Shown one piece after another: positions 1 through 64,000 of a stretch of DNA of 64,000 nt. Under the pieces are notes generated by a model. That model was given only the letters and a program-made list of their open reading frames with translations. It had not been told where the DNA came from and did no database searches. Numbering within the stretch: position 1 is the first letter of the stretch; every line of letters begins with the position of its first letter. The translations under genes were made by a program, and so were the position numbers. The stretch comes from a virus, in the IMG/VR virus record IMGVR_UViG_3300042486_001390, positions 26,565 to 90,564 of that record, one strand, 5' to 3'.

Positions 1-231
1 TAAGTAAATGTTAACCATGGCGGCAATCTGACTGACTGTGTCTGATAGTGAATTAATCTCTTCACATTTGACTTTTTGAATCCCTGAATATTTTTTCAGG
101 ATTAACCAGTCTGGCCACTCTTCCCACTCTTCGATAGGCAATCCCCATGCACACCATTTGTAATAGATTTCTTCCCAATTAATGGGGTTAGCGATTGCCT
201 CTAACCGCGCATTAATTGCGTTATCTATTCG
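1..231 (-). CDS. -1 frame extension of tail assembly chaperone (partial, runs off left edge)
   Basis: An open frame of 77 codons with no stop runs from base 231 to the window edge and has no good start codon of its own. It is entered from the preceding gene by a -1 shift on an A AAA AAC heptamer at 231-237: the upstream frame reads GAA AAA AAC GAA TAG, and slipping back one base continues CGA ATA GAT AAC. The peptide is rich in W and E (WEEIYYKW, EEWEEWPDW), like the C-terminal half of gpG-gpGT type tail chaperones. In siphophages this fusion binds the tape measure protein, whose gene should lie just left of this window. The slippery site is seen; frameshifting in vivo is inferred. Confidence 0.75.
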
Positions 232-1010
232 TTTTTTTCGTCATCCTCCGTTGGCTCTGATTCTGGTTTTTCAGGCTCTGGTTTCTCAGTTTCTGGGTTT
301 TGCCACTGGGTTATGTCTTGCCAGAGATAGTCTTGATAGAGTCTCACTACCATAAATTGAGACAGATCATTAATGTCTTGTATGGTGAAATCAACAGAAG
401 ACTTATCCTTGAGCTTAACTACGCGGCGAGGGCTTCCAAGAAAGTTAGCTAATAAGGCTTTATTGTAAGTTTCATAGGTTGTTTCCCGATCCTTAAATAA
501 AGCGTTTAATTCATCGAGATAAGGCTCTACAAGTTCTATAGATTCTCTTGTTAGTTCTCTTGTTTTTTTGCGATTATTTAAAATTGATTGCTGCACGATA
601 GCGGCGGTTTCTACTTTTTGTTCTACGCTGTCAGATTTTACGCCGTCAAGGGCATCAACCATGACCTGTTCAATTCGTTCTCGGATCGAACCGTCGTTAA
701 CTACTACTCCTTCAATTTCAGCAGTGGATAACCCTGTTTTTTGCCCGATGGCTTTAATTTTTTCAAGATAAGCTTTGTCAGCTTTTTCCCGTGCCTCTAA
801 ATATTCCTTAACCGACTCGTTTTCTCTTGGATTAATTCCGTATCGTTTTAAAAACTTAATCCCAATTTCCCCATTTTCTTCAGTGGCAATTGTATCTATC
901 TTTTCCAGTAAAGTATCGTTGTCTTCGATATAATAAAGCCACTCTTTTTTTAAAGGGAAAAAGAATGTTTCATTAAATTTCAATTTGCCTAATACGCTTA
1001 ACTTCGCCAT
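225..1010 (-). CDS. Tail assembly chaperone (gpG-like)
   Basis: A 261-residue acidic, helical protein with a C-terminal PEPEKPESEP-type linker, following the tail-tube gene and immediately preceding a frameshift extension. AAAGGT lies just upstream of ATG 1010. The first codons overlap the end of the 97-residue gene at 973-1266. No enzymatic motif is visible. The call rests on gene order (terminator, tube, chaperone, then presumably tape measure) and the slippery site, not on sequence recognition, so the family is inferred. Confidence 0.65.
   Translation of the reverse strand: MAKLSVLGKLKFNETFFFPLKKEWLYYIEDNDTLLEKIDTIATEENGEIGIKFLKRYGINPRENESVKEYLEAREKADKAYLEKIKAIGQKTGLSTAEIEGVVVNDGSIRERIEQVMVDALDGVKSDSVEQKVETAAIVQQSILNNRKKTRELTRESIELVEPYLDELNALFKDRETTYETYNKALLANFLGSPRRVVKLKDKSSVDFTIQDINDLSQFMVVRLYQDYLWQDITQWQNPETEKPEPEKPESEPTEDDEKNE
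231..237 (-). promoter_or_regulatory. Programmed -1 ribosomal frameshift site (A AAA AAC)
   Basis: The canonical X XXY YYZ slippery heptamer lies four codons before the TAG of the tail chaperone gene, and an open -1 frame follows it. Position, type and context match the dsDNA-phage G/GT frameshift. Confidence 0.75.
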
Positions 1011-1266
1011 TTATTTTTACCTTTTGATTTCTTTTTGCACTTTGTTCAGTATTGAGCCACAGAGGATCAATGATCACAGATACCTGTATTCTTTCTTGGT
1101 TTTTTGTTCCGTCTGGTGGTTCGATTAATATCTTCTCTTGTTGACTTATTTCTCGATCAAACGTACCGAAAGAAAACCAGAGGTAATTATTGATTATTCT
1201 AGAATTGACTAACATTACCTCTTGGTTTTCATCAACAAGGAGTTTAACTGTTTTAATTGAGATCAT
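973..1266 (-). CDS. Small tail-region protein, unknown
   Basis: A 97-residue protein, predicted beta-rich (KTVKLLVDENQEVMLV, YLWFSFGTFDRE, RIQVSVIID), sandwiched between the tail tube and the chaperone with overlaps on both sides, so it is probably translationally coupled. Its position suggests a tail accessory or tail-tube-associated role; I do not recognise a family. Confidence 0.6.
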   Translation of the reverse strand: MISIKTVKLLVDENQEVMLVNSRIINNYLWFSFGTFDREISQQEKILIEPPDGTKNQERIQVSVIIDPLWLNTEQSAKRNQKVKINGEVKRIRQIEI

Positions 1267-1981
1267 CGGCTACATTAGGAGAAAATGGCGACGTTGCCAT
1301 CGGTTTAATGTCAAACACATTGCCACTAATAGTTAGAGTTACGTTTGCTTGTAGGAAATTGCCTTTTTCACCACTAACATTTTGGCTAACATTTGTCTGG
1401 AATGCTAACCCCCCGCGCTGCCCCATATAGACAATTTCAAGGTAAATTCGATCACCTCTTTGCTCTGCAGCTTTTACAATTTCATATCCAGGATCACCAT
1501 GTACAAGCGGACCTGATACCGATCCAGTGCTCATGATCTCAGAGATAAATTTTTCTACCGCCATTTCACCGAAGACAGAATCAGTAACCTCGGTAGAAGA
1601 GGTATCAACGTTGAAGGTCTTGGCGCTCAAAAAAGGAACCCAGGATTTAATTGTGCATTTTTGAGCGGGAGTAGCAAGGGTAGCAGCAATTTTGGAAGGT
1701 TCGATCTGGATTTCTGTCTGGGTTGCTGTCGTCGCTGTTCGGACGATCACGTAATTACCGGCAGTCCCCACATAAATTAAAGTGCCAGCATATAAAATTC
1801 GGCCAAAACCCCCAGTCGCTACGGTAAGAGTGGTATCACCTAAGACGATCGCGGCAGCTAAATCAGCTACTCGTGTGGGAGGTTCCTCTCCAAATCCGTA
1901 AACACCAGAGATAAAAAATTGCGTATCACGGCTAGGGGTGAGGTTGTCACTCCGGTTCAACTCTAAAATCTGATTGGACAT
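1253..1981 (-). CDS. Major tail tube protein (probable)
   Basis: A 242-residue protein with alternating beta-strand pattern, Thr/Val/Ala-rich (DTTLTVATGGFG, AATLATPAQKCTIKSW, ANVTLTISGNVFDIKP), as in siphoviral tail tube subunits. ATG 1981 is chosen; a GTG nine bases upstream is possible and neither has a clear ribosome site. It follows the gp10-like and terminator-like genes and precedes the chaperone, the classical position of the tube gene. The alternative is another structural tail protein. Confidence 0.6.
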   Translation of the reverse strand: MSNQILELNRSDNLTPSRDTQFFISGVYGFGEEPPTRVADLAAAIVLGDTTLTVATGGFGRILYAGTLIYVGTAGNYVIVRTATTATQTEIQIEPSKIAATLATPAQKCTIKSWVPFLSAKTFNVDTSSTEVTDSVFGEMAVEKFISEIMSTGSVSGPLVHGDPGYEIVKAAEQRGDRIYLEIVYMGQRGGLAFQTNVSQNVSGEKGNFLQANVTLTISGNVFDIKPMATSPFSPNVADDLN

Positions 1982-2043
1982 TCTAATCACTGACTAAACT
2001 TTTCTAGTTATATTGTACTATAAAAGATTAGTAAATGTGTACT

Positions 2044-2493
2044 CTAGAAGCCTAAAAGTCTAGCAGTGGTAATTTTAAAGGTCGCTTTTGGTCTGATAAT
2101 CCCTTCGGGGGTTTTGGTATAAGGAGTTAAGTGAGGCTGATCTAGAAAATTCCAGTAGCGAGAAGATTTAAGCCTTTCAATCACTGGTGTTAGGGATTTC
2201 TCTAGATTGTACTGTTTTAGGGTAATGCAATAGTTATTTATACCTACGGTATATCCTAGTAAATTTTCGTGATAAGGATTAGGCTCTCTTTGAATAATTG
2301 CTTCGATGCCGCTATTAGGTTTTACTTTATAGTTAGGGGGTAATTCAGGAGGCTCCACCCAAATAGCGTCTATTTCATTTAATTTTTGCCCTGTAGGGCT
2401 TGTTATTTCGTACTTGCCTAAGTCAATACCGATAAGTATCTTTAAATTGTTTCTAATACCTAATAAAATATCTCTTAATTCTGATTCACTCAT
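2044..2493 (-). CDS. Tail terminator / head-tail joining protein (probable)
   Basis: A 149-residue protein with an N-terminal helix (SESELRDILLGIRNNLKILIGI) followed by a beta-rich body, a pattern common in tail terminator or minor tail proteins of siphophages. It overlaps the gp10-like gene start by eight bases and precedes the tail tube. The assignment is by order and size; no diagnostic motif is seen. Confidence 0.5.
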   Translation of the reverse strand: MSESELRDILLGIRNNLKILIGIDLGKYEITSPTGQKLNEIDAIWVEPPELPPNYKVKPNSGIEAIIQREPNPYHENLLGYTVGINNYCITLKQYNLEKSLTPVIERLKSSRYWNFLDQPHLTPYTKTPEGIIRPKATFKITTARLLGF

Positions 2494-2884
2494 TTAATTT
2501 TTCCTTTAAGATTTCACTATAAGCCTCAATTGGATTATAGTCTTCTATAGCCGTGTCGATAAATGGGCGGGCAGGAACATCTGTCACCGTCCCATCGTTA
2601 CGCTCTATTTGATACCCTTCATGGACAAGAGCGGCATGATCAGCCGTGTAACCGATTACTTTATAAACATCGGATACATCTTCAATAAATTGGCTATTTT
2701 TTAGCTCACCTGTGTCCACAATGTCCCGGGGTGAGCCAACTACACTACCGTTTTGACGCACGGTTTCCCGTGGCCAGTTCCATTTACTATCTTCTATCTG
2801 AAAGTTAATTTCTTGGGCAAACTCGGACACCATTTCCCCAAAAGCTTCAGTAGCTAAGTCTTTTCCTAGATTCCAGTTAATCAT
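2486..2884 (-). CDS. HK97 gp10-like head-tail / tail completion protein
   Basis: A 132-residue protein. The C-terminal half carries the family signature: IVDTGELKNS, then AALVHEGYQ, then VPARPFIDTAI (Y-x-x-x-VHxG...PARPF). gp10-family proteins join head and tail in HK97-like phages. It is the first gene of the leftward tail module; upstream of it lies a short gap with an inverted repeat near 2930-2975 (CTATCCG/ GGATAG pieces). Confidence 0.75.
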   Translation of the reverse strand: MINWNLGKDLATEAFGEMVSEFAQEINFQIEDSKWNWPRETVRQNGSVVGSPRDIVDTGELKNSQFIEDVSDVYKVIGYTADHAALVHEGYQIERNDGTVTDVPARPFIDTAIEDYNPIEAYSEILKEKLNE

Positions 2885-2988
2885 TAAAAAATAGCTGCAA
2901 GTTATCCTTACAGCTATTATAACAACTTTAGACTATCCGTAATTGGATAGTCGACTCTTATGTCTCGTGGTGAGATATTAATTTATCA

Positions 2989-3345
2989 TTAAAGACTCAA
3001 ACAATCCTTTAAATTTAACGTTTCTCCATCCTTTTTGAATTTTGAGAAAAGTTGTAACTCACCGTTAATACGTTTTGTGGTTTGTTTATCAATAGTTCCT
3101 ATGCCTTGAGTTAAGGAATCCGAAAAAGTCTTACAGTCTTGCGTGTAAGTTTTTTGAATAAACCACTGCCCGCAATTGCAGTCTTTCTCGTCTATTATGT
3201 ATTTTATCTGAAAAAATACCCATTCTACGCCATGATAATTAATATTTGCCGAGAAATCTGAGTAACTCTTCCAAAACTTACACTCTCTTTCACTTGGACT
3301 AAAAACGTTTAGAACTTGTTCTTGAAACTCTTGAAATGATAGCAT
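2989..3345 (-). CDS. Hypothetical small protein (118 aa)
   Basis: Unrecognised soluble protein with several aromatic residues and Cys pairs (CNCGQW, TQDCKTF, LKDCLSL). A ribosome site (GGGAGTAATT) precedes ATG 3345. It is the last of the accessory cluster transcribed toward the tail module and sits next to another small gene starting from the same kind of GAGGTAATTATG leader. Confidence 0.55.
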   Translation of the reverse strand: MLSFQEFQEQVLNVFSPSERECKFWKSYSDFSANINYHGVEWVFFQIKYIIDEKDCNCGQWFIQKTYTQDCKTFSDSLTQGIGTIDKQTTKRINGELQLFSKFKKDGETLNLKDCLSL

Positions 3346-3364
3346 AATTACTCCCGTTGATTCA

Positions 3365-3595
3365 CTACTTTAGTTTAATAACTTGACCAGTCTCCAAACA
3401 CATAGCTTCAAAATACAATAACTTGTCTCGTTGATTGTAATACTCAAAAATTTTGGTAACATCTTCTTCTGTATTTATATTGGAAAAATACTGTTGAGGT
3501 ATTCCTTCTTTGTTGTATATAATGGCCCCGGTAGTAAAAGTTTGGTTTTTAGGATTGCCATCTTTATCTTCTTCTGCAAAGATTAATTGAAACAT
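3365..3595 (-). CDS. Hypothetical small protein (76 aa)
   Basis: Starts MFQLIFAEEDKDGNP after a strong GAGGTAATTATG start. The pattern of short beta strands and a charged turn resembles small phage proteins of unknown function. A heptanucleotide spacer (3619-3642) separates it from the DGR-like gene upstream, implying one operon. Confidence 0.55.
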   Translation of the reverse strand: MFQLIFAEEDKDGNPKNQTFTTGAIIYNKEGIPQQYFSNINTEEDVTKIFEYYNQRDKLLYFEAMCLETGQVIKLK

Positions 3596-3618
3596 AATTA
3601 CCTCTGTTGATTTGTGGT

Positions 3619-3642
3619 TAATAACTGATAACTGATAACTAA
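3619..3642. repeat. Heptanucleotide (TGATAAC) intergenic spacer
   Basis: Three tandem TGATAAC/TAACTGA heptamers fill the gap between two leftward genes. The same spacer recurs between small genes throughout the window and resembles cyanobacterial STRR repeats. Confidence 0.8.
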
Positions 3643-3652
3643 AATTACTCGG

Positions 3653-4423
3653 CTAATTGTCGCAGACTACCCGAAAACCATTATCGTAGTAGCGGTAGTC
3701 GCGACGGTCTTCGTAGCAGCGGTAAGCGGAACGGCAGTAAATCGGATAGTTGTACCAGGAACCACCCCGCAGACAACTATCTTTGCACCACTCCCAAACA
3801 TTACCATTCATGTCATATAGTCCCCAACCATTGGGCTTTTTCTGTCCTACGGGATGAGTTGTGTTATTAGAATTTCCGTCATACCAAGCATAATCTCCTA
3901 ACTGATTGACATCATCACCAAAATAATAGCGAGTGGTTGTCCCCGCACGACAAGCATATTCCCATTCCGCTTCTGTGGGTAGGCGATAGGTTTTCCCGGT
4001 TATTTGACTCAATTTCTGACAAAAGGCTTGAGCATCGTCCCAACTAACCTTTTCTACGGGATTTTGGGGATTATTTTTGAAGTAAGAAGGATTGGTTTCC
4101 ATTACCGCTTCATATTGTGCCTGAGTAATGGGATATTTTCCAATCTTAAAACTGTTGACTTTAACTTGGTGTTGAGGATTTTCATCATCACTAGCATCGG
4201 GATCACTATCAGGAGATCCCATGAGAAACTCACCTGCTGGTAAGCTTACCATTTCTAATGCGATTTGATTGGGTAGTTTTTCGGTCATCGTGAACTCCTT
4301 ACTCCTAAATGTTTTGTGTTCTAAACCCGCAAGTTTAGCTAACTCAACCAGATCATCTGTATCTGCATTAGCAAGACGCAGGTATAGTTCTTCAACTTCT
4401 CGAATAAAATCTGCATCACTCAT
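3653..4423 (-). CDS. FGE-sulfatase / C-type-lectin-fold protein, DGR-type variable target
   Basis: A 256-residue protein. Residues about 55-215 match the formylglycine-generating-enzyme-like fold: MVSLPAGEFLMGS, KYPITQAQYEAVM, NPVEKVSWDDAQAFC, YRLPTEAEWEYACRAGT, GLYDMNGNVWEWC. The loop usually found between GNVWEWC and RGGSW is almost absent. The last 40 residues (LRGGSW...GFRVVCDN) form the ligand-binding end used by DGR target proteins; most varying positions are encoded by TAC, TGC or GAC, as expected from adenine mutagenesis of AAC codons. It probably displays a hypervariable binding surface. No RT or template repeat is visible here. A ribosome site TTTAGGACTAAC precedes ATG 4423. The C-terminal homologue is at 17641-18168. 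Confidence 0.85.
   Translation of the reverse strand: MSDADFIREVEELYLRLANADTDDLVELAKLAGLEHKTFRSKEFTMTEKLPNQIALEMVSLPAGEFLMGSPDSDPDASDDENPQHQVKVNSFKIGKYPITQAQYEAVMETNPSYFKNNPQNPVEKVSWDDAQAFCQKLSQITGKTYRLPTEAEWEYACRAGTTTRYYFGDDVNQLGDYAWYDGNSNNTTHPVGQKKPNGWGLYDMNGNVWEWCKDSCLRGGSWYNYPIYCRSAYRCYEDRRDYRYYDNGFRVVCDN
3656..3770 (-). other. Putative DGR variable region VR1
   Basis: Extends from the RGGSW codons to the GGTTTTCGGGTAGT block shared exactly with the second target gene. Seven of eight Tyr codons here are TAC in an otherwise TAT-preferring genome, consistent with A-to-N mutagenesis of AAC in a template. This is inferred; no template repeat was found in the window. Confidence 0.55.
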
Positions 4424-4484
4424 TTTGTTAGTCCTAAATAGTTGATGATGATAATCAATAACTGATAACTAAACTATCACTTTA

Positions 4485-4679
4485 TTAACTGTTAACAAAC
4501 TGTTTATCTAGAAACTGTTTATCTAGATCGGCAAGCTGTTTATCTAGCTTTGCCCGCTTGTCGAGCAAATACTCATAGACTAATGAACATTCTTCGATAT
4601 GTCCCGCTTTTCTTAAGTCAATTAGCTGGCACTGGACGCAAAATAGCTCATGGTATGCGATTCGCTCTTGGTCGGTCAT
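4485..4679 (-). CDS. Hypothetical helical protein with KQ repeats (64 aa)
   Basis: N-terminal helix with a CVQCQ pair and a C-terminal charged helix containing a LDKQ motif repeated three times (LDKQLAD-LDKQFLDKQF). The DNA shows the matching short tandem repeat (tgtttatctag units at 4500-4545). AAAGAGGT precedes ATG 4679, directly downstream of promoter repeat P-A1. Confidence 0.6.
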   Translation of the reverse strand: MTDQERIAYHELFCVQCQLIDLRKAGHIEECSLVYEYLLDKRAKLDKQLADLDKQFLDKQFVNS

Positions 4680-4750
4680 CGTAGTAACCTCTTTGTGTGT
4701 TTTGGTATATACCCAATATAACAGGTATATGTTTTCGTGTCAAGGGGTTT
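4678..4750 (-). promoter_or_regulatory. Promoter repeat P-A1 with TATACC/GGTATA operator
   Basis: On the minus strand TTGACA (743-738 side) is spaced 17 bases from TATATT (720-715). An inverted repeat TATACC-N10-GGTATA spans the -10 region, positioned for repression. The 73-base block is repeated exactly at 5944-6016. It includes the AAAGAGGT ribosome site and drives the 64-residue gene. Confidence 0.85.
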
Positions 4751-4940
4751 TTGTTTTTTTCAACCGATAACGACGACATCTTTCGGCGTTAGTCATTGAA
4801 TCAGGGTGGGAGGGTTTTCCTGCTGGATTACCAGTAAAGTGGTAATTGCAGTCTTTACAGCGATAACGCTGCTTTCCTGACACAGAGAACCCTTTTTTAG
4901 AGATTCTCTGTGATTGACATTTAGGACATTGCATTGTCAT
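4740..4940 (-). CDS. Zinc-ribbon protein resembling transposase InsA N-terminus
   Basis: A 66-residue protein. CPKCQSQRISKKG...QRYRCKDCNYHF gives a four-Cys zinc ribbon typical of IS1-type InsA or helix-turn-helix small transposase proteins, followed by a basic tail (ERCRRYRLKK). It probably binds DNA. It ends inside promoter repeat P-A1, so its stop overlaps the next promoter. No IS ends or catalytic partner are adjacent, so it looks like a domesticated DNA-binding protein. Confidence 0.7.
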   Translation of the reverse strand: MTMQCPKCQSQRISKKGFSVSGKQRYRCKDCNYHFTGNPAGKPSHPDSMTNAERCRRYRLKKTKTP

Positions 4941-5191
4941 TTAATGATAAATGATAGATGAGAATACTGTAACAGTAGATCAATCCATTGATCTTTGGTG
5001 TAACTTAACGGCTTCTCGTTAATGGTTGAAGTAGTTAGTCCTATAGCACTTGCAAGTGCTACTAATTCAGTAGATTTTAGCTTTTTAAGACTTTTTTCTG
5101 CTTTAACATATAGTTGTTCGTGTTCGTGAGAACCAATAGTGACATTTTTGAATTTTTGAGCAAATTCCTTTAATGTGTTTAACCCGTTCAT
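4937..5191 (-). CDS. Hypothetical helical protein (84 aa)
   Basis: Helical, lysine-rich N-terminus (LKEFAQKFKNVTIG) and a central helix (STELVALASAIGL) reminiscent of short SAP-like or Rho-N helices, then DQWIDLLLQYSH. Starts from ATG 5191 behind the P-A-like promoter at 5221-5257. It overlaps the zinc-ribbon gene by four bases, so both form an operon. Function unknown. Confidence 0.55.
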   Translation of the reverse strand: MNGLNTLKEFAQKFKNVTIGSHEHEQLYVKAEKSLKKLKSTELVALASAIGLTTSTINEKPLSYTKDQWIDLLLQYSHLSFIIK

Positions 5192-5220
5192 CTGTTTAAC
5201 TCTTTTGTGTTTGTTTTTCT

Positions 5221-5257
5221 ATATCCCCATTGTAGGGGATATGTTTTATGTCGTCAA
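5221..5257 (-). promoter_or_regulatory. Promoter with ATATCCCC/GGGGATAT operator
   Basis: Minus-strand TTGACG-N17-TACAAT. A palindrome ATATCCCC-N6-GGGGATAT (5221-5242) is centred on the -10 box. The layout is the same as in P-A1 and P-A2, but the dyad differs in sequence, suggesting a related but distinct operator. Confidence 0.8.
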
Positions 5258-5276
5258 GGGGTTTGGAAAATATTTT

Positions 5277-5945
5277 TCAAATAACCCCGTAGTCTGACAA
5301 TGCAAATACTGACTCCATGTCTCCTTTTTTTGCTTTTGCTTTTGCTTCTTTGACAACTTTCAAATCAGCTAAGTTTCTTTCTCTCATTTTGTCATCCATT
5401 TTGCGATAAGCTTTTTCGGCTTCTTTGAAACTTTTAAAGACCGAAATGCTACCCCATACTTCGGTCTGATAGCAATCTTGGAATAAACCAGATTGTAAAT
5501 CTTTTTTAATTTTAAAGATAATTCTCTCGAAAATGGTGTCGGTAACAGCACCTTCAAAACCGACTACATAAAAAGATTTTCCATTAACAGATAAATGTGC
5601 TATACAAGCGGCGCGTCCAGTATTGACACAGCCTAACGATTCCACTCCTACCACATAACTTAGGTGGCGAGATAACTTGTGTTGTAAAGACTGTTCTTTA
5701 CTGGTCGTCGCTTGTTTTTTGACAGTCTTAACTTGATTGACATTGACTGTGACTTTATATGTCTGTAGTTTTTCCATATATTTTTCTGACCAAGCCTTAG
5801 CCGCTTCATAGCTACGGCGGTAAGATACTTTATCATCAGGAAAATAACAGAACCACTTATCTTGATCAATTCCCACACCTTTTTTAATTTCAACTTTTTC
5901 TGCTGTTGCAACGTAGTGACCAGGTGCTTGTCTGTTAAATTTCAT
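5277..5945 (-). CDS. Hypothetical protein (222 aa)
   Basis: N-terminal 80 residues contain GHYVATAEKVEIKK and a VNVNQVKTVKKQ linker. The C-terminal half (VVGVESLGCVNTGRAACIAHLSVNGKSFYVVGF) is a predicted alpha/beta domain followed by a charged helical tail. Not recognised. It is driven by promoter repeat P-A2 and starts ATG 5945 after AAAGAGGT. Confidence 0.6.
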   Translation of the reverse strand: MKFNRQAPGHYVATAEKVEIKKGVGIDQDKWFCYFPDDKVSYRRSYEAAKAWSEKYMEKLQTYKVTVNVNQVKTVKKQATTSKEQSLQHKLSRHLSYVVGVESLGCVNTGRAACIAHLSVNGKSFYVVGFEGAVTDTIFERIIFKIKKDLQSGLFQDCYQTEVWGSISVFKSFKEAEKAYRKMDDKMRERNLADLKVVKEAKAKAKKGDMESVFALSDYGVI

Positions 5946-6016
5946 CGTAGTAACCTCTTTGTGTGTTTTGGTATATACCCAATATAACAGGTATATGTTT
6001 TCGTGTCAAGGGGTTT
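5944..6016 (-). promoter_or_regulatory. Promoter repeat P-A2 (exact copy of P-A1)
   Basis: TTGACA-N17-TATATT on the minus strand with the TATACC-N10-GGTATA dyad over the -10, identical to 4678-4750 over about 73 bases including the ribosome site. Drives the 222-residue gene. Confidence 0.85.
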
Positions 6017-6145
6017 AAGAAATATTTCTTAAACCCTGATGAGACTAGCTAAGATACATATTCACCAAATTAAAGATAGGTGGGATTAATAGCCTGAGTG
6101 GACAAATAACACCGTTATTTGTCCACTCAATAACGTTACCACTCC

Positions 6146-6388
6146 TCATCCACTCAACATGACAGAACGTACACATTGCAAAGTGAATAATGGTGCAGAA
6201 TTTACTTGGCTTTTTGCATACAAACACAGGAAGCTGTCAGCATAACTACCACAAGTGTAGTTAGGATCAGTAGTGATCCAGTTCCAGTGGTGTTCAATAC
6301 CTGCAACAGCTGCAGGCAGTGTATTGTACTGCCCAATTTCTAGAGATTGGTTGGTAGCGTCATTTTGCCATTCTATGTAAAAAGCCAT
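6146..6388 (-). CDS. Hypothetical protein (80 aa)
   Basis: Starts MAFYIEWQNDATNQS after AAGAGGACAAAGTT. Compact aromatic-rich protein with several Cys and a YADSFLCLYAK segment. The real frame is chosen over an overlapping ORF at 6045-6227 because it has the promoter (P-B1) and ribosome site. Function unknown. Confidence 0.6.
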   Translation of the reverse strand: MAFYIEWQNDATNQSLEIGQYNTLPAAVAGIEHHWNWITTDPNYTCGSYADSFLCLYAKSQVNSAPLFTLQCVRSVMLSG

Positions 6389-6423
6389 AACTTTGTCCTC
6401 TTGTGTTTTGTTTGCTTGATTCT

Positions 6424-6466
6424 ATCTTATGATATTCTCCCATAAATGTCAACTATCTGGGAGAAT
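6424..6466 (-). promoter_or_regulatory. Promoter P-B1 with ATTCTCCCA/TGGGAGAAT operator
   Basis: Minus-strand TTGACA-N17-TAAGAT flanked by ATTCTCCCA-N15-TGGGAGAAT (6434-6466), which spans the -35 box. A TGTACTAC block lies further upstream. Drives the 80-residue gene. One of four copies. Confidence 0.85.
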
Positions 6467-6508
6467 CTTTCTTGAACAAGTGTACTACTGACAACTGATA
6501 ACTAGAAG

Positions 6509-7441
6509 CTAACTAATCTCTAAGTCGTTAGCGTCAGCAAAGTCATAGATGTCCATGTACCAGTCTGACCATTCATCAGGGTCAGACAAATTGACTTTAT
6601 CGACTGACCACCGTGCAGTCTGTAAATATAAGCCTGCTTTCCACTTATCAGGATATGGTTGCTTTGCTTTCTCAGCATCGGTAGGGGTGAGGATAAACTG
6701 GAGAATATTTCCGTTCCATTTACCTTTTTTGATATTGTAAAAGCAAAACAAGGCATCAATTAAGTCGTCGCACTCTTGCTGGTAATCAGCAAAGTTTTCT
6801 GGCAGTTTAAACTTAGATTTTTTAGCCGTCGGTTTTTTATCTGATTTAGGTTCTGGTTTGTCTTCTAATTGACTGCTTTTTAATTGCTTATTTTCCTGTT
6901 CCAGTTGATAAATACGAGCCGTCAAGTGGTTAATAATCTCAGATCCTTCTTTATTCTCACGCTGTCTGAAATTGTGCATCTCTTCAAGAGATTGAGTCAA
7001 TTCAAGATTTTCCCATTTCAGTCTTTGAGCTAAATTAGTTAATTGCCGATTTTTTTCCCATAATTCCTCATTTGAAATAGAGTCCTTGGTAATTACAGGT
7101 TCACCTAACAACCAATCAACGAGAGCAACCTGTCTTTTTTCAGAGACTGATAACTCGTTATCAGTCTTTAACTCATTTTCTGGAAGGGTGTATTTGCAAT
7201 GATCTAAATAGTCCCACAAATTATCAAAGCCATCACAGTCACCCTGATCATAGTTTTCTAGTTTGTCCCAAAGCTTTTGGGTGTCATAGTAACCAACAAA
7301 TAGCCCTTGCGTGTGGACCGTAACACAATCACCGTTATCAGTGACTGACAATTTTTCTCCGAAACACTCTTGGCTAATTTGATTGAGGGTGCTTTGGAGA
7401 AGCCTGATAACTGTATCTCTTTTGTGCCATTCGATAGACAT
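6509..7441 (-). CDS. Coiled-coil accessory protein (310 aa)
   Basis: Residues 1-110 are a mixed alpha/beta region (SVTDNGDCVTVHTQGLFVGYY). Residues about 120-185 are a coiled coil (WEKNRQLTNLAQRLKWENLEL, LTARIYQLEQENKQLKS), followed by a lysine-rich linker and a C-terminal globular domain (DYQQECDDLIDALFCFYNIKKG). No known family is recognised. It is transcribed from P-B2, with AAGGTACTAAGTC before ATG 7441. A structural or regulatory scaffold role is only a guess. Confidence 0.6.
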   Translation of the reverse strand: MSIEWHKRDTVIRLLQSTLNQISQECFGEKLSVTDNGDCVTVHTQGLFVGYYDTQKLWDKLENYDQGDCDGFDNLWDYLDHCKYTLPENELKTDNELSVSEKRQVALVDWLLGEPVITKDSISNEELWEKNRQLTNLAQRLKWENLELTQSLEEMHNFRQRENKEGSEIINHLTARIYQLEQENKQLKSSQLEDKPEPKSDKKPTAKKSKFKLPENFADYQQECDDLIDALFCFYNIKKGKWNGNILQFILTPTDAEKAKQPYPDKWKAGLYLQTARWSVDKVNLSDPDEWSDWYMDIYDFADANDLEIS

Positions 7442-7477
7442 GACTTAGTACCTTGTGTGTTTTGTTTGCCTAGATTT

Positions 7478-7520
7478 ATCTTACAATATTCTCCCAATAA
7501 TATCAAGTATGTGGGAGAAT
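7478..7520 (-). promoter_or_regulatory. Promoter P-B2 with ATTCTCCCA/TGGGAGAAT operator
   Basis: Minus-strand TTGATA-N17-TAAGAT with the dyad ATTCTCCCA...TGGGAGAAT at 7488-7520. The right arm overlaps the C-terminal codons of the 123-residue gene, so promoter and upstream gene are interleaved. Confidence 0.8.
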
Positions 7521-7891
7521 TATTTCTGAGCAGATGTACTACGTCTTTTTTTGTAGCGTTGGTGTTGATCCTGTTTTCGTTTAGGATCAAGTTCTCGATG
7601 TTCTAAACAATACCCAGAATTGTTTCTGGTATTAAGTGCCGTAAATTTACCCAAAACTAGGCAAGCAACGCAGTATTTGGTTTTAGGGATACTTATCTCT
7701 ACAGAGAAATTAATCCCTTTTATTTCAGGCTGTTTATCACAGATTAAAGCTACTCTTGTTAGGGCTATGCCCGACAAAGAGTAGTCTTGTAGCTTAACAA
7801 GATTTAAGTTAGTGTCGATATTGTCAATTTTTTGAATAGAAGATTTTAAAATTTTAAAATCTTCTGATTTAAGGGACAAGATTAGAATCAT
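7520..7891 (-). CDS. Hypothetical protein with C-terminal Cys pairs (123 aa)
   Basis: N-terminal alpha/beta region (MILILSLKSEDFKILK). The C-terminus has YCVACLVLGKFT...SGYCLEH, a possible zinc-binding site (C-x2-C...C-x2-H), followed by a strongly basic tail (KRKQDQHQRYKKRRS), suggesting nucleic-acid binding. No close ribosome site is evident. Function unknown. Confidence 0.55.
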   Translation of the reverse strand: MILILSLKSEDFKILKSSIQKIDNIDTNLNLVKLQDYSLSGIALTRVALICDKQPEIKGINFSVEISIPKTKYCVACLVLGKFTALNTRNNSGYCLEHRELDPKRKQDQHQRYKKRRSTSAQK

Positions 7892-8001
7892 GGCAAATAC
7901 GCTGTCAATAGATTAAATTAAGCAGTTTAGTGACTTGCTTAGGTCACTGAATTTTAGATAATATAAACAAGCCTTCGGACTTGCTTGGTTCACCTTCTCT
8001 A

Positions 8002-8202
8002 TTAAAAATAGATATGGTCTGTCAGTGCATTTAGGGACTTTTGTTGTTCCCATGTTAGGGTAATTTCTTTTTTGAGCTTTAACTGCTCAATAGCTGATTC
8101 TACTTTTAGAATTTCTATAACAATTTTAGCTTTGGCACGATTGCCTTTAGTAATCTTAAGTTGAGCTTCCAATCGAGCCAGTTTAGTTTGCAATGTGTTC
8201 AT
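8002..8202 (-). CDS. Small helical protein, paralogue of 10345-10806 N-terminus
   Basis: A 66-residue basic helix. LQTKLARLEAQLKITKGNRAKAK matches the first 25 residues of the gene at 10345-10806 (LQSKLARLNAQLAITRGRRNQRK) almost position by position, as do the following KI..E...AIE residues. It probably represents a duplicated oligomerisation or nucleic-acid-binding helix. Driven by P-B3. Confidence 0.6.
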   Translation of the reverse strand: MNTLQTKLARLEAQLKITKGNRAKAKIVIEILKVESAIEQLKLKKEITLTWEQQKSLNALTDHIYF

Positions 8203-8234
8203 GCCGTCGTTCTGTCTCTTGTTTGCCTAGTCTT

Positions 8235-8277
8235 ATCTTACAAAATTCTCCCAATAAAGTCAAGTATGTGGGTCAAT
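8235..8277 (-). promoter_or_regulatory. Promoter P-B3 with degenerate operator
   Basis: Minus-strand TTGACT-N17-TAAGAT. One arm, ATTCTCCCA, is intact; the other reads TGGGTCAAT instead of TGGGAGAAT, so the dyad is damaged on the upstream side. Regulation may differ from P-B1 and P-B2. Confidence 0.75.
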
Positions 8278-8317
8278 CTTTTTTCTGAACGTTTGTACTA
8301 AGTATATTTACTTGTTA

Positions 8318-8785
8318 TCATTGTAGATACATTGTAGATAGGGTGATCTACAACCGAAACCGTTACCCTGTAAAGGTTCTAGACTTTGTTGATAATGTCG
8401 ATGTCTTATAAAGGAAAAAGATAAAAGAATAAACCAGACTGGACAATAAAAAGACTGCGAGAGATAACTAAGTTCAGCAGTAGAAAGAAAAAACCAAAGT
8501 CAGCAATAAATCTGTTAGTTTGTAGATAGATTGTAGATAAGGTTATTTACAATCGAAAGCCTTATAGGGTATAGATTTCAAGGTTTGTTTATCTTGTCGA
8601 CACTCTATACAGAGAGAGAAAAGATAGGGAGAAATAAACGAACTGGACAATAAGAGAAGGATAAAAAATCCTGACACAGGGAAATAGAGTAACAATATAA
8701 ACAAAGTCTAGAACCTATATATATCAATGCTTTTTGTTGTTGATCACCTTATCTACAATCTATTTACAAACTAACAAACTATAGC
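8318..8785. repeat. Cluster of dispersed palindrome-containing repeats (three copies)
   Basis: No gene is seen in this stretch. Two forward copies (about 8318-8500 and 8517-8690) and one inverted copy (about 8695-8785) share the order: TGTAGATA...TATCTACA dyad, CGAAA, GGGTATAG/CTAGACTTTGTT, a CGATGTCTTATA-type block, then an A/G-rich tail with GGACAATAA. The dyad has 9-base arms with a 2-base centre. Copies also lie at 9.7, 22.3-23.0 and 62.7 kb. Confidence 0.8.
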
Positions 8786-8810
8786 CCCCCTATGGGTCCA
8801 TAGGGGGTTT
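8785..8810 (+). terminator. Hairpin with short T run
   Basis: Perfect 10-bp stem CCCCCTATGG/CCATAGGGGG followed by TTT on the plus strand. It is terminator-like, but the T run is short and no plus-strand gene precedes it. Confidence 0.45.
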
Positions 8811-8818
8811 ATCTTGAA

Positions 8819-8866
8819 TGTCGGGGTGAAGACCCTCGCTTTTAGCGATGGGAGTGTCAAATGGGT
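8819..8866 (+). other. IS605-like 3' end hairpin (possible relic)
   Basis: CCCTCGC-TTTTA-GCGATGGG hairpin followed by AGTGTCAAA, which resembles the right end and reRNA 3' end of IS200/IS605 elements. No transposase gene is adjacent. Low certainty. Confidence 0.3.
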
Positions 8867-8876
8867 TTAGGTATTT

Positions 8877-9077
8877 TTACCGTTTTTTGTCGTTTCTCAT
8901 AAGCATTCGACCGCCTCGCCATCCCCGTGCTTTTTCTCGTTCGGTTTCGAGTAGGTTAAATTTAGCTATATCGCGCTCTTTTTCGGCGTGTAATTCTTCG
9001 ATCACTAGCCGCTTATAGTCAAGCATCGAGTTTTTGCTGCTAAAGTCAGCGATCATAGTCTTTTGAGTTTTGATCAA
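8877..9077 (-). CDS. Hypothetical charged helical protein
   Basis: At least 60 residues, highly charged (EELHAEKERDIAKFNLLETEREKARGW), ending in a basic RGGRMLMRNDKKR. The start is uncertain: TTG 9077 sits directly on GAGGAG and an internal ATG follows, while the frame is open upstream to 9130. It follows the 152-residue gene by translational proximity. Function unknown. Confidence 0.5.
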   Translation of the reverse strand: MIKTQKTMIADFSSKNSMLDYKRLVIEELHAEKERDIAKFNLLETEREKARGWRGGRMLMRNDKKR

Positions 9078-9123
9078 CTCCTCTAGTATTTGCTTCTCTT
9101 CGCTTAGTTTGACGATTTGGCTC

Positions 9124-9582
9124 TCAAGTTTGCCTTACCTCTGTAATTGCCTCGCTCTTGACGCGAAAACCAGCTAATGCGTGAAGGAATAATCGGACTC
9201 CTAGCTTAAGCACTTGAGAGGCTAACTCAGGATTATCCTTTGGCAACCACTTACAGATTAGGTCTTCTGGGATTAGATAAACCCCTTGCAACCCGCCCTC
9301 TGTTTGAATTTGAGCCTGTTTTAGCAATCCTAATCCTAACCCCATTGTGTTACCCCCTTGTAACCCGCTCCCTGTTTGAATTTGAGGGCGATTTGGAGAT
9401 TCAGAAGTTACCCCCTTGCTATCTTCTTTAAATAGCCGGTTTAACCGCATAGTGATAGCGTTGTGGCTTTTCCCGGACATACGAGCATATCCTTTGATTG
9501 AGGCAAAGCTTTCACCGGTCTGAGTGTCGATAATTAATTCAATACCGTCGTGATCAAAACGTTGTAAAATTAGATCAGCCAT
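9124..9582 (-). CDS. Phage antirepressor-like / DNA-binding protein
   Basis: A 152-residue protein. The N-terminus (FDHDGIELIIDTQTGESFASIKGYARMSGKSHNAITMRL) looks like the helix-turn-helix start of cyanobacterial phage regulatory proteins that test MSGK..NAIT. The middle contains two copies of an IQTG/EGGLQG segment (RPQIQTGSGLQGG and AQIQTEGGLQGV), mirrored in the DNA as a 14-base repeat. It ends with a helical region PELASQVLKLGVRLFLHALAGF. The call is from general resemblance only. Confidence 0.5.
   Translation of the reverse strand: MADLILQRFDHDGIELIIDTQTGESFASIKGYARMSGKSHNAITMRLNRLFKEDSKGVTSESPNRPQIQTGSGLQGGNTMGLGLGLLKQAQIQTEGGLQGVYLIPEDLICKWLPKDNPELASQVLKLGVRLFLHALAGFRVKSEAITEVRQT
9300..9400. 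repeat. Short direct repeat inside the antirepressor-like gene
   Basis: The stretch around CCCTTG-AACCCG-CTCT-GTTTGAATTTGAG occurs twice about 70 bases apart (near 9287-9312 and 9356-9384), giving the duplicated IQT..GLQG peptide. Confidence 0.7.
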
Positions 9583-9614
9583 GTTAGCCTCTACAGTAGG
9601 TTGACTTAGTTAGT

Positions 9615-9632
9615 CCCTCGCGTCAACGAGGG
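9615..9632 (-). promoter_or_regulatory. Leader hairpin
   Basis: CCCTCG-N6-CGAGGG inverted repeat in the untranslated leader of the antirepressor-like gene. It could act as an attenuator or mRNA-stability structure. Confidence 0.4.
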
Positions 9633-9666
9633 CATATTAATATTGTACTACATTAAATAATCAATT

Positions 9667-9700
9667 ATTCCCCAATATAGAAAATTCTATATTGGGGAAT
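9667..9700. promoter_or_regulatory. 34-bp near-perfect palindrome (candidate operator)
   Basis: Two 16-base arms beginning ATTCCCCAATATAGAA flank a 2-base centre. It lies upstream of the antirepressor-like gene and is the longest perfect dyad in the window. There is no T run, so operator is likelier than terminator. Confidence 0.6.
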
Positions 9701-9734
9701 CTGGACACAGAAAAAACGAAAATCAGGGAACCTG

Positions 9735-9825
9735 CTAACAAAAACAACAAACTAATAAAACCTATATACATCAATACTTTTCACTGTTAATACACTGCTA
9801 ACAATCTGTTAACAGTGTATTAACT
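9735..9825. repeat. Diverged inverted copy of the dispersed palindromic element
   Basis: The inverted orientation contains ACCTATATACATCAATA and a longer dyad, AATACACTG...CAGTGTATT, with an internal CTAACAATCTGTTAAC. The core matches the other copies while the dyad sequence differs. Confidence 0.55.
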
Positions 9826-9854
9826 AAAAACCCGTCAATCAATTGACGGGTTTT
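9826..9854 (-). terminator. Rho-independent terminator
   Basis: CCCGTCAAT/ATTGACGGG stem with AAAAA on one side and TTTT on the other, ending immediately after the stop of the gene at 9857-10177. It can work on both strands. Confidence 0.85.
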
Positions 9855-9856
9855 GA

Positions 9857-10177
9857 TTAATTAAATTTTTTGTACTCTTGTAGTATTAGGTCGGTTGCCT
9901 CCTCAATTCGGTTTCCTTTTGATAGTAGTTTAAGAATTTTAGCCAAAACTTGTCTGACTCGTTCTTTACCTATTCCTAATTCTGCTGTAGTTGATGCCAC
10001 TCTAAAGCGATAGTTCCGATGCCGGGAAGTAACAGGCACTGGGTCAAGATTGTTGTTTTTTGCCCACACCAGATAGATGTAGGCTTGTCTGGAAGTTATC
10101 ACTTTTGTTTTTCTAGTCTTAATTTTTGAAAACATTTGGCGGATCGTGCCATCAAGATCAAGTAATAAAGCTTTCAT
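9857..10177 (-). CDS. Small DNA-binding protein with a HAD-like first motif
   Basis: A 106-residue protein. The first 14 residues, MKALLLDLDGTIRQ, are the DxDGT motif that opens HAD phosphatases, but no other HAD motif follows. Residues 30-90 (SRQAYIYLVWAKNNN, TTAELGIGKERVRQVLAKILKLL) look like a helix-turn-helix region. It could be a chimera of a truncated HAD start with a DNA-binding domain; an internal ATG at 10135 would remove the HAD segment. Followed directly by its terminator. Confidence 0.5.
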   Translation of the reverse strand: MKALLLDLDGTIRQMFSKIKTRKTKVITSRQAYIYLVWAKNNNLDPVPVTSRHRNYRFRVASTTAELGIGKERVRQVLAKILKLLSKGNRIEEATDLILQEYKKFN

Positions 10178-10209
10178 TTTTTCAAATTTTCCCCTACTTA
10201 AGCTTCAGG

Positions 10210-10283
10210 ACATCCCTAGTAGGGATTAGATAAAGCGCACGCGACTACGACTATAGTACATAGTTTCAATTCCTAATAGGAGT
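10210..10283. promoter_or_regulatory. Pair of CCCTA/TAGGG-type dyads
   Basis: TCCCTAGTAGGGA near 10213-10225 and TTCCTAATAGGAG near 10270-10282 are similar palindromes about 57 bases apart in the gap upstream of the 106-residue gene. They are candidate operator sites. Confidence 0.4.
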
Positions 10284-10418
10284 TCTTTGTGCAGCTACCT
10301 TAAGTAAATCACTTAATTCTTGATAAGTGTTTTGCCGTGCCACTTTAGGCACTGGCACGCTGAGAAAAGCGGTAACATACCTCTTGATAGGAGATGCTTT
10401 GGATTTCTCCTTTGACAT
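10266..10418 (-). CDS. Possible small protein overlapping 10345-10806
   Basis: From ATG 10418 it encodes 50 residues (MSKEKSKASPIKRYVTAFLS... ARQNTYQELSDLLKVAAQ) in another frame than the preceding gene, overlapping its last 74 bases. It may be a separate coupled gene or the original C-terminus of the preceding gene after a frameshift. Weak evidence. Confidence 0.3.
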   Translation of the reverse strand: MSKEKSKASPIKRYVTAFLSVPVPKVARQNTYQELSDLLKVAAQRTPIRN

Positions 10419-10806
10419 TTTCAAATACCCAGTAATCGCCGTCGCTGTCTTGGTAGATAGCATTTAAATTAATAGGAATTTCAAAAGTTGCTGCCACCTC
10501 TCCTTTTTTGCCTTCAAATTTTCGGCTTACAGGCTCGATAAACTTCTTAGTGAATCCACCGTGCTTAATATCTTTTTCGGGTGAGATTTTCGCTACCCAT
10601 GCTCTCCAAGCGCGGCGAGGAGTTTCTAGGGTAAGAGTGCGAGTTTTAGGCAATCTTTTAAAGCTTACGATAGTATTTTTCTCGATTGCTTCGATAGCGG
10701 CTTCTACCGCTAAGATTTTTTCAATTAGTTTACGCTGGTTTCTCCGTCCTCTAGTAATCGCTAGTTGAGCGTTTAGTCGAGCCAGTTTAGATTGTAGGTT
10801 ATTCAT
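10345..10806 (-). CDS. Hypothetical protein with LQSKLARL helix (153 aa)
   Basis: The N-terminal 45 residues are a basic helix paralogous to the whole gene at 8002-8202. The middle is Arg/Thr-rich (KRLPKTRTLTLETPRRAWRAWVAK). The C-terminus has a small beta fold (AIYQDSDGDYWVFENVKGEIQSISY) resembling short KTSC-like domains. ATG 10806 follows AAAGAGGACAAATC, the leader also seen behind the P-B promoters, although no clear P-B operator is present here. Confidence 0.55.
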   Translation of the reverse strand: MNNLQSKLARLNAQLAITRGRRNQRKLIEKILAVEAAIEAIEKNTIVSFKRLPKTRTLTLETPRRAWRAWVAKISPEKDIKHGGFTKKFIEPVSRKFEGKKGEVAATFEIPINLNAIYQDSDGDYWVFENVKGEIQSISYQEVCYRFSQRASA

Positions 10807-11141
10807 TTGATTTGTCCTCTTTGTTTTGCTTACATTCCTAATATAGATCGATCCTCTTGATGAGTGTTGGCAAAGTGTGACAGTTTATCAAGTGTCACTG
10901 TGGATACTTTTGTACTGGACTGATTGAATATCCGATTTATTGCCGATTTTCAGTATATTTGGTTGTTATACGTCCATTTTTATTGATTATTACCGTTGAG
11001 AATATCACTAAGCATTTTTAACTACTATAGAAGTTCCTTCCTTTAGATCAACTTAATTTTATCGGTTTATTTTTTGGTTACACGGCACAAAATTTGTTAA
11101 TTTGGCATAATATTGATTAATCGAGATTACATTTTAATTTA
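10807..11141. other. Divergent intergenic region
   Basis: 335 bases between a leftward gene and the rightward terminase operon. It contains GTGACAG/CTGTGACACTT-like short dyads around 10880-10900 (GTGTGACAGTTTATCAAGTGTCAC) and AT-rich stretches. I see no convincing consensus promoter or ORF. Confidence 0.4.
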
Positions 11142-11831
11142 ATGCCAAGACGAAAAAAAGTACCACCAAATAACTCAACCCCAACCCCTAAAAGCCCTGT
11201 ATCAGGTAAGGCTAGTCGGTTTGATAATCTAATACCAAATGTACCTATCGAGTTTGGTCATTATCCAATTTGGGAAAGACAACCCTACGAAATGTCTCAA
11301 TGGTTTGAAAAATTTCAAGCTTTTTATATCCATCTTCCTGCGGGGTACAGGACATTAAATCGTGCTTTTAATGATTGCGCTATGTCGGCAGGTGAGGAAA
11401 TTCCAAAGACTGAAAGTAAACGCAGTATCACCGTTCCAGAACAATGGCAATTAGCCTATAAAATTTATCGCTGGGAAGATCGAGCTAAAGCATATTGGCT
11501 TAAAAAAATACAAGATCAAGAGGCTTATAGAGATGGAATTTTAAGCCAAATAATAGATAAAAGCATAAAGAATGCTTTTAAAACACTCGAAAAAAGCGAA
11601 GAGATAAACAATCGTTCGCTAGACGATCCTAACGGTAATTGGAGTCACAAAGACGCTGTGATCATGACTAAAGCTGTCACGGAAATAGTAGAAAAAGCAT
11701 TAGGGCTTGACACTGTAGAATATGCTATTAGTATTTTACAAAAAAATGGGTTGGCCGCAATCGACCCCGACGGGAACCTAATAGGACAGCCAACAGATAA
11801 AGGTAATTTAGAAGATGAAACTATCTTATAG
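11142..11831 (+). CDS. Terminase small subunit (probable)
   Basis: A 229-residue protein directly upstream of and overlapping the large terminase. The N-terminus is disordered and basic (PRRKKVPPNNSTPTPKSP). The middle, from YEMSQWFEKFQAFY through SITVPEQWQLAYKIYRWEDRAKAYWLKK, is helical and like the DNA-recognition region of small terminases. The C-terminus has another helix (ILSQIIDKSIKNAFKTLEKS). No ribosome site stands out at ATG 11142. Identity is inferred mostly from position. Confidence 0.65.
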   Translation: MPRRKKVPPNNSTPTPKSPVSGKASRFDNLIPNVPIEFGHYPIWERQPYEMSQWFEKFQAFYIHLPAGYRTLNRAFNDCAMSAGEEIPKTESKRSITVPEQWQLAYKIYRWEDRAKAYWLKKIQDQEAYRDGILSQIIDKSIKNAFKTLEKSEEINNRSLDDPNGNWSHKDAVIMTKAVTEIVEKALGLDTVEYAISILQKNGLAAIDPDGNLIGQPTDKGNLEDETIL

Positions 11832-13452
11832 AAATCTATCTAAGATAAAAGCAGCGACCGAAAAATATAAACTTGTTAATACCAAAGAAGAAATTGTTTT
11901 CCCTCAATTACAAGAGGGAAAACAAGCTTTATTTGGGGAAATTGATGCTGATGTAATCTTCTATGGCGGAGGCGCAGGAAGTGGCAAGAGTGCCGGGCTA
12001 TTAATTGATTTTGCCCGTCAAGAATTTATTAGCAATCCTGACTATCGGGCTGTTATATTTCGTCGGACGTATCCTGAATTTACTCAAGCAGGTGGACTAA
12101 TAGATGAAAGCCAAAAAATCTATCAAGCAGTGAAAGGTAATTTTATTGAAAAGCCTCCAGGGTGGCGATTTCCATTTGGATCAAAAATATCTTTTAGACA
12201 TTTGCAATACGAAAAAACTGTCTATGTTTATCAAGGGGGACAAATTGCAAGGATAGGTTTTGACGAATTAACCCATTTTACAGAAGAACAGTTTTTCTAT
12301 CTTCTCTCTAGAAACCGTTCAGTATCGGGAATTAAACCCGCAGTTAGGGCAACTTGTAACCCCGATGCTGACTCTTGGGTAGCTAGTTTTATCTCTTGGT
12401 GGATCGACCCTAAGACTGGGTATGCTATTGAAGAAAGAGGGGGAATAGTTAAATATTTTATTAGACGAGAAAACATAATCCACTGGGCTGATACTAAAGA
12501 AGAACTAATCGATAAATTTAGTCTTAAAGATGAACTTTTTGACCTTATTCCTAAAGATAAAAGAGAAAAGTTTTTATCAAATACAGATACTAATATTACA
12601 CCAGATAATCTGATTAAGAGTTTTACTTTTATTCCAGCTACGATTTTTGATAATCCAGCTTTAATTAGGGTTAATCCTACTTATTTGGCTAACCTTTACG
12701 CTTTACATCCTATTGAGCGGGAAAGACTTCTCAGAGGTAACTGGAAAGTTAAATATGAAGCTGGTACGGTATTTGATCGGACTTGGTTTGAGATTCTCGA
12801 TAAAATCCCCGATAGTTGGAAATTAATAGGTAAAGTGAGATTCTGGGATTTAGCGGCAACTGCTAAAGAGAATGCTGAGAATTATCATTGCTATACCAGT
12901 GGCACTCTTGTCTATAAATACCAAAGAATTAAGAATACACTACCAGATTCAACCGAGATTAAGGAATTTACTTATGTGATTGCGGACAATATCTGTGAGC
13001 AGAAAAAGGTAGGGGAAGTTGAATTAATGCTTAAAAATACTGCTGAATTGGATGGGAAAACTGTAGCTGTAAGATGGGAACAAGAAGGGGGATCGAGCGG
13101 TAAATTTGTTGAAAATACCATTACTAATGTAATTAGAGAAAATCATCCGAACCATGACGTTAAAGCGATCGTACCTCAAGGGGATAAGCTAACGCGAGCT
13201 TTACCAGTAGCCACGGCAGCTAGTCGGGGACAAATCTTTATCTTAAGAGATGGGACGTGGAACACTCGGTTTTTAAATGCCTGCCAGGGTTTTGATGGTA
13301 GCAAAAAAACACCCCCGACTAACGACATCGTAGATAGCCTATCGGGAGCATTTTATTCCCTTGAAAATGAGTTTCAAGAACATGAGAGAATTATTAGCAC
13401 GATTGTTACTTCTGCTCCTGTTAATCGGTTTAGAAGCGGTTTTAGGGGTTAG
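11815..13452 (+). CDS. terL: Terminase large subunit
   Basis: A 545-residue DNA-packaging motor. Walker A GGGAGSGKSAG lies near residues 51-61, a Walker B-like segment ARIGFDELTHF near 145, and VRATCNPDADSWV after it (coupling motif). The nuclease region has VRFWDLAAT near 343 as its first acidic site, with a later DIVDSLSGAFY near the end. Size and motif order are normal for phage TerL. It overlaps the small subunit by 17 bases and is one of few plus-strand virion genes. Confidence 0.93.
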   Translation: MKLSYRNLSKIKAATEKYKLVNTKEEIVFPQLQEGKQALFGEIDADVIFYGGGAGSGKSAGLLIDFARQEFISNPDYRAVIFRRTYPEFTQAGGLIDESQKIYQAVKGNFIEKPPGWRFPFGSKISFRHLQYEKTVYVYQGGQIARIGFDELTHFTEEQFFYLLSRNRSVSGIKPAVRATCNPDADSWVASFISWWIDPKTGYAIEERGGIVKYFIRRENIIHWADTKEELIDKFSLKDELFDLIPKDKREKFLSNTDTNITPDNLIKSFTFIPATIFDNPALIRVNPTYLANLYALHPIERERLLRGNWKVKYEAGTVFDRTWFEILDKIPDSWKLIGKVRFWDLAATAKENAENYHCYTSGTLVYKYQRIKNTLPDSTEIKEFTYVIADNICEQKKVGEVELMLKNTAELDGKTVAVRWEQEGGSSGKFVENTITNVIRENHPNHDVKAIVPQGDKLTRALPVATAASRGQIFILRDGTWNTRFLNACQGFDGSKKTPPTNDIVDSLSGAFYSLENEFQEHERIISTIVTSAPVNRFRSGFRG

Positions 13453-13636
13453 TGGTAGTCCATCCACATTTCCAAACGATACCAGAGGTGTTAATGTTAA
13501 TACGCTCTATTTCAATTGGATTGTCGTTATTGCTATCAAAATAATTACACCAATGCCAGATAGCTTCTGTTTTTGATTCCGATACAATAAGAAGACTAAA
13601 TGATGTAACTGAATCTTTAACTAGGTACAAATTCAT
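13442..13636 (-). CDS. Small hypothetical protein (64 aa)
   Basis: MNLYLVKDSVTSFSLLIVSESKTEAIWHWCNYF resembles small alpha/beta phage proteins that read LIVSxSxxEAxxxW. It converges with the terminase gene and overlaps its last 11 bases. No clear ribosome site. Confidence 0.5.
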   Translation of the reverse strand: MNLYLVKDSVTSFSLLIVSESKTEAIWHWCNYFDSNNDNPIEIERININTSGIVWKCGWTTTNP

Positions 13637-13654
13637 AATAGTTGTAAAAATATT

Positions 13655-13933
13655 CTAATTAATTTGATTTACTAGAGACTCTCGATAAAGTCTTTCGCGT
13701 TCTATCCAGAAACGAGCAGAAGGTACGCCTAAAGCTAATTCCATTTTATAAGCAATACAAACAGTAATTTCTTCTTTACCTTTTATGAGTTGATTAATAG
13801 TCTTTTTCGGCAACCCCATGCGACTAGCAAATTCAGTTCTAGTTATTTTTCTTTCTTTTAGGATTTCACTAAGGGTTTCTCCTGGTGGAGAAACAAAATC
13901 TGATGTATATTTATTTTCAATAGTATTAGTCAT
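13655..13933 (-). CDS. HigA-family antitoxin / XRE regulator, no toxin partner
   Basis: A 92-residue protein. SPPGETLSEILKERKITRTEFASRMGLPKKTINQLIKGKEEIT is the HigA-type helix-turn-helix; the C-terminus ARFWIERERLYRE matches the family's fWl.le..y segment. Usually the antitoxin of HigB, an mRNA interferase. Neither neighbour (a 64-residue protein and an oxygenase-like protein) resembles HigB, so it appears orphaned. It might counter a host toxin or act only as a regulator. ATG 13933 is preferred over TTG 13945. Confidence 0.8.
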   Translation of the reverse strand: MTNTIENKYTSDFVSPPGETLSEILKERKITRTEFASRMGLPKKTINQLIKGKEEITVCIAYKMELALGVPSARFWIERERLYRESLVNQIN

Positions 13934-13948
13934 AGATTTGATCAATAG

Positions 13949-14482
13949 TTATAAATAATCATAAACAAAATAATTAACAACTTTAATAGCTTCCTTGACT
14001 CTTGGAATAAAGTCAATATCTAAGCTGATAAACATAAAAGGGTCTTCTGTTTTTTTTGTGTTTTTTAGTTTATGATAGCACGAAATATCTAGTAATAAAA
14101 TATCTCCTGCTTTTAAAACCAATCTTTGTGTATCTTTTCTTTGGACTAATAAAGAGTTTATTTGATCATCCATACTTTTAAAGGGAGTATAATTTTTTAA
14201 GAGTTTTTCTAAAGTATTATTGTTTACTGTAGAAGAGTAGAGTTCATAGTTGTCACTCTGAACAACTAAAATAATTGAATATTTTCTACCCTTATAAATG
14301 TCGTCAGTGTGCCAATTTACTCCTATCGTTCCCCATGAAGCATAAGAGTCTTCGCACGTATCATAAAGAGGGTGTATATTGTTATGTGTTACGAAACACT
14401 TAGTGGTATAACAAGAATCAGTTGCTATTTTGTTTAACCTGTCTAAATTGTGATATTCGCCTAATTTATACAGAGGTTTCAT
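13949..14482 (-). CDS. Possible 2-oxoglutarate/Fe(II) oxygenase-like protein
   Basis: A 177-residue protein. WHTDDIYKGRKYSIILVV gives an H-x-D metal motif, and LKAGDILLLDISCYHKLKN gives a distal His after a GDILLLD strand, the order used by double-stranded beta-helix oxygenases. A terminal Arg for 2-oxoglutarate is possible in DFIPRVKE. This is a fold-level guess without a substrate. It lies in the same leftward run as the HigA-like gene. Confidence 0.5.
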   Translation of the reverse strand: MKPLYKLGEYHNLDRLNKIATDSCYTTKCFVTHNNIHPLYDTCEDSYASWGTIGVNWHTDDIYKGRKYSIILVVQSDNYELYSSTVNNNTLEKLLKNYTPFKSMDDQINSLLVQRKDTQRLVLKAGDILLLDISCYHKLKNTKKTEDPFMFISLDIDFIPRVKEAIKVVNYFVYDYL

Positions 14483-14531
14483 TTTTTATTTGGTTGATGA
14501 TTGTTGACTGATAGCTGATAACTGATCGAAA

Positions 14532-15023
14532 CTAAGTAAATAATCTTGATGCAATACTAAGTAAATACACCCATTCTTCTTCAAGCATTAACATCATTCC
14601 AGAAGGATCGGGATTGGTAAGTAAGCAAAAGCTTACTTCGTCTATGCGATCACTGTCGTAGAATAACTCAATATCAGTATTTGGAAATACTGTCATAAAG
14701 CCAAATTTAAACTTGGCATTTTGACGATTTTCGCAGGTTAGTGTAGCTGAATGACTTGGATTCTCCCACGGAATACGATCTCTAAAGCTTTGATAAGTTA
14801 TTTTTAGTTTCCAGTCAATAACTGAGGGAAAGTCTTCTTTAAAATGTTCTTCCTTTACCCATTTAGCAATTTCGTCGATTATCCATTCTTGATCTTTTTG
14901 GATGAAGTAGTGAACGCCTTCTGAATATCGAAACGGGAATAACTTTGTTTCGTACCAGTTTAACTTGAACCCTTGCGGGTCTGAGTCAATTTTAGGGAAT
15001 TGCCCTATATCCATCATTGTCAT
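14532..15023 (-). CDS. DUF6876-like protein
   Basis: A 163-residue protein from ATG 15023 (TAGGAGTAAAAACC just upstream, the same leader used by several neighbours). WYETKLFPFRYSEGVHYFIQKDQEWIIDEIAKWV parallels the 111-residue protein at 18219-18554 (YPFEYTDGVKYVAENGKAYWLLDAIASW), including a later ATLTCE strand in both. This family is common in phage and plasmid accessory regions; function unknown. Confidence 0.65.
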   Translation of the reverse strand: MTMMDIGQFPKIDSDPQGFKLNWYETKLFPFRYSEGVHYFIQKDQEWIIDEIAKWVKEEHFKEDFPSVIDWKLKITYQSFRDRIPWENPSHSATLTCENRQNAKFKFGFMTVFPNTDIELFYDSDRIDEVSFCLLTNPDPSGMMLMLEEEWVYLLSIASRLFT

Positions 15024-15059
15024 GGTTTTTACTCCTAAATAAATTGTTTTTACTGACAA

Positions 15060-15281
15060 CTAATGATTGAGCAGATAATTTTCTAGTTCTTCTTCCGTGT
15101 AATTACATACAGGACGGTAATTTAATTCTTTATGGCAAAGATCGTAAAATTCAGCTTTACTGCCTGCTTTTTCCCATATCCAATGAATCATCTCACCGTC
15201 AATTCCTTGATTAATTGCCCACATATCCGCTTCAATTTTCTCAGATTCATCTTTCCAGTTAGAATTTTGTTGCTGTGTCAT
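15060..15281 (-). CDS. Small acidic hypothetical protein (73 aa)
   Basis: Acidic, helical (NWKDESEKIEADMWAINQGIDGEMIHWIW, TEEELENYLLNH). In an operon with the DUF6876-like gene, from which it is separated by 36 bases. A heptanucleotide spacer lies upstream. Function unknown. Confidence 0.5.
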   Translation of the reverse strand: MTQQQNSNWKDESEKIEADMWAINQGIDGEMIHWIWEKAGSKAEFYDLCHKELNYRPVCNYTEEELENYLLNH

Positions 15282-15333
15282 GATACTTAACTCTTAGTGG
15301 TTTTTACTGACAACTGATAACTGACAACTGATA

Positions 15334-16650
15334 CTATTTTTTGAGAATGAGTTTAGGCTTTTTGCTAAACTCAACTGGTAGGTTTTTTTGCTGGCAGACA
15401 GTCCGGCAATCTGTCCATCTTTTACCGACCTTAGCAAGATAGGAGTCTTGGTTCCACTCCACCTTGTACCCTGCTTTTTCGCAGGCTGTCTTATAAGGAA
15501 ATTGAGATTCCTTCTGTCGAGCAGTAATCTGCTCTTCTCTAGCCTTTTCTAAGGCTTCTAGCTCGTTTTTGCGAACCTTAAAGGCTATGGCTTCGATTAC
15601 TGCTCGATGCAGTTCGGTAGCATCTTTCGGAAAGGATTCATAGCCATTTCTTAAATCGCGGCTACGGACTACTACCCGTCTTTCTTCGCCACTCGTAAGC
15701 CTTATTTGAATCCCTAGAGATAGGGATTCTTCGACAAGTTGGGGGAATTTAGCCCCAAAATCTTCAATCAATTTTTGATTTTCCGAAACTTCCGAAACTT
15801 TAGGAGCAGGTTCGGGTTCGGAAGCCGCTTCTACTTCTACTACTTTAGGATTTTCTATATCCCATTTTTTTCTGGTCCAATAACCAGAATAATGGTTTAA
15901 TAATACCCACTCTTTTTCTGATCTGGGTTTTGGAGGATCGGTTAACTGTTTGGCTTCCCCGCTGGGAAGCTGGTAGTTTACGACCCGAACGGTCACATAA
16001 CCGCCATGGGATCTCGATCCCATTCCGTCAGATGAAGGGGTATCTGACCCCTCGGAATAGAACCTTTCGGTTCTTTCATTGATTATTATGCCGTGTGTCA
16101 CGGCATAATAATCGCTATTTTCATAACGGTCGTATTTTTTTAACCTGTCTTTGATTGACAGGTAGTTGCCCCACTCTTTTTCCCGCGCTTCTTCCCGCGC
16201 TTCTACGGCTCTTTTTTCCGCTTTTTCTCTTTCGGCTTGGCCGGCAATCCAAGCCTCTTTCGCTTTCTTAGAAGCCTCTTTAGAAGCCTCTAAAGAGTCC
16301 AGATAATTAATGATTATCTGGTTGATTTCATCTTCTTCGAAACCTACTGAGTAAGTTAGGGAATTGAGATCAATTCCCCAAGCACCTGCCCACAGACTTC
16401 CGTCTGTAGTCATTTCCTCCTCGCTCGGTAAATATAAACCAGCGTAATCGCCGGTTAGTTGAGCCATTTCTGCCGTAACAGGAATCTCTGCCCAACTGGC
16501 AGTAGGCAAAGGGACGAGGCGGTCTTCAAACCCGTCATTGTACCAGAAGCACTCCCCTTCTCCTTGTACCGCGATCACTTTGCTTTCAAACAACAGACCT
16601 CCGTCCTCAGTGTCAAAGGGGATGTATGCGACGGTGATTTGAGATTTCAT
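15334..16650 (-). CDS. Large charged hypothetical protein (438 aa)
   Basis: Residues 1-135 are alpha/beta (ITVAYIPFDTEDGGLLFESKVIAV) and mention a WAGAWGIDLNSLTYSV segment. Residues 140-170 are a charged helix (EASKKAKEAWIAGQAEREKAEKRAVEAREEAREKEW). A Ser/Gly loop follows, then a C-terminal region with repeated basic-aromatic segments (GYKVEWNQDSYLAKVGKRWTDC). Not recognised. It is driven by promoter P-B4, with AGAGGACAAAGTT before ATG 16650. Confidence 0.55.
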   Translation of the reverse strand: MKSQITVAYIPFDTEDGGLLFESKVIAVQGEGECFWYNDGFEDRLVPLPTASWAEIPVTAEMAQLTGDYAGLYLPSEEEMTTDGSLWAGAWGIDLNSLTYSVGFEEDEINQIIINYLDSLEASKEASKKAKEAWIAGQAEREKAEKRAVEAREEAREKEWGNYLSIKDRLKKYDRYENSDYYAVTHGIIINERTERFYSEGSDTPSSDGMGSRSHGGYVTVRVVNYQLPSGEAKQLTDPPKPRSEKEWVLLNHYSGYWTRKKWDIENPKVVEVEAASEPEPAPKVSEVSENQKLIEDFGAKFPQLVEESLSLGIQIRLTSGEERRVVVRSRDLRNGYESFPKDATELHRAVIEAIAFKVRKNELEALEKAREEQITARQKESQFPYKTACEKAGYKVEWNQDSYLAKVGKRWTDCRTVCQQKNLPVEFSKKPKLILKK

Positions 16651-16683
16651 AACTTTGTCCTCTTGTGTTTTGCTTACTCTCTT

Positions 16684-16726
16684 ATCTTATGACATTCTCC
16701 CAATAAAGTCAAGTGGGTGGGAGAAT
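16684..16726 (-). promoter_or_regulatory. Promoter P-B4 with ATTCTCCCA/TGGGAGAAT operator
   Basis: Minus-strand TTGACT-N17-TAAGAT with the intact dyad at 16694-16726, 9 kb away from the other P-B copies. The upstream TGTACTAC block is also conserved. Confidence 0.85.
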
Positions 16727-16865
16727 CTTTTTTGAGCAGATGTACTACTTATTAATCCCAAATAGTTGATAATGATAACTGATAACCTTAATCTTCTATG
16801 CGCCAATCTGCATTTGCTACAGCATCATCTTATTAGGTTTCACCGTTGAGTACTGATTGGACAAC

Positions 16866-17132
16866 CTACCCCTTTATCTGTTTTACACACAAATATCCTC
16901 TATTTCCGTCAGAACGACGGAAATTCAATTCGGTAAATGTTCCACACCTCCAAGATGGAAGCAATAATACTTTTGGGTTTTCGTGTCCTTGTGATGTAAG
17001 GTAGTGATTAGCTTTGTGGAGTGTTTGACCTACTCCAAACACTGCCATTCCGATTAAGGTAGCAATCAAAAGATACGATGCGTTCTCTAGCCTTGCAATT
17101 GTTCCTAGTATTTTTCTGGATTCCTCGTTCAT
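16866..17132 (-). CDS. Small membrane protein
   Basis: 88 residues from ATG 17132 (GAGGATAGC just upstream). One clear transmembrane helix near residues 18-36 (SYLLIATLIGMAVFGVGQTL), preceded by a short charged N-terminus and followed by a soluble Cys-containing tail. Function unknown; could be a small inner-membrane modifier. Confidence 0.5.
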   Translation of the reverse strand: MNEESRKILGTIARLENASYLLIATLIGMAVFGVGQTLHKANHYLTSQGHENPKVLLLPSWRCGTFTELNFRRSDGNRGYLCVKQIKG

Positions 17133-17198
17133 GCTATCCTCATCAGTGCCTAGAATTGAGCCGCTAGGCATACGGGAAAGGTTCCCGTTTCGGATCGG

Positions 17199-17585
17199 CT
17201 AGGGCTTTTGTAAAAACAAACAGCCTAAAACATTTGAGGGGTTAGACTCATCCCGGACGATTGCACCGGGGGCAAGGCAGTCCGTCCGTCCTTGTTTACT
17301 AGCGGCCGCCGCCACTAGCCCAGAGACAATGTAGAAAGTTTCCCCGTCTGCATCTGGTAGCCCCTCAATATCCCCGTAAATAACGGTTTCTACTGGGATA
17401 CCGTCAATGGGTTCTGCGGGTTCGTTGGACATTTTAACTCGCGGGAGAATCCCCGATGCGGGAATTTCCTTAAGAATCACAATCTTCTCTTTGTTTCCCA
17501 GAAACTGTTTCTTTGCATCTTGGGTGATGCCAGCTTCTTTGTTTAATATGGTGATAGTGTGAGGGGTTGCGTTGACAATAGCCAT
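17199..17585 (-). CDS. Conserved NATPHTITI-type protein
   Basis: 128 residues from ATG 17585 behind TAGGAGTAAAAACC. MAIVNATPHTITIL, IPASGILPRV, IPVETVIYGDIEGLPD and FYIVSGLVAAAA...RTDCLAPGAIVRDES follow the motif order of a widespread phage and bacterial family that opens with LTPH. Function unknown. An upstream in-frame ATG at 17648 would read through the spacer and is rejected. Confidence 0.65.
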   Translation of the reverse strand: MAIVNATPHTITILNKEAGITQDAKKQFLGNKEKIVILKEIPASGILPRVKMSNEPAEPIDGIPVETVIYGDIEGLPDADGETFYIVSGLVAAAASKQGRTDCLAPGAIVRDESNPSNVLGCLFLQKP

Positions 17586-17609
17586 GGTTTTTACTCCTAA
17601 ATAATTGTT

Positions 17610-17637
17610 AGCTGACAACTGATAACTGATAACTAAT
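17610..17637. repeat. Heptanucleotide spacer (family representative)
   Basis: GACAACTGATAACTGATAACTAA-type tandem heptamers. Equivalent spacers are near 4457, 6488, 14506, 15302, 16765, 18196, 18576, 33470, 38497, 59045, 59364, 59871 and 61461. They sit after a stop codon and before an AGGAGTAAAAACC leader. Confidence 0.8.
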
Positions 17638-17640
17638 TTA

Positions 17641-18168
17641 TTAATCACAAACTACCCGAAAACCAATATTACGCCAGCGACATTTTTCAAAATAGTAACT
17701 GAGTTGTGCCGCACAACATTCATAGGAGCAGGTATCGAATCCGCCCCCACGGGGAACGTTTTGACACCATTCCCAGACGTTGCCGTGCATATCGTACAAT
17801 CCCCAATTGTTAGGTAATTTCTGACCCACAGGATGAGTTATTAATCCAGAATTATCTTCGTACCAAGCGTAATCTTTTAGCTGATCGAAATCATTACCAA
17901 AGCTAAATAGGGTTTCTGTACCAGCGCGACAAGCATATTCCCATTCTGAATTTGTAGGTAGGCGATAGTTTTTCCCTGTTATTCGTCTCAATTTCTGGTA
18001 AAAAGCTATAGCGTCGTCATAACTAACTTGTTCTACTGGATTTTGGGGTTTGTGCATAAAATAAGAGGGGTTGTTTCCCATTACCTCTTGATATTGTTCT
18101 TGAGTTATTGGATATTTCCCAATTTTAAAGGTTACGTTCGGAATCTCTATCATTTCAATCTCAATCAT
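17641..18168 (-). CDS. Short FGE-fold protein, second DGR-type target
   Basis: A 175-residue shortened version of the protein at 3653-4423. It lacks the N-terminal 70 residues, starting at FKIGKYPITQEQYQEVM, but keeps NPVEQVSYDDAIAFYQKL, YRLPTNSEWEYACRAGTE, LYDMHGNVWEWCQ and the RGG...GFRVVCD end. Between RGG and GFRVV nearly every residue differs from the first target, while flanks are well conserved, a pattern expected of independently diversified variable regions. TTTAGGAGCC precedes ATG 18168. It probably displays a variable binding surface. Confidence 0.82.
   Translation of the reverse strand: MIEIEMIEIPNVTFKIGKYPITQEQYQEVMGNNPSYFMHKPQNPVEQVSYDDAIAFYQKLRRITGKNYRLPTNSEWEYACRAGTETLFSFGNDFDQLKDYAWYEDNSGLITHPVGQKLPNNWGLYDMHGNVWEWCQNVPRGGGFDTCSYECCAAQLSYYFEKCRWRNIGFRVVCD
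17645..17753 (-). other. Putative DGR variable region VR2
   Basis: Ends with the same GGTTTTCGGGTAGTxTGxGA block as VR1 but differs in most intervening codons, with no frame disruption. No template repeat was found in the window. Confidence 0.5.
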
Positions 18169-18218
18169 TTTTTTGGCTCCTAAATAATTTGTTTTTACTG
18201 ATAACTGACAACTGATAA

Positions 18219-18554
18219 CTAATACTCGGAGGATAGCAATAGAATACCGTCACACAACCAAAGCGTGACCTCCGAAAAAGGAAACTCGGTAAATGGGATC
18301 TGCTGAGTTATGACAGATTCATTGTCTTGTTCGCAGGTAAGGACTGCGGATTTATCGGAGTTAACTATTAACATCCAGAACTGAATCTGGCTTGAATCAA
18401 GTTTTTTTTGCCATGACGCAATTGCATCAAGTAACCAATAGGCTTTACCATTTTCGGCCACATATTTTACACCATCGGTGTACTCAAACGGGTAATTTTT
18501 ATTACTGTAGTAATTTTCCGTGCCATGAAAATTACTAAGATTTTCTTTGTTCAT
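18219..18554 (-). CDS. DUF6876-like protein
   Basis: 111 residues from ATG 18554 (TAGGAGTCAAAATC upstream). HGTENYYSNKNYPFEYTDGVKYVAENGKAYWLLDAIASWQ then AVLTCEQDN matches the DUF6876-type pattern and its paralogue at 14532-15023. Often found in plasmid and phage accessory genes; function unknown. Confidence 0.7.
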   Translation of the reverse strand: MNKENLSNFHGTENYYSNKNYPFEYTDGVKYVAENGKAYWLLDAIASWQKKLDSSQIQFWMLIVNSDKSAVLTCEQDNESVITQQIPFTEFPFSEVTLWLCDGILLLSSEY

Positions 18555-18610
18555 GATTTTGACTCCTAATAGGTTGCTAATAACTGATAGCTGATAACTG
18601 ATAACTGGTA

Positions 18611-19048
18611 TTAAAACTCTTGCCATGTCGTCGGATCGGACATTGGCTCACTGTACCGACTTAAATCCGATGGTTCGTTATCATCGTAAATAAAATCGTC
18701 GTTCGGTTCGTTACTAGGAATCTCATAGTAGCGTCCGCCGCAATCCACAAAGCCCATCGTAGGGGACAATGCAAAAGCTTTTTTGACGGGTTGAAATTCG
18801 ATTGCGGGTAATTCCTGGTTGGGAAGTTTTCCGTCGGGGCTGAAACCCCGACTTAACTTGCCATTAAAGGCATCAAACCACCACTCCTTCCCAGTTTGCT
18901 GGCAAGTGACTCGGAGGGTCGTTATTTGTCCCTCTCCCCATACTTCAAGAGCGACACGGTGTTTTTGTCCTTTGGCGACCATGACAAAATTACCAGACAT
19001 AACGGGGACGGAGTTAGATTTGACGGATACGCGATTGGATGCTAACAT
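18611..19048 (-). CDS. Hypothetical protein (145 aa)
   Basis: Starts at ATG 19048 behind TTAGGTCAAAAGTC. The N-terminal beta-rich half (VALEVWGEGQITTLRVTCQQTGKEWWFDAFNGK) is followed by an acidic disordered C-terminus (NEPNDDFIYDDNEPSDLS). First gene of the leftward operon driven from 19134-19160. Not recognised. Confidence 0.55.
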   Translation of the reverse strand: MLASNRVSVKSNSVPVMSGNFVMVAKGQKHRVALEVWGEGQITTLRVTCQQTGKEWWFDAFNGKLSRGFSPDGKLPNQELPAIEFQPVKKAFALSPTMGFVDCGGRYYEIPSNEPNDDFIYDDNEPSDLSRYSEPMSDPTTWQEF

Positions 19049-19127
19049 GACTTTTGACCTAATAAGGGTTGACGGAAAGGCGATCACACTAATTTGTGGT
19101 TGGGAGTGGTCGTCTTTCTCTATATCT

Positions 19128-19185
19128 GTATATTACCGCGAAGTCAGTAATATTGTCAAGCATTATTCCAAAAAAAGTTATAATA
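19128..19185. promoter_or_regulatory. Divergent promoter region of the Cro-like gene
   Basis: Leftward TTGACA-N18-TAATAT (19133-19158) drives the gene at 18611. Rightward TATAAT near 19179 with a poor -35 leads to the Cro-like gene. GTAATAT/ATATTAC elements around 19128-19150 could be its operator. Confidence 0.6.
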
Positions 19186-19211
19186 AATTGTAGAGACACA
19201 AAACTAATACA

Positions 19212-19415
19212 ATGGTACTAAAAAACAGAGTCAAAGAATTTACACAGTCTAGAGGTATCACAATCTATAAATTCATTCAACAAACAGGGATTGCGATGTC
19301 CACGGGATACAAACTATCTCAGAATCCTAATCACTTACCGTCTATCACAGTCTTACAGGCAATCTGTAACAGATACGAGATACAGCCTAACGAAATTGTC
19401 TATTGGATTGATTGA
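19212..19415 (+). CDS. Cro/CI-type helix-turn-helix regulator
   Basis: A 67-residue protein. RVKEFTQSRGITIYKFIQQTGIAMSTGYKLSQNP is a full XRE helix-turn-helix, then TVLQAICNRYEIQPNEIVYWI closes the fold. There is no oligomerisation or cleavage domain, so it resembles Cro or small cyanobacterial XRE repressors. It sits divergently from the leftward accessory operon and probably controls it and itself. Confidence 0.8.
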   Translation: MVLKNRVKEFTQSRGITIYKFIQQTGIAMSTGYKLSQNPNHLPSITVLQAICNRYEIQPNEIVYWID

Positions 19416-19434
19416 AAGTGTGATATACTGGCAA

Positions 19435-19507
19435 GCGGGGTGAGTGAAATGGTTTCCACATAGGCCTCATAAGCCTAAAACACTAGGTTCGACTCCTAGA
19501 CCCCACA
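19435..19507 (+). tRNA. tRNA with CAT anticodon (Met or Ile2)
   Basis: Cloverleaf: acceptor GCGGGGT/ACCCCAC (one C-A mismatch), D stem GTGA/CCAC (three pairs), anticodon stem TAGGC/GCCTA with loop CTCATAA, variable AAACA, T stem CTAGG/CCTAG with loop TTCGACT, discriminator A. CCA is not encoded. It could be elongator Met, initiator-like, or lysidine-type Ile. It lies 20 bases after the Cro-like gene. Confidence 0.85.
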
Positions 19508-19511
19508 TTAA

Positions 19512-19570
19512 TCAAGTAAAATTCCAATTAAGAGAATTATCAAATCCTTGAATGTCAGTAAGGAATTTTT
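19512..19570 (-). pseudogene. Duplicated 3' end of a PadR gene
   Basis: 59 bases match the end of the PadR gene at 21245-21303 with three substitutions; 42 bases are identical. In the PadR frame it reads KFLTDIQGFDNSLNWNFT then stop, so substitutions include S to F and A to T. It begins five bases after the tRNA. It is either a gene relic or one half of an att-like direct repeat flanking 1.7 kb. Confidence 0.75.
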
Positions 19571-19858
19571 AACTGACAGGGGGACAAGAGGACTGAATCT
19601 ATATATCATAAGCTTTTCATGGTTTTAGCTCGAAAAAATTCGCCGCACCATATCTCGCTTATTAATAATAATTCCCAGTAAGCTTGCTCCTGTCCCTAAT
19701 TCTTTCGTTGGCTTTTTGCCTAGAATCGCTAGTTCTTTAAATCAGGCGCAGAACCCCGCAGGGGAAAGAAGCAGAAACCTAAATCGTGAGGCTTGGGAAT
19801 CGCCGTCCGTTTACGGCGGTGAGAGTGAAACTTCCGGGGTCACGGTTTCGATCAACGG
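19571..19858 (+). other. Possible IS605/reRNA-like relic
   Basis: No convincing gene. CCCCGCAGGGGAAAGAAGCAGAAACC (around 19752) followed by a CGCCGT/ACGGCG hairpin and GAGAGTGAAAC (19800-19832) has the layout of the 3' region of TnpB-type elements, where the reRNA overlaps the gene end. No TnpB coding sequence is recognisable upstream. Confidence 0.35.
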
Positions 19859-20359
19859 TCAGGACGGAGGGGGAAGGGGGCAAGGTTCCCCAGTGGGAAT
19901 TGGGGAAGCGATCGAAGCCGATTGCTGTAACCTTAGCAGTCTTTCCATATTGTCTAGCCGTGATTTAATTGCCGCTATCTGATGATCGACTTGAAGCGAC
20001 CTATCTCTGATTTTTTGATTAATATCCTTGATGTCGCCGTCAACAGCCAGAACCCAGTTGTCAAGCCGATCCTTTACAACCTCTATACTCGGTACATTAT
20101 CGGGTAAGTGATTAGATAGCTTTTTTTCTATCGCATCCTCACTAAATTTACTAGGTACGGTATCGAGTAACGGACTACCTACTAACTCAGGGTTATAGGC
20201 TAAAAGCTTCAATAATTCGATGATGCCAGTGCCAAGAGAAGGGAGCGTTTCCCCTTCCTTATCCTTACGGGTGATACCGTACTGGTTGCAGTACCCAGTA
20301 ATAAAATCTTCTATGTCCTTTGGCAAATAGCAGGTTACAGCCTTGTTGTTTGTGGTCAT
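19859..20359 (-). CDS. Ribbon-helix-helix-like DNA-binding protein with coiled coil
   Basis: 166 residues. KAVTCYLPKDIEDFITGYCNQYGITRK has the beta strand then helix pattern of Arc/CopG-type proteins. Residues 95-150 are helical with heptads (IKDINQKIRDRSLQVDHQIAAIKSRLDNMERLLRL), suitable for multimerisation, and a proline tail ends it. It is transcribed away from a promoter region carrying five AGGTAAxTxACy sites, the first touching its own start codon, which suggests autoregulation. Confidence 0.55.
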   Translation of the reverse strand: MTTNNKAVTCYLPKDIEDFITGYCNQYGITRKDKEGETLPSLGTGIIELLKLLAYNPELVGSPLLDTVPSKFSEDAIEKKLSNHLPDNVPSIEVVKDRLDNWVLAVDGDIKDINQKIRDRSLQVDHQIAAIKSRLDNMERLLRLQQSASIASPIPTGEPCPLPPPS

Positions 20360-20508
20360 GGTAAGTTACCTAGCCGATTACTTTTTTAGTCTAACACCTT
20401 ACCTTACTAGGGTAAGTGACCTATAAGATATAGTAATGTTTTGTAGTCAATTACCTAGTAAAGTCTGATTAATGGGTAGTTGACTTAGGTAAGTGACTAG
20501 GGTATTAT
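20360..20508. promoter_or_regulatory. Five-operator divergent control region
   Basis: AGGTAAxTxACy sites lie at 20360-20371, 20411-20422, 20445-20456 (inverted), 20475-20485 and 20487-20498. The last two overlap the -35 and spacer of a plus-strand promoter TTGACT-N17-TATTAT (20480-20508). This is a typical cooperative repressor layout. Confidence 0.75.
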
Positions 20509-20577
20509 AGATACATAAGGGGTTGAGACACCACAGAAAACCCCGCAGAACCTAGAAAACTAAAGAGGATTAAAGAT

Positions 20578-21132
20578 ATGTTGTTCGCTAACAAGATTAA
20601 CGAAGTTAATGCGTCTATTGCTGGCATTTCTCAAGAAATCGAAGATTTACAGTCCCGGATTGAAGCCTTACGGATCGAAAAGCTTGAGTTAGAACAGTAT
20701 CAACAGCAACTCGGATCGGCGGAAAATGCCTCCGAGAGTGCGATCGAGCAGGTCAAAACTGCATTGGCTATGATTAAAGCCATTAGCCCAGCAGAACGAG
20801 AAACCTTCAAGGATGCCCTAATTAGCCTTTTTGATGAGGGTGACATTCCCTTACTGGCAAGCGCCGAACCCGAACCCGAACCGGAACCGTCGGATAATGA
20901 AAATAACCCCCCCAATGGGAACGGTCACAATGGCAATGGTCACGGGCATATTGATGTGGAGTCTTTTGAGATAGGGGTCAGTGACCTCACAGCTTCCCTA
21001 AACAAAATGGGGATTAACGACCTACGAAAACTAGCCAAAAAACACCGACTAGATAGTAAGGGTGCAAAATTCATCCTGATTCACCGATTAATCGAGTCTG
21101 GCATCTCAGAAGCTGATCTAGTGGCAAGTTAA
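20578..21132 (+). CDS. Coiled-coil / SAP-like protein
   Basis: A 184-residue protein. Residues 5-45 form a coiled coil (SIAGISQEIEDLQSRIEALRIEKLELEQYQQQL). An EPEPEPEPSDN and an NGNGHNGNGHGH linker follow. The C-terminus (MGINDLRKLAKKHRLDSKGAKFILIHRLIESG) looks like a SAP-type DNA-binding helix pair. Strong regulated promoter and GAGG ribosome site upstream. A DNA-bridging or nucleoid-like role is plausible but inferred. Confidence 0.6.
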   Translation: MLFANKINEVNASIAGISQEIEDLQSRIEALRIEKLELEQYQQQLGSAENASESAIEQVKTALAMIKAISPAERETFKDALISLFDEGDIPLLASAEPEPEPEPSDNENNPPNGNGHNGNGHGHIDVESFEIGVSDLTASLNKMGINDLRKLAKKHRLDSKGAKFILIHRLIESGISEADLVAS

Positions 21133-21141
21133 AGCGATAAT

Positions 21142-21169
21142 CACCCCGACCGATCGCGACGGTCGGGTG
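21142..21169 (+). terminator. GC-rich hairpin after the SAP-like gene
   Basis: CACCCCGACC/GGTCGGGTG inverted repeat ten bases after the stop. It lacks a T run, so it may end or stabilise the transcript. Confidence 0.45.
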
Positions 21170-21244
21170 CAATCCTCTAAACTAAACTATCTAAAATTCG
21201 GTTTGAAGGCTCTCAGTTTTACCGATGAGATGAAAACCGACATT

Positions 21245-21538
21245 TCAAGTAAAATTCCAATTAAGAGAATTATCAAATCCTTGAATATCAGCAAGGGATT
21301 TTTCTCCTGATTGGGTAAGTCGATAGTATCTTTTTCTAGCACCGGCTCTATCGTTAGATCGCTCGGTTCCCCATCGAGATTTAATGAGTCCTTTTTCCTC
21401 TAATTTCTGAAATACAGGGTAAAACGAGCCAATATCAAGGCTTCTACCTTTAGTATTGGCTATAGATTCAATTATCTGTAATCCCGACAATTCTTTATTG
21501 TAGAGAGAGCGTAAAACAAGGATTTCTTTGTTTGTCAT
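21245..21538 (-). CDS. PadR-family transcriptional regulator
   Basis: A 97-residue winged-helix protein: LVLRSLYNKELSGLQIIESIA, IGSFYPVFQKLEEKGLIKSRWG, ARKRYYRLTQSGEKSL. These match the PadR order (GYxI, YPxLxxLexxGli, kRkYYxlTxxG). PadR regulators usually bind inverted or repeated operators near their promoter; the GGCTCATAA array upstream is a candidate. Its 3' end is duplicated beside the tRNA at 19512. Confidence 0.85.
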   Translation of the reverse strand: MTNKEILVLRSLYNKELSGLQIIESIANTKGRSLDIGSFYPVFQKLEEKGLIKSRWGTERSNDRAGARKRYYRLTQSGEKSLADIQGFDNSLNWNFT

Positions 21539-21542
21539 TGCT

Positions 21543-21677
21543 TTAAAGTTTTCTAATCGGTCTTTTTCTGGGTGATTGTCGATCTTGAATTAAATCTTGG
21601 TTTTCCTCAAGGAAAGACTCTAGCTGATCATCGGGAATTTCTCGGAACTCGCCAGTTTTCAATAAAACAGTAGCCAT
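21543..21677 (-). CDS. Small acidic protein co-transcribed with PadR
   Basis: 44 residues from ATG 21677, with CAGGAG upstream: MATVLLKTGEFREIPDDQLESFLEENQDLIQ then a basic RKRPIRKL tail. Longer ORF starts would run into the promoter and are rejected. Four bases separate it from the PadR gene. Function unknown. Confidence 0.6.
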   Translation of the reverse strand: MATVLLKTGEFREIPDDQLESFLEENQDLIQDRQSPRKRPIRKL

Positions 21678-21713
21678 GGTAAATCGAACTCCTGAATATT
21701 CGTCTCGATCGCT

Positions 21714-21790
21714 ATTATAGCAGTGACTTGACATTGGCTCATAAAGGCTCATAACTTGGCTCATAAAGGCTCATAACGGCTTTATGAGCC
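21714..21790 (-). promoter_or_regulatory. PadR operon promoter with GGCTCATAA operator array
   Basis: Minus-strand TATAAT at 21714-21719 has no good -35. Upstream lie four direct GGCTCATAA copies (two perfect 22-base units, 21734-21755 and 21756-21777) and one inverted TTATGAGCC at 21782-21790. They suit activator or repressor binding. Confidence 0.75.
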
Positions 21791-22036
21791 TTTTGTATAA
21801 AAGGTTGCACGGCGCATACCATGCTGGTTTAAGCGACCTTGTTGTTTGAGCTTCTGTAACAGTTTAGAGGCTTGATCTTTGGTTAGACGACAGAGATACA
21901 TCACATCCGATCGCTTGATTTGCCCATGTTGAGCGGCGTAGTTAAGGACGAACTGCTCATTTTGGAGATTTGAAAAGCCTATTTGTCGAGCGTACTCAGT
22001 TTTTTGTCCTGCGGATTGATAGACGATTGAGAGCAA
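21782..22036 (-). CDS. Winged-helix DNA-binding protein (84 aa)
   Basis: VLNYAAQHGQIKRSDVMYLCRLTKDQASKLLQKLKQQGRLNQHGMRRATFYTKG is a winged-helix pattern of the YGxItRxdvxxL...LkxLxxxGxL type found in many phage and plasmid regulators. TTG 22036 is used because no ATG exists in the frame. Its stop codon lies inside the inverted GGCTCATAA operator arm. Confidence 0.6.
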   Translation of the reverse strand: MLSIVYQSAGQKTEYARQIGFSNLQNEQFVLNYAAQHGQIKRSDVMYLCRLTKDQASKLLQKLKQQGRLNQHGMRRATFYTKGS

Positions 22037-22088
22037 AAACTCTACTCTAGAGGAACAAATCGAGTTAATGGGGGGATATTAAGTAAAA

Positions 22089-22114
22089 AGCAGTAAACAA
22101 CCTTGTTTACTGCT
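22089..22114. promoter_or_regulatory. 12-bp perfect dyad
   Basis: AGCAGTAAACAA/TTGTTTACTGCT with a 2-base centre, followed by AAAATAAAAA. It could be an operator for the winged-helix gene or a weak bidirectional terminator. Confidence 0.5.
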
Positions 22115-22170
22115 AAAATAAAAAACAATTGAAATTGACACCATAAATGGTACATAACTGATAAAGCTAA

Positions 22171-22197
22171 CCCCTGTAGTCTCTACAGGGGTTTTTT
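22171..22197 (+). terminator. Rho-independent terminator (plus strand)
   Basis: CCCCTGTAG-TCT-CTACAGGGG followed by six T. No plus-strand gene precedes it, but TTGACA at 22135-22140 could start a very short transcript (TTGACA-N18-TGATAA). Confidence 0.75.
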
Positions 22198-22279
22198 GTT
22201 GTCTAATGTTCGGAGCTTGTTGTCTAATGTTCGGAGCTTGGTGGGTAATGTTCGGAGCTTGTTGTCTAATGTTCGGAGC
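22196..22279. repeat. Tandem array of four 21-bp iteron-like repeats
   Basis: Four consecutive 21-base units with core TAATGTTCGGAGCTTG; units 1, 2 and 4 are identical, unit 3 has GTGGG in place of TTGTC. 21 bases is two helical turns, so bound proteins would line up on one face. It sits at the edge of a 900-base gene-free block rich in dyads, as in plasmid or phage origins or partition sites. Confidence 0.85.
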
Positions 22280-22287
22280 TTGGCTGA

Positions 22288-22975
22288 TTGTTAGATTGTT
22301 AATAGATTGTAGATAAGGATATCTACAATGGAAGTCTTGATATATATAGGGTTCAGACTTTGTTGATGTTGTTAACGCTATCCCCCAATATTATTTTTTG
22401 TGTTCTTATTGCTGACCTCGATTAATTAGATTGTTAGTTTGTAAATAGGTTGTAAATACCCTTATTAACAAAGATAAAAAGGATAAAAGTATTGATATAT
22501 ATAGCTTTCATTATTTCTTTACCTCTTTGTTGATATTGTTGATGATTACCCCGTGTGTATTTTTTGCCTTATTGTTGAGCCTGTTTCTTTTTATTGTTGA
22601 CCTTGTTTGTTTTCTTTATCTTTTTCTCCTCCTATAAGGCATCGACAATATCTACAAAGTCTCAAACCTAGTCAAGGTAAAGGTTTCGATTGTTAATAAC
22701 CTTATTAACAATCGAATTACAAAAGAACAAATTAGCGATAAAACACTTCTCGACACTAAAATTCTCTGATTAGCCAAAAATACGGCATTTTGTCAATAGA
22801 GTCGGTTTTGCATTTAATGACTTTTTATTGCTGACTTTGCTGTATATCTTCTTTTCTCTCTTTTCCTCTATAAGGCATCGACAATATCTACAAAGTCTCA
22901 AACCTATACCCTGTAAAGCTTTCGATTGTAGATAAGGTTATCTACAATCTATTTACAATCTAACAATCGCTCTGT
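22288..22975. repeat. Second cluster of dispersed palindromic elements (four copies)
   Basis: Two forward copies (about 22288-22405 and 22430-22560) and two inverted copies (about 22565-22735 and 22835-22975) are arranged head-to-head. All contain the GTAGATA..TATCTAC or GTTAATAA..TTATTAAC dyad, a TATATATAG or AAACCTA block and the TTTGTTGATATTGTCGATG block. No ORF is seen. Confidence 0.8.
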
Positions 22976-23217
22976 AGTATTTGTAGTATATGTAATACGG
23001 ATAGATAAAAAAATACCGCTCCCTCGTAGGGCGGTAATCCAAGTCAATCTTTAAAAAAATTTTCTCATAGTCTTAATAGAATTGTCAAGACAAAAAATAG
23101 CCGCGCTCCCGGGTGCGGTATAAAAGAGCGCGGCGGTATAAATTATGTTTTCCTTTTAAGTATATCTCAAAAAAGAAAATTTAATATATAATACAATAAA
23201 CAGTACAGAACTTATTG
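22976..23217. other. GC-hairpin leader of the tail-fibre operon
   Basis: Non-coding. CCGCTCC-N6-GGGCGG near 23020 and a CCGCGCTC/GAGCGCGG stem at about 23102-23134 stand out in AT-rich DNA. GCGGTATAAA occurs twice. No confident -35/-10 pair was found for the downstream operon. Confidence 0.45.
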
Positions 23218-23676
23218 ATGCCCCAAAAAGTCCTCACAGGCAATCTCTATTTAATAGGGCAGTCGTATCCTACGATTGCCAGTGAAACTGTTATTGAGAT
23301 TAAGCAGGGAACGACTTGGGATGAGGAGTTTTATGTTCAAGGAGATATTACGGCATGGAACATTAACTTCTATATTGCCAAACAATCAGGCGAGACTAGA
23401 ATAGCTACTGGTCGGATCGAGGGGTTGCAATTTGGAGATTTTACGGTAGAGGGAACTGAATATGAAAATTACACTTATTTTAAGTTGATTGTCGATAGTA
23501 ATATTACGGCTGAAATGGATATTACTCCAATTGCAATCAAAGAAATACTCCAACCGAAAGCAGGAAGAGACTACTGGCAAGCTGACTTAGAGGCTTCTAG
23601 AACAATTGCTAGTAAATTGATAGTCCAACCTTTAGCTTTTGATTTAACTCCTGTAGTGGTGAGGGGGCAAGTCTGA
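23218..23676 (+). CDS. Tail fibre-associated structural protein (probable)
   Basis: A 152-residue beta-rich protein, with VIEIKQGTTWDEEFYVQGDITAWNINFYIAK near the start and repeated short strands after. It opens the rightward fibre operon, in which every stop overlaps or abuts the next start. ATG 23218 is chosen over TTG 23215. Similar QGxTW openings occur in phage baseplate or fibre attachment proteins; the exact role is not known. Confidence 0.5.
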   Translation: MPQKVLTGNLYLIGQSYPTIASETVIEIKQGTTWDEEFYVQGDITAWNINFYIAKQSGETRIATGRIEGLQFGDFTVEGTEYENYTYFKLIVDSNITAEMDITPIAIKEILQPKAGRDYWQADLEASRTIASKLIVQPLAFDLTPVVVRGQV

Positions 23677-24146
23677 TGGCGGTAATTATTCAGTCCTCTG
23701 GTGCGATAGCGGAAATAACAGGCATCTCTCAAAAGGTAATTCTTTCAGCTACTTTAGGGAATGCCGGCTGGTCTCCTATTCTTTCTTTAATTTCTGACGG
23801 CAATCGTCGGGTACTGCAAGTATCTGATTGGGTAGGCGGTTCTGGTTCGCCACCGGCTATTGGTGGGTATATTGGGAATAATGGCATAGTTCTATCGATT
23901 ACCGATGCGATTAATATTCGTGGCGAAAAAGGTGAGCAGGGAGAGCCAAGTCCTTCCTATCTACACACTCAATCCACTAATTCAGATAGTTGGCTAATTA
24001 ACCATAATTTAAATGCCTATCCTCAAATTCAATTATTTAGTTTAGGTTGGGTTAAAATTTATGCCGATGAACAGCATTTATCTTTGAATACTACCCAAGT
24101 TTCTTTTTCGTATCCTGCTGTAGGATACGCGATTCTTTCTTTATAG
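23676..24146 (+). CDS. Tail fibre protein with collagen-like segment
   Basis: A 156-residue protein. Residues about 85-97 read IRGEKGEQGEPSP, a short Gly-x-y collagen-like trimerisation segment. The C-terminus (SDSWLINHNLNAYPQIQLFSLGWVKI) carries the W-x-I-x-H-x-L-x-x-x-P pattern of short phage fibre tips. Overlaps the preceding stop. Likely trimeric at the tail. Confidence 0.7.
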   Translation: MAVIIQSSGAIAEITGISQKVILSATLGNAGWSPILSLISDGNRRVLQVSDWVGGSGSPPAIGGYIGNNGIVLSITDAINIRGEKGEQGEPSPSYLHTQSTNSDSWLINHNLNAYPQIQLFSLGWVKIYADEQHLSLNTTQVSFSYPAVGYAILSL

Positions 24147-24155
24147 AGGTAAATT

Positions 24156-24950
24156 ATGCCCCGATTTGATAACAACCTTACGTTTGCTCCTAATTCGACG
24201 GCAAAAGTCCCTAATCCACAGAGTGCAAACGACGCTGTAAATCTTGGATTTATAGAAGATTATTTTACTGGATTAAATGAGAAGGCGGCGGTTTTAGCTT
24301 CATCCTCTGGTAATATCAATTTAGATGCTCCAGGATCGACTATTGGGGGAGTAACGATGTCCCTTAATGGCCGTTTTTTAGCACCTAGTCAAACAAATAA
24401 CACTCAAAACGGGATTTATATTTGGAACGGGGCTTCTGTACCAGCAACGCGAAGTTCTGATGCAAATACTTCTACTGAGTTAAATAATGCCACTGTTTAT
24501 GTTCCCGATTCTACGGGAACAACTATCGGTGCGACTTATCGACAAATTACCCGAAATCCAATAATAGGAACCGATCCGATTATCTGGACTATTTACGGAA
24601 ATTCTGTCCCTGATGCAACGACAACTACTCCGGGAAGAGTAACTTTAGCATCCTCGACAAATATTAATAACAATACCGATGTAGGTAAAGTTGTTACTGT
24701 GGAAGCTTTGCTAGGTTCAAATGTAATTAAACGACAAGCTAAAGCCACAATTGGCAATGGCACTGACAGCACTTTCCCTATCAGCCACACGTTTAATACT
24801 TTTGATGTTGATGTAAAAGTCCGCAGAACTGCTGGCGATCGAGCCGATGTATATCCAGATATTACAAGGCCAACTACTGGATCAATTACGGTTACTTTTA
24901 GCTATGTTCCGACTGCTGGAGAGTTTACTGTATTGCTAGAGGCTTATTGA
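24156..24950 (+). CDS. Tail fibre / receptor-binding protein
   Basis: A 264-residue protein. The N-terminus PRFDNNLTFAPNSTAKVPNPQSANDAVNLGF is typical of fibres that begin with an attachment motif. The body is Ser/Thr/Asn-rich beta structure (LAPSQTNNTQNGIYIWNG, DANTSTELNNATVYVPDS). It ends with VTVTFSY-type strands. Likely recognises the host surface. Confidence 0.65.
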   Translation: MPRFDNNLTFAPNSTAKVPNPQSANDAVNLGFIEDYFTGLNEKAAVLASSSGNINLDAPGSTIGGVTMSLNGRFLAPSQTNNTQNGIYIWNGASVPATRSSDANTSTELNNATVYVPDSTGTTIGATYRQITRNPIIGTDPIIWTIYGNSVPDATTTTPGRVTLASSTNINNNTDVGKVVTVEALLGSNVIKRQAKATIGNGTDSTFPISHTFNTFDVDVKVRRTAGDRADVYPDITRPTTGSITVTFSYVPTAGEFTVLLEAY

Positions 24951-24951
24951 T

Positions 24952-25362
24952 GTGGCAGAAAACGCAGGGATAATTACTAAACTCCAGGATTTTGTTGACG
25001 TTAATTGGGTTGCTAGTCGGTTGCAAAGCGAGATAGTAACTATTACGAACATTTCTGCTGCACAGCAAATTCCTGTTGCTTCTTTTCTAAGAGAAATTAC
25101 TCTTTTAGAAGTGCGAAATTTGCGTACAACCGTGGGAAGTGCTACAATGACTTTTAGCTTTGGTAGTGGTGCTTCTTTTGGGGCAATACCAGGACTATCT
25201 AACCTATCTCTTACTACTGCCCGGGCTAATTTTACAGTATCTGGACAAGGACAAATTATTACTACTGCTCAAGAAATTCGATTCGATATTACCAGTGTTA
25301 CTGGCGGACCATTGAGTATCCCCTTTTTGTTAATTTTTCGCGAAACACCGTCGCTAACTTAA
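24952..25362 (+). CDS. Beta-rich fibre accessory protein
   Basis: A 136-residue protein from GTG 24952, one base after the previous stop. FLREITLLEVRNLRTTVGSATMTFSFGSGAS and ITTAQEIRFDITSV suggest a jelly-roll-like fold. Part of the rightward fibre operon. No family recognised. Confidence 0.5.
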   Translation: MAENAGIITKLQDFVDVNWVASRLQSEIVTITNISAAQQIPVASFLREITLLEVRNLRTTVGSATMTFSFGSGASFGAIPGLSNLSLTTARANFTVSGQGQIITTAQEIRFDITSVTGGPLSIPFLLIFRETPSLT

Positions 25363-25794
25363 ATGCCTAATAGTTTAACTGCCCAAAGTTTATTCCTAAA
25401 TAGTCCCGAATATATTGAAAGATACCAAATTGCATTAACAAATGTTTCTGGGTCTTTCAATGGAATGTCAACTGATCCAGCTTTTTTCGGTAATCAAATC
25501 AAGCCTAGTTTAATCGATGATGAATCTGTCCGATTTTATGTTTACAAAAGGATTTTATCAGAAATGATCGTTTTTAATCCTTATGTTAAATTAAATGTGG
25601 CTAAATTGGGAATGACGGCATCAGTCTTTGGAGAAACTCCAAGACTTACTATTTCTGTTAATAGCGAAGGGAAATTAAATCCGATTTCTGAATCGGATAT
25701 TTTGCAAGCAGTAATAGAACAATTCAACGACGAGAATCTGTTAGCTCAATTGCTAAATCAAAATATTCTCAAAGTGTCTGCGGTTTTTAATTAA
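25363..25794 (+). CDS. Fibre operon hypothetical protein (143 aa)
   Basis: Helical and mixed (SPEYIERYQIALTNVSGSF, ISESDILQAVIEQFNDENLLAQLLNQN). Starts directly after the preceding stop and its TAA overlaps the next ATG. Not recognised. Confidence 0.5.
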   Translation: MPNSLTAQSLFLNSPEYIERYQIALTNVSGSFNGMSTDPAFFGNQIKPSLIDDESVRFYVYKRILSEMIVFNPYVKLNVAKLGMTASVFGETPRLTISVNSEGKLNPISESDILQAVIEQFNDENLLAQLLNQNILKVSAVFN

Positions 25795-26531
25795 TGCTAA
25801 TAATTGACGCTAGTCCCCCATTGTGGACACCCGCAAATCTACCTGGGCTTTCGGTGTGGTTTGATGCAGCGGACCTGGCCACCATCACGGCGAGCAGTGG
25901 CGGCGGTGTGACCGAGTGGCGCGACAAAAGCGGGTTTCAACGTAATGTGTCCGTGCCATCCGTGTCCAATAGCCCGACCCTGCGACAGAATGTCCAAAAC
26001 GGCTTGCCGGCCATCGACTGGGGGGCAGCGATAAATAACAGAGGGCTGCGGCGCATCTCTGGGCTGTCCGGTTTCAATCCGACCCGATATTTGATTGTCG
26101 CCCATTACGAAGGGCCGAACCCGTTCAGTGAGTATGGCGGTTTGGTTTGCCACCAATTCAACGCAACGACCGATGCTATTCTCACGCAAAACTTCGGCGC
26201 CGGATGGTACGCTGGCTCATTTTTCCATAACGGCAACCCCACGGCGACCAGCGCGGCTCTTCCGACGATCAGCCAGCCTTTCGTTGTAGCGTCAAATTTC
26301 GCGCATAGTGCCAACAGAACCAGTCTCTTTATCGGCAATGATCGGTTTTTACCGGGGCTTTCGCGCGGCTGGCGCGGCAAGATTTTCGAGGTCGTGGGGA
26401 TAGATTTCGTCTGGTCGGGCGCAGAGCGCGCCCGAGCGGAAGGATACGCATCATGGAAATGGGGCCTCGTCGCTAACCTGCCCGCCACGCACCCGTTCAA
26501 AAACCGTCCGCCTCTTGTGTCTGATATTTAA
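25794..26531 (+). CDS. LamG/concanavalin A-like adhesin, GC-rich insertion
   Basis: A 245-residue protein. WTPANLPGLSVWFDAADLATITASSG then VTEWRDKSG is the hallmark start of phage and bacterial LamG/ConA-like proteins (W.DA...vs.W.DkSG), which bind glycans. After about 20 codons the DNA turns clearly GC-rich (GCGGCGGTGTGACCGAG, CGCGCGGCTGGCGCGG) and codon use changes from the AT-rich neighbours, so the lectin body was probably acquired from a GC-rich source while the first codons stayed native. Confidence 0.75.
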   Translation: MLIIDASPPLWTPANLPGLSVWFDAADLATITASSGGGVTEWRDKSGFQRNVSVPSVSNSPTLRQNVQNGLPAIDWGAAINNRGLRRISGLSGFNPTRYLIVAHYEGPNPFSEYGGLVCHQFNATTDAILTQNFGAGWYAGSFFHNGNPTATSAALPTISQPFVVASNFAHSANRTSLFIGNDRFLPGLSRGWRGKIFEVVGIDFVWSGAERARAEGYASWKWGLVANLPATHPFKNRPPLVSDI

Positions 26532-26568
26532 GGTAAAATAAAATCAGAAAATATTTGGAGAATTTAAA

Positions 26569-26739
26569 TTGAATTACAGAAAATATTTAGCTGGAATTAG
26601 TATTCCACCAGCAGAAGTTATCACATGGCAAGATAAGAGTGGCAATAATAACCACCTTTTACCACAACCGAAAAAAGGTGGCATCAACGGCTTTCTGTCT
26701 TATCGAGCGATGCTGTTAAATATCATCCCATCCCGTTAA
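26569..26739 (+). pseudogene. Truncated second LamG-like gene
   Basis: A possible TTG start at 26569 behind TTTGGAG opens a 56-codon frame. EVITWQDKSGNNNHL parallels VTEWRDKSGFQRN of the preceding lectin, but the N-terminal strand and the rest of the domain are missing. It runs into the nrdB 3' end and stops at 26737. AT-rich composition suggests this is the native relic beside its GC-rich replacement. Confidence 0.55.
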
Positions 26740-27777
26740 TCCAGAAGACATAACATAACTGGTAACAGTAGCTTCAAAAAAGTTCGACTTAGTGTGACCT
26801 TCTCCTTGAGTATCAGAGAATTTCTCTAAATGGGAATAGGGAGATTTTTTGTATTTATCTTCAGTAAAAATTGGATTTAAACCAATAGCTTTTAGTCGAA
26901 TATTGGCAAGGTATTTGGTATATTGATCAGTGCTATCTTCTGTAATTCCTAATATTTGATTGCCGACAATATGATTAGTCCATTTGATTTCCTGCTCAAC
27001 TGCACAATAAAATAAATTTTCTATTTCTTGTTTGCTATAAGAGAAAACATTCATCGCTTCAACAATTAACTTTTGATATAATCGGACGTGGCTTAATTCG
27101 TCTCGATTAATCATCCTAAAAATATCGGCAGAACCAGGCATTAATTGTCGAGAAGCAAGATTGTAAAAGAATACAAATCCATTATAAAAATACAAACTTT
27201 CTAGCAGATAATCAGCGAGAAGGGCGATAAAATAGCTTTCAGTAGTTTGTTTATTGATATATTGCTGATAAAGATTAGCAATAAATTCACAGCGATCCTT
27301 AAGAACTTTATCGGTGCGCCATAAATCATAAATTTCAGCCCTTTTGTTTGAGGGAATAATAGTCTCAATCAAGTATTGATAACTTTGATTGTGCATAGCC
27401 TCTTGAGAGATTTGTTCTGCCATACAAAGGCTAATCTCTGGGGCTGTGACACAAGATTTTAAGTGAGGAATGTTACAGGTTTGTACAGAATCAAGAAAAG
27501 TTAGATAAGACAAAATACCATCATAGGCACGTCTTTCGTCAAGGGTTAAATTATTATAATCAGTTATATCTTGAGTAATATCTATTTTTTGCGGGATCCA
27601 AAAATTTTCACGCATCTGTTGATATAAACCTACAGCCCAAGCGTAGCGGACATCATTTAATTGCATTAGGTTGGTAGTGTTACCAAACCAGATAGATCGA
27701 GTTTCAGTCGCATCATCTCCTGATGGATTAAAGATCGGGGAAATGGGCATTTTATTGTTAAGACTGATCAATGACAT
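26716..27777 (-). CDS. nrdB: Ribonucleotide reductase class I small subunit (R2)
   Basis: 353 residues. The di-iron ligands are all visible: FLDSVQ (Asp), QEAMHNQSY (Glu, His), LLESLYFYNGF (Glu), RDELSH (Glu, His). The Tyr in HNQSY is at the radical-tyrosine position, and NFWIPQKIDI holds the transport Trp. It makes the tyrosyl radical for NrdA, letting the phage produce dNTPs in its host. The gene converges with the fibre operon and its end overlaps the LamG remnant. Confidence 0.95.
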   Translation of the reverse strand: MSLISLNNKMPISPIFNPSGDDATETRSIWFGNTTNLMQLNDVRYAWAVGLYQQMRENFWIPQKIDITQDITDYNNLTLDERRAYDGILSYLTFLDSVQTCNIPHLKSCVTAPEISLCMAEQISQEAMHNQSYQYLIETIIPSNKRAEIYDLWRTDKVLKDRCEFIANLYQQYINKQTTESYFIALLADYLLESLYFYNGFVFFYNLASRQLMPGSADIFRMINRDELSHVRLYQKLIVEAMNVFSYSKQEIENLFYCAVEQEIKWTNHIVGNQILGITEDSTDQYTKYLANIRLKAIGLNPIFTEDKYKKSPYSHLEKFSDTQGEGHTKSNFFEATVTSYVMSSGLTGWDDI

Positions 27778-27786
27778 AGTTTTACT

Positions 27787-28068
27787 TTACTTTGGCTCCC
27801 AGTCTTTACATTGTACACAAGAAATAGAGGGATTTACACTACATTTCAGATTAAAATCTTTATGGGTTTCAGGATTATAATATTTACAAGAACTAATCCG
27901 ATTATATTCAGCTATTGAATAGCATTTAAATTGTTTAACCGTGTAGATTAAATTGGTCTTAAATCTAAAAAACACTCTACACACGACAACAGCAAAAATT
28001 AAAGCAGTATAAAGTAAAAATATACTTAATACAATAGTTGCTAGAAAGTTAATAATTATTATTGCCAT
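27787..28068 (-). CDS. Small membrane protein with Cys-rich tail
   Basis: A 93-residue protein. One strong transmembrane helix (IIIINFLATIVLSIFLLYTALIF) at the N-terminus; the C-terminus contains C-x-Y and NPSISCVQCKDW Cys motifs. Lies between nrdA and nrdB, 9 bases from nrdB. Function unknown; could form a metal- or redox-linked membrane tail. Confidence 0.55.
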   Translation of the reverse strand: MAIIIINFLATIVLSIFLLYTALIFAVVVCRVFFRFKTNLIYTVKQFKCYSIAEYNRISSCKYYNPETHKDFNLKCSVNPSISCVQCKDWEPK

Positions 28069-28073
28069 GATGA

Positions 28074-28244
28074 TTATTTATTTTTTCGAGTATTGATAAA
28101 ATCTTCAAGAATTTCAATAAAACATTCAACAAAACCTTTAAGCCAGCCAATTGTATAAAACGAAATTGAAAAAACAGTTAGGGCAAATATTGTGCTAACT
28201 ACAAGACCTACAGTACATAAAATTACATTAGAGATAATATTCAT
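28074..28244 (-). CDS. Small membrane protein (56 aa)
   Basis: From ATG 28244, just after the nrdA stop: a single hydrophobic span (VILCTVGLVVSTIFALTVFSISFY) and a charged C-terminus (EILEDFINTRKNK). It is in the nrd operon. The extended TTG start at 28259 would overlap nrdA and is not needed. Confidence 0.5.
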   Translation of the reverse strand: MNIISNVILCTVGLVVSTIFALTVFSISFYTIGWLKGFVECFIEILEDFINTRKNK

Positions 28245-28246
28245 GA

Positions 28247-30505
28247 TTAATTGGCGCAACTAGAACAACTATTGTCAGACTCTTTAAAGTTATCCTTTTG
28301 AACAGTTCGTACATAATAGACTGCTTTACATCCTGATTCCCACGCTAAAACTAGGGTTTCATAAATGTCTTTAGCTGTTAATGCGCGGTTAGGTTCATCA
28401 GGAAAATAAACCCCTTGATTAAGGTTGAACAGCAATTCCATAGAAATCCCTGTATCAATCCATTTTTGCATTTCAGCAATCGCTTGGACGACAATCTTTT
28501 GATCAAGATTTTGATTCTCTTGGTAATACCAAAAGAAATCCTTAATAAAAGGAGGGCAATTAGGGATAGCACCCTTTGAGTTCTTTTCTGTAAATACCCG
28601 CTTAAAAACGGGCAAAACACTGGCAGTGCAACCTTGAATTAAGGAAGAAGTAGTGTTGGGAGCTACAGCAGCAATATGGGAATTTCTAATGCCAAATTGT
28701 TGAATACTTTTGGCTAATTGATGCCATCTCTCTGGTTGACTAGCATTACTTGAAAAATATTCTACTGGTTTAGCCCCTAATAATTTGCCTTGACTCCATT
28801 CACTGTTAGAGAAGGCTTGATAATGTCCACGTTGTTTAGCTAATTCCATCGAAGCGTAAGTACAAAAATAGCTAATATTTTCAAATAAATCACTGATCCT
28901 TGTAAAGTCTTTGTAGGATAATTTCCGTTTAGCTAACCAGTCAGCCAATCCGGTGACACCAACTCCAATCGTTCGATATTTATCATTATGTTCTTTAGCC
29001 TCGCCAATTGGGGGACAAGTGAGGTCGATAGTATTGTCAAGCATCCTGACAGCAAGATGACACATTTCTGATAAATTAGTAGGAGTGTCAATGTTAGCAA
29101 GATTAAGACTAACTAAATTACAGCAATGGGCTGTTTTACCCGGTGTGACATTAGAAAAGCTCTCACAGCACAAATTAACTTGAGGGATGTACCCATCATG
29201 TTTATTAGGATTAGCGCGATTGATAGTATCTTTGAAGGCAAGATAGGGCATACCTGTCTCAATTTGAGGGCGCATAACATCTTTAAATAACTCCCTAGCA
29301 TTAACCTTTTTGTAGAGAGTAATTTTTGTTCCTAGACTATCTTCAATTAATTCATAAGCCTCTTCAAATTTGTCCCCCCATAGCTCTGCTAATTCTATCC
29401 CTAGTTTTATCCGAACTTCATAAGGATCAACTAATGTCCACTCGGCTTTATTTATTACCCGACGCATAAATTCATCGGTGATAACTAATTGGGGAAAAAT
29501 ATCATAAGCTTTGCGTCTTTGATCACCGTTTTCTGTTTGCATTTCCAGAAATTCTGGCACATCTAAATGCCAGATGTCAACACCGATAGTTACTGCCCCG
29601 GCGCGTTTTCCCCCCTGATTTACTGCAATAGCTGTATCGTTGAGTAATTTAATCCAAGGAATAATCCCACCAGAAGCGTTAGCTTTCCCCATAACCGAGC
29701 TACCAGTGGCACGGATTCTACTCACATTCACCCCGACACCGCCACCATTCTTGGAGATGCGAGCAGTATTAGTAATCTCGCTAAAAATACTCTCTAGATT
29801 GTCTTCCATTGCTACGATGAAGCAACTACTTAAAGAACCATTAGGGGTTCTTAAATTGCCTAAAATTGGGGTAGCTAGAGAAATTTTTCTTTGGGCTATG
29901 GCTAGGTAGATTTGATAAGCAAAACGTAATCTATTTTCTGGTTTTTCTACACTTGCAAGTAATAAAGCGCAAGCTAAGAAAGCTTCTTGAGGTAATTCAC
30001 AATCAAGTAAATACCTTTTTGACAGCATGATCGCACCAGCATAGTCAAAATCTTTATCGTATTCTGGGTATATCCACTCTCCCGCAATTTCTAAATCTTT
30101 TTCATCATAGATTTCTGTGATTTTTGGATCATAAACACCCCTTTTTACCTGCCACTGGACATATTTAGCGTAGTCGGTTCCTTCTAATCTTCTGAAAACC
30201 GTGCGAGATAAATAGCCGCCAAATTCTCTTTTAATCCTTGTATCTTTCCATAATCCCCAGATGTGAAGTCTTCCGGCTACATACTTCCAATCGGTTTCTT
30301 CTACACAAAACAATTGTGTGGCAACATTAATTAAATTTTCTTGAATTTCCCTAGTGGTAATCCCATCTCGTAATCGAGAAGTTAATCCTGATTCTAAAGC
30401 GAGGGGATTGACATCTAACCCTTCACACGCCCATTCAACTACTCGCCGAATTTTGGTAATGTCTAAGGGACGAGTTTCTCCACTTCTTTGAATTACGTTA
30501 ATCAT
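28247..30505 (-). CDS. nrdA: Ribonucleotide reductase class I large subunit (R1)
   Basis: 752 residues from ATG 30505, chosen for TCAGGAG seven bases upstream. Residues about 1-90 are an ATP-cone (MINVIQRSGETRPLDITKIRRVVEWACEGL). Catalytic pieces: GSLSSCFIVAM (first redox Cys), KNGGGVGVNVSRIRATG, VNLCCES (N-x-C-x-E active site), HCCNLVSLNL (second redox Cys), VAPNTTSSLIQGCTASVLP, and a C-terminal CSSC. It reduces ribonucleotides with NrdB. Complete for the family, not split by an intein. Confidence 0.95.
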   Translation of the reverse strand: MINVIQRSGETRPLDITKIRRVVEWACEGLDVNPLALESGLTSRLRDGITTREIQENLINVATQLFCVEETDWKYVAGRLHIWGLWKDTRIKREFGGYLSRTVFRRLEGTDYAKYVQWQVKRGVYDPKITEIYDEKDLEIAGEWIYPEYDKDFDYAGAIMLSKRYLLDCELPQEAFLACALLLASVEKPENRLRFAYQIYLAIAQRKISLATPILGNLRTPNGSLSSCFIVAMEDNLESIFSEITNTARISKNGGGVGVNVSRIRATGSSVMGKANASGGIIPWIKLLNDTAIAVNQGGKRAGAVTIGVDIWHLDVPEFLEMQTENGDQRRKAYDIFPQLVITDEFMRRVINKAEWTLVDPYEVRIKLGIELAELWGDKFEEAYELIEDSLGTKITLYKKVNARELFKDVMRPQIETGMPYLAFKDTINRANPNKHDGYIPQVNLCCESFSNVTPGKTAHCCNLVSLNLANIDTPTNLSEMCHLAVRMLDNTIDLTCPPIGEAKEHNDKYRTIGVGVTGLADWLAKRKLSYKDFTRISDLFENISYFCTYASMELAKQRGHYQAFSNSEWSQGKLLGAKPVEYFSSNASQPERWHQLAKSIQQFGIRNSHIAAVAPNTTSSLIQGCTASVLPVFKRVFTEKNSKGAIPNCPPFIKDFFWYYQENQNLDQKIVVQAIAEMQKWIDTGISMELLFNLNQGVYFPDEPNRALTAKDIYETLVLAWESGCKAVYYVRTVQKDNFKESDNSCSSCAN

Positions 30506-30549
30506 TTGGTTACTCCTGATTTTTAATTTTACTTTAATAATCCTAGCGT

Positions 30550-30777
30550 TCATTCGATATTAGGACGGTCATTTTCTTCTGATTTTTCGTAAGTCGCTTC
30601 TATAGCTTTATCAATCCAAGCATTGATTTGATCATGCCTAATTTCTCCATAATCGGTTTCATCGTAAACTTCATTTTCACTTTTAATTCCTATATTTGAA
30701 TAAAGTAATAAGAAATTGTATAAATCAATTTCGTTGACCGATTGTATTAACTCTGTAAGAACTTGTTTAGCGTCCAT
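30550..30777 (-). CDS. Small acidic hypothetical protein (75 aa)
   Basis: Helical and acidic (MDAKQVLTELIQSVNEIDLYNFLLLYS, INAWIDKAIEATYEKSEEN). Just upstream of nrdA in the same direction. Not recognised. Confidence 0.5.
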   Translation of the reverse strand: MDAKQVLTELIQSVNEIDLYNFLLLYSNIGIKSENEVYDETDYGEIRHDQINAWIDKAIEATYEKSEENDRPNIE

Positions 30778-30813
30778 TGTTATTTATCTTGAGTGTAATT
30801 TAATTTGAAGTAA

Positions 30814-31212
30814 TTACATCTTTGTCGGTTGCCAATTGATTGATATTCTCAGTCTATCATAAGTTCCAGCTTTTATAAAGCCACACTCTTCTAAATATTC
30901 TATTAAAGGTTTAATTCGTGTTCTAGGAAACCCTAGAGTGTCAGCTAATTCTGTAATATTAATCATTGTAAATTTGCCGTTATTTTTTTCTTTTATTGAC
31001 TTTGCAGTAGATATAATGATCTGTCCTTTTATAGCCAAATAAGCTTTTAAGTTGCCATAATATTGTTGTCCTCTTGCTGTCTTTAAAGAGTTAATTATAG
31101 CAGTCTCATTGCCGTTAAAACACAGGTTGCAAGGATTAACATAGCAAGGGCATTTATACAGATAAGTGCCGTCGGGAAAGGATTGTCCTTTTGGGATGAT
31201 TTGTGTTGGCAT
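30814..31212 (-). CDS. Winged-helix protein with N-terminal Cys cluster
   Basis: 132 residues. The N-terminus YKCPCYVNPCNLCFNG packs four Cys, suggesting a metal site; the C-terminus ITELADTLGFPRTRIKPLIEYLEECGFI is a winged helix. A metal- or redox-sensing regulator is conceivable. It overlaps the thymidylate synthase end region by one base, so the two are coupled. Inference only. Confidence 0.55.
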   Translation of the reverse strand: MPTQIIPKGQSFPDGTYLYKCPCYVNPCNLCFNGNETAIINSLKTARGQQYYGNLKAYLAIKGQIIISTAKSIKEKNNGKFTMINITELADTLGFPRTRIKPLIEYLEECGFIKAGTYDRLRISINWQPTKM

Positions 31213-32811
31213 TTATTTATCCTGAATGTAATTTGTTTTTAGTTGAGATGCCCGTTCAATTTCTCTAGCTAGGTAGCCGATATGAAAAGATTGAATACTG
31301 GGACAATCGGCAATTATTTGACGGATTAGCTTCAAAGGATTCTTACCTTCCCATTTTCCCACAAATTCACCGTTAGGGTTTAGCTGACTGACTGTGATAT
31401 TATTACTATCTGTTTCCACTAAAAAGTTACCAGCAGGATCACTGTAGCCTCGAAACTCTTGACTAATAATTGATTGGTATTGATTGTTAATTAACTGTTC
31501 TACATTTTCCCAACAGTCATCGTAAATATGGGCTGATTGACTAATGGTAATCAGTGGACCCATTGATAAATCGTAGTCAGACTGCCTAGCAATTTCATCT
31601 CTGATATGACGCTGTAAAGCCCGTAATCCCATTGCATTAGCTGGCCAAGCGGAAAACATATCATTACTTCTAAAGGTAGCTGTTAAAGACAGTTCATTAT
31701 CTACTACTCTTACCCAGATATGATTGAGACAGGGAGATCCGCTGTGATTATGATCTGAATCGCCTACCGAGCGGCCTCCTCGGTCAATAGAATTTGGTAC
31801 TATTTCCCACCCGTCAGAATCGAAAAAAAACTCGTTTGATCGGGAAAACTCACTTTTTAAAGCCAAGCTGTAACATCCACTGGTAAGACTTTGGGGGTTG
31901 CCACTCCCGCTATCCCAAAGGGACATAACGGCACTAGCTGAGTCATTTTCTTCAATCAATTTGTTGATAACTGCTTTAATCTGGTCTTGACCAAACCAAG
32001 AGCGTAATCTTTGACCATAGGTATATTTAACCCCCTCCCTATAATCAGCATCATCAAGTATTTGTGGGATATAGTTCTTTAGATATTCTCTATCTAAAGG
32101 TAAGTAATTAGGTTCTGGAAAATAAAAATCTTCTGGTTCATCGGTAACTATCGCCATTAGGTCGATTAACTCTTGCCATTTACCATCATACCCAGTAGGT
32201 CTGATAGTGCCAATAGTTTTGATTCTTTGCAGTATTTTTATCCAAGTTTCAGCAATGGTTTTACCTTCAATCCGATGACCATATCGTGAACCGGGTTTTA
32301 CTTCTGATGTAGGTTCATTGTAGGGAAAAACCATCGGTTCTGCCCACAAACCAAAGTTTCCTACTTCTACTATTGATTTTATATCTATATCCCGTTCAAG
32401 ATTTGGTATTAAAATCACAGAATATCGTAATTGATTTAAAACTTCTAAAGGAATATTTATATCAATATATCCTTTCACTAAAGAATCAATTACCCAACAC
32501 TCTTTCCCTACATAATTCTTCCCTCTATAAACCCCATTTTTAAAGAAGTCTTTTAGACATTGAACGCTACCAGAATTTTTGTCTTCTTGGGTTGAATCCA
32601 TTACAACAAGATAACGAACGTGGGGATTAGCTAACAAATTGCGAACCAGAAAGTTAATTCCCCTTGATGCGCTATAGAGGTTCCCGATCACAGCATAATC
32701 AGAAGGATCAAGTTTTGCGGCTACCGACTTAGCAGGAGTCCATCCTGTACAGATAGCAATATAGCCACTGCCTAAAATCAACTGATTGGGCTTGTAGATT
32801 GCATTAAACAT
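31213..32811 (-). CDS. Thymidylate synthase with MtrA-like N-terminal domain
   Basis: 532 residues. The C-terminal half carries thymidylate synthase motifs: YGQRLRSWFGQDQIKAVI, then SASAVMSLWD, SPCLNHIWVRVV with the catalytic Cys, and LSLTATFRSNDMFSAWPANAMG (the RSxDxFxxxP signature). Residues 1-165 (GSGYIAICTGWTPAKSVAAKL, DYAVIGNLYSASRGINFLVRNLLANPHVRYLVV) resemble the MtrA/DUF4346 domain. ThyA methylates dUMP; the extra domain may bring another one-carbon or partner role. AAGGAAAAGCC precedes ATG 32811. Operon with nrdA and nrdB. Confidence 0.8.
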   Translation of the reverse strand: MFNAIYKPNQLILGSGYIAICTGWTPAKSVAAKLDPSDYAVIGNLYSASRGINFLVRNLLANPHVRYLVVMDSTQEDKNSGSVQCLKDFFKNGVYRGKNYVGKECWVIDSLVKGYIDINIPLEVLNQLRYSVILIPNLERDIDIKSIVEVGNFGLWAEPMVFPYNEPTSEVKPGSRYGHRIEGKTIAETWIKILQRIKTIGTIRPTGYDGKWQELIDLMAIVTDEPEDFYFPEPNYLPLDREYLKNYIPQILDDADYREGVKYTYGQRLRSWFGQDQIKAVINKLIEENDSASAVMSLWDSGSGNPQSLTSGCYSLALKSEFSRSNEFFFDSDGWEIVPNSIDRGGRSVGDSDHNHSGSPCLNHIWVRVVDNELSLTATFRSNDMFSAWPANAMGLRALQRHIRDEIARQSDYDLSMGPLITISQSAHIYDDCWENVEQLINNQYQSIISQEFRGYSDPAGNFLVETDSNNITVSQLNPNGEFVGKWEGKNPLKLIRQIIADCPSIQSFHIGYLAREIERASQLKTNYIQDK

Positions 32812-32947
32812 TGGCTTTTCCTTTTTCTTTAATATTGGGTTGCTTCCAAGTTTCTATTTCTTTCAGAAATAAATCAGATTTAGGTTTCCAATTTTCTATT
32901 TCTTCTAGAAGCAAGTCCAGTTTTGCGTTGATTTCTTCAAGAGTCAT
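32804..32947 (-). CDS. Small coiled-coil protein (47 aa)
   Basis: Too short for usual filters: MTLEEINAKLDLLLEEIENW then DLFLKEIETWK, two tandem LLxEIExW heptad segments. Its last codons overlap the thymidylate synthase ATG, implying translational coupling. Confidence 0.5.
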   Translation of the reverse strand: MTLEEINAKLDLLLEEIENWKPKSDLFLKEIETWKQPNIKEKGKANV

Positions 32948-32970
32948 AATTGATTTTACCTCTACTTTGT

Positions 32971-33156
32971 TCAAGAGATTTTATTTCTGCTAATGTTTTT
33001 TTTGATTGATTCTTTTTCATTGGCAAGCAATTCTCTTACTTTTTGAAAAAGAATCAATATTCTTTTGTCAATTTCTGTGATAGTTATAAGTCCCTCTTTA
33101 TTTGAGAATTTTTTACGAAAAGCAAATATTAGGGATGCTATCAGAAACTTTAACAA
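32971..33156 (-). CDS. Small hypothetical protein (61 aa)
   Basis: Hydrophobic N-terminus (LKFLIASLIFAFRKKF) then a charged helix (IDKRILILFQKVRELLANEKESIKKN). Overlaps the preceding gene's end by seven bases. Possible small membrane-associated protein. Confidence 0.4.
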   Translation of the reverse strand: MLKFLIASLIFAFRKKFSNKEGLITITEIDKRILILFQKVRELLANEKESIKKNISRNKIS

Positions 33157-33446
33157 ATATACGAAAGGTTTAGAGGAGGAGATGCGGGATGAGGTCTAAC
33201 AAATACATGATGTACCAATCCAGCTAGTTGATAAGTTCCAATGTATTGTCCTTTTTTATCTATCAAATCGTCATCAGTACAGTAAGTCAAAATATCAAAA
33301 ATCCTCTTAGGTTCTTCTGTTTCTACTAATGCCCAAAGTGTAGGAATATTATTCTGCAACTGAACGCATAATATCTTTGCGTTTAAAGGCATTTCGATCT
33401 CGTGACAAGAAGTTGTATCTATAGGGTACTTCCAGATGGTTCTCAT
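33150..33446 (-). CDS. DUF7352-like small protein
   Basis: 98 residues. MRTIWKYPI, EIEMPLNAKILCVQLQNNIPTLWALVETEEPKR and GQYIGTYQLAGLVHHVF fit a common phage and bacterial family (kTIWKFpl...mP.gAkilsvq.Q...p.lWalVd...YiGTfQ...hVf). Function unknown, usually in phage accessory loci. Confidence 0.75.
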   Translation of the reverse strand: MRTIWKYPIDTTSCHEIEMPLNAKILCVQLQNNIPTLWALVETEEPKRIFDILTYCTDDDLIDKKGQYIGTYQLAGLVHHVFVRPHPASPPLNLSYIC

Positions 33447-33501
33447 TGGTTTTTTGGGTTAGTGTACATTGATCCGATAACCGATAACTGGCACTGTAGT
33501 A

Positions 33502-33705
33502 TTACTCTGGTTTTTGCCACGGATTATCACCTAATCCCCATTGATGTTTAAGAAAAGCTTTGTACATATTTTCTCTGACCATCATTTGTTCGTAAAGCTT
33601 GATCAGGAAATCCTGCGCTTGCTCCTGACTCATTTTTTCTACCTGAGTCTGAAAAGAACGAATATTGAACTGCTGTTCTAAAGAAAGTTTGATAGGTTGA
33701 GACAT
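33502..33705 (-). CDS. Phycobilisome-NblA-like small helical protein
   Basis: 67 residues: SLEQQFNIRSFQTQVEKMSQEQAQDFLIKLYEQMMVRENMYKAFLKHQWGL. This is the NblA pattern (LexEFxlrxfxxqvxxmsxeqaqexLvxlyxqmmxxxnxyxxLlkhxwg). NblA triggers phycobilisome degradation in cyanobacteria, and copies are known in Microcystis phages. The ribosome site TAGGAGTAATGC sits just upstream. It gives strong support for a phycobilisome-containing cyanobacterial host. Confidence 0.88.
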   Translation of the reverse strand: MSQPIKLSLEQQFNIRSFQTQVEKMSQEQAQDFLIKLYEQMMVRENMYKAFLKHQWGLGDNPWQKPE

Positions 33706-33720
33706 AGCATTACTCCTAAA

Positions 33721-33915
33721 TTAAAATTCAGACTCTTCTTTTTGAGGTTCAAATCTATTATCAAAGTCTTCCAACGTTTGTTTTAGACAATGATAAAAGC
33801 CATTAAATTCGTCAAAAGGTTCCCAGTCTTTTTCGTGATGTTTGAGTAGCTTTCTTGCCATTTCTGGTTCAATGGGAACATAGATGTAATCTTCTAGCGT
33901 GAATTTATCTTCCAC
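33721..33915 (-). CDS. Small acidic hypothetical protein (64 aa)
   Basis: MEDKFTLEDYIYVPIEPEMARKLLKHHEKDWEPFDEF, acidic with aromatic residues. It overlaps the following gene by eleven bases, just upstream of the NblA-like gene. Not recognised. Confidence 0.5.
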   Translation of the reverse strand: MEDKFTLEDYIYVPIEPEMARKLLKHHEKDWEPFDEFNGFYHCLKQTLEDFDNRFEPQKEESEF

Positions 33916-34183
33916 CGCCTAACTCCTCCCAAAAATTGTCAAAACAAGTGATTTTCATCTCTAATCTTCTGTCAAATAAATCTTGAAAATTAGGATTATC
34001 AATTTCTTTTTTTATTCTATCAGAGTATTCATGTACAAAAGAAATAATGTTTTCAAGGCTGATAGCATTGTTAGCTTCATCTTGATAATATTGTTCTTTT
34101 TGAGCATCCGACATTTTATCCCAAATTTGACTTCTTAATTCTATTAAGTCTTTTTTAAGGTTTTTTATTAGATTCGCATCCAT
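33905..34183 (-). CDS. Small helical hypothetical protein (92 aa)
   Basis: Helical throughout (LIKNLKKDLIELRSQIWDKMSDAQKEQYYQDE, IISFVHEYSDRIKKEI). Operon member with the NblA-like gene. Not recognised. Confidence 0.5.
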   Translation of the reverse strand: MDANLIKNLKKDLIELRSQIWDKMSDAQKEQYYQDEANNAISLENIISFVHEYSDRIKKEIDNPNFQDLFDRRLEMKITCFDNFWEELGGGR

Positions 34184-34206
34184 ACCATAACACCTCTTTT
34201 AGATAA

Positions 34207-34392
34207 TTATCTCTTTTTGATCGCCATTTTTTCGAGTATTAACCGAGTATCTTTTTCTGCCTGAGATTTAGCGTATAAAGCTATAAACTTTAATCCTTTG
34301 CGAATAATTTCAGCCCTCGGTAAATTCAACTGCTGAGATATTTCTTCGAGACATTCTGAGCTTTTCCCACTAATTGAAATTTTGATAATCAT
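34207..34392 (-). CDS. Ribbon-helix-helix (CopG-type) DNA-binding protein
   Basis: A 61-residue protein. IIKISISGKSSECLEEISQQLNLPRAEIIRKGLKFIALYA has the beta strand, helix A, loop, helix B layout of RHH proteins with an LPRAEIIRKG turn. Probably a dimeric repressor of a local operon. Confidence 0.7.
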   Translation of the reverse strand: MIIKISISGKSSECLEEISQQLNLPRAEIIRKGLKFIALYAKSQAEKDTRLILEKMAIKKR

Positions 34393-34402
34393 GTTTTAGC
34401 TC

Positions 34403-34606
34403 TTACCGATACTTCTCCACTAAATAATCAATATACGATTCTTTGGGGTCTTCTGAGCCTAAATCAACAACCCCCACTAAGTTTCTTGTCCAAGAATCAA
34501 GATCGCTTATGTTAGGGAATGAGAGTAGGTGATTTTTTGCTTTGTCTTTTACTATCGCAATATTTAACATGAAAAATGTTAAATCTATCAGTAATTGTTT
34601 TGACAT
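34403..34606 (-). CDS. Small hypothetical protein (67 aa)
   Basis: MSKQLLIDLTFFMLNIAIVKDKAKNHLL then LDSWTRNLVGVVDLG. First gene of the leftward run that ends in nrdB, facing a plus-strand promoter at 34665. Not recognised. Confidence 0.5.
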   Translation of the reverse strand: MSKQLLIDLTFFMLNIAIVKDKAKNHLLSFPNISDLDSWTRNLVGVVDLGSEDPKESYIDYLVEKYR

Positions 34607-34664
34607 AATTTTATCTTGTTTCTACAAATTTACCATAATTAAACTATATGCCTTCTTACTTGAA

Positions 34665-34693
34665 TTGTCAAGATAATTTTGATACACTAAGAT
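34665..34693 (+). promoter_or_regulatory. Plus-strand promoter
   Basis: TTGTCA (34665-34670), 17-base spacer, TAAGAT (34688-34693). It sits downstream of the ATG at 34648, so the real start of the next gene must be the later ATG at 34717. Confidence 0.7.
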
Positions 34694-34716
34694 TAGAAAA
34701 ATTTATATTAATACAA

Positions 34717-35151
34717 ATGTTCGACAGTGCTATTGGAGTTGCGGGAAAGTTTCTAGAAAATCCCACAATTAAGGCTAATGCCTCTCTATCCTTTTCCGTG
34801 GCTACAGGCTCGACTATAACTACAGATAGCGTAGGCAATCCGATCATAAGCCCTGCAGCGATGGAATCCGTAGTAATTACCTGTTGGTTGCAACAGTCAA
34901 AACCGCCTGTGGCAGAATTACAAGAGGGTAGTTATCTCGATTGTGAATATTTTGAGGGAAGATTGGTAAAGCCTAAAGATTACCCGCTCCCAGTCAGGAC
35001 TACAGGGGAACTACAAGTAACAATTAATGGCAGAATCGGTCTTGTCAGGCAGTTAAATGTGTTTGAGTCTCCAACAAGTCAACAGTTAGGAATTGCCGCA
35101 AAACTAGGACGGAGAATTAAACTTTATGTAAGGTTTGATCAGGGTAGTTAA
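34717..35151 (+). CDS. Head-tail or structural protein on the opposite strand
   Basis: 144 residues from ATG 34717, chosen by promoter position: MFDSAIGVAGKFLENPTIKANASLSFSVATGS, then beta-rich with PVRTTGELQVTING. Beta-barrel-like proteins of this look occur near head-tail joining genes. It is isolated on the plus strand inside the leftward head module and is convergent with a small membrane gene, overlapping it by four bases. Confidence 0.55.
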   Translation: MFDSAIGVAGKFLENPTIKANASLSFSVATGSTITTDSVGNPIISPAAMESVVITCWLQQSKPPVAELQEGSYLDCEYFEGRLVKPKDYPLPVRTTGELQVTINGRIGLVRQLNVFESPTSQQLGIAAKLGRRIKLYVRFDQGS

Positions 35152-35309
35152 GCACCGGAACCTTTTAAGTAGCCGAGGTATCCTGAAACAATTGCCACGA
35201 TAACATTGCCGTAGGTGTCAGTAGTTTCAGGAGTTAGAGTGGAATGAATCAGGCAAGCGAAAACAATTAAAACACAGACAATAGACGGGTCTAACTTAAG
35301 ATATGACAT
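35148..35309 (-). CDS. Small membrane protein (holin-like size)
   Basis: 53 residues from ATG 35309 (or 57 from 35321). Two hydrophobic segments: SIVCVLIVFACLIHS and NVIVAIVSGYLGYL, ending KGSGA. It overlaps the 3' end of rusA. Similar small two-span proteins are common in phage head modules; holin activity is possible but unsupported. Confidence 0.45.
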   Translation of the reverse strand: MSYLKLDPSIVCVLIVFACLIHSTLTPETTDTYGNVIVAIVSGYLGYLKGSGA

Positions 35310-35706
35310 TGCTGTTATCATCTTTTATAAAAATTTTCCTTAGAATTGGTTTATCACTAATTGTTAACTTTAATTCGTCTTGGTTCCATTTCGTGAATAT
35401 TGAATCGTATCCATAAATATATTTTAAACTGTCATCGACAATAACCCCCGCTTTTTTTAGCCCATCATTGACATACTTTGCGCTACCACAAACATTATCA
35501 GGGTCACGCCCAAAGTTTTTAATTCGCCATTCGTAAAGCATCCATACTTTGTCAGGAAAACATGGAACTTCTTGTTCTATAATAAGTTTTTGTATATTAA
35601 AATCCCATTCTTTTTTAGTAGTTGCGCTTTTAAATTTATTTGCGCGAGCTAATCTTATTTGATCATTAAGAGTCGGCGGAAGTGGACAGATAAAAATCGC
35701 TTTCAT
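35296..35706 (-). CDS. rusA: RusA-family Holliday junction resolvase
   Basis: 136 residues. PLPPTLNDQIRLAR opens as in RusA (P..P..N...R). RIKNFGRDPDNVCGSAKYVNDGLKKAGVIVDDSLKYI holds the catalytic acidic cluster (RDPDN, K..ND.L..AG.i.DD). It cuts four-way junctions before packaging, fitting with the RecT-like gene. It overlaps the adaptor gene by four bases. Confidence 0.88.
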   Translation of the reverse strand: MKAIFICPLPPTLNDQIRLARANKFKSATTKKEWDFNIQKLIIEQEVPCFPDKVWMLYEWRIKNFGRDPDNVCGSAKYVNDGLKKAGVIVDDSLKYIYGYDSIFTKWNQDELKLTISDKPILRKIFIKDDNSNVIS

Positions 35707-36374
35707 AATCTTGTTGGGCGATACTTTTTAAATATCATTAACAAATCATCAGGAATTGTACCAAGTTGACCAGTCCCATAATTGATTTTTGCCTCTTCAA
35801 AAGGTAATTCAACTGACGAAACACCCTTAAAAGAACCCGTATTGCATACCCAATCTAAAACACGGCCAAAAGCCGCTTTTATCTCTCTTGTTTGTCGGGT
35901 ATCTTGAGAGAAATTAATGCCACTGGAATACTCCACGTCAGCCTCGGAAAACTCAGGATATGGTTCCCGACTGTAGCCATGATAGCCGCCATATCCCCAC
36001 GATCTACCAATTGCTGTAGATAGGTGAATTTGCCCGTCTATATCGATTATGTAGTCGTTAGAACCTAAAATTTGCCAACTATCAGGAGCGATAGCCCGAT
36101 TAAATCCATCGGTAATATTGCCTAGTCTGGCTTTAATTATCGGAGCAGGATTGCTGATAATTGGAGTATTTATACTGACATAAGTTAATCTAAAATTTTG
36201 GAATTTCAGGTTAACTCTTAGTCTTTCCCGGTGACGGGTAATTTCTAGGGGTCGATCTGCCCCTCTATCGCCTTCAATGATTGATTGAACAAAGTAAATC
36301 GCACCAGTGACGGCATCTTCTGATAAAGATACCGATGGTGCGAAAATAGAGAGGTCATCAACGCTAAAAATCAT
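35703..36374 (-). CDS. Head-tail adaptor protein (probable)
   Basis: 223 residues, largely beta (VNLKFQNFRLTYVSINTPII), with GSNDYIIDIDGQIHLSTAIG and a C-terminal DDLLMIFKKYR. It follows the capsid and the small zinc-ribbon gene, the usual position of gp6-like head completion proteins. Assignment by order. Confidence 0.5.
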   Translation of the reverse strand: MIFSVDDLSIFAPSVSLSEDAVTGAIYFVQSIIEGDRGADRPLEITRHRERLRVNLKFQNFRLTYVSINTPIISNPAPIIKARLGNITDGFNRAIAPDSWQILGSNDYIIDIDGQIHLSTAIGRSWGYGGYHGYSREPYPEFSEADVEYSSGINFSQDTRQTREIKAAFGRVLDWVCNTGSFKGVSSVELPFEEAKINYGTGQLGTIPDDLLMIFKKYRPTRL

Positions 36375-36598
36375 TAGGAAACCTTACTCAACAAAGGACA
36401 ACTTGTGTCATGAACCGGGCAAAATGGACGATGTTCGAGGTCGGTTCTAAGTTGACCCTTACACCGGTTACAGACTGGATAACCCAGTGCTTTTAGGTTG
36501 TCATAAGTAACTTTATTGGTTCCATTTGTCGGGGGAAGGTTTTTAGTTCCACCTGTCACAGTGGGTAAAGTTTCTTCGAGGGTTTCTTTGCTTGCCAT
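36374..36598 (-). CDS. Small zinc-ribbon protein of the head module
   Basis: 74 residues from ATG 36598. VCNRCKGQLRTDLEHRPFCPVHDTSCP gives C-x2-C...C-x-x-H...C, a probable zinc site. Earlier in-frame starts overlap the capsid gene and are rejected. Similar small Cys proteins often lie between capsid and adaptor genes. Confidence 0.6.
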   Translation of the reverse strand: MASKETLEETLPTVTGGTKNLPPTNGTNKVTYDNLKALGYPVCNRCKGQLRTDLEHRPFCPVHDTSCPLLSKVS

Positions 36599-36618
36599 AA
36601 TTGTTAGAAAGATAGGGT

Positions 36619-38496
36619 TTATACAGCTACATCTAGGGTGCGTAATTCGGCTACTCGTAACTGCTGAGAGGCTTCCCCAGTACCTACGGGATCGACATCT
36701 AAGGTCTTGTAGCCGAGCCACGCTAACCAAGTTGCGCGAATCCGACGATCAAATTGAGTGACATTATCAAAAGTGATTTGAAACGGCATCCCTACACCAA
36801 CACCTAACGCACCGGCTCCAATTAAATAACCAGTACGGGTAGTTTTAGCACCTAAAGAACCGCCCAATGTTTCACTTTGAACACCGGGTTGACCAGCCGC
36901 TCCGACACCGACACTATTGCCAGTTTCAAAAATATGAAATTTTTCTACTAACCCTAAATACGAGCTAACCCTTCCAGTATCTCCAGGGGGAATATAAGAC
37001 GGATTGAGAATATTTAGTAAAGCGTCAAGATCGCGAGTTGTATTTGCTTGCCAATCGTCATCATAACTCTCTTTTAATTGCAGAATTTGAGTCGAATTTA
37101 GGAATAACAAATACGTCTGGTCGGGATACATCTGGAACCTGTTATCGTGGGCATATTGATATAATCGCCGCAAGAATCCTTTGGTAAAAGTTCCATCATC
37201 TCCTGTTGCCGATAGCCCAGCAGGAGAAGTAACAAGACTGCCTTTTTTGTTATACAAATGCAGTGACGTGCTATCAAGCATAGTTTTGATCATGGTATTA
37301 TCAAAACTTGCATAGTCGTAATACAGCGTATTCTGCATCCAATCAATCATTCCCATCGCACTAAAATATTCAGTGAAAGTTGGGATAGAAACAGGTCGGA
37401 TTGCAGTAGAAGCACCTACTTTACCGCGCCCATATTCAAAGATTTCTGCCGATACGCTAGACGCACTATTATTATCTGATTCAGAAGTCAGATCAGCATA
37501 CTCACCCTTTCCTGATAGTTGATAATCGCTTACCGACGGGGAACTTGTTAGGTAATTTAATCGAGGAATTCGGATAACAGTTCCATTACGAGCCGTAAAG
37601 TCTAAGGCATAATTAGGAATCTGCCAAAAGGCAAATCCAGGGATTTGAGTTGTACGGAGAATTGCTGACAAAGTGTCGAGAAAAAATGGGGGAAGATCAG
37701 CCGCAGTCGTTGGGGCATTTTTTGAAACTTGACCGCCCACTACAGGAGCCGAACGAGTCCCTCTGAACCAGCCTTGTTTGCGACCCCAATCATCTAAAGA
37801 GTTGACAATCTGTTGCCGGTTATTTTTAACATGGCGATCTAATCGTACTTTATCGTACAGGTTTACTGTCTGATTACCGCCCATTACAGGAGCCGAATAG
37901 ATTACACCAGAATTTTTCTGAATGTCTTCAATCAAATCAAAGGTTTCGTCAAGCGCACCAGTGATTTTATCGGCATCATGGGCGACGGTTTTGTTGAAGT
38001 TAGGCAACTGCATTTTTTCGGGTGTTTGGCTACCGTAAAGCTTTCCTAAGTCAGCAAAGTTATTAATCGTTTTTTCCGACTCAGTGATTTTAGTTTCTAG
38101 TTGAGCAATTTTTTCATTAGATTTTTGGATAGCTTCCGTGGCAGAATTGAGAGAAGCTTCTAAGGTGGCTTTTGTAGCTTCAAATTGTTGCTTTTGGGAC
38201 TCTAATGCAGATTTTTTGTCTAATTCCATCGCTTGCTTTACCGAAGCTACGGTTTCTGCTACGGTGTTTTGTACAATCTCTTGAATCGCTTTGAGATCAA
38301 GGACTGGGACGGGAGTGGGATCAGGGTCAGAATTTTTGACTGGTACACCACTTCCAGAAGGCTTTAAGTCACCTCGAAAAGTGGCTTTTTGAGTCAAGGC
38401 GTAGATTTCTTCTTGAGAAGGAGTATCACTTCCTTCTACTGAATCTTTAACAACTACGGGAGTAACCCGCTTAATTTCTTTTAGGATACTTTTCAT
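36619..38496 (-). CDS. Major capsid protein with N-terminal scaffold region
   Basis: 625 residues. Residues 70-165 form a long coiled coil (SVKQAMELDKKSALESQKQQ, SLNSATEAIQKSNEKIAQLE), like the delta domain of HK97-type capsids that is cut off during maturation. The rest is beta-rich with PVMGGNQTVNLYDKV and several SxSxSD loops. It follows the protease gene directly, matching HK97 order. Longer than typical; the C-terminal 430 residues are the shell domain. Confidence 0.8.
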   Translation of the reverse strand: MKSILKEIKRVTPVVVKDSVEGSDTPSQEEIYALTQKATFRGDLKPSGSGVPVKNSDPDPTPVPVLDLKAIQEIVQNTVAETVASVKQAMELDKKSALESQKQQFEATKATLEASLNSATEAIQKSNEKIAQLETKITESEKTINNFADLGKLYGSQTPEKMQLPNFNKTVAHDADKITGALDETFDLIEDIQKNSGVIYSAPVMGGNQTVNLYDKVRLDRHVKNNRQQIVNSLDDWGRKQGWFRGTRSAPVVGGQVSKNAPTTAADLPPFFLDTLSAILRTTQIPGFAFWQIPNYALDFTARNGTVIRIPRLNYLTSSPSVSDYQLSGKGEYADLTSESDNNSASSVSAEIFEYGRGKVGASTAIRPVSIPTFTEYFSAMGMIDWMQNTLYYDYASFDNTMIKTMLDSTSLHLYNKKGSLVTSPAGLSATGDDGTFTKGFLRRLYQYAHDNRFQMYPDQTYLLFLNSTQILQLKESYDDDWQANTTRDLDALLNILNPSYIPPGDTGRVSSYLGLVEKFHIFETGNSVGVGAAGQPGVQSETLGGSLGAKTTRTGYLIGAGALGVGVGMPFQITFDNVTQFDRRIRATWLAWLGYKTLDVDPVGTGEASQQLRVAELRTLDVAV

Positions 38497-38551
38497 TACT
38501 GATTACTGATCACTAACTATTAGATATAATTGTACTACAGAACTTTCTATT

Positions 38552-39271
38552 TTAGGTAAAAACAAAAGTATTGAGACGGGAATCTATTAATCTTGCCTGA
38601 CGACAATTGCCACTGGTAACAAAACTGCATTCGATAGAATCCATCTTTCCGGAACGGCGATAGTAAGGGGTTAGCGTTTCTTCATCTACTAGCCCTGCCA
38701 TATACGGGGGGTAGTGAGGACATTTAGGGTCACTGTAAGGAATATCGCAGATAGGACAAATCGACTCGCCATAAAAAATTCCCCCCATTGAAACATCGGC
38801 TTTTCTGCCATAGGAAATTTCTGAAATAATCGGGTGAGTCGCTTCTACAAAACCGAAAACCAAGACCTGGTGATAACCGTCTTTTTGAATTATTCGGTAA
38901 TCTTCGCTTGGATTAGGGGATTTTTCGAGGATTCGTGTTATTCCTTCTTTGCTTACGCGAGGTAAGGAATAAATAAAAGAATCATAGATCATCCCAAAAG
39001 TTTTGGTTTGATCTTCCCATTCATGATCGATCATCAAAGCGCACCCAGGGTAACTAGCTACCATAGCTTCTAAAACATTTTTATCCCATACCTGGCCAGA
39101 ACTGTGAATTAAGTTATTTGAGGCAATTAAAGCAAATCGCATCAGTTCCGATGATTCCCACGGATCGAGTCCGTAGGGCTTGAATTGATTGATTAACGAC
39201 ATCTCCTCGTCGGTAGGATGACGGATCTGTAGCAATATCTCTAATTCAGCGCGGGTTAGTTTTAGTTCCAT
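38552..39271 (-). CDS. Prohead maturation protease (probable)
   Basis: 239 residues. SSGQVWDKNVLEAMVASYPGCALMIDHEWEDQTKTFGMIYD resembles the N-terminal core of prohead proteases (His near a short strand, D-H-x-W). Near residue 165 a zinc-like site SICPICDIPYSDPKCPHYPP is inserted, unusual for the family, and SIECSFVTSG near the end could hold the Ser nucleophile. It sits between MuF-like and capsid genes, the standard order. Confidence 0.65.
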   Translation of the reverse strand: MELKLTRAELEILLQIRHPTDEEMSLINQFKPYGLDPWESSELMRFALIASNNLIHSSGQVWDKNVLEAMVASYPGCALMIDHEWEDQTKTFGMIYDSFIYSLPRVSKEGITRILEKSPNPSEDYRIIQKDGYHQVLVFGFVEATHPIISEISYGRKADVSMGGIFYGESICPICDIPYSDPKCPHYPPYMAGLVDEETLTPYYRRSGKMDSIECSFVTSGNCRQARLIDSRLNTFVFT

Positions 39272-39312
39272 GTCAATAAAAAATACTTATATAAATAATT
39301 CTATCTAAAGAC

Positions 39313-39341
39313 TTGACGTTTATGGTTGTTTGATCTATATT
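39313..39341 (+). promoter_or_regulatory. Plus-strand consensus promoter in the head operon
   Basis: TTGACG (39313-39318), 17-base spacer, TATATT (39336-39341). It points opposite to the surrounding virion genes and there is no plus-strand ORF downstream before a terminator. Confidence 0.75.
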
Positions 39342-39347
39342 AATAGT

Positions 39348-39455
39348 GTCGTCTCCAACCGAAACCCATAAATATAAAATTTCAATACAAAATATTTGTC
39401 TCCATAGAAAGTGTATAGCCGAGGAAACAGCGCAGGATTGATACCCTGCGTTTTT
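39348..39455 (+). ncRNA. Candidate small RNA (about 108 nt)
   Basis: Starts about 7 bases after the TATATT box and ends in the T run of a hairpin at 39431-39455. It has two GTCTCC segments (39351, 39403), AAACCCAT, and GCCGAGGAAACAGC before the terminator. No ATG frame of sensible length exists. It fills the 183-base gap between protease and MuF-like genes. Transcript existence is inferred. Confidence 0.6.
39431..39455 (+). terminator. Rho-independent terminator (plus strand)
   Basis: CGCAGG-N8-CCTGCG stem followed by TTTTT on the plus strand only. The minus strand lacks a T run here, so it does not end the head operon. Confidence 0.75.
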
Positions 39456-40099
39456 CATTTCGTCCAGCCAAAGTTTAACGAGAGCATATTCTGGGTAGGG
39501 CGTGTTCTGGAATTAGAAAAAACAAAATAACAGCCACAATTAGCCCGACAAGTGCATCTCTCAGTCGGTCGGGGGAGTGTTCCAATAGGCTGCCAACCGG
39601 CACTTTCATAAAAAAGACACTCCTGGCAAGATTCTTTTTTGGTAATTATTCTCTTTTCCCACTTGTTGACTAGAGCGTGTCCTCTCCTGTTTCCCTCTTC
39701 AAAAGCTTCCCTCGACTTGGCAACGTACTGTTTAGAGCGGTTGATTATTTGAGCCTCTGATTGAGTACCAAGAATAATATCACGGGAAAACTTTCTCAAT
39801 CGTGCGTATTGTGTTCTAAGCATCTGACCAATTCTGCCATAGTCAGAAGCGTTCATATCAGGCTTGCCAACTCGATAAAGCTGAATAGTTAGGTTTTTAA
39901 TCTCGAAAGACATTTTCTCTTCCCACTCACTAACAGTTATTTTTTTTTCTAAAAGGTCACGGGTAAGTTTATCTGTTTTTTGGATACGGGCATTAATAGT
40001 TTGTTGGGAGATTTGCCTAACTTTTTCAGTAGAGACAAATCTTCCCGTTCTATTGTCTCGATAGCGTCGGGTTGCGGGATTAAAAGAAAAATCACTCAT
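39455..40099 (-). CDS. MuF-like minor head protein
   Basis: 214 residues. The helical N-terminus (RQISQQTINARIQKTDKLTRDLLEKKIT) is followed by a C-terminal region ECQECLFYESAGWQPIGTLPRPTERCTCRANCGCYF, matching the Cys-rich end of MuF-type head proteins (C..C......gW.PiG.LP....C.C..nC.C). Such proteins are packaged with DNA or join portal and head. Located upstream of protease, as usual. Confidence 0.75.
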   Translation of the reverse strand: MSDFSFNPATRRYRDNRTGRFVSTEKVRQISQQTINARIQKTDKLTRDLLEKKITVSEWEEKMSFEIKNLTIQLYRVGKPDMNASDYGRIGQMLRTQYARLRKFSRDIILGTQSEAQIINRSKQYVAKSREAFEEGNRRGHALVNKWEKRIITKKESCQECLFYESAGWQPIGTLPRPTERCTCRANCGCYFVFSNSRTRPTQNMLSLNFGWTK

Positions 40100-40262
40100 A
40101 ACTTATTTCAGGTTCTAATAGGTTTTTAAATTCATCATCCGGAGGTTTCTTTTTCCAGTCATCGATAGCTTTTTGAATGTCATCGGCTGTTACTTCCGCT
40201 CTCTCTAGTAATCGACCAATTGGCTGTAAGTTTTTATCTTCTGGGTTAAATTTATCTGTCAT
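40092..40262 (-). CDS. Small hypothetical head-module protein (56 aa)
   Basis: Starts ATG 40262 behind TTAGGAGATAAATAAT. Acidic-basic helices (IGRLLERAEVTADDIQKAIDDWKKKPPDDEFKNLLEP). Its stop overlaps the MuF start by eight bases. Possibly a head-associated peptide. Confidence 0.6.
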   Translation of the reverse strand: MTDKFNPEDKNLQPIGRLLERAEVTADDIQKAIDDWKKKPPDDEFKNLLEPEISYE

Positions 40263-40263
40263 A

Positions 40264-40488
40264 TTATTTATCTCCTAATCCGTCATAAACTAATTCTTGG
40301 GTTTTTTCTGATTTATTGAGTTTAGCTTTTAGGTTACGGTTTTTAATTTCTAACATTTTTACCTTTAATTTTAATGTTTCATAATCAAACATCAGGTTAT
40401 CGTATGAGTTGGTTAATTCGGCGTATTCGGCTCTCAAGTCTTCTATACTCAAATCTTCGATAATAGCGTCAAAGTTATTGTTATTCAT
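40264..40488 (-). CDS. Coiled-coil small protein (74 aa)
   Basis: LRAEYAELTNSYDNLMFDYETLKLKVKMLEIKNRNLKAKLNKSE is one long coiled coil. One base from the next gene. A scaffold-like or accessory function is possible. Confidence 0.55.
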   Translation of the reverse strand: MNNNNFDAIIEDLSIEDLRAEYAELTNSYDNLMFDYETLKLKVKMLEIKNRNLKAKLNKSEKTQELVYDGLGDK

Positions 40489-40510
40489 GAATTTTCTCTT
40501 TAAATTAAAT

Positions 40511-40537
40511 AATAACTCTTGACGGTCAAGAGTTATT
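40511..40537. terminator. 13-bp hairpin
   Basis: AATAACTCTTGAC/GTCAAGAGTTATT with a single-base centre, followed by TTTCTT on the plus side. It lies between two small minus genes and may attenuate leftward transcription. Confidence 0.45.
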
Positions 40538-40595
40538 TCTTGTCAGTTCCCTAATCCACTTACGCTTCTGTTTCTGCTTTGTTAAGTTCGCCGAT

Positions 40596-40715
40596 CTAAG
40601 CTTTTAGCTTAGACACCTCATCTTTTAAAGCTTCAATAACCTCCAATCCGGTCATATTGGCGACTAGAACATTATCATTAGAATCGGAAACAACATAAGC
40701 TTTTAGATTTGTCAT
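40596..40715 (-). CDS. Small protein ending at a suspicious in-frame amber
   Basis: 39 residues from ATG 40715 (AGAGGTAATT upstream): MTNLKAYVVSDSNDNVLVANMTG... LKDEVSKLKA then TAG. Reading past the TAG gives 12 more sensible codons (IGELNKAETEA) to TAA at 40560, continuing the helix. One base change (CAG to TAG) would explain it. TAG is a normal stop elsewhere here, so recoding is unlikely. Confidence 0.55.
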   Translation of the reverse strand: MTNLKAYVVSDSNDNVLVANMTGLEVIEALKDEVSKLKA

Positions 40716-40749
40716 AATTACCTCTTGGCTTTACTGTATTTTATCAAAT

Positions 40750-42159
40750 TTAAAACAGTTTTAACTGTAATGGAGAATTATCTATTATTTCCTCTATCGG
40801 TTCATCTGGAATAGGTTCTATAGGTTGGTCTAATCTATTACAGGCTATCTGATAATATTCTAGTTCTTTCTCGATACAGATATAATTTCTACCAAGTTCT
40901 TTACAGGCTAATGCAGTAGTGCCAGAACCACAAAAAGGGTCGAGGACTATCCCACCCGGCGGTAATCCTAATGTGATCAGATATTTCATTAATGCTAGTG
41001 GTTTTACCGTAGGATGAGTATTACCTTCACCGCGTTCGGATTTACTAGCCTTAGCGCAGTAGAAAAAGCGGGCAGCAGAGCCTGAGTCACCGTATGTTTC
41101 AGCGATATGGTCTGTCTTGCTTCCGAAGAGAGGCTTGCTGGTTCGTATCTGTCCCTCTTTCATCTTTCCGCTTTTTGTCTCAGGAAACAACTCCACCACC
41201 TCCTTGCTGCCGTCGTGGATCAGGTTGGCAGGCCAGCGGCCTTGTGTAGTTATTTTACCCGTTCGATTACTGCCACCAGTGTCGTAACTTGATCTGTTTC
41301 TATCACGTTCAACACCATTGATGAAAACTGGCTTACCTTCACACTCCACACGACACCCATCGATATTAATCCCCCCAGTTCCCCACTGTAGGACATTTTC
41401 AGCAACCGTGCCAGTGAGAGGTTTACGAGCCACAATGATTGGTTCAAAGGCTGGTTTTAGAGCAGTCCCCCAGCCTTGCCATTGTTTTGCTTCGGGTGTG
41501 GCGGGGGCGGTAATGACTAGGTTTTGGCGTTGGCCGGTGTAAGTGTTCGGGAGCGGGACTCCGACTTGGTGCGACCAAGCAGATTGCCCCACCACCTCGC
41601 GCTTGGCTTCGATTCGCTGCACTAGCTCATCAACCCATGCTGGAACCTCGCCACAGTGCGGCCGAACCAGATCCCACAGGGCATCAGTGGGGATCGCAGG
41701 TTGGCTGGCCGCTGTCAAATAATGGCTGCCCATGTTGGTATCGGTAATCTGATCAAGCTGCCGCGCAGTAAGCCCCGTAGTCCTCATCCAGGCCGTGAAC
41801 TTGTGTAGTCGGCTCGTTTCGCCGTTGCACTTATCAATTGCCTTGCTCACATCCAGCGACTTAGGGAACCCCGACCCATAGACCCACATAATGGTATCTC
41901 TGATTTCCCAACCAGCGTCCTCGATTGCTACTGCCAATCGGTGAAAAGTACGAGTCCCACCAAAAGCAAATAGGTGCGCTCCTGGTTTAGCGACTCGTAA
42001 AGCTTCAATCCAAAACTGTACACCAGGTACATCATGATCCCAATTTTTCCCCATGAACGAAAGTCCATAAGGAGGATCGGTTAGGATTAAATCAATAGAA
42101 CCATCAGGAATAGTTTTTAAAACCTCAAGACAATCACCGTGAATAATTTGATTAATCAT
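40750..42159 (-). CDS. DNA N4-cytosine or N6-adenine methyltransferase
   Basis: 469 residues. LILTDPPYGLSFMGKNWDHD carries the DPPY catalytic motif near residue 31, VAKPGAHLFAFGG follows, and VLDPFCGSGTTALACKELGRNYICIEKE is the AdoMet-binding motif near the C-terminus, an N-terminal-catalytic (beta-class) order. Residues about 110-215 are a GC-rich insertion (HKFTAWMRTTGLTARQLDQITDTNMGSHYLTAASQ) typical of phage versions. Probably protects phage DNA from restriction. Overlaps the portal gene by eight bases. Confidence 0.88.
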   Translation of the reverse strand: MINQIIHGDCLEVLKTIPDGSIDLILTDPPYGLSFMGKNWDHDVPGVQFWIEALRVAKPGAHLFAFGGTRTFHRLAVAIEDAGWEIRDTIMWVYGSGFPKSLDVSKAIDKCNGETSRLHKFTAWMRTTGLTARQLDQITDTNMGSHYLTAASQPAIPTDALWDLVRPHCGEVPAWVDELVQRIEAKREVVGQSAWSHQVGVPLPNTYTGQRQNLVITAPATPEAKQWQGWGTALKPAFEPIIVARKPLTGTVAENVLQWGTGGINIDGCRVECEGKPVFINGVERDRNRSSYDTGGSNRTGKITTQGRWPANLIHDGSKEVVELFPETKSGKMKEGQIRTSKPLFGSKTDHIAETYGDSGSAARFFYCAKASKSERGEGNTHPTVKPLALMKYLITLGLPPGGIVLDPFCGSGTTALACKELGRNYICIEKELEYYQIACNRLDQPIEPIPDEPIEEIIDNSPLQLKLF

Positions 42160-43426
42160 TTTGATTTATATTTAGTTTCTTAACAGGTTGTTTATTAGTT
42201 TCTTCATCGGTTAAATCAGAGCCAGTGTCTTCAACCTCCCCTCCTGATAGACCATCTATAGACTCACTCCATTCTGGCCACAGTATCCGATATTTATTTC
42301 TAGCATTTTCGGTATAAAAATCTAATCCTTTTCTGAGAATGATTTCTGTGTCAATTACCTGTTTAATAGCACCACTAAGAAGCTGACACCATTCTAATCT
42401 CATCCTAGAATAGCGACGATCAGGCGACCGGGATAACTCTTTAGTTCCCCCTTTTGATTCTAATCCTGGGAAGAAATAGGTCGGGAATCCAGGGATAATT
42501 AGCTTGTACCGGCATTGTAAAAGAGTATCAATTAATCCTGTTAAATCAGAGTTAAAATTAGTCATTTTGCGAATATCTTGCCCAGGATAGCTGAGAATAT
42601 GATCGGTTATAATGCCACTTTTTCTACGGATTTCTAATTCTCGCTCATAAATTCTTTCTTGCTCGGTAGAAATACCTGGCATAATATGAAGAGTCGGAGA
42701 AACTCCTAAGTCATTGGATGCCCTAATCAAATTATCGAAAGCCTGTTTAACATCAGCCCAAGCATCTAAAGAAGCTAACCAAAGAGAGCGACCATAAAGA
42801 AAATCAGGTTCATGGCGAATATGGCAGATTTTATAGGGTTCAAAAAAATAATCAGGGTCAGACTCCGAAACGTATTTTCTTTGCTCAAATCCTATTAATT
42901 CCCCTTGATCTGTTTCTTTTCTAAACATCTCAAAGGTAGGTAAATAAAGAGTCTTTGCTACACCAAAATCTTTAGACTTGTTGGCAGATAGCCCTTCTCG
43001 TTCAATGCCTAACTCTAGAAAACATTCTCCCTTCCCCAATGCCCATCTTAACGCTTTCTTGAGTCTATCCCCACCAATCATGTAGGTTGAAAAATTCTGC
43101 CTTCTTAACCTAATATCTTCTGCAATGGCAAACACTTCTGGGCTAATAGGAGTTTCTTCATCATCAAGGGTTTTGGCTACTACCCATCCCTGATCGTCTC
43201 CATCGTCAGATGCAAAGGTATCAGAAGCGGCCATGTTTAAGGCGTGAATTACCTCGTAACACCATTGATTAAGTTCGATTAATTCTCTTGATATTCTCGG
43301 ATCACGGATAGGATTTTCCGTAATCTCCAAATCGTAGCGACGTGATACTGACACGATCCCTGGTGAGGTAAGGGATCGCTGAGAACCTCTTAATGTTTGA
43401 TCATCCTTTTTCTTCTTTTTTGCCAT
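42152..43426 (-). CDS. Portal protein
   Basis: 424 residues. SRRYDLEITENPIRDPRISRELIELNQWCYEVIHALNMAASD, then LKKALRWALGKGECFLELGIEREGL and EPYKICHIRHEPDFLYGRSLWLASLDAW, and an arginine-rich helix near the end (RSPDRRYSRMRLEWCQLL). These fit portal proteins (chain of helices, F/YG.Sl). It lies at the upstream end of the head operon. It forms the dodecameric DNA channel. Confidence 0.75.
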   Translation of the reverse strand: MAKKKKKDDQTLRGSQRSLTSPGIVSVSRRYDLEITENPIRDPRISRELIELNQWCYEVIHALNMAASDTFASDDGDDQGWVVAKTLDDEETPISPEVFAIAEDIRLRRQNFSTYMIGGDRLKKALRWALGKGECFLELGIEREGLSANKSKDFGVAKTLYLPTFEMFRKETDQGELIGFEQRKYVSESDPDYFFEPYKICHIRHEPDFLYGRSLWLASLDAWADVKQAFDNLIRASNDLGVSPTLHIMPGISTEQERIYERELEIRRKSGIITDHILSYPGQDIRKMTNFNSDLTGLIDTLLQCRYKLIIPGFPTYFFPGLESKGGTKELSRSPDRRYSRMRLEWCQLLSGAIKQVIDTEIILRKGLDFYTENARNKYRILWPEWSESIDGLSGGEVEDTGSDLTDEETNKQPVKKLNINQND

Positions 43427-43517
43427 TGGAACTGCCGTGTACTATTTCTATGATATAAGAAAAACAGACCATTTTGTTGATGGCCTGCCTTAAATCACCC
43501 AAGGAGAAATCTAAATA

Positions 43518-43784
43518 TTAAAAAAATCTATCAAATGTCCCATCGCTTCGCAAAACGCTTCTTTCGTCAATGTCATCACTGGAAAAAAATAAATCAGTAG
43601 TTAACGCTTCCATTAAAGCCTTAGCCGCAACATTAGATATTGTGATTCCCACTTTTGAAGTCACATCCATTATACAGTAATTCTCTAGGAGACAGTAAGT
43701 AATTGTAATAATCTCGTAACAGTTAACAAATTCTGGATGACCTTCTACTGTCTCTAGTATTAACGGACGAAATTCTTTTCTCAT
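43518..43784 (-). CDS. Small hypothetical protein (88 aa)
   Basis: FVNCYEIITITYCLLENYCIMDVTSKVGITISNVAAKALMEAL is beta/alpha with three Cys. It has its own consensus promoter at 43807-43835, so it is expressed independently between lysis and portal genes. Function unknown. Confidence 0.5.
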   Translation of the reverse strand: MRKEFRPLILETVEGHPEFVNCYEIITITYCLLENYCIMDVTSKVGITISNVAAKALMEALTTDLFFSSDDIDERSVLRSDGTFDRFF

Positions 43785-43806
43785 GACAACCTCTGGCTTT
43801 AACTAA

Positions 43807-43835
43807 ATATTACAGGTTACTTTTTGAATTGTCAA
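43807..43835 (-). promoter_or_regulatory. Minus-strand consensus promoter
   Basis: TTGACA-N17-TAATAT. Its TTGACAATTC start is also found at 54934-54962 and 62606-62634 (TTGACAATTCTAG). Confidence 0.85.
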
Positions 43836-43839
43836 GATT

Positions 43840-44598
43840 CTAGATAAATTTTAAAGCCCTCTCATAATATCGTTTTCTTTCGGCTAGTCCATTTGTACCA
43901 CCGTTGACACGACGGGTAATTTGTTCAACGGTTGCCCCACGGTCACACAGTTCGTTCATTTTGTTATTTTGCCACCAAAACCCAGAAGGTAAAAACAAAT
44001 ATCTTTCGCTAACATATCGCCACCCTTCCATAATACGCTGATCGCCTATATAGTTAGCAAATGCCTGATAATTGGACCTGCCGGTCATTTGGAGAGCATC
44101 TACACCTCTGAACTTTTTGCCGTCACCAGGTCTGGTATTCCCTAAGTCTTTTCGTCCTTCATAATTTGAGCCGTCGTGGATTTCTACCAGGTAACGTAAT
44201 CCTGCTGATTCATGAGCTATTTGGCTTAAAAAATGTCGAACTCTTTGCACTGTGGTAATGTCAAATCTCTTAAGGCACTCATCTAATTTTTGAAACTGAA
44301 AATCAGTAATTTTATCGTTAAGCCTGTCAAACACACCCTCAACTTGATCCTTGCGGACTATAGAGGGATTAGGGTCGTCAAAGTGACCAACAAAAGCGTA
44401 CCAATTAAATTTACCCTCAATCGGGGGCTTTACTTCTAGCAAATAGTGATTTTTTTCTCTTTTGATAATCTGATTATAAATCACTCTTTGTCCGGCTTTG
44501 ATTGGGATTGTTCTAAAGTCTTGGGGAAGACTTTCAGAACTAGAGTCAATTAAGTGCGATTTTAAAATAGTGTTGCGATTTGCTGTTAGGGATTTCAT
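43840..44598 (-). CDS. GH19 endolysin
   Basis: 252 residues. FLSQIAHESAGLRYLVEIHDGSNYEGRKDLGNTRPGDGKKFRGVDALQMTGRSNY is the glycoside hydrolase family 19 catalytic core, with the acid in AHESAG; later VEQITRRVNGGTNGLAERKRYYERAL closes it. The N-terminal 85 residues (IKAGQRVIYNQIIKREKNHYLLEVKPP) look like an SH3-type wall-binding segment. It cleaves peptidoglycan at lysis. The holin candidate lies next upstream. Confidence 0.9.
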   Translation of the reverse strand: MKSLTANRNTILKSHLIDSSSESLPQDFRTIPIKAGQRVIYNQIIKREKNHYLLEVKPPIEGKFNWYAFVGHFDDPNPSIVRKDQVEGVFDRLNDKITDFQFQKLDECLKRFDITTVQRVRHFLSQIAHESAGLRYLVEIHDGSNYEGRKDLGNTRPGDGKKFRGVDALQMTGRSNYQAFANYIGDQRIMEGWRYVSERYLFLPSGFWWQNNKMNELCDRGATVEQITRRVNGGTNGLAERKRYYERALKFI

Positions 44599-44634
44599 GA
44601 TAGTTTATTCAACAAGATTAATAATTTTATCAAC

Positions 44635-45072
44635 TTAAGATTTAGTCTTAAGTTGCTGTTCGATTAAAGTAAGACGATGATCTATATCTTCCTGTTTAGC
44701 TCTCATTGTCTCAATTTGCCTTTGATTATTTGATAAAGATTTTTGTTCATTTTCTATAATCGCCAATCTTATAGATAAATCTAAAGTCAATTTATCCAAT
44801 CGATCCATGCTTGTGGAGATTTTATCAACGACTTTATCAACCATTTTTTCGATTCTTACTTCTAGCGTCTCCATTTGAGCAGCCGTGTGTTTTATTGTGT
44901 TATTATCCAACTCTTGTGCTTCTGATTTTGATTTTAAAGCAAGATATACTACAAAAATCCCCCCGACTGAAATAAGGATGCTAAGTATAGAGCTAATATC
45001 AGAAAACGTTAGTCGTGCTGGTTGCGGTTCGTTATAAGGTGCTGGTGTAGAAACAATAAAAAAGTAGTTCAT
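44635..45072 (-). CDS. Membrane-anchored coiled-coil protein (holin/spanin candidate)
   Basis: 145 residues. One transmembrane span near residues 25-47 (ISSILSILISVGGIFVVYLAL), then a long coiled coil (MDRLDKLTLDLSIRLAIIENEQKSLSNNQRQIETM). Adjacent to the endolysin, a position used by holins and by hemolysin-XhlA-type proteins with the same layout. Role inferred from position and architecture. Confidence 0.6.
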   Translation of the reverse strand: MNYFFIVSTPAPYNEPQPARLTFSDISSILSILISVGGIFVVYLALKSKSEAQELDNNTIKHTAAQMETLEVRIEKMVDKVVDKISTSMDRLDKLTLDLSIRLAIIENEQKSLSNNQRQIETMRAKQEDIDHRLTLIEQQLKTKS

Positions 45073-45141
45073 GGTAAACTGAATTTATTTTATATTTTAT
45101 ACTGTAAATATTTTTTTGATGATTAATTTTTTTAGAAAAAC

Positions 45142-46872
45142 TTAGCTTTGCTTTGGAGAGCTTAACAAAAAGTCATTTCCAGGCATAAAGTTGCCAAAAC
45201 TGGGGATATTTCCAAAATTTATAGCATTATTCCAAGTGTTTTTGCAAGTATTGTAAGTTTTGTCACAGCCAGCAGTAAGGATTACGCCGTCGTGGGTAGC
45301 TACGGGGCCAGGTGCTTCAGTAAATAACTGAATTTGAGTTTTACCTCCAAATATTGGAACAGTTCGGTAAATTGCGTAAGTAGCTGATTTATTTGCTCCG
45401 TCTGTAAATGTACATTTTCCCCAAGCGAGATTTTGGTATTCTCCCCACACCTCAAATTCCCTCCGACTAGCAACATTAGCTACTTGAGTTTCGTAAAATG
45501 GTACTTGTTTACGGCATCCTGAGTTATCACCGTTATCCTGTCCAAAAGCCCATTGGCAAAAAGGTGATGTTTTTTCATCTCTACTTTGCCTTAAATTAAT
45601 ACTAGAGCCAGTAAGATTTTCAAGTGTATAGCTTTCGCTACCAAGTGATTTAATTTCTCCCACATAACCTATTTGTATTTGCTCGTCTGGAATATCTAAA
45701 AGTGAATTAGGTAGGTTTCTCCAATCAACAACTGCTGTGATAATTCGAGCTTCTCTAAATCTATCAGAAAAAAGTAAATTTTCGTCAATATTATCACTAA
45801 AAGCACCTCTATATTCCTGATTATCCGATTGTATTCCTAATTGCTTTTCTATTGCAGTCGGATCAAGAGCTTGCTTTGCCCGAAATACTACCCCACCAAT
45901 TGTTAAGTCTTGGGAAAAATTTGTATAACCAAGCTTTTCTCCGTTTGTAAGTTCAATTAAAACGCAATAACACAGCGTTAAAACAGGATTTGCAAAAGAA
46001 TCTTCTAACCCTGAATCTTGTTGTATTCCCTCAGTAAATCTCCTTATCTGTAATTCTCCAAGTGAATAAATCTGTAAAGAGGATTGGTTCTGGTAGCTCA
46101 AAGAGACAGAGTTGAATCGGGACAAAATTGATAAATCGTTAACTAAATCAGGATAACGAAATGTCGCTCCTGAACCTTTGGCGCACAACCACAAGGCAAT
46201 CAAATAATCAATATCTTTTTGAGATAAAGTTCTTCTTTGCTGTAAAGAGCTAATGTCAGAGGGAATATTTCTCCGAGAAAATCTTTTTCTTTCTCCACTA
46301 GATAAGCTAATAATATTTGTCTCAAATTTAGGAGAAATTGTACACCTTTTAGTCAAATTTAAATTAAAATCGTGATTTAAGTCTGAAGAAAAAACATCGC
46401 TAGGTAGCAATGCAATTTCAGGCTCAATTCTTGATTCTCGTAAAATTAATTTTGGGATAGAAAAAATAGTGTTATCTCTATTTTTTGTAATAGGTTGATA
46501 ATCTAGTTTGTCTTCTTCAAAATGACACAATACTTTAAAAGTGCCTTCCCAAGTTAACTTGGGGCTACTAAGAGGTGGATTGTTGAAAACTATTTTACCA
46601 GGAGCTACTATATATTCCGACGGTGGTATTTCTGTAGTTCCTTGATAGATTTTTAGGCTGTCAATATCTGGATAAAGAATAGGTCTGTGATGAACGTTGT
46701 CGCCGCAGGAATATTTTTTAATCAAAATAAATTCTGTTTTTACCCCATCGTGTTCTGGGCTAAATATTCCTTCTGTATAGAATTCGGTAGCAAGAGCATT
46801 TCTACTAAACTCTGAATTATCTATATCGAAACGACAATAAACAAAATTACCATTTGGGATAAAAGAAGTCAT
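45142..46872 (-). CDS. Tail-tip protein, fusion of DUF2460-like and DUF2163-like regions
   Basis: 576 residues. The N-terminus contains NGNFVYCRFDIDNSEFSR. Around 230-260 DYLIALWLCAKGSGATFRYPDL resembles the end of DUF2460 tail proteins (fFxax.Gr...Fr..D). Residues 320-570 match DUF2163/BR0599: LTNGEKLGYTNFSQDL, then SPFCQWAFGQDNGDNSGCRKQ, ILTAGCDKTYNTCKNTWNNAINFGNIPSFGNFMPGNDFL. These proteins build the distal tail or hub. In most phages the two are separate genes. Confidence 0.75.
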   Translation of the reverse strand: MTSFIPNGNFVYCRFDIDNSEFSRNALATEFYTEGIFSPEHDGVKTEFILIKKYSCGDNVHHRPILYPDIDSLKIYQGTTEIPPSEYIVAPGKIVFNNPPLSSPKLTWEGTFKVLCHFEEDKLDYQPITKNRDNTIFSIPKLILRESRIEPEIALLPSDVFSSDLNHDFNLNLTKRCTISPKFETNIISLSSGERKRFSRRNIPSDISSLQQRRTLSQKDIDYLIALWLCAKGSGATFRYPDLVNDLSILSRFNSVSLSYQNQSSLQIYSLGELQIRRFTEGIQQDSGLEDSFANPVLTLCYCVLIELTNGEKLGYTNFSQDLTIGGVVFRAKQALDPTAIEKQLGIQSDNQEYRGAFSDNIDENLLFSDRFREARIITAVVDWRNLPNSLLDIPDEQIQIGYVGEIKSLGSESYTLENLTGSSINLRQSRDEKTSPFCQWAFGQDNGDNSGCRKQVPFYETQVANVASRREFEVWGEYQNLAWGKCTFTDGANKSATYAIYRTVPIFGGKTQIQLFTEAPGPVATHDGVILTAGCDKTYNTCKNTWNNAINFGNIPSFGNFMPGNDFLLSSPKQS

Positions 46873-46886
46873 GTTAAAATCGCTGT

Positions 46887-47666
46887 TTATGGTGTTCTAT
46901 CGAATCCTGAGTTATTAATGTCAAAAGTGCAATAAAGAAAAGTACCATCTACCGTATCTACAGGACGCATACTATTAACAATATCATTGCTTAATCGACA
47001 ATAAATTAGCCATTCATAAATTCCTTTTACCTGATAATCAGAAAGGTCACGATAAAGAAAATCTTTTTTTGATCCTTTCATTTCTTCATGAAAGTCGAGA
47101 ATGGCATTTAAATCATCAGATTGTAACGCAGTTCGAGCAAGATTGAACACTCTAATAGGGCTAGACCATCCCACTATTCGTTGTTCTGCCCCTTCTGTGT
47201 TTTCTAGTAAAGAATTAGAAAACTGAATTTCTGTTTGATAGTCTTTATCTGGAATAATAGGAAATTCAGGAATATTTACTGGGTAAGGATCATCAGGAAA
47301 ATCAGTTTGATTAATGACACGAATAATGTCAATTACTGTAACATCATAAGCTAGTTTTTTGGGTTCGTTTACAGTACCAGAATAAGTGTAATTTCTACTG
47401 GTTCTCTCTAAAGGGATTGTGCCGGCAATTAAACCAGTGTAACGAGAGTTGTACTGATTTTCTGGAATAGAGAAAATACTTACTTGTTGACCGTGTTTGC
47501 TAATTATTTTCCAAAATTGACCAAATAGATTAATTCCACCAACAGGCTTTAATGTCGGTTCTTTGTCCCACGAAATTGGTGTACCAGTACGCCAAAATAT
47601 AGGATTATCTTGACTCCCATTTAAGCTTTTTTCTCTAGCAGTTCCAAAAACGTGATAATAGATCAT
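46887..47666 (-). CDS. Tail-tip accessory protein with FLYCTFD module
   Basis: 259 residues. MIYYHVFGTAREKS, FGQFWKIISKHGQQVSIF and VKGIYEWLIYCRLSNDIVNSMRP then DTVDGTFLYCTFDINNSGF. The last 28 residues are encoded by the 86-base segment repeated at 48533-48618. The G-x-F-x-Y-C motif also opens the next gene (45142-46872). Function unknown; probably distal tail. Confidence 0.55.
   Translation of the reverse strand: MIYYHVFGTAREKSLNGSQDNPIFWRTGTPISWDKEPTLKPVGGINLFGQFWKIISKHGQQVSIFSIPENQYNSRYTGLIAGTIPLERTSRNYTYSGTVNEPKKLAYDVTVIDIIRVINQTDFPDDPYPVNIPEFPIIPDKDYQTEIQFSNSLLENTEGAEQRIVGWSSPIRVFNLARTALQSDDLNAILDFHEEMKGSKKDFLYRDLSDYQVKGIYEWLIYCRLSNDIVNSMRPVDTVDGTFLYCTFDINNSGFDRTP
46889..46974. repeat. 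Direct repeat copy 1 (86 bp)
   Basis: Identical to 48533-48618 over 86 bases. Encodes SMRPVDTVDGTFLYCTFDIN-type peptide at the end of two leftward genes. Confidence 0.9.
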
Positions 47667-47667
47667 A

Positions 47668-48534
47668 CTAAACTATCCCTGTAGCCCACACTCTCATTAA
47701 TATTGATTCGTTCCCCATTTTTGCGACACACTTCCAGTAAGGATTATTAGAGCCATCACGATCAACTGCTGTATTTCGATATGTTCCCCCCACAGAAAGA
47801 TTTAAAGAAGATTTTAGAACATTTGGGATATATCCAACGGCTTTATTAGGAGCTACATTATCTCTTAAATAAAATTCTGTTGTATTTGCGCCTGGCGTAG
47901 CGGTTTGACAAGAGACAGGGTAATTGGCAATAGGATCTGGAGTTGTTGCTCCTGGGAACACAAAGTTTTGCCTATCATTCACTCCCAATGATGGACGGCC
48001 GGCCGCTCTTGACTCCAAGCTCGGTCCGTCCGTCCATAAAAAATACGCATTCTGAACAAAAGCCGATTGAGAAAACAAAGGGTCTTTTAGCCATCCGCAA
48101 CTAAAAAAGTGGTGCGCACCACTATTATTATCAACGAAAATACTTAAACTGTGCGAATTTAAAACTGCCCAACAATAAGATAAAGAACGGTCAAAAATAC
48201 TACCAAACAAGTCAAGACAGTCTATTCCACAATATTGGGCATCGGCATCCAGCGTCGTCGAGAAGTTTCCCATGTCCTTACTTATTCCAATACGGTTAAA
48301 TCTAAATTTTGACGCAGTTGCAGGCAAACTTAGTGATTCAAAGCTAACTGGTAAAATTAAATTAAATGTAGTAGAATTTGCGAAAGCGCAAGTTTGTCCA
48401 AAAAAACCATTTATCCAGTTAGCACATTGAGTGCTTGTAAATCCCTGCGACTCCGGGGCCCAATCTAGATTATTAGTTGTCCAGCCATAATAAGAATTGC
48501 CGGCGTTGTCATTATTAATTAAAGGTAAGTTCAT
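47668..48534 (-). CDS. Tail-tip accessory protein (288 aa)
   Basis: Aromatic and Ser-rich beta protein (FGQTCAFANSTTFNLILPVSF, DADAQYCGIDCLDLFGSIFDRS, GAHHFFSCGWLKDPLF), with many Cys residues. ATG 48534 overlaps the stop of the 58-residue gene (ATGA). It was apparently inserted between the two copies of the 86-base repeat. Not recognised. Confidence 0.55.
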   Translation of the reverse strand: MNLPLINNDNAGNSYYGWTTNNLDWAPESQGFTSTQCANWINGFFGQTCAFANSTTFNLILPVSFESLSLPATASKFRFNRIGISKDMGNFSTTLDADAQYCGIDCLDLFGSIFDRSLSYCWAVLNSHSLSIFVDNNSGAHHFFSCGWLKDPLFSQSAFVQNAYFLWTDGPSLESRAAGRPSLGVNDRQNFVFPGATTPDPIANYPVSCQTATPGANTTEFYLRDNVAPNKAVGYIPNVLKSSLNLSVGGTYRNTAVDRDGSNNPYWKCVAKMGNESILMRVWATGIV

Positions 48535-48707
48535 GGTGTTCTATCGAATCCTGAGTTATTAATGTCAAAAGTGCAATAAAGAAAAGTACCATCTACCGTA
48601 TCTACAGGACGCATACTACTAATTGTAGCATTGCCTAGTTGGCAATAAGTAAATTCGCCGTCAGGAATAAAGGGATTTAAAGCAGGAAAAAACAACCATC
48701 TAGACAT
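48531..48707 (-). CDS. Small tail-tip protein (58 aa) ending in the repeated module
   Basis: From ATG 48707: MSRWLFFPALNPFIPDGEFTYCQLGNATIS then the repeated MRPVDTVDGTFLYCTFD. Two G-x-F-x-Y-C motifs are present. It overlaps the DUF2793 gene end by eight bases and the next start by four, so it is translated within the operon. It may be a shortened duplicate of the 46887-47666 C-terminus. Confidence 0.6.
   Translation of the reverse strand: MSRWLFFPALNPFIPDGEFTYCQLGNATISSMRPVDTVDGTFLYCTFDINNSGFDRTP
48533..48618. repeat. Direct repeat copy 2 (86 bp)
   Basis: Identical copy of 46889-46974. The intervening 1.55 kb could be deleted or was gained by recombination across these copies. Confidence 0.9.
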
Positions 48708-49371
48708 ATTTTCTTCCTATAGTAAAAAATAAATGCTTAGGATTATTAACAGCAGAAACAACAAGTTCTAACTTGCTTCCTATGCCAAGAAGATTCCCTG
48801 TTGTTACGGGAACAGTTAATTGAGTAGAAGTAATAGATAGATTATTTAAATTAGGGACATCTATTCCATCAATCTTAACCGATATAGTAGCTGTACCAGA
48901 TTCAGTGACGGCACTAAAGCTTAGGATATTATACCCTCTTAATAAAGCGAAATCAAGAGGATAAGTTTGAACAATAGGAGCTTCTATATCCCCAGAGTAT
49001 TGATCAAAACTAGAAACAAGTACCCAGTTTGTGCCATTAAAAAATATTGTTTCTCCAGAAACAGAAAAAACTGTTAGTCCGATAAAAGGCTGCCAGAATT
49101 TCCAAGTTCCTGTAGGCAAGCCATTCAAGCCAATTACGGGACAAGCTATCTGATTAGTCTTTCCCACCCATGCCCCAGTAGCTCCTGCGGGGACAATATA
49201 GTAGCTATCTATACTTTGAGGAATTGGGGGTGTGGCAAGGGTACGGGAAAGAATAGGCGCGGAGCCTATAGAAATAAGTCTAAATAGCTCGTTCGCTATT
49301 TGTTCTTTGTATTCCTGGGAAGATGCCAGCAATAACCCATTAGAGCCGAATATTGTCCCAGCCATCTCCAA
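48700..49371 (-). CDS. DUF2793-containing tail protein
   Basis: 223 residues. PPIPQSIDSYYIVPAGATGAWVGKTNQIACPV, then GTWKFWQPFIGLTVFSVSGETIFFNGTNWVL, fits the DUF2793 pattern (d.Y.V..gatGaW.g....IA....g.W.f..P..G....v.......f....W). The C-terminus is beta-rich (AVTESGTATISVKIDGIDV). Likely a fibre or receptor-binding component. It overlaps the helicase 3' end by 32 bases. Confidence 0.78.
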   Translation of the reverse strand: MEMAGTIFGSNGLLLASSQEYKEQIANELFRLISIGSAPILSRTLATPPIPQSIDSYYIVPAGATGAWVGKTNQIACPVIGLNGLPTGTWKFWQPFIGLTVFSVSGETIFFNGTNWVLVSSFDQYSGDIEAPIVQTYPLDFALLRGYNILSFSAVTESGTATISVKIDGIDVPNLNNLSITSTQLTVPVTTGNLLGIGSKLELVVSAVNNPKHLFFTIGRKYV

Positions 49372-51148
49372 ATTCCTCTGCCATCTTAGCTTTTACCCAG
49401 TTATTATTTTCGATTTTACAAAGACTTTTCAAGTAAGCCTCGTAATTATTCAAGTCTTTTACAGTATAGTCTTTTTTGAAGATTGCGTGTAACTTCCAAG
49501 ATTTAGGGGGCATCCAGTCTTTGCTTAGTCTAGGATTTTTAAATGTTTTGATCAGCCATCCCCGGACACTTTCAATATGCTCACCTTTTTTGTAAGCTTC
49601 TCTGAGAGCGTACTTGTAGGCTAGGTATAATTCTCTATCTTTATCGTGAATTATAATCTCTAGTCTTTCGTTGGCGATTTGTTTTTTTTCTTTTGTTGGA
49701 AATTCATAGCCACAATGAGGACAAATACGAGCGGAAGCGTAGGTTATTTTATTGCAATTTTCGCACTCTTTAGTCGGAGCTTGCCCTTTTTGGGCATCAG
49801 AAGACGTAGAAAGTTGAGGATACTTTACATCCTCGATAAATCCATGCTCGGTTACGTTCCCCGCTTGATCCAAAATCAGACAATCAATCTTGCCCAACCA
49901 GCTACAGAGCCGTTGACCCCGACCAGTCATCTGAATATAAAGAGTTCTGCTTTTTGTCGGTCTAGCGTGAATAATGCAAGAAATTGCGGGCAAGTTAAAT
50001 CCTATCCCGCAGGTATTAATATTTACAATCCCCCGCAATCTCAATTCAGCTACTTTTCTAAATATTTCTCTTCTTTCCTGCTCTGGTGTTTCGGCTGTGA
50101 TAATGGCCGTGGGAACACCCCTCTCGTTAAATTCTGTACAGAGCATTTTAGCGTGTTCTACACCCGTAGCAAAACAAACGAATTGTCTCCCTTGACCGAG
50201 CCTGCGATACTCGGAAACTGTTGATTTTACCGCCTCAAGACAACGAATCTCTAACTGACTAGCGTCAAAATCACCGCCATTAATTTTTACTCCTTTAGTA
50301 TTAATTTTATTTTTAGTTCCAAAATAAACACAACCGACAAGCGCACCCCGTTCGATCATTTCTTTTGGAGTGGGGCCAACTATTTGAACCTCAAAAATAT
50401 CTCCCAACTCTTCACGCGGAGTTGCTGTTAGTCCAATTAAGAGGCGATTATCTACTGGTAGGGTTTTCCCTAAAAAAAGGTGCTGTTGTTTCCGAATTAC
50501 TCCCCATGCTAAGTTTATTTCTTGTAATATCTCTTTTGACTCAGCGTAAACTAGACTAAGGTGTTTGCATTTTTCTTTAGCTTCCTCAAAAGTAATTTTG
50601 TAAGGTTCTATATCTTCTCTTTCTACGGCAATCCCTAATACCGCTAATTCATCACGAATATCTTTAATTGAGGTTGTTTGTTTACCGTTCTTAAGATTGG
50701 GAAAGCTATTTTTAAACCATTGGCAGTAAGCTGATAGATGAACTTCATCGGCTAGTATTACTTCGGGATTAAACCAAGCAATATCTCGTCCTCTGGACAA
50801 GGTTTGAGTTGTTGCGATTTGTACTAATTGGCTTCTATTTTCCCTGTAGTTACCAGCAATTACCCCAGCAGATAGTCCAAATTTTTCTAGAGTTTCTAGG
50901 GTTTGCTCAATAAGCACCCTAAAAGGTACTACGATTAAAGTCCGACGCTGCCTTTTTACAGCAGCGTCGTAGATTATTTGACACAAAAATACTGTTTTGC
51001 CCCATCCGCAAGGGGCAACTACTAAGGCTCTTTTGTAGATTTTTAGAGCATCATACAGTTCTCTTTTAAGAGCTTTTTGGTCATCTCTTAATTGAATTTG
51101 TGGTTTGGTCGGTACGAAAAGTGTTTGTGTTTGTAGTGTTAGTGTCAT
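49340..51148 (-). CDS. DEXH-box superfamily 2 helicase with zinc-ribbon
   Basis: 602 residues. APCGWGKTVFLCQI (Walker A) near 46, VILADEVHLSAY (DExH) near 135, LIGLTATPRE (motif III) near 240, VNINTCGIGFNLPAI and IQMTGRGQRLCSWLGK (motifs V and VI). A zinc-ribbon follows at 455-475: CENCNKITYASARICPHCGYEF. This is the UvsW/RadD-like phage helicase layout. It may unwind or remodel branched DNA during replication and recombination. Confidence 0.9.
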   Translation of the reverse strand: MTLTLQTQTLFVPTKPQIQLRDDQKALKRELYDALKIYKRALVVAPCGWGKTVFLCQIIYDAAVKRQRRTLIVVPFRVLIEQTLETLEKFGLSAGVIAGNYRENRSQLVQIATTQTLSRGRDIAWFNPEVILADEVHLSAYCQWFKNSFPNLKNGKQTTSIKDIRDELAVLGIAVEREDIEPYKITFEEAKEKCKHLSLVYAESKEILQEINLAWGVIRKQQHLFLGKTLPVDNRLLIGLTATPREELGDIFEVQIVGPTPKEMIERGALVGCVYFGTKNKINTKGVKINGGDFDASQLEIRCLEAVKSTVSEYRRLGQGRQFVCFATGVEHAKMLCTEFNERGVPTAIITAETPEQERREIFRKVAELRLRGIVNINTCGIGFNLPAISCIIHARPTKSRTLYIQMTGRGQRLCSWLGKIDCLILDQAGNVTEHGFIEDVKYPQLSTSSDAQKGQAPTKECENCNKITYASARICPHCGYEFPTKEKKQIANERLEIIIHDKDRELYLAYKYALREAYKKGEHIESVRGWLIKTFKNPRLSKDWMPPKSWKLHAIFKKDYTVKDLNNYEAYLKSLCKIENNNWVKAKMAEEFGDGWDNIRL

Positions 51149-51152
51149 GATA

Positions 51153-51638
51153 TTAGGTGATTGTCTTGATAAAATTTGATATAGCTCCTGCTATTTCGCC
51201 TGTCTTGTCACGAATAAAGGTAATCTCCTCTTGTTTGTCAGAGATTCCAAATGTTGAGTAATACCCATTATCTGGATCACCATACTCTTTACACATGGCT
51301 ATTTCTTTTATTTTTCCTGTTCTTAAATCAAATATCGTACCAGTTACTCTAATTTCTGGTATCAAGCTAAAGCTTGGTATAAAACCACAAAAAACTCTGA
51401 CATGGGCTATGGTCTGACTATCTAAAATAACTTTGGCATTACCTATTAGGCAAATTTGTTGATCGCACTTTATTTCCCATTCCGACCAAAGAAAATTTTT
51501 AAACGCCCAACTGTTCCAGTCAGAATTATCGTTATATTCTTTGTGACAAAAAGCCGCAATTTTTTTAAGTATATCTATTTTTTTTGAGCGTTCCATAGCT
51601 TCTAACTTTTTAAAAAACTCTTCTGCTGTTATTGTCAT
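51153..51638 (-). CDS. Paralogous cluster protein 1 (161 aa)
   Basis: KIDILKKIAAFCHKEYNDNSDWNSW and SEWEIKCDQQICLIGNAKV fit the pattern shared by this cluster: N-terminal helix ending FC..., a W/K strand, a beta-rich middle, and a C-terminal helix IAGAISNFIKTI. It is the most divergent member. ATG 51638 follows AAGGTGACACT. Confidence 0.55.
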   Translation of the reverse strand: MTITAEEFFKKLEAMERSKKIDILKKIAAFCHKEYNDNSDWNSWAFKNFLWSEWEIKCDQQICLIGNAKVILDSQTIAHVRVFCGFIPSFSLIPEIRVTGTIFDLRTGKIKEIAMCKEYGDPDNGYYSTFGISDKQEEITFIRDKTGEIAGAISNFIKTIT

Positions 51639-51685
51639 AGTGTCACCTTGGTTTATATTTTGGTTTTAATAAAATCTATAGTCAA

Positions 51686-52114
51686 TTACAAGTGACTATT
51701 TTTTTCAACTTTCCTAGACGAGTCTATTTTAGACTGTATTTCATTTTCGATAAAATCTGAGATAGGTCTCATTATTTTCCTTGTTTCTGGTAGTAAAATA
51801 TCCAAATGTTTACCATCTCCTTGTATTTTTTTCTTGTTTGATTTTATTTCAACCCAACTAAGATAAGGTACAGAATTATACTCTAAAGCTAAACAAGCTT
51901 CTACTGTAACTATTAATTTTTTAGAATATTTATTTTGATATTCAATCCACACCCTGTATTGACATTGAGTTGGACTTTGACAAAAAATTTCCAGTGTTCC
52001 CTGTAGATAGGAAAATCCGTCTTCTGTCTTTATTTGCCATTCTGAGTAATTAGAATGGCTAAAAGTTTCTCTGCAAAAAACCTCAATTTGTTTTAATGCT
52101 TCTATTTTGTTCAT
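51686..52114 (-). CDS. Paralogous cluster protein 2 (142 aa)
   Basis: ALKQIEVFCRETFSHSNYSEWQIKTEDGFSYLQGTLEIFCQSPTQCQYRVWIEYQ and a C-terminal ETRKIMRPISDFIENEIQ follow the same plan as members 1 and 3-6 (FC..., SEW, ..RKIM..I.dFIexEIq). Unknown function. Confidence 0.6.
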   Translation of the reverse strand: MNKIEALKQIEVFCRETFSHSNYSEWQIKTEDGFSYLQGTLEIFCQSPTQCQYRVWIEYQNKYSKKLIVTVEACLALEYNSVPYLSWVEIKSNKKKIQGDGKHLDILLPETRKIMRPISDFIENEIQSKIDSSRKVEKNSHL

Positions 52115-52119
52115 TAGTA

Positions 52120-52596
52120 TTAATCCTTAATCTCAATTGTTTTGATAAAACCTAAAATAGTCTCCATTATCTTTGTTGCTTCTGGAATCAATATATTGAA
52201 CTCTTCTTTGTTTCCGTTTGGATAAAGATTATATCTTGAAGTTTCATTGTTTTTGTCAAGACTGTAGTTCCAATGCAGGACAACTAAAGACCCGACTAAC
52301 GTACCTTCTATTGTGATTTTTTCAAAGCATTTGTTTATCAATTGATATTCAGTCGAAATTTCTCGACATTCAATCAAAACTTCATACTTTTTGTTTTTTA
52401 TTAACTTACCATAAGTTTTGTAAAGATAATCTTCGTTAATTACCAAAGTTCCTATTAAACGAATACATTTGTCGTCTGCGACTGTATCCCACTCTGAGAT
52501 GTCCACTGTATCGTATTCGGAGATACTCATTTGCTCAAAAGGTTTTTTAAAGAAATCTCTGATTTCTTTAAGTGACGCTTTTTTTAATAGTTCCAT
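52120..52596 (-). CDS. Paralogous cluster protein 3 (158 aa)
   Basis: LKEIRDFFKKPFEQMSISEYDTVDISEWDTV keeps the F(C/F)..., SEWD region, and ATKIMETILGFIKTIE keeps the C-terminal helix. A 24-base internal repeat encodes EYDTVDISEWDTV. The middle is beta-rich as in the others. Confidence 0.55.
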   Translation of the reverse strand: MELLKKASLKEIRDFFKKPFEQMSISEYDTVDISEWDTVADDKCIRLIGTLVINEDYLYKTYGKLIKNKKYEVLIECREISTEYQLINKCFEKITIEGTLVGSLVVLHWNYSLDKNNETSRYNLYPNGNKEEFNILIPEATKIMETILGFIKTIEIKD

Positions 52597-52606
52597 TGTT
52601 ATTACC

Positions 52607-52939
52607 TCAAATACAAATAACTAAATCGCCGACACAAACATTGACAAATTCCTTGCAGTCGTATCGAGAATTATTGCAAGCTTGAATAATAGAGGTATTT
52701 TCTTCAACAGAAATAATCATTCCTGACCCTTTATAAAGAATACGATGACCAATGAAGTCCCTAGTTATCGGGTCGTATATTGGCTTGTTTGTAATCGAAT
52801 AAACTAGATGAGAAGTATCTATTCGGATACAATTTAATTTACCACGGTTTATTACTACTTTAAAATTATCGATAACTTCAATTACCTTAGCTGGATACGT
52901 TCCTTTAGGCGGAAGTCCTAACTCTTTGTTTGTCGCCAT
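52607..52939 (-). CDS. Small beta protein in the paralogue cluster (110 aa)
   Basis: LPPKGTYPAKVIEVIDNFKVVINRGKLNCIRI, then TRDFIGHRILYKGSGMIISVEENT. A compact beta-barrel-like pattern unlike its neighbours. It sits between cluster members 3 and 4 with no other hint of role. Confidence 0.5.
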   Translation of the reverse strand: MATNKELGLPPKGTYPAKVIEVIDNFKVVINRGKLNCIRIDTSHLVYSITNKPIYDPITRDFIGHRILYKGSGMIISVEENTSIIQACNNSRYDCKEFVNVCVGDLVICI

Positions 52940-52962
52940 TGTTTTAACTCTTAGTAATGTTT

Positions 52963-53337
52963 TTACTCTTGGATTTCATCGAGAATAAAGTTAAAAATAT
53001 TTAACATTATTTTTCGAGATTGTTTGGATAATAGCCAATCTTTTTCATTCCATATTTTGGCTGTCTCATAAAGAGTAAAATCTATGTCACTATCTTTTTC
53101 AAAATTTATCCAAACGTGAAACGTGCCTAGCCAGACTATAGGAGATGATATTTTAGAAGAACCTAAAATATATTCAAATTCACATTCTTTGTGAACCCCT
53201 AATGTTAATTCAATAAAAGAATCTGATCCATAAATATATGTTGAGTCTTTTCTTGCAGATTTGATGTCCCATTTTAAATCTGGGTATTTTTCTTTACAAA
53301 ACTTAAATAGTTTTTCCGCTACTAACTGTGTGTCCAT
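52963..53337 (-). CDS. Paralogous cluster protein 4 (124 aa)
   Basis: TQLVAEKLFKFCKEKYPDLKWDI opens and QSRKIMLNIFNFILDEIQE closes the protein. N- and C-termini match members 5 and 6 almost residue by residue while the middle (beta, WVNF-like strands) has diverged. Clear local gene duplication. Confidence 0.7.
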   Translation of the reverse strand: MDTQLVAEKLFKFCKEKYPDLKWDIKSARKDSTYIYGSDSFIELTLGVHKECEFEYILGSSKISSPIVWLGTFHVWINFEKDSDIDFTLYETAKIWNEKDWLLSKQSRKIMLNIFNFILDEIQE

Positions 53338-53350
53338 GTGTTGCTCCTAT

Positions 53351-53749
53351 TTACTCTTGAATCTCATCGAGAATGAAATTAAAAATGTCTAGCATTACTT
53401 TTCGGTATTGACTAACTAATTTCCAATCTTCTGCACTCCATAGCTCATGTCTATAATAGGCAAGATTCTCAAAAACTATAATGTCTTCATACCAATCATG
53501 ACAGAACTCAGTAGGAGGATTTATCCAAATTTTAAACCTTCCTATAAGATTATCTTGCCACTGAACACACTTAAGTCGTCCGTCTAATCCCGTACAAAAA
53601 CCGTATCTAATCTCTATGTTGTCATTAGAAAAAGTTAAGCATTGAATGATTTTGTAGTCATTATCTGTAAAATCAAAATTCCAGTCTAAATCTGGGTATT
53701 TTTCTTTACAGAAATTGAATATTTTTTCTGCTGCTTGTTGTGTGTCCAT
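53351..53749 (-). CDS. Paralogous cluster protein 5 (132 aa)
   Basis: TQQAAEKIFNFCKEKYPDLDWNF and QYRKVMLDIFNFILDEIQE are the conserved ends; the middle has IGRFKIWINPPTEF. Same start context (TGTTACTCCTATTTA leader on the opposite strand) as member 4. Duplicate with divergent core. Confidence 0.7.
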   Translation of the reverse strand: MDTQQAAEKIFNFCKEKYPDLDWNFDFTDNDYKIIQCLTFSNDNIEIRYGFCTGLDGRLKCVQWQDNLIGRFKIWINPPTEFCHDWYEDIIVFENLAYYRHELWSAEDWKLVSQYRKVMLDIFNFILDEIQE

Positions 53750-53764
53750 CAGTGTTACTCCTAT

Positions 53765-54202
53765 TTAATCTTGGATTTCGTCTTCAATAAAATTAAAGAT
53801 TTCTCTCACTATTTTTCTGGCTTTTTTTACTAAAAGCCAGCTATCATCATTCCACTCGTCATGAGTGGCAATCATAAACTCTAACTCGCTATCCTTATCG
53901 TGGTTTAGATTTACTTTAAAACTACCTGACCAGGGAAGTAAAGATTTTTCTTCTGATTGAGATATTAAAAGCAACGCCAGTATATAATCGTAAGTAGCTT
54001 CTTTTTCGTAAGAATAGAATTCTTGTTTTTCCTCTGAGCAAATTTCTAGCTCTAATTTAAACTCAGAGCAAGAGCCAAGAATAAGTAAAGCATTCCTACA
54101 ACCATCAATATTACTATAAGAATAATCCCAAGACCATTTTAAATCTGGATATTTTTCTTCACAAAAATTAAACAGTTTTTCCGCTACTAACCGTGCGTCC
54201 AT
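53765..54202 (-). CDS. Paralogous cluster protein 6 (145 aa)
   Basis: From ATG 54202: ARLVAEKLFNFCEEKYPDLKWSW ... KKARKIVREIFNFIEDEIQD. The conserved ends match members 4 and 5, with a distinct core containing WSGSFKVNLNHDKDSELEFM. First in transcription order of the three closest copies. Confidence 0.7.
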   Translation of the reverse strand: MDARLVAEKLFNFCEEKYPDLKWSWDYSYSNIDGCRNALLILGSCSEFKLELEICSEEKQEFYSYEKEATYDYILALLLISQSEEKSLLPWSGSFKVNLNHDKDSELEFMIATHDEWNDDSWLLVKKARKIVREIFNFIEDEIQD

Positions 54203-54229
54203 TAGTGTCACTCTTGTTGGGTGAAATTA

Positions 54230-54382
54230 CTAGGAAATACCTACTGTTTCTTCTACTACGATGCCATGATGCCCGTTGCGGCTTAAAGCGTCTAAATAAG
54301 CCATTAATCGGCTTTCGTGCATAGAAGTTTTAATCTTACAAGGTTTATTTCTTCTATCTATTGTCCTGATCGTGTATCTCAT
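54230..54382 (-). CDS. Small basic hypothetical protein (50 aa)
   Basis: From ATG 54382 (TTGGAGACA upstream): MRYTIRTIDRRNKPCKIKTSMHESRLMAYLDALS, an alpha/beta mini-domain. ATGA overlap with the upstream gene stop supports this start. Confidence 0.5.
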   Translation of the reverse strand: MRYTIRTIDRRNKPCKIKTSMHESRLMAYLDALSRNGHHGIVVEETVGIS

Positions 54383-54540
54383 TGTCTCCAATCCTTTAGG
54401 TGTCTTTTGCAATTTTCTAGATGCGCTTTAAGCCTTTTGGCAGACTCTTGTTCTTCCGTTCCTCTGATAAGTCCTTTGTTCTTATCAATGTCATCCTGAC
54501 TTACCAACTTTTTCGACACTTTTTTAGTTTCTTTTTCCAT
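54379..54540 (-). CDS. Small charged helical protein (53 aa)
   Basis: MEKETKKVSKKLVSQDDIDKNKGLIRGTEEQESAKRL, very charged, then AHLENCKRHLKDW. Overlaps the next gene by ATGA. Below usual length cut-offs. Confidence 0.5.
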   Translation of the reverse strand: MEKETKKVSKKLVSQDDIDKNKGLIRGTEEQESAKRLKAHLENCKRHLKDWRQ

Positions 54541-54558
54541 AATCACACCTTTGCTTTT

Positions 54559-54711
54559 TTAAACAATACCGTACAATAGGCTCAAATTAACTCTGTAGTC
54601 TTTATAGGCCTCGTTCATATCTAATAATAAAGCCGATATAATTACTAAATAAGCCAAAATCGTTAGCCAAAAAATTACACAATATAGTTGTTTTTTTGAG
54701 TTTGTTGTCAT
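54559..54711 (-). CDS. Small membrane protein (50 aa)
   Basis: From ATG 54711: a transmembrane span (YCVIFWLTILAYLVIISALLL) with short soluble ends. Below usual length cut-offs. It lies in the promoter-proximal part of the operon started at 54934-54962. Confidence 0.5.
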   Translation of the reverse strand: MTTNSKKQLYCVIFWLTILAYLVIISALLLDMNEAYKDYRVNLSLLYGIV

Positions 54712-54718
54712 TTTACAC

Positions 54719-54907
54719 TTACACCTTTACTTTTTTAAAACCTCGTTGTTCCAAAACTTTATTATACTCCTGAATTTTAGAGTATAAAATGGCACGTTTT
54801 TTTTGGACATTTTCCCCAGATTCTTGTTTAGAACTCCGATATTGTCCAGCATAGAAATTAGCGTAATAACTAATTTCATTGTTTTTCATGTTTACGATAA
54901 GCTTCAT
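54719..54907 (-). CDS. Small basic protein (62 aa)
   Basis: MKLIVNMKNNEISYYANFYAGQYRSSKQESGE then a basic tail (VQKKRAILYSKIQEYNKVLEQRGFKKVKV). First gene after the promoter at 54934-54962, with AAGGAGAAAATC before ATG 54907. Unknown. Confidence 0.5.
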   Translation of the reverse strand: MKLIVNMKNNEISYYANFYAGQYRSSKQESGENVQKKRAILYSKIQEYNKVLEQRGFKKVKV

Positions 54908-54933
54908 GATTTTCTCCTTGATTCATTACTTAA

Positions 54934-54962
54934 ATCTTACATTATTTTACTAGAATTGTCAA
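54934..54962 (-). promoter_or_regulatory. Minus-strand consensus promoter
   Basis: TTGACA-N17-TAAGAT, sharing TTGACAATTCTAG with 62606-62634. Serves the gene cluster from 54907 leftward. It overlaps the end of the 54959-55162 gene. Confidence 0.85.
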
Positions 54963-55162
54963 GAAATTTCTGTAAAATCTTCTTTGCGAAAACAGTAAAA
55001 ATGTTCTCCTTTTGTGAGATGATCGAGTGACTCAAAATGGTAATATATTCCTATGGCAGTCTTGACAATCCCCAGTGGTTTACATTGGGGGAAAATACGT
55101 CCATAGGAATTGACACGATAAACCTTTTCAGGGTATCGAGAGGGAATGTATTGTCCAATCAT
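54959..55162 (-). CDS. Small hypothetical protein (67 aa)
   Basis: MIGQYIPSRYPEKVYRVNSYGRIFPQCKPLGIVKTAIGIYYHFESLDHLTKGEHFYCFRKED, compact beta-rich. Its ATG touches the primase-helicase stop, so translation is coupled. Not recognised. Confidence 0.5.
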   Translation of the reverse strand: MIGQYIPSRYPEKVYRVNSYGRIFPQCKPLGIVKTAIGIYYHFESLDHLTKGEHFYCFRKEDFTEIS

Positions 55163-58062
55163 TAGGTATTTATATCCTGTAGATAACAGTTAGAGAATGG
55201 AATTGAAAAAGTGATCACAGATCCATTTAAGATAGTTTCTACCCTCAAAAGCCATTGATTGTCAAAAGTGTCAAAAGTTGCTTCTATAACTTTTCCGACC
55301 GCTCTTGGTGGGATAGTTCGCTCTCCTATCTCTACAGATGCAGCCGTTCGTATTAATACGGTTTCTTTTTTAAGATCAGGGAGGCTATCGATATAGACAC
55401 CATCAGCTGAGAATTCATCGATTACTGGTTCTGATTCAATTTCTACTATGTCAGAATTAGAGATCGATTCATTTTTTGGGCGTGTAAAAGTGGGACTGGC
55501 AACTTGAACAATTTCTTCTTTTATCTCTGATTGATATTCCAGAGAATCTTCTATCTCAAAAGTTTCTACTACTTTTGGCTCCTGATAGTGCAACACCATA
55601 CCCCTTGACTTAATTTCTAGTCGTCCATAACCAGCGTTTTCTAGCTGAGTAAGTAGGGTACGGGCGATAGAGGTATTTACTCTTTCTCCGTTAATTTTAC
55701 GTCCGCCAAATTTGCCGACAACTTCCCGGGGTGTCATTTTTCCAGCAGTTTTAACGATCTCCCAGATTTCGGATAAAATGCCCTGTACTGGATTTTCGTC
55801 CTGAGACGTGACTCCTTGAATTGTCAAGAATTGACTGATATAGAAGTCGGTCATCTTAGCAGCTTTAATGGCTGTTTGTACAGGAATACTGTAAAGATTA
55901 GTATTATCTGGATCAAATATCCAATTGAGAAGATGGATACTTAATGTAAGCCTTAAAAAGGTCTTCATTTGTTTGCCTAGGTAGGAAGCAAATGATGGAT
56001 TAATCGCTCGGTACTTCTTAATAAGTATCTCGTAATGGTATTTGATCCCGAAAGCGTAGTCTTCCCCGTTCGAGGTAAACCAACAATTATAAGGATCGAC
56101 AATCCCATTTTCATCAGCTTCTAGGCTAATTCCACTGATTTGATTGACCAGTGTTTCGATACACTCGTCAATAGAGTTGGGATCTTCTGGCGGTCTGCCA
56201 GGACGAGGATCAAGGGGTTCATGAAGTAAGAAAAGATACCGAGAAACCGCCCCGTCAACATCATTGGATAAATCAAGATATTTTCTGAGTTTCTCGACTT
56301 GTATCCCGCCTAATTTATTAAGTGTTTGCCCATCTAGGTAATATCTGCTGTCTTTGTTTACCCGGTCAAAAGTATTTCGGATAGGGCCATTCCAGTTACT
56401 TAAGTCTCGTTGCCGGTCATTCCCTTTACCGCCTGATCGGTACTGATTTAATCCCTCGAAAAATCCCGATAGCTCATCATATACGACTACCCCACCTTGC
56501 CAAGAAGGTTGCGAGGACATCGTTTTTAAAATACCGTCAAGAGTCCCCTCATCGTAAAACCACCGACGCGCCTGACAATGTTCTTTCTCATAAAGACGAG
56601 GGTTGATTTCAGCGTTTGTTTTGTTTGCCTTGCGATCTGACGCTGACATCTCTTGCCATGCGGCTTTTAGATCATCTAGCTTAGATTCTTCTTTAGTAAC
56701 TCTCTTCTGCTCGGCTAAATCTTTTCTTTTTAAAACCCGACAAACTTCATTTTGAGTGAGAGTTTTGCCAGTAGAAACCCCGCCTAAGTCTGCACAATAG
56801 AAGATCGGGTATTCCTTCCAGCATTCCCTTTCTCTTACAGTAGTTCGGAGGTTAATTGCAAACCGGCTACCTAAAATAGCTCCCAATATTGGCCATAAAG
56901 AATGCAGTAATCTGATTGGGGGTTGATTCAAAGTTTTGGCACGGGATATAATTGCCTCAGCTAAAGGTTGGGGAAGTATTTCAAAAAGATCAATCTCTTT
57001 TTTCTGGTAATGCTTACCTTTCAGGAAACCTTCTAGTCCTGTCTTGATAGCGTCCCCTTCCGCTATTTCTGTTTTACGGATTTCAATTAAATGCCGTATT
57101 TCTGCTGGTTTCTTACCAGTGGCTTTTGCCCACAGATCGACTTTTTCTTGCCACTGAGTTCGGGTGATTTCGTCCTGACCAATACAGCCGTCAATAGCTG
57201 TTATTAGGTCTTGAAAAGTCATCGTTTCTGTTACTGTGACTTCTTTTTCTTTGCTCTCTTTTATTTCTTTTGGTTCATCAACTATTGAAGCTAATAATTC
57301 CTTAAGATCGATTTTCTTTTCCTCAATCCAATTAAGAATATCTACCCCTTGAGAATCTGGTAAATGATCCCACAAAGGAGAGTCTGGATAGGCATAAAGC
57401 CATTTCGATTCTGGGAAGTCTTGATAAATTTTCTGGCAGTGAGCTACTCCTCCCTGATCGCGATCAGGGCATAAAATCAGATTTGCTCCCTTCAAAGCTT
57501 TCGTGTGATCTGGCTGCCATTTCTTTGATCCGCCTATATTACAAGTAGCAACTAATCCTAGAGATTCAAGCTTTTCTACCTTAGTCTCACCCTCAACTAT
57601 GAAAATCTGGATTCCTTCTTTAATAGCCTTTTCTAGGCGGTCCTGACGATAAAGAGGTATATCTTTGTACTCAATATCGCCTATGCCCCACTTCCAAGTT
57701 TTACCACTGTCTGTAGAATGCTGCTGCTTAATATCCTTTTTCCAGATACCATTCTCTTGATAGTCCTTCCGGTACACACGGACTCTTAACCCATTGGCAA
57801 GAGGGGGATAAAGGAAGTATTGGGCTTTTTCTTCTTTATAGGCAGAAAATTTGGGTTCTTTCTTAAGATAGTAGAGCGGTGTACCCTCACTATCTACTTT
57901 GCTCGATTTTTCCCATCCTGGTGCGGGGTCGTAGTTTCGCTTGCATACCGAGAGTAGATTGCCGTCCTCGGCTGTGTACATATAGCACCAATCAGTCTTA
58001 CCACAGTGGGGGCAAGGATTGTTTTCGTTGATCTTGACACGATTCGAGGATTGTGTTACCAT
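55162..58062 (-). CDS. Phage primase-helicase (zinc finger, TOPRIM, DUF3987-type ATPase)
   Basis: 966 residues from ATG 58062. The zinc finger is at 17-40 (CPHCGKTDWC... CKR). A TOPRIM region follows near 155-225 (IFIVEGETK, LILCPDRDQGG with the DxD pair). The ATPase part around 385-560 holds GGVSTGKTLTQ (Walker A) and VVVYDELSGFFEGLNQ (Walker B), as in DUF3987 proteins. The C-terminal 80 residues form a beta-rich mini-domain. It makes primers and unwinds the fork. A longer start at 58146 would cross a terminator and is rejected. Confidence 0.85.
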   Translation of the reverse strand: MVTQSSNRVKINENNPCPHCGKTDWCYMYTAEDGNLLSVCKRNYDPAPGWEKSSKVDSEGTPLYYLKKEPKFSAYKEEKAQYFLYPPLANGLRVRVYRKDYQENGIWKKDIKQQHSTDSGKTWKWGIGDIEYKDIPLYRQDRLEKAIKEGIQIFIVEGETKVEKLESLGLVATCNIGGSKKWQPDHTKALKGANLILCPDRDQGGVAHCQKIYQDFPESKWLYAYPDSPLWDHLPDSQGVDILNWIEEKKIDLKELLASIVDEPKEIKESKEKEVTVTETMTFQDLITAIDGCIGQDEITRTQWQEKVDLWAKATGKKPAEIRHLIEIRKTEIAEGDAIKTGLEGFLKGKHYQKKEIDLFEILPQPLAEAIISRAKTLNQPPIRLLHSLWPILGAILGSRFAINLRTTVRERECWKEYPIFYCADLGGVSTGKTLTQNEVCRVLKRKDLAEQKRVTKEESKLDDLKAAWQEMSASDRKANKTNAEINPRLYEKEHCQARRWFYDEGTLDGILKTMSSQPSWQGGVVVYDELSGFFEGLNQYRSGGKGNDRQRDLSNWNGPIRNTFDRVNKDSRYYLDGQTLNKLGGIQVEKLRKYLDLSNDVDGAVSRYLFLLHEPLDPRPGRPPEDPNSIDECIETLVNQISGISLEADENGIVDPYNCWFTSNGEDYAFGIKYHYEILIKKYRAINPSFASYLGKQMKTFLRLTLSIHLLNWIFDPDNTNLYSIPVQTAIKAAKMTDFYISQFLTIQGVTSQDENPVQGILSEIWEIVKTAGKMTPREVVGKFGGRKINGERVNTSIARTLLTQLENAGYGRLEIKSRGMVLHYQEPKVVETFEIEDSLEYQSEIKEEIVQVASPTFTRPKNESISNSDIVEIESEPVIDEFSADGVYIDSLPDLKKETVLIRTAASVEIGERTIPPRAVGKVIEATFDTFDNQWLLRVETILNGSVITFSIPFSNCYLQDINT
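58034..58062 (+). promoter_or_regulatory. Plus-strand promoter over the primase start
   Basis: TTGACA (58034-58039), 17 bases, TACCAT (58057-58062). It points against the primase gene and leads within about 30 bases into a strong terminator. Confidence 0.55.
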
Positions 58063-58068
58063 AAATGT

Positions 58069-58119
58069 TATTGAAATAAAAGTGTTTTGTTTACAGACCC
58101 GCTTCCGAGCGGGTTTTTT
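58069..58119 (+). ncRNA. Candidate short RNA (about 51 nt) upstream of primase
   Basis: Bounded by the plus-strand promoter at 58034-58062 and the T run of the CCCGCT/AGCGGG hairpin. It is complementary to the untranslated leader of the primase mRNA, so it could act as an antisense regulator of primase. Inferred from signals only. Confidence 0.5.
58098..58119 (+). terminator. Rho-independent terminator (plus strand)
   Basis: CCCGCT-TCCG-AGCGGG followed by six T, with no T run on the other strand. Confidence 0.85.
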
Positions 58120-58203
58120 GTTGGGTAGATGGGTAGGAGGGAGCAAATCAAAGTATTTACTATCCTAGCAGAAATTTCTTGATCGGTAAATACTACACTT
58201 GCA

Positions 58204-58452
58204 CTACACTTGTAAATCCTTGCTACGCTTAGGTTCTGGGTCACGCAAAGAGTTGTAAAAGGCATCTTCGCCCTCTTTTCTAGCAGTGAGTTCGTCCTCA
58301 ATGGGGATAAAAAGGTAAAACTTTAGGGCAATTTCAAATGCCTCTTGGGTTTTTAGTCCTAAAACCTTTGATCTTTGGCACATCTCGTCCCATAGTTCTT
58401 TCTTAACCCGGATTGACACAACTTTTATTGGAGCATCTTGATTGGCAGACAT
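58204..58452 (-). CDS. Ribbon-helix-helix regulator
   Basis: 82 residues. IKVVSIRVKKELWDEMCQRSKVLGLKTQEAFEIALKFYLF has the RHH strand-helix-helix pattern; the C-terminus is acidic then basic (KRSKDLQV). A palindrome ACAGAATTTTCTGT just upstream of the start (58459-58472), next to TATAAT, is a likely autoregulatory operator. Precedes the primase gene. Confidence 0.7.
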   Translation of the reverse strand: MSANQDAPIKVVSIRVKKELWDEMCQRSKVLGLKTQEAFEIALKFYLFIPIEDELTARKEGEDAFYNSLRDPEPKRSKDLQV

Positions 58453-58458
58453 AGTTCA

Positions 58459-58490
58459 TACAGAATTTTCTGTATTATATCATAAAAGTT
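58459..58490 (-). promoter_or_regulatory. Promoter with ACAGAA/TTCTGT operator
   Basis: Minus-strand TATAAT followed by ACAGAA-TT-TTCTGT between the -10 and the ATG of the RHH gene. No good -35 is visible. TTTCTGT half-sites recur at 58528-58570. Confidence 0.55.
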
Positions 58491-58615
58491 GAGATTGCCT
58501 GTAAGTTTTTTGTAAGTTTTTTGTAGGGTAGTAAGCTTTTCTGTGTTCTGCCCCAAAAGATTTACAGAAAGAAGTTTACCAATATTTACAGGAGAAACTG
58601 ATCGGAGCATAACAG

Positions 58616-58646
58616 AGAAAACAGAGGGTTAACCCTCTGTTTTTTA
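58616..58646 (-). terminator. Bidirectional terminator-like palindrome
   Basis: ACAGAGGGTT/AACCCTCTGT perfect dyad with TTTTT on the plus side and TTTTCTC on the minus side. It ends the transcript of the gene at 58658-59014. Confidence 0.75.
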
Positions 58647-58657
58647 TTTGAGATTTA

Positions 58658-59014
58658 TTAAAACATATCATTTTTTGCTTGATATGTTCTAACTGGAGTA
58701 AATCCTTCTTTATCTTTTCGGTTAATTCCATAGTCACTTAAGTACGGACCGTAAAGGGGAATACATTCTAAATGTCTATAATAATTCTCTAAGTTCCATC
58801 GGCTGCCATCAGAAAATACATAAACCGTATATCCGTAAACTATTTCAATTTTTTCTAGACTCCCAAGTATTCTTTTTGAATGAATACTTCTAAAAATCTT
58901 TTTTTCTGCCTGTTTTTTTTCTTGTTCTATTTTTTCTGGACTCAGTTGTACGGGGTCAGGACGGGTCCACTCTATTTCACAAGCAGGACAATCTGAAGAG
59001 ACGAAAAAAGACAT
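58658..59014 (-). CDS. Hypothetical protein (118 aa)
   Basis: N-terminus has a C-x2-C pair (SSDCPACEIEW). A lysine/glutamate helix follows (PEKIEQEKKQAEKKIFRSIHS), then a beta region (IEIVYGYTVYVFSDGSRW) and LYGPYLSDYG. Starts after an AGGAGTATTATG leader. Not recognised. Confidence 0.55.
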   Translation of the reverse strand: MSFFVSSDCPACEIEWTRPDPVQLSPEKIEQEKKQAEKKIFRSIHSKRILGSLEKIEIVYGYTVYVFSDGSRWNLENYYRHLECIPLYGPYLSDYGINRKDKEGFTPVRTYQAKNDMF

Positions 59015-59067
59015 AATACTCCTAATTGTTTTGATTTTTTAACTAATTATTGATCACTTACAACTAA

Positions 59068-59337
59068 TTACTGATCGCTTACATCTGATAACTGATAACT
59101 AAGAATTTGTATATCAAATGTAAGGCACTCTATCTCAATTAATAAAACTTTAATCGTTTCTAATGCACATCTTGCTTCTACACAGTCTAAAGACACTAAT
59201 TTATCGAGCATTTGTTCATAGAGAATAGCTTTTTCCTCTTTATTGAAGCCACTAGCATCTTCTAACTTTAATAATTTTTCGATCATTTCTTGAAGCTGAA
59301 AAGAGGCTGGCTCATTCAATATTAGTGGTTTTGTCAT
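59068..59337 (-). CDS. Helical repeat protein, single-unit paralogue (89 aa)
   Basis: LQEMIEKLLKLEDASGFNKEEKAILYEQMLDKLVSLDCVEARCALETIKVLLIEIE is one unit of the roughly 65-residue repeat found twice in the neighbour at 59393-59845 (E...F.e.ml..L.....C...A...I..LL..l). Function unknown. Confidence 0.6.
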   Translation of the reverse strand: MTKPLILNEPASFQLQEMIEKLLKLEDASGFNKEEKAILYEQMLDKLVSLDCVEARCALETIKVLLIEIECLTFDIQILSYQLSDVSDQ

Positions 59338-59392
59338 TGTTTTACTCCTAATTGTTTTGATTTTTAGTTGATAACTGATAGCTAATTTTAAA

Positions 59393-59845
59393 CTAATCTA
59401 ACTTAGATAGTAAAGCTTCAATTGTCTTTATCCCATTTCCTGCCGCTACACATCCGTCTTTAGAAGCTAAAAGCGACAAATCTAAAAGCATTAATTCAAA
59501 AAAGACTGTTTTTTCTTCTTTGCTAGAAAAGGGAAAAATATCATGGACTTGGTCTGCTAGTTTTGTGGCCATCAGTAGAATTTCGGGGTTGAGTGTATTT
59601 TTTTGGTTCATTGTTTTTTCCAGTTTAGATAGCAGGGTTTCAATGACATGAAATGTGGTTCCGCACCAACTTTTCATGTAGATATTAAGTCTATAGCAAT
59701 TGTAGAGGTTTGTAAGCACTTGCTCAAAGATATCTTCTTGATCTCCTCTTTCTAAAGAAGCAAATATTTCTCTACCGACTGTATCTGCTAATTTTTGGGA
59801 TAGCAGTCTAATTTGAATTTTTGTACGTGCATGATTTTGGCTCAT
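59393..59845 (-). CDS. Helical protein with internal duplication (150 aa)
   Basis: Two halves align: LLSQKLADTVGREIFASLERGDQEDIFEQVLTNL ... FHVIETLLSKLE and LMATKLADQVHDIFPFSSKEEKTVFFELMLLDL ... GIKTIEALLSKLD. With the adjacent 89-residue gene this makes three units, from tandem duplication and fusion. Unknown function. Confidence 0.65.
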   Translation of the reverse strand: MSQNHARTKIQIRLLSQKLADTVGREIFASLERGDQEDIFEQVLTNLYNCYRLNIYMKSWCGTTFHVIETLLSKLEKTMNQKNTLNPEILLMATKLADQVHDIFPFSSKEEKTVFFELMLLDLSLLASKDGCVAAGNGIKTIEALLSKLD

Positions 59846-59894
59846 CGTTTTTTAATTTATTTAGCAATTTCTAACCGATAACTGATAACTAATC

Positions 59895-60944
59895 CTATAA
59901 TCTCTCTACAAAATCAATAACTTTTTCCCATAACTCTTTGGGAAAATCTACGGTCATTGTATCATCGTCTGTTTGCCTTGCATTTCCTTCGGTTGCTAAA
60001 GTCATTAGTAGATACTTAATGTCTTTAGCTTTAGGAGTAAGTTTAATGGGTTTTGGTTCCGTTTCGTGGCTAGGTTTTACACTCTCATCGGAGTCAGTTG
60101 GATTTTTAGACTCTATAAAGTTGGCTGTTACCGATTCGACTAATTCCCCAGTGGCTTTTATCCCTTTTTCTTCTGCTATAGCTACAGTCTCTAAAAGCAC
60201 ATTTTCTTTTTCCGAGAGTGTTAGTTCATTTTTCCTTACAAGATTGTGTAAAGTCGTTTCCGATACTTTACCTTCGATTGCTTTTAATGTCGGACTAGAC
60301 ATCGAGGAAATCTCTAAAGTTCGGTTATATTCTGATTTTTTCCATCCCGTCTTTTCACAAAACTGTTGGCAGGACTGCTCTTCAGTTAAACCAGCTAATC
60401 TATCCTCGTGTAAATGCCGTCTAATCAATTTTGCCTTATCGTACACTGATAACTTTTCGCTATCAGTGCCGTAGGAGAGCATTTGATACTCTAAATCACG
60501 GACGGTCAGACCTGATGCTAGAGGCTTAATAATTGCCAAAACATTAGGAACAATAATCTCTTGAGAGGCTAAAAGCAACCAAGCCAAGACCCTTCGATGG
60601 CCGTCCATGGGAAACAATCTATCGCCGTCGGCGACTAAATGTAAAGGTTGATAAATTGTTCCCGATGCTAGTATTTTATCGGCTAGTTCTTGAATTAACT
60701 CCAAGTCGTAGGTAACGCGAGTGTTCCATCCGTTTTCACCTGAGATGGACTCAATTAAGTCTTGACTAAAGGTTAAATGGGTTTCGCTAGGTAGGACGCG
60801 CATTTTGCCGTCGTCATGTATTCCTATTCTCGGCCCGATAAAATCACCATTAGCCATTCTAAAAGAAATTAGTCGGGGATCGATCACTATTAACTCCCGT
60901 GCAGAGCCATAGGCTCTGATTTTGTCTCTTGATTTTGCGCTCAT
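59895..60944 (-). CDS. ParB/Spo0J-like nuclease-fold protein
   Basis: 349 residues. LQELADKILASGTIYQPLHLVADGDRLFPMDGHRRVLAWLLLASQ contains the ParB N-terminal box (GHRR with preceding V..dG). Helical DNA-binding region follows (AKLIRRHLHEDRLAGLTEEQSCQQFCEKTGW, VSETTLHNLV). The C-terminus has DFPKELWEKVIDFV. In phages such proteins serve partition or transcription control. The dyads and 21-bp array at 22 kb are candidate binding sites, but no ParA is visible. Confidence 0.75.
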   Translation of the reverse strand: MSAKSRDKIRAYGSARELIVIDPRLISFRMANGDFIGPRIGIHDDGKMRVLPSETHLTFSQDLIESISGENGWNTRVTYDLELIQELADKILASGTIYQPLHLVADGDRLFPMDGHRRVLAWLLLASQEIIVPNVLAIIKPLASGLTVRDLEYQMLSYGTDSEKLSVYDKAKLIRRHLHEDRLAGLTEEQSCQQFCEKTGWKKSEYNRTLEISSMSSPTLKAIEGKVSETTLHNLVRKNELTLSEKENVLLETVAIAEEKGIKATGELVESVTANFIESKNPTDSDESVKPSHETEPKPIKLTPKAKDIKYLLMTLATEGNARQTDDDTMTVDFPKELWEKVIDFVERL

Positions 60945-60985
60945 TTTGTTACTCCTCAGTTGTGATTGTTGGTTTGTTTTTACGT

Positions 60986-61405
60986 TTAAGACATTTTTAG
61001 GTCTTCATAGCGTTTTCCCCATTCGTTAACAAGAATCGTAATTTCTGGAAAATTAATCGCCTTACCTTTAATCCATATATACGGATTATTTGATTCTGAT
61101 AAACTTGTTAATGTTTCAAATAGCAAGTTCGCAGAATTGAAATCTACAAATGTTAAGTTAATTTTGATTACTTTCTTAGTCTTGCCAGAATCGCAAGTAA
61201 TCTCAAAATCTGCCCTTAATTGCTGTACTTGATCAATGCCTACACTAAAAACTGGATTAGCTACCAATCCATGTAAGCAAATACTTTCGACTTGCCCTGT
61301 ACTTAAAACTTTCCATTGGTTTTTGCTGCTTTCAACCAAGATTTCTTGTATTTGCTGGGAAGTCAGTTCATCCCACCAATCACGACTTAAGAGATTCAAA
61401 TTCAT
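60986..61405 (-). CDS. Hypothetical protein near recT-like gene (139 aa)
   Basis: LTSQQIQEILVESSKNQWKVLSTGQVESICLHGLVAN then beta strands (FEITCDSGKTKKVIKINLTFVDF). Start AAGGAGTATTAA leader. Between ParB-like and RecT-like genes. Not recognised. Confidence 0.5.
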   Translation of the reverse strand: MNLNLLSRDWWDELTSQQIQEILVESSKNQWKVLSTGQVESICLHGLVANPVFSVGIDQVQQLRADFEITCDSGKTKKVIKINLTFVDFNSANLLFETLTSLSESNNPYIWIKGKAINFPEITILVNEWGKRYEDLKMS

Positions 61406-61486
61406 TTAATACTCCTTAATTTCCATTTTTAGATTTTTTAGCTTTTTAGGTTTTTAGGTTGCTGATAACTGACAACTGGCAACTAA

Positions 61487-62278
61487 TTAAAAATCTTCAC
61501 TAAGAAGTTCACTAGGATCAATATTTTCACTGCCAACTTCTATTACCATTGCGTCTATAGCTTTTTTCAGGAGGTCGGCTAATTCTTTTTCAGAAGTTGC
61601 TTGTTGGGCGACTTGCTCTGCTTGTGATTTAAGTAATCCTTTATTTACAGCCCAAGCGATGCCAGCTTGCTTGCGCTCTTCTGATAGCACCGACTGTGGT
61701 TTGCTTGGCAAAGATACTTCCACATCTACTACATTACCAGATTCGCCAATTTCAGCGCCTAGTTCATCAGGAATATAAATAGGTGCGCCAAGTGCTAAGT
61801 CGGGGCAAAACTCACGGAACCCGGTAGAAATCGCCCTTGCAAAAAGCATAGGTTTGGGGTATTTTTTCCAGTTAGGATTCCCTCCGAGAAGTCCCGCTAC
61901 TTGGGCATCGTGGATTGAAAAAGAACTAATCCCTAACGGCTCCCAGTTGTTTTGCCAAAGCTCAAAAAATTCTAATTCGCAGATTTCTGGCGTGTGTTTA
62001 ATTTTTTTGTATCGGTATTTACCCGATCCTTTAATTAAAGCTGCCATTAAATTAGCACTTAGTGCAGGTTTCCCCTGTATTAAATGAATACCAGTCATCG
62101 AAGCAAAAGCAGGGATTCCTAACTCTTTTCCCGCTAAAACTTTGACAAAACATTTAGCAGCACTTTGTACATCCCCAAACATTCCTGATTTTGCCAAAAT
62201 ATCAGAAACTTTGTAAATATCATCGACTGTTTTAAGTTCTAATGGGGAAGATTTGATATTGACAATTTCACTAGACAT
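61487..62278 (-). CDS. RecT-like single-strand annealing protein
   Basis: 263 residues from ATG 62278, with TTAGGAGAAATATT upstream. AKCFVKVLAGKELGIPAFASMTGIHLIQGKPALSANLMAALIKGSG and KKYPKPMLFARAISTGFREFCPDLALGAPIYIPDELG match the RecT-family pattern (GxpxlsaxLmaaLi, MlxARAxsxxxrxxcPdlxxGxxYxPeEl). It anneals ssDNA in phage recombination, complementing RusA and the helicase. The N-terminal in-frame ATG at 62338 is rejected. Confidence 0.8.
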   Translation of the reverse strand: MSSEIVNIKSSPLELKTVDDIYKVSDILAKSGMFGDVQSAAKCFVKVLAGKELGIPAFASMTGIHLIQGKPALSANLMAALIKGSGKYRYKKIKHTPEICELEFFELWQNNWEPLGISSFSIHDAQVAGLLGGNPNWKKYPKPMLFARAISTGFREFCPDLALGAPIYIPDELGAEIGESGNVVDVEVSLPSKPQSVLSEERKQAGIAWAVNKGLLKSQAEQVAQQATSEKELADLLKKAIDAMVIEVGSENIDPSELLSEDF

Positions 62279-62288
62279 AATATTTCTC

Positions 62289-62579
62289 CTAAAAATAGGT
62301 GTAAGGATCGCTGAACTTAAGAGATGAAGGAAACTCATCTATTTCTTTACCAGCAAAATACTTGACCACACTTGGGCAAGTGACATTATGAGCCTCTGTT
62401 ACTTCCAGAAGTTTCGACATAACCACTTGCTGTGCTTCATTTAAAAGAAATTCATAGCAAGCATCAGTATCTTCGCCGTCTTCTGGTTTTCCATGAATAT
62501 TTATACTCACATTCACAAACTCAAAATTACCAAGGTTGACTCTCTGAGTGTAATCCACCGAGATATGGGTAATAAGCAT
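62289..62579 (-). CDS. Conserved small protein of recombination loci (96 aa)
   Basis: MLITHISVDYTQRVNLGNFEFVNVSINIHGKPEDGEDTDACYEFLLNEAQQVV resembles a small phage family (itkisv.y...vnlGnye.v.l.v.....l..gdd) often found next to RecT or SSB genes. Unknown function. Transcription starts from the promoter at 62606-62634. Confidence 0.65.
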   Translation of the reverse strand: MLITHISVDYTQRVNLGNFEFVNVSINIHGKPEDGEDTDACYEFLLNEAQQVVMSKLLEVTEAHNVTCPSVVKYFAGKEIDEFPSSLKFSDPYTYF

Positions 62580-62605
62580 TTTTCCTCTGAAACTCGATTA
62601 ATACA

Positions 62606-62634
62606 ATCTTATAGTAAATTGCTAGAATTGTCAA
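62606..62634 (-). promoter_or_regulatory. Minus-strand consensus promoter for the recombination operon
   Basis: TTGACA-N17-TAAGAT, sharing TTGACAATTCTAG with the promoter at 54934-54962. Likely start of the long leftward early operon. Confidence 0.85.
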
Positions 62635-62697
62635 GCATTTTTAAGAAAAAACCTTACAAAAAAATTACAAAAAGATAGTAGTACAAAAGAACTAAGT

Positions 62698-62815
62698 TAT
62701 TATTGTAAATAGATTGTAGATAAGGGTATCTACAATGAAACTATTGATATATATAGGTTTCAGGCTTTGTTAATACTGTTATCACTATCCCCCAATATTA
62801 TTTTTTTTTACACTC
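62698..62815 (+). repeat. Isolated forward copy of the dispersed palindromic element
   Basis: Has the GTAGATA..TATCTAC dyad, TTGATATATATAGG, CTTTGTTAATACTGTTATC and ACTATCCCCCAATATTATTTTTTT. It is nearly identical to the copy at 22288-22405. Lies at the junction between the phage early operon and the cellular-looking end. Confidence 0.85.
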
Positions 62816-62867
62816 TTACTGTCTAGTTCGTTTATCGAAAATTTAGGATAAGGGGAAATAGCGATCG

Positions 62868-62960
62868 CTACAAGCCTAGAGTGTGTTTTAATGCTTGATC
62901 AATTTCTGCTGTCGGCATTGAGCCAATCACACAGTAAATTGTCAGGACTGATTGCCATTT
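62868..62960 (-). pseudogene. Possible C-terminal gene remnant at the cellular junction
   Basis: An open frame reads WQSVLTIYCVIGSMPTAEIDQALK then HTLGL and TAG, overlapping the HEAT gene end in another frame. The GCGATCGC octamer overlaps its stop. It could be the true 3' end of a host gene after a frameshift. Weak evidence. Confidence 0.3.
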
Positions 62961-63928
62961 TAGGTTAAGGCATAACGAGAACCAATTTTACCGATTGCAT
63001 CGGTGGCACTGAAACGAACGCTATCTTCCGCATCGGATAAAGCCTTGAGTAACCCAGGAATCGCTGTTTCTGTGCCAATCTTAGCCAAAGATTCAGCCGC
63101 TTTAGCGCAAATTCTGGGGTGGTTATCATCTAGTTTTTTAGAGAGGGAGTTAATGACGATTTTGGTATATTCATTAATTTTAATCATATTGTTTTCTGTA
63201 GTGACTAATTGGAGTAACTTGTCTTTTGTCTCTGCCAAATTCTTATCTTCTGTATTGCGCTGTAAACTTTGAGTATTATAAATTTTTTTAATTAATTCTT
63301 CACCAGCAGAAAAAACATTACTATCTGAATATTTGGTTGTACTGGCTTCTTCAAAAAATATATTAATTCCCTCTGACCATTCAGCTTTTAACTCTGAGTC
63401 ATCTACTTGCTCTAATAGATTATTACTAAGAGATTGAAGTTCTTGAAGCTGCGTTTTGACATGAGGTGCTTTCGCATAAATTCTTCCCCAAGTGGCCAAA
63501 AAATCAAAAGTTTGTTCGGCAATTAAAGGGGTTCCGTCCGCAAGACTAACTTTAAAAAAAGCGTCGAGGGCAGGGGCAAGAAGCGCAAAAATTGGTAATT
63601 CCCAACTATTGACAGAAGCGGTAAGAACAAGTAGGCTGATTCTAGATGGACTATCAGGGGGAATACTATTGCGAGATAAAATTGACGCAATAAATAACCA
63701 AACAACCTCATTGTTAATCTCGCTGTCATTCTGTAGAAGCTTACGTCCCAATACCCCTAAGCCGATTTCTGAAGCTTTGATCGATCCCAGTGCCAACAGA
63801 TCTGCAAACTCTCTAACATGACTATCCACCCTTCTCAGATTGCCGAAAGCTCTATCAATTTCTTCTCTAGCGTTATCACTATCGCCAGAGTCTAAAAATT
63901 GTTGTACTCTTCTAAGCATCGTTGTCAT
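62960..63928 (-). CDS. HEAT-repeat protein, probably cellular
   Basis: 322 residues. The C-terminal 60 (HPRICAKAAESLAKIGTETAIPGLLKALSDAEDSVRFSATDAIGKIG) are two HEAT/PBS-lyase repeats, common in cyanobacteria. The N-terminal 200 residues are helical (FLDSGDSDNAREEIDRAFGNLRRVDSHVREFADLLALG) and not recognised. ATG 63928 overlaps the upstream stop (ATGA). It differs from the phage genes in style and probably belongs to host or accessory DNA; a defence or signalling scaffold role is possible but unsupported. Confidence 0.7.
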   Translation of the reverse strand: MTTMLRRVQQFLDSGDSDNAREEIDRAFGNLRRVDSHVREFADLLALGSIKASEIGLGVLGRKLLQNDSEINNEVVWLFIASILSRNSIPPDSPSRISLLVLTASVNSWELPIFALLAPALDAFFKVSLADGTPLIAEQTFDFLATWGRIYAKAPHVKTQLQELQSLSNNLLEQVDDSELKAEWSEGINIFFEEASTTKYSDSNVFSAGEELIKKIYNTQSLQRNTEDKNLAETKDKLLQLVTTENNMIKINEYTKIVINSLSKKLDDNHPRICAKAAESLAKIGTETAIPGLLKALSDAEDSVRFSATDAIGKIGSRYALT

Positions 63929-64000
63929 TCTGTTTGGGGCGAAGGGATAAAGGTAAGACCACTGCGAATTTCAATATCTACACGGGCGTTTTTAGTTTTA
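63925..64000 (-). CDS. C-terminal end of an upstream gene (partial)
   Basis: The frame KTKNARVDIEIRSGLTFIP ... PQTE ends in TGA overlapping the HEAT gene start. Only 24 codons are visible before the window edge. Coupled to the HEAT gene. Confidence 0.5.
   Translation of the reverse strand, partial: KTKNARVDIEIRSGLTFIPSPQTE

What the first reader, a model, noticed from the sequence alone, without database searches (positions are those of the whole stretch)
3653..4423. DGR-type hypervariable target protein without a visible reverse transcriptase
The C-terminus has the FGE/C-type-lectin end (RGGSW...GFRVV) with Tyr, Cys and Asp codons (TAC, TGC, GAC) that fit adenine mutagenesis of AAC template codons. 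No RT or template repeat lies in the window, so diversification would depend on an element elsewhere in the phage or on a host DGR acting in trans.
Basis: partly seen in the sequence, partly recalled or inferred. Interest (0 to 1): 0.75.

Follow-up and report, generated by a model that had tools for sequence, protein, structure and literature searches.

The report
Phage genes rewritten by host retroelement
Viruses of the bloom-forming cyanobacterium Microcystis carry shortened copies of a host sensor gene whose variable tip bears the marks of the host's own targeted-mutation machine, although the viruses themselves lack that machine.

Summary
ORF 3653-4423 (minus) is a 256-aa FGE/C-type-lectin protein; its nearest solved relative is the DGR variable protein TvpA. 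It lies in a 90.5-kb Microcystis-phage-like record. No RT or template repeat was found in that record, or (RT model) in about 60 related records including eight complete isolates. Four Microcystis genomes carry the missing parts: template repeats of AAC codons, each beside a DGR-type RT. The window VR differs from the closest template at 13/31 adenines and 7/74 other bases. Other phage VRs match a host template at 75-76 of 76 non-adenine bases. In Ma-LMM01-like phages the same gene, with 97-99% identical flanks, has VRs differing at 11 template adenines and 0 other bases, or 17 and 2. So VRs were rewritten inside phage lineages that lack the machinery; a host DGR acting in trans is the best explanation. 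VRs are otherwise stable between near-identical contigs, so rewriting is episodic. Host homologues fuse this domain to kinase, caspase or CHAT-NACHT domains; phage copies are effector-less. A decoy role is plausible but untested. I found no earlier report of a host DGR writing phage genes.

The parts
3653..4423 (-). DGR-type target gene: 256-aa FGE/C-type-lectin protein without an effector domain
3662..3766 (-). Variable region aligned to the host template repeats (GGSW...GFRVVC)
3680..3754 (-). Core of variable codons YNYPIYCRSAYRCYEDRRDYRYYDN (13 template adenines changed)
3662..3679 (-). Constant 3' end GGTTTTCGGGTAGTCTGC, identical to the 3' end of host templates T3 and T4 (candidate homing-initiation end; inferred)
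3665..4255 (-). FGE-sulfatase domain (PF03781)
4307..4423 (-). N-terminal module of 39 aa, 92% identical to the start of a Microcystis gene near CHAT-type genes
2989..3345 (-). Small gene close downstream; 38% identical to the gene directly downstream of the target in a Ma-LMM01-like phage (possible partner)
17641..18168 (-). Second FGE paralogue, 175 aa, by eye without the NNC codon pattern

Best explanation
The gene is a DGR target carried by a Microcystis phage that lacks the DGR itself. Its VR was written by the host's DGR acting in trans on phage DNA: host RT and host template RNA make adenine-mutated cDNA, which replaces the phage VR. Shown: adenine-specific VR differences; matching templates beside intact RT frames in Microcystis; no RT found in phage records and no template in those scanned; VR-only rewriting between phage genomes with near-identical flanks. 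Inferred: that the transfer happens in infected cells through the host RT. Inferred more weakly: the protein is an effector-less copy of host DGR-diversified sensor proteins and works as a decoy or competitor against them (about 0.35).
For: Host templates T1-T4, three of them beside intact 352-356-aa RT frames (T2-T4), the fourth beside a 357-aa RT frame. Phage VRs L017 and L063 match T4 at 75/76 non-A bases, with 17 and 16 of 29 adenines changed. L272 and L274 match T4 at 76/76. Same locus, flanks 97-99% identical: L272 v L274, 11 A and 0 non-A differences, p 1e-7; L274 v L283, 17 and 2, p 4e-10. L272 v L283 have 1 mismatch in 325 bp upstream and 2 in about 330 bp downstream. Those contigs are 85-91% identical to lytic Ma-LMM01/MaMV phages, whose complete genomes have no RT and no template. 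No RT in further related contigs. T2-T4 template core absent from IMG/VR. Template type of the VR is nearly independent of gene-body phylogeny: 15 changes, shuffled mean 17.4. Host homologues carry kinase, caspase C14 or CHAT-NACHT.
Against: The window VR has 7 non-A mismatches to the nearest template, so its own template was not found. Near-identical contigs, and the isolates CH01, DL01, DH01 and DC, share identical VRs, so rewriting is rare or selected against. L272 and L274 share their last variable codons, which simple 3'-primed homing would replace; recombination between VRs must also occur. No complete relative of the window's own phage lineage was available. Short recombination tracts from host VR genes are not strictly excluded. 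The decoy role has no direct test.
Confidence: 0.7

Rival explanations
1. VRs were diversified only while the gene lay in host chromosomes; phages picked up finished VR alleles by homologous recombination and now carry them as fixed alleles.
For: Phage and host gene bodies intermix in the tree and are up to 95% identical. VRs are stable in near-identical phages. L263's gene region is 97% identical to a host gene.
Against: Replaced tracts are limited to the VR, with near-identical phage flanks on both sides. In several phages T4-type VRs sit in gene bodies unlike the host genes that flank the T4 template. Template types switch within a phage-only clade.
Confidence: 0.22
2. The phages carry, or recently carried, their own DGR in an unsequenced part of the genome.
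For: The window record and many contigs are fragments. Phages with their own DGR are common in general (PMC8144416).
Against: Eight complete Microcystis phage genomes have no RT and no template. A viral-contig scan found only two relatives of the Microcystis RT, 47% identical. The template core was absent from IMG/VR.
Confidence: 0.06
3. Ordinary positive selection on a receptor-binding loop, without any DGR.
For: C-type-lectin variable proteins are phage receptor-binding proteins in BPP-1-type systems; the window gene lies near tail-completion genes.
Against: Differences fall on template adenines and spare third codon bases, which selection alone does not predict. Mic1's homologue gp45 is a middle gene, not a late one (PMC11237433).
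Confidence: 0.02

Closest known systems
Remote (trans) DGR targets in cyanobacteria and Thiohalocapsa (PMC7517822, PMC10907252)
   Same: C-type-lectin target genes away from the RT; VR matches a distant template at non-adenine bases
   Different: There RT, template and target lie in one cellular genome; here the target lies in a lytic phage and the machinery in its host
BPP-1-type phage DGR (Mtd)
   Same: Phage gene with a C-type-lectin VR changed at template adenines
   Different: BPP-1 encodes its own RT and template and varies a tail protein; here neither is on the phage and no tail role is shown
T. denticola TvpA (2y3c)
   Same: FGE-type C-type-lectin variable protein; best sequence and fold match
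   Different: TvpA is a bacterial protein of a bacterial DGR; the window protein is phage-borne with a distinct N-terminal module
DGR-linked conflict proteins of cyanobacteria (VMAP ternary and STAND/NACHT systems; PMC7159879, PMC10907252)
   Same: Same FGE sensor domain with VR; Microcystis homologues fuse it to NACHT/CHAT, caspase, kinase or GUN4
   Different: Phage copies lack the effector part

Membership tests
DGR variable protein (target) | C-type-lectin/FGE fold with the variable stretch at the C-terminal end | tested here: met
DGR variable protein (target) | VR differs from a template repeat mainly at template adenines | tested here: met
   Window 13/31 A v 7/74 non-A, p 3e-4; relatives 17/29 v 1/76, 12/29 and 13/29 v 0/76
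DGR variable protein (target) | Perfect template match at non-adenine bases | tested here: inconclusive
   Met in relatives L272 and L274; the window copy has 7 mismatches to the closest template found
Complete DGR | Reverse transcriptase in the same genome | tested here: not met
Complete DGR | Template repeat in the same genome | tested here: not met
Host DGR acting in trans on a phage | RT and matching template in the host genus | tested here: met
Host DGR acting in trans on a phage | VR rewriting during infection that depends on the host RT | not testable with these tools
   Needs an infection experiment
Serine/threonine kinase (database name of Ma-LMM01 gp037 and gp062 and MaMV-DC ORF40) | Kinase domain | tested here: not met
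   Only PF03781 found in the window homologue
Formylglycine-generating enzyme | Catalytic cysteine pair and copper site | not tested
   -
Effector-less decoy of a host conflict protein | Binds the ligand or partner of the host protein and blocks its output | not testable with these tools
   Only domain architecture supports it

The most novel reading that the evidence does not exclude
Lytic Microcystis phages use the host's DGR as a shared mutagenesis service: during infection host RT and template rewrite phage-borne copies of the host's immune-type sensor domain, giving phages a renewable set of effector-less decoys against DGR-diversified kinase, caspase and NLR-like defences.
Probability: 0.3. 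Interest if true: 0.95.

Novelty: new variant of a known kind. Interest (0 to 1): 0.8.

Why it matters
DGR surveys start from the RT and miss RT-less targets (PMC8144416 says remote targets go undetected). If a host DGR writes phage genes, one mutagenesis machine serves both sides of an arms race. It would also offer a handle on what DGR-diversified sensor proteins of cyanobacteria recognise, which is open, in a host with cultured phages already at hand. It corrects a long-standing database name too: the 'kinases' of Ma-LMM01 and its relatives are FGE-type variable proteins.

Tried and rejected
A template search inside the window found nothing. PF00078 detects DGR RTs weakly; phrog_1423 also matches group II intron RTs, so hits were separated by frame length and by the LPIGNLTSQ motif. 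Close pairs among the first 79 viral loci did not show adenine-only change; most had identical VRs. The decisive pairs came from a second gene class found with a template-shaped pattern. A column-variability test by codon position was weak (p 0.04). The L260/L263 pair was set aside as possible recent host capture. No Pfam family was found for the host gene sharing the N-terminal module. The T1-T4 labels come from only four host templates, so type assignment is coarse. The pattern used would miss template T1 and a template with CGTCGC, which the window VR suggests.

Full report
What is there. The window is part of a 90,564-base virus record related to Microcystis phages. ORF 3653-4423 on the minus strand encodes 256 aa. 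Pfam gives one family, FGE-sulfatase, E 4e-51. By sequence the best solved structure is Treponema denticola variable protein 1, 2y3c, E 3e-28, aligned up to the GFR end. A predicted model (mean pLDDT 83) finds the same entry first by fold, E 3e-18. PHROGs calls the family 'kinase', as do the Ma-LMM01 annotations, but there is no kinase domain.

Codon signature. In the VR, pyrimidine-ending codons are 16 NNC to 7 NNT; in the rest of the gene they are 25 to 79, p 1e-4. About 60 distinct phage VRs share the pattern NNC/NNT around fixed codons. At the shared locus, differences between phage relatives are 4-5 times more frequent in the VR than in the upstream gene at codon positions 1 and 2, but only 1.4 times at position 3.

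Missing parts. No RVT_1 match in the window's record or 34 related records. No phrog_1423 match at E up to 10 in 26 of them, in 8 complete isolates (Ma-LMM01, MaMV-DC, DH01, CH01, CH02, DL01, DL02, Mic1), or in 12 and 16 further records, a few of them repeats. No template core in 19 of the phage records within 3 mismatches nor exactly anywhere in IMG/VR. The window's record has no stretch that matches the VR at non-A positions.

Where the parts are. Microcystis genomes carry DGR-type RTs. Four loci show an RT beside a template repeat of AAC codons: T1 (L217 8731-8826), T2 (L218 5806-5904), T3 (L219 6520-6618), T4 (L220 6820-6918). RT frames at L218, L219 and L220 are intact, 352-356 aa, with the LPIGNLTSQ motif. 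Host targets in the same loci match their template at 0-1 non-A mismatches.

Template against phage VRs. Over all distinct VRs of the first set, phage VRs differ from the best host template at 53% of adenines and 11% of other bases; host VRs at 48% and 5%, the four template copies themselves being counted among the host sequences. The window: 13/31 and 7/74, p 3e-4. L017: 17/29 and 1/76, p 5e-11. L063: 16/29 and 1/76.

Same locus, different VR. About 40 contigs share the window's gene order with an FGE gene at the same place, yet carry VRs of different template types. Window-type L001 against L035 has 1 mismatch in the 300 bp after the VR and 28 in the 105 bp of the VR. On the gene-body tree the template type is nearly random (15 changes, shuffled mean 17.4), while phage or host origin is clustered (6 changes, shuffled 16.1). 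One supported phage-only clade holds three template types.

The decisive test. A template-shaped pattern led to a second FGE gene class in contigs 85-91% identical to Ma-LMM01 and MaMV phages. L272 and L274 have flanks 98-99% (600 bp upstream) and 98% (400 bp downstream) identical; their VRs differ at 11 bases, all template adenines (p 1e-7), and both match T4 at all 76 other bases. L274 and L283 differ at 17 adenines and 2 other bases (p 4e-10). L272 and L283 have 1 mismatch in 325 bp before the VR and 2 in about 330 bp after it. In isolates, the Ma-LMM01 VR (gp062) differs from these at 15-23 adenines and 3-5 other bases in most comparisons.

Tempo. Most near-identical contigs have identical VRs, and CH01, DL01, DH01 and DC share the gp062-type VR. 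Rewriting is episodic at the level of assemblies.

Function. Host homologues are large proteins: kinase plus up to five FGE domains, caspase C14, CHAT-NACHT/NB-ARC, GUN4. Such proteins are proposed antigen sensors of conflict systems (PMC10907252, PMC7159879). The phage proteins are single FGE domains. The window protein adds 39 aa that are 92% identical to the start of a Microcystis gene near CHAT-type genes (the CHAT naming of the neighbour is by eye). Mic1's homologue gp45 is a middle gene (PMC11237433). A decoy or competitor fits; a receptor-binding role is less likely; neither is shown.

Novelty. Trans targets are known within one cellular genome (PMC7517822, PMC10907252). Roux et al. state that their survey would miss remote targets (PMC8144416). 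Searches of the held open-access library found no report of phage-borne targets of a host DGR; subscription journals and most preprints are not held.

Noticed in passing
L223 4797-9812 (-) and L080 1-4314: Microcystis proteins with five tandem FGE domains, each ending in its own VR, in one open frame of 1672 aa (L223, with a kinase-like start) or 1438 aa (L080).
   Followed up: partly
L056, L058, L059: Ma-LMM01-like contigs with arrays of up to seven FGE genes with different VRs in about 5 kb.
   Followed up: partly
window 17199-18168 (-): Second FGE paralogue (17641-18168) directly followed by a gene (17199-17648) that looks like Ma-LMM01 gp061, which likewise directly follows FGE gene gp062: a conserved pair of unknown function.
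   Followed up: no
window 2989-3345 (-) and L269 4552-4953 (-): A small gene of phrog_28949 type lies downstream of DGR-type FGE genes in two unlike phage groups (38% identity).
   Followed up: partly
L015, L016, L017, L048: FGE genes whose frame runs past the usual stop after CDN (CDNQM...), in contrast to near relatives that stop there.
   Followed up: no
L263: Virus contig with an XRE-type regulator-like ORF and a possible Mu-type transposase-like ORF (by eye) whose FGE gene region is 97% identical to a Microcystis gene: a likely recent host-to-phage transfer.
   Followed up: no
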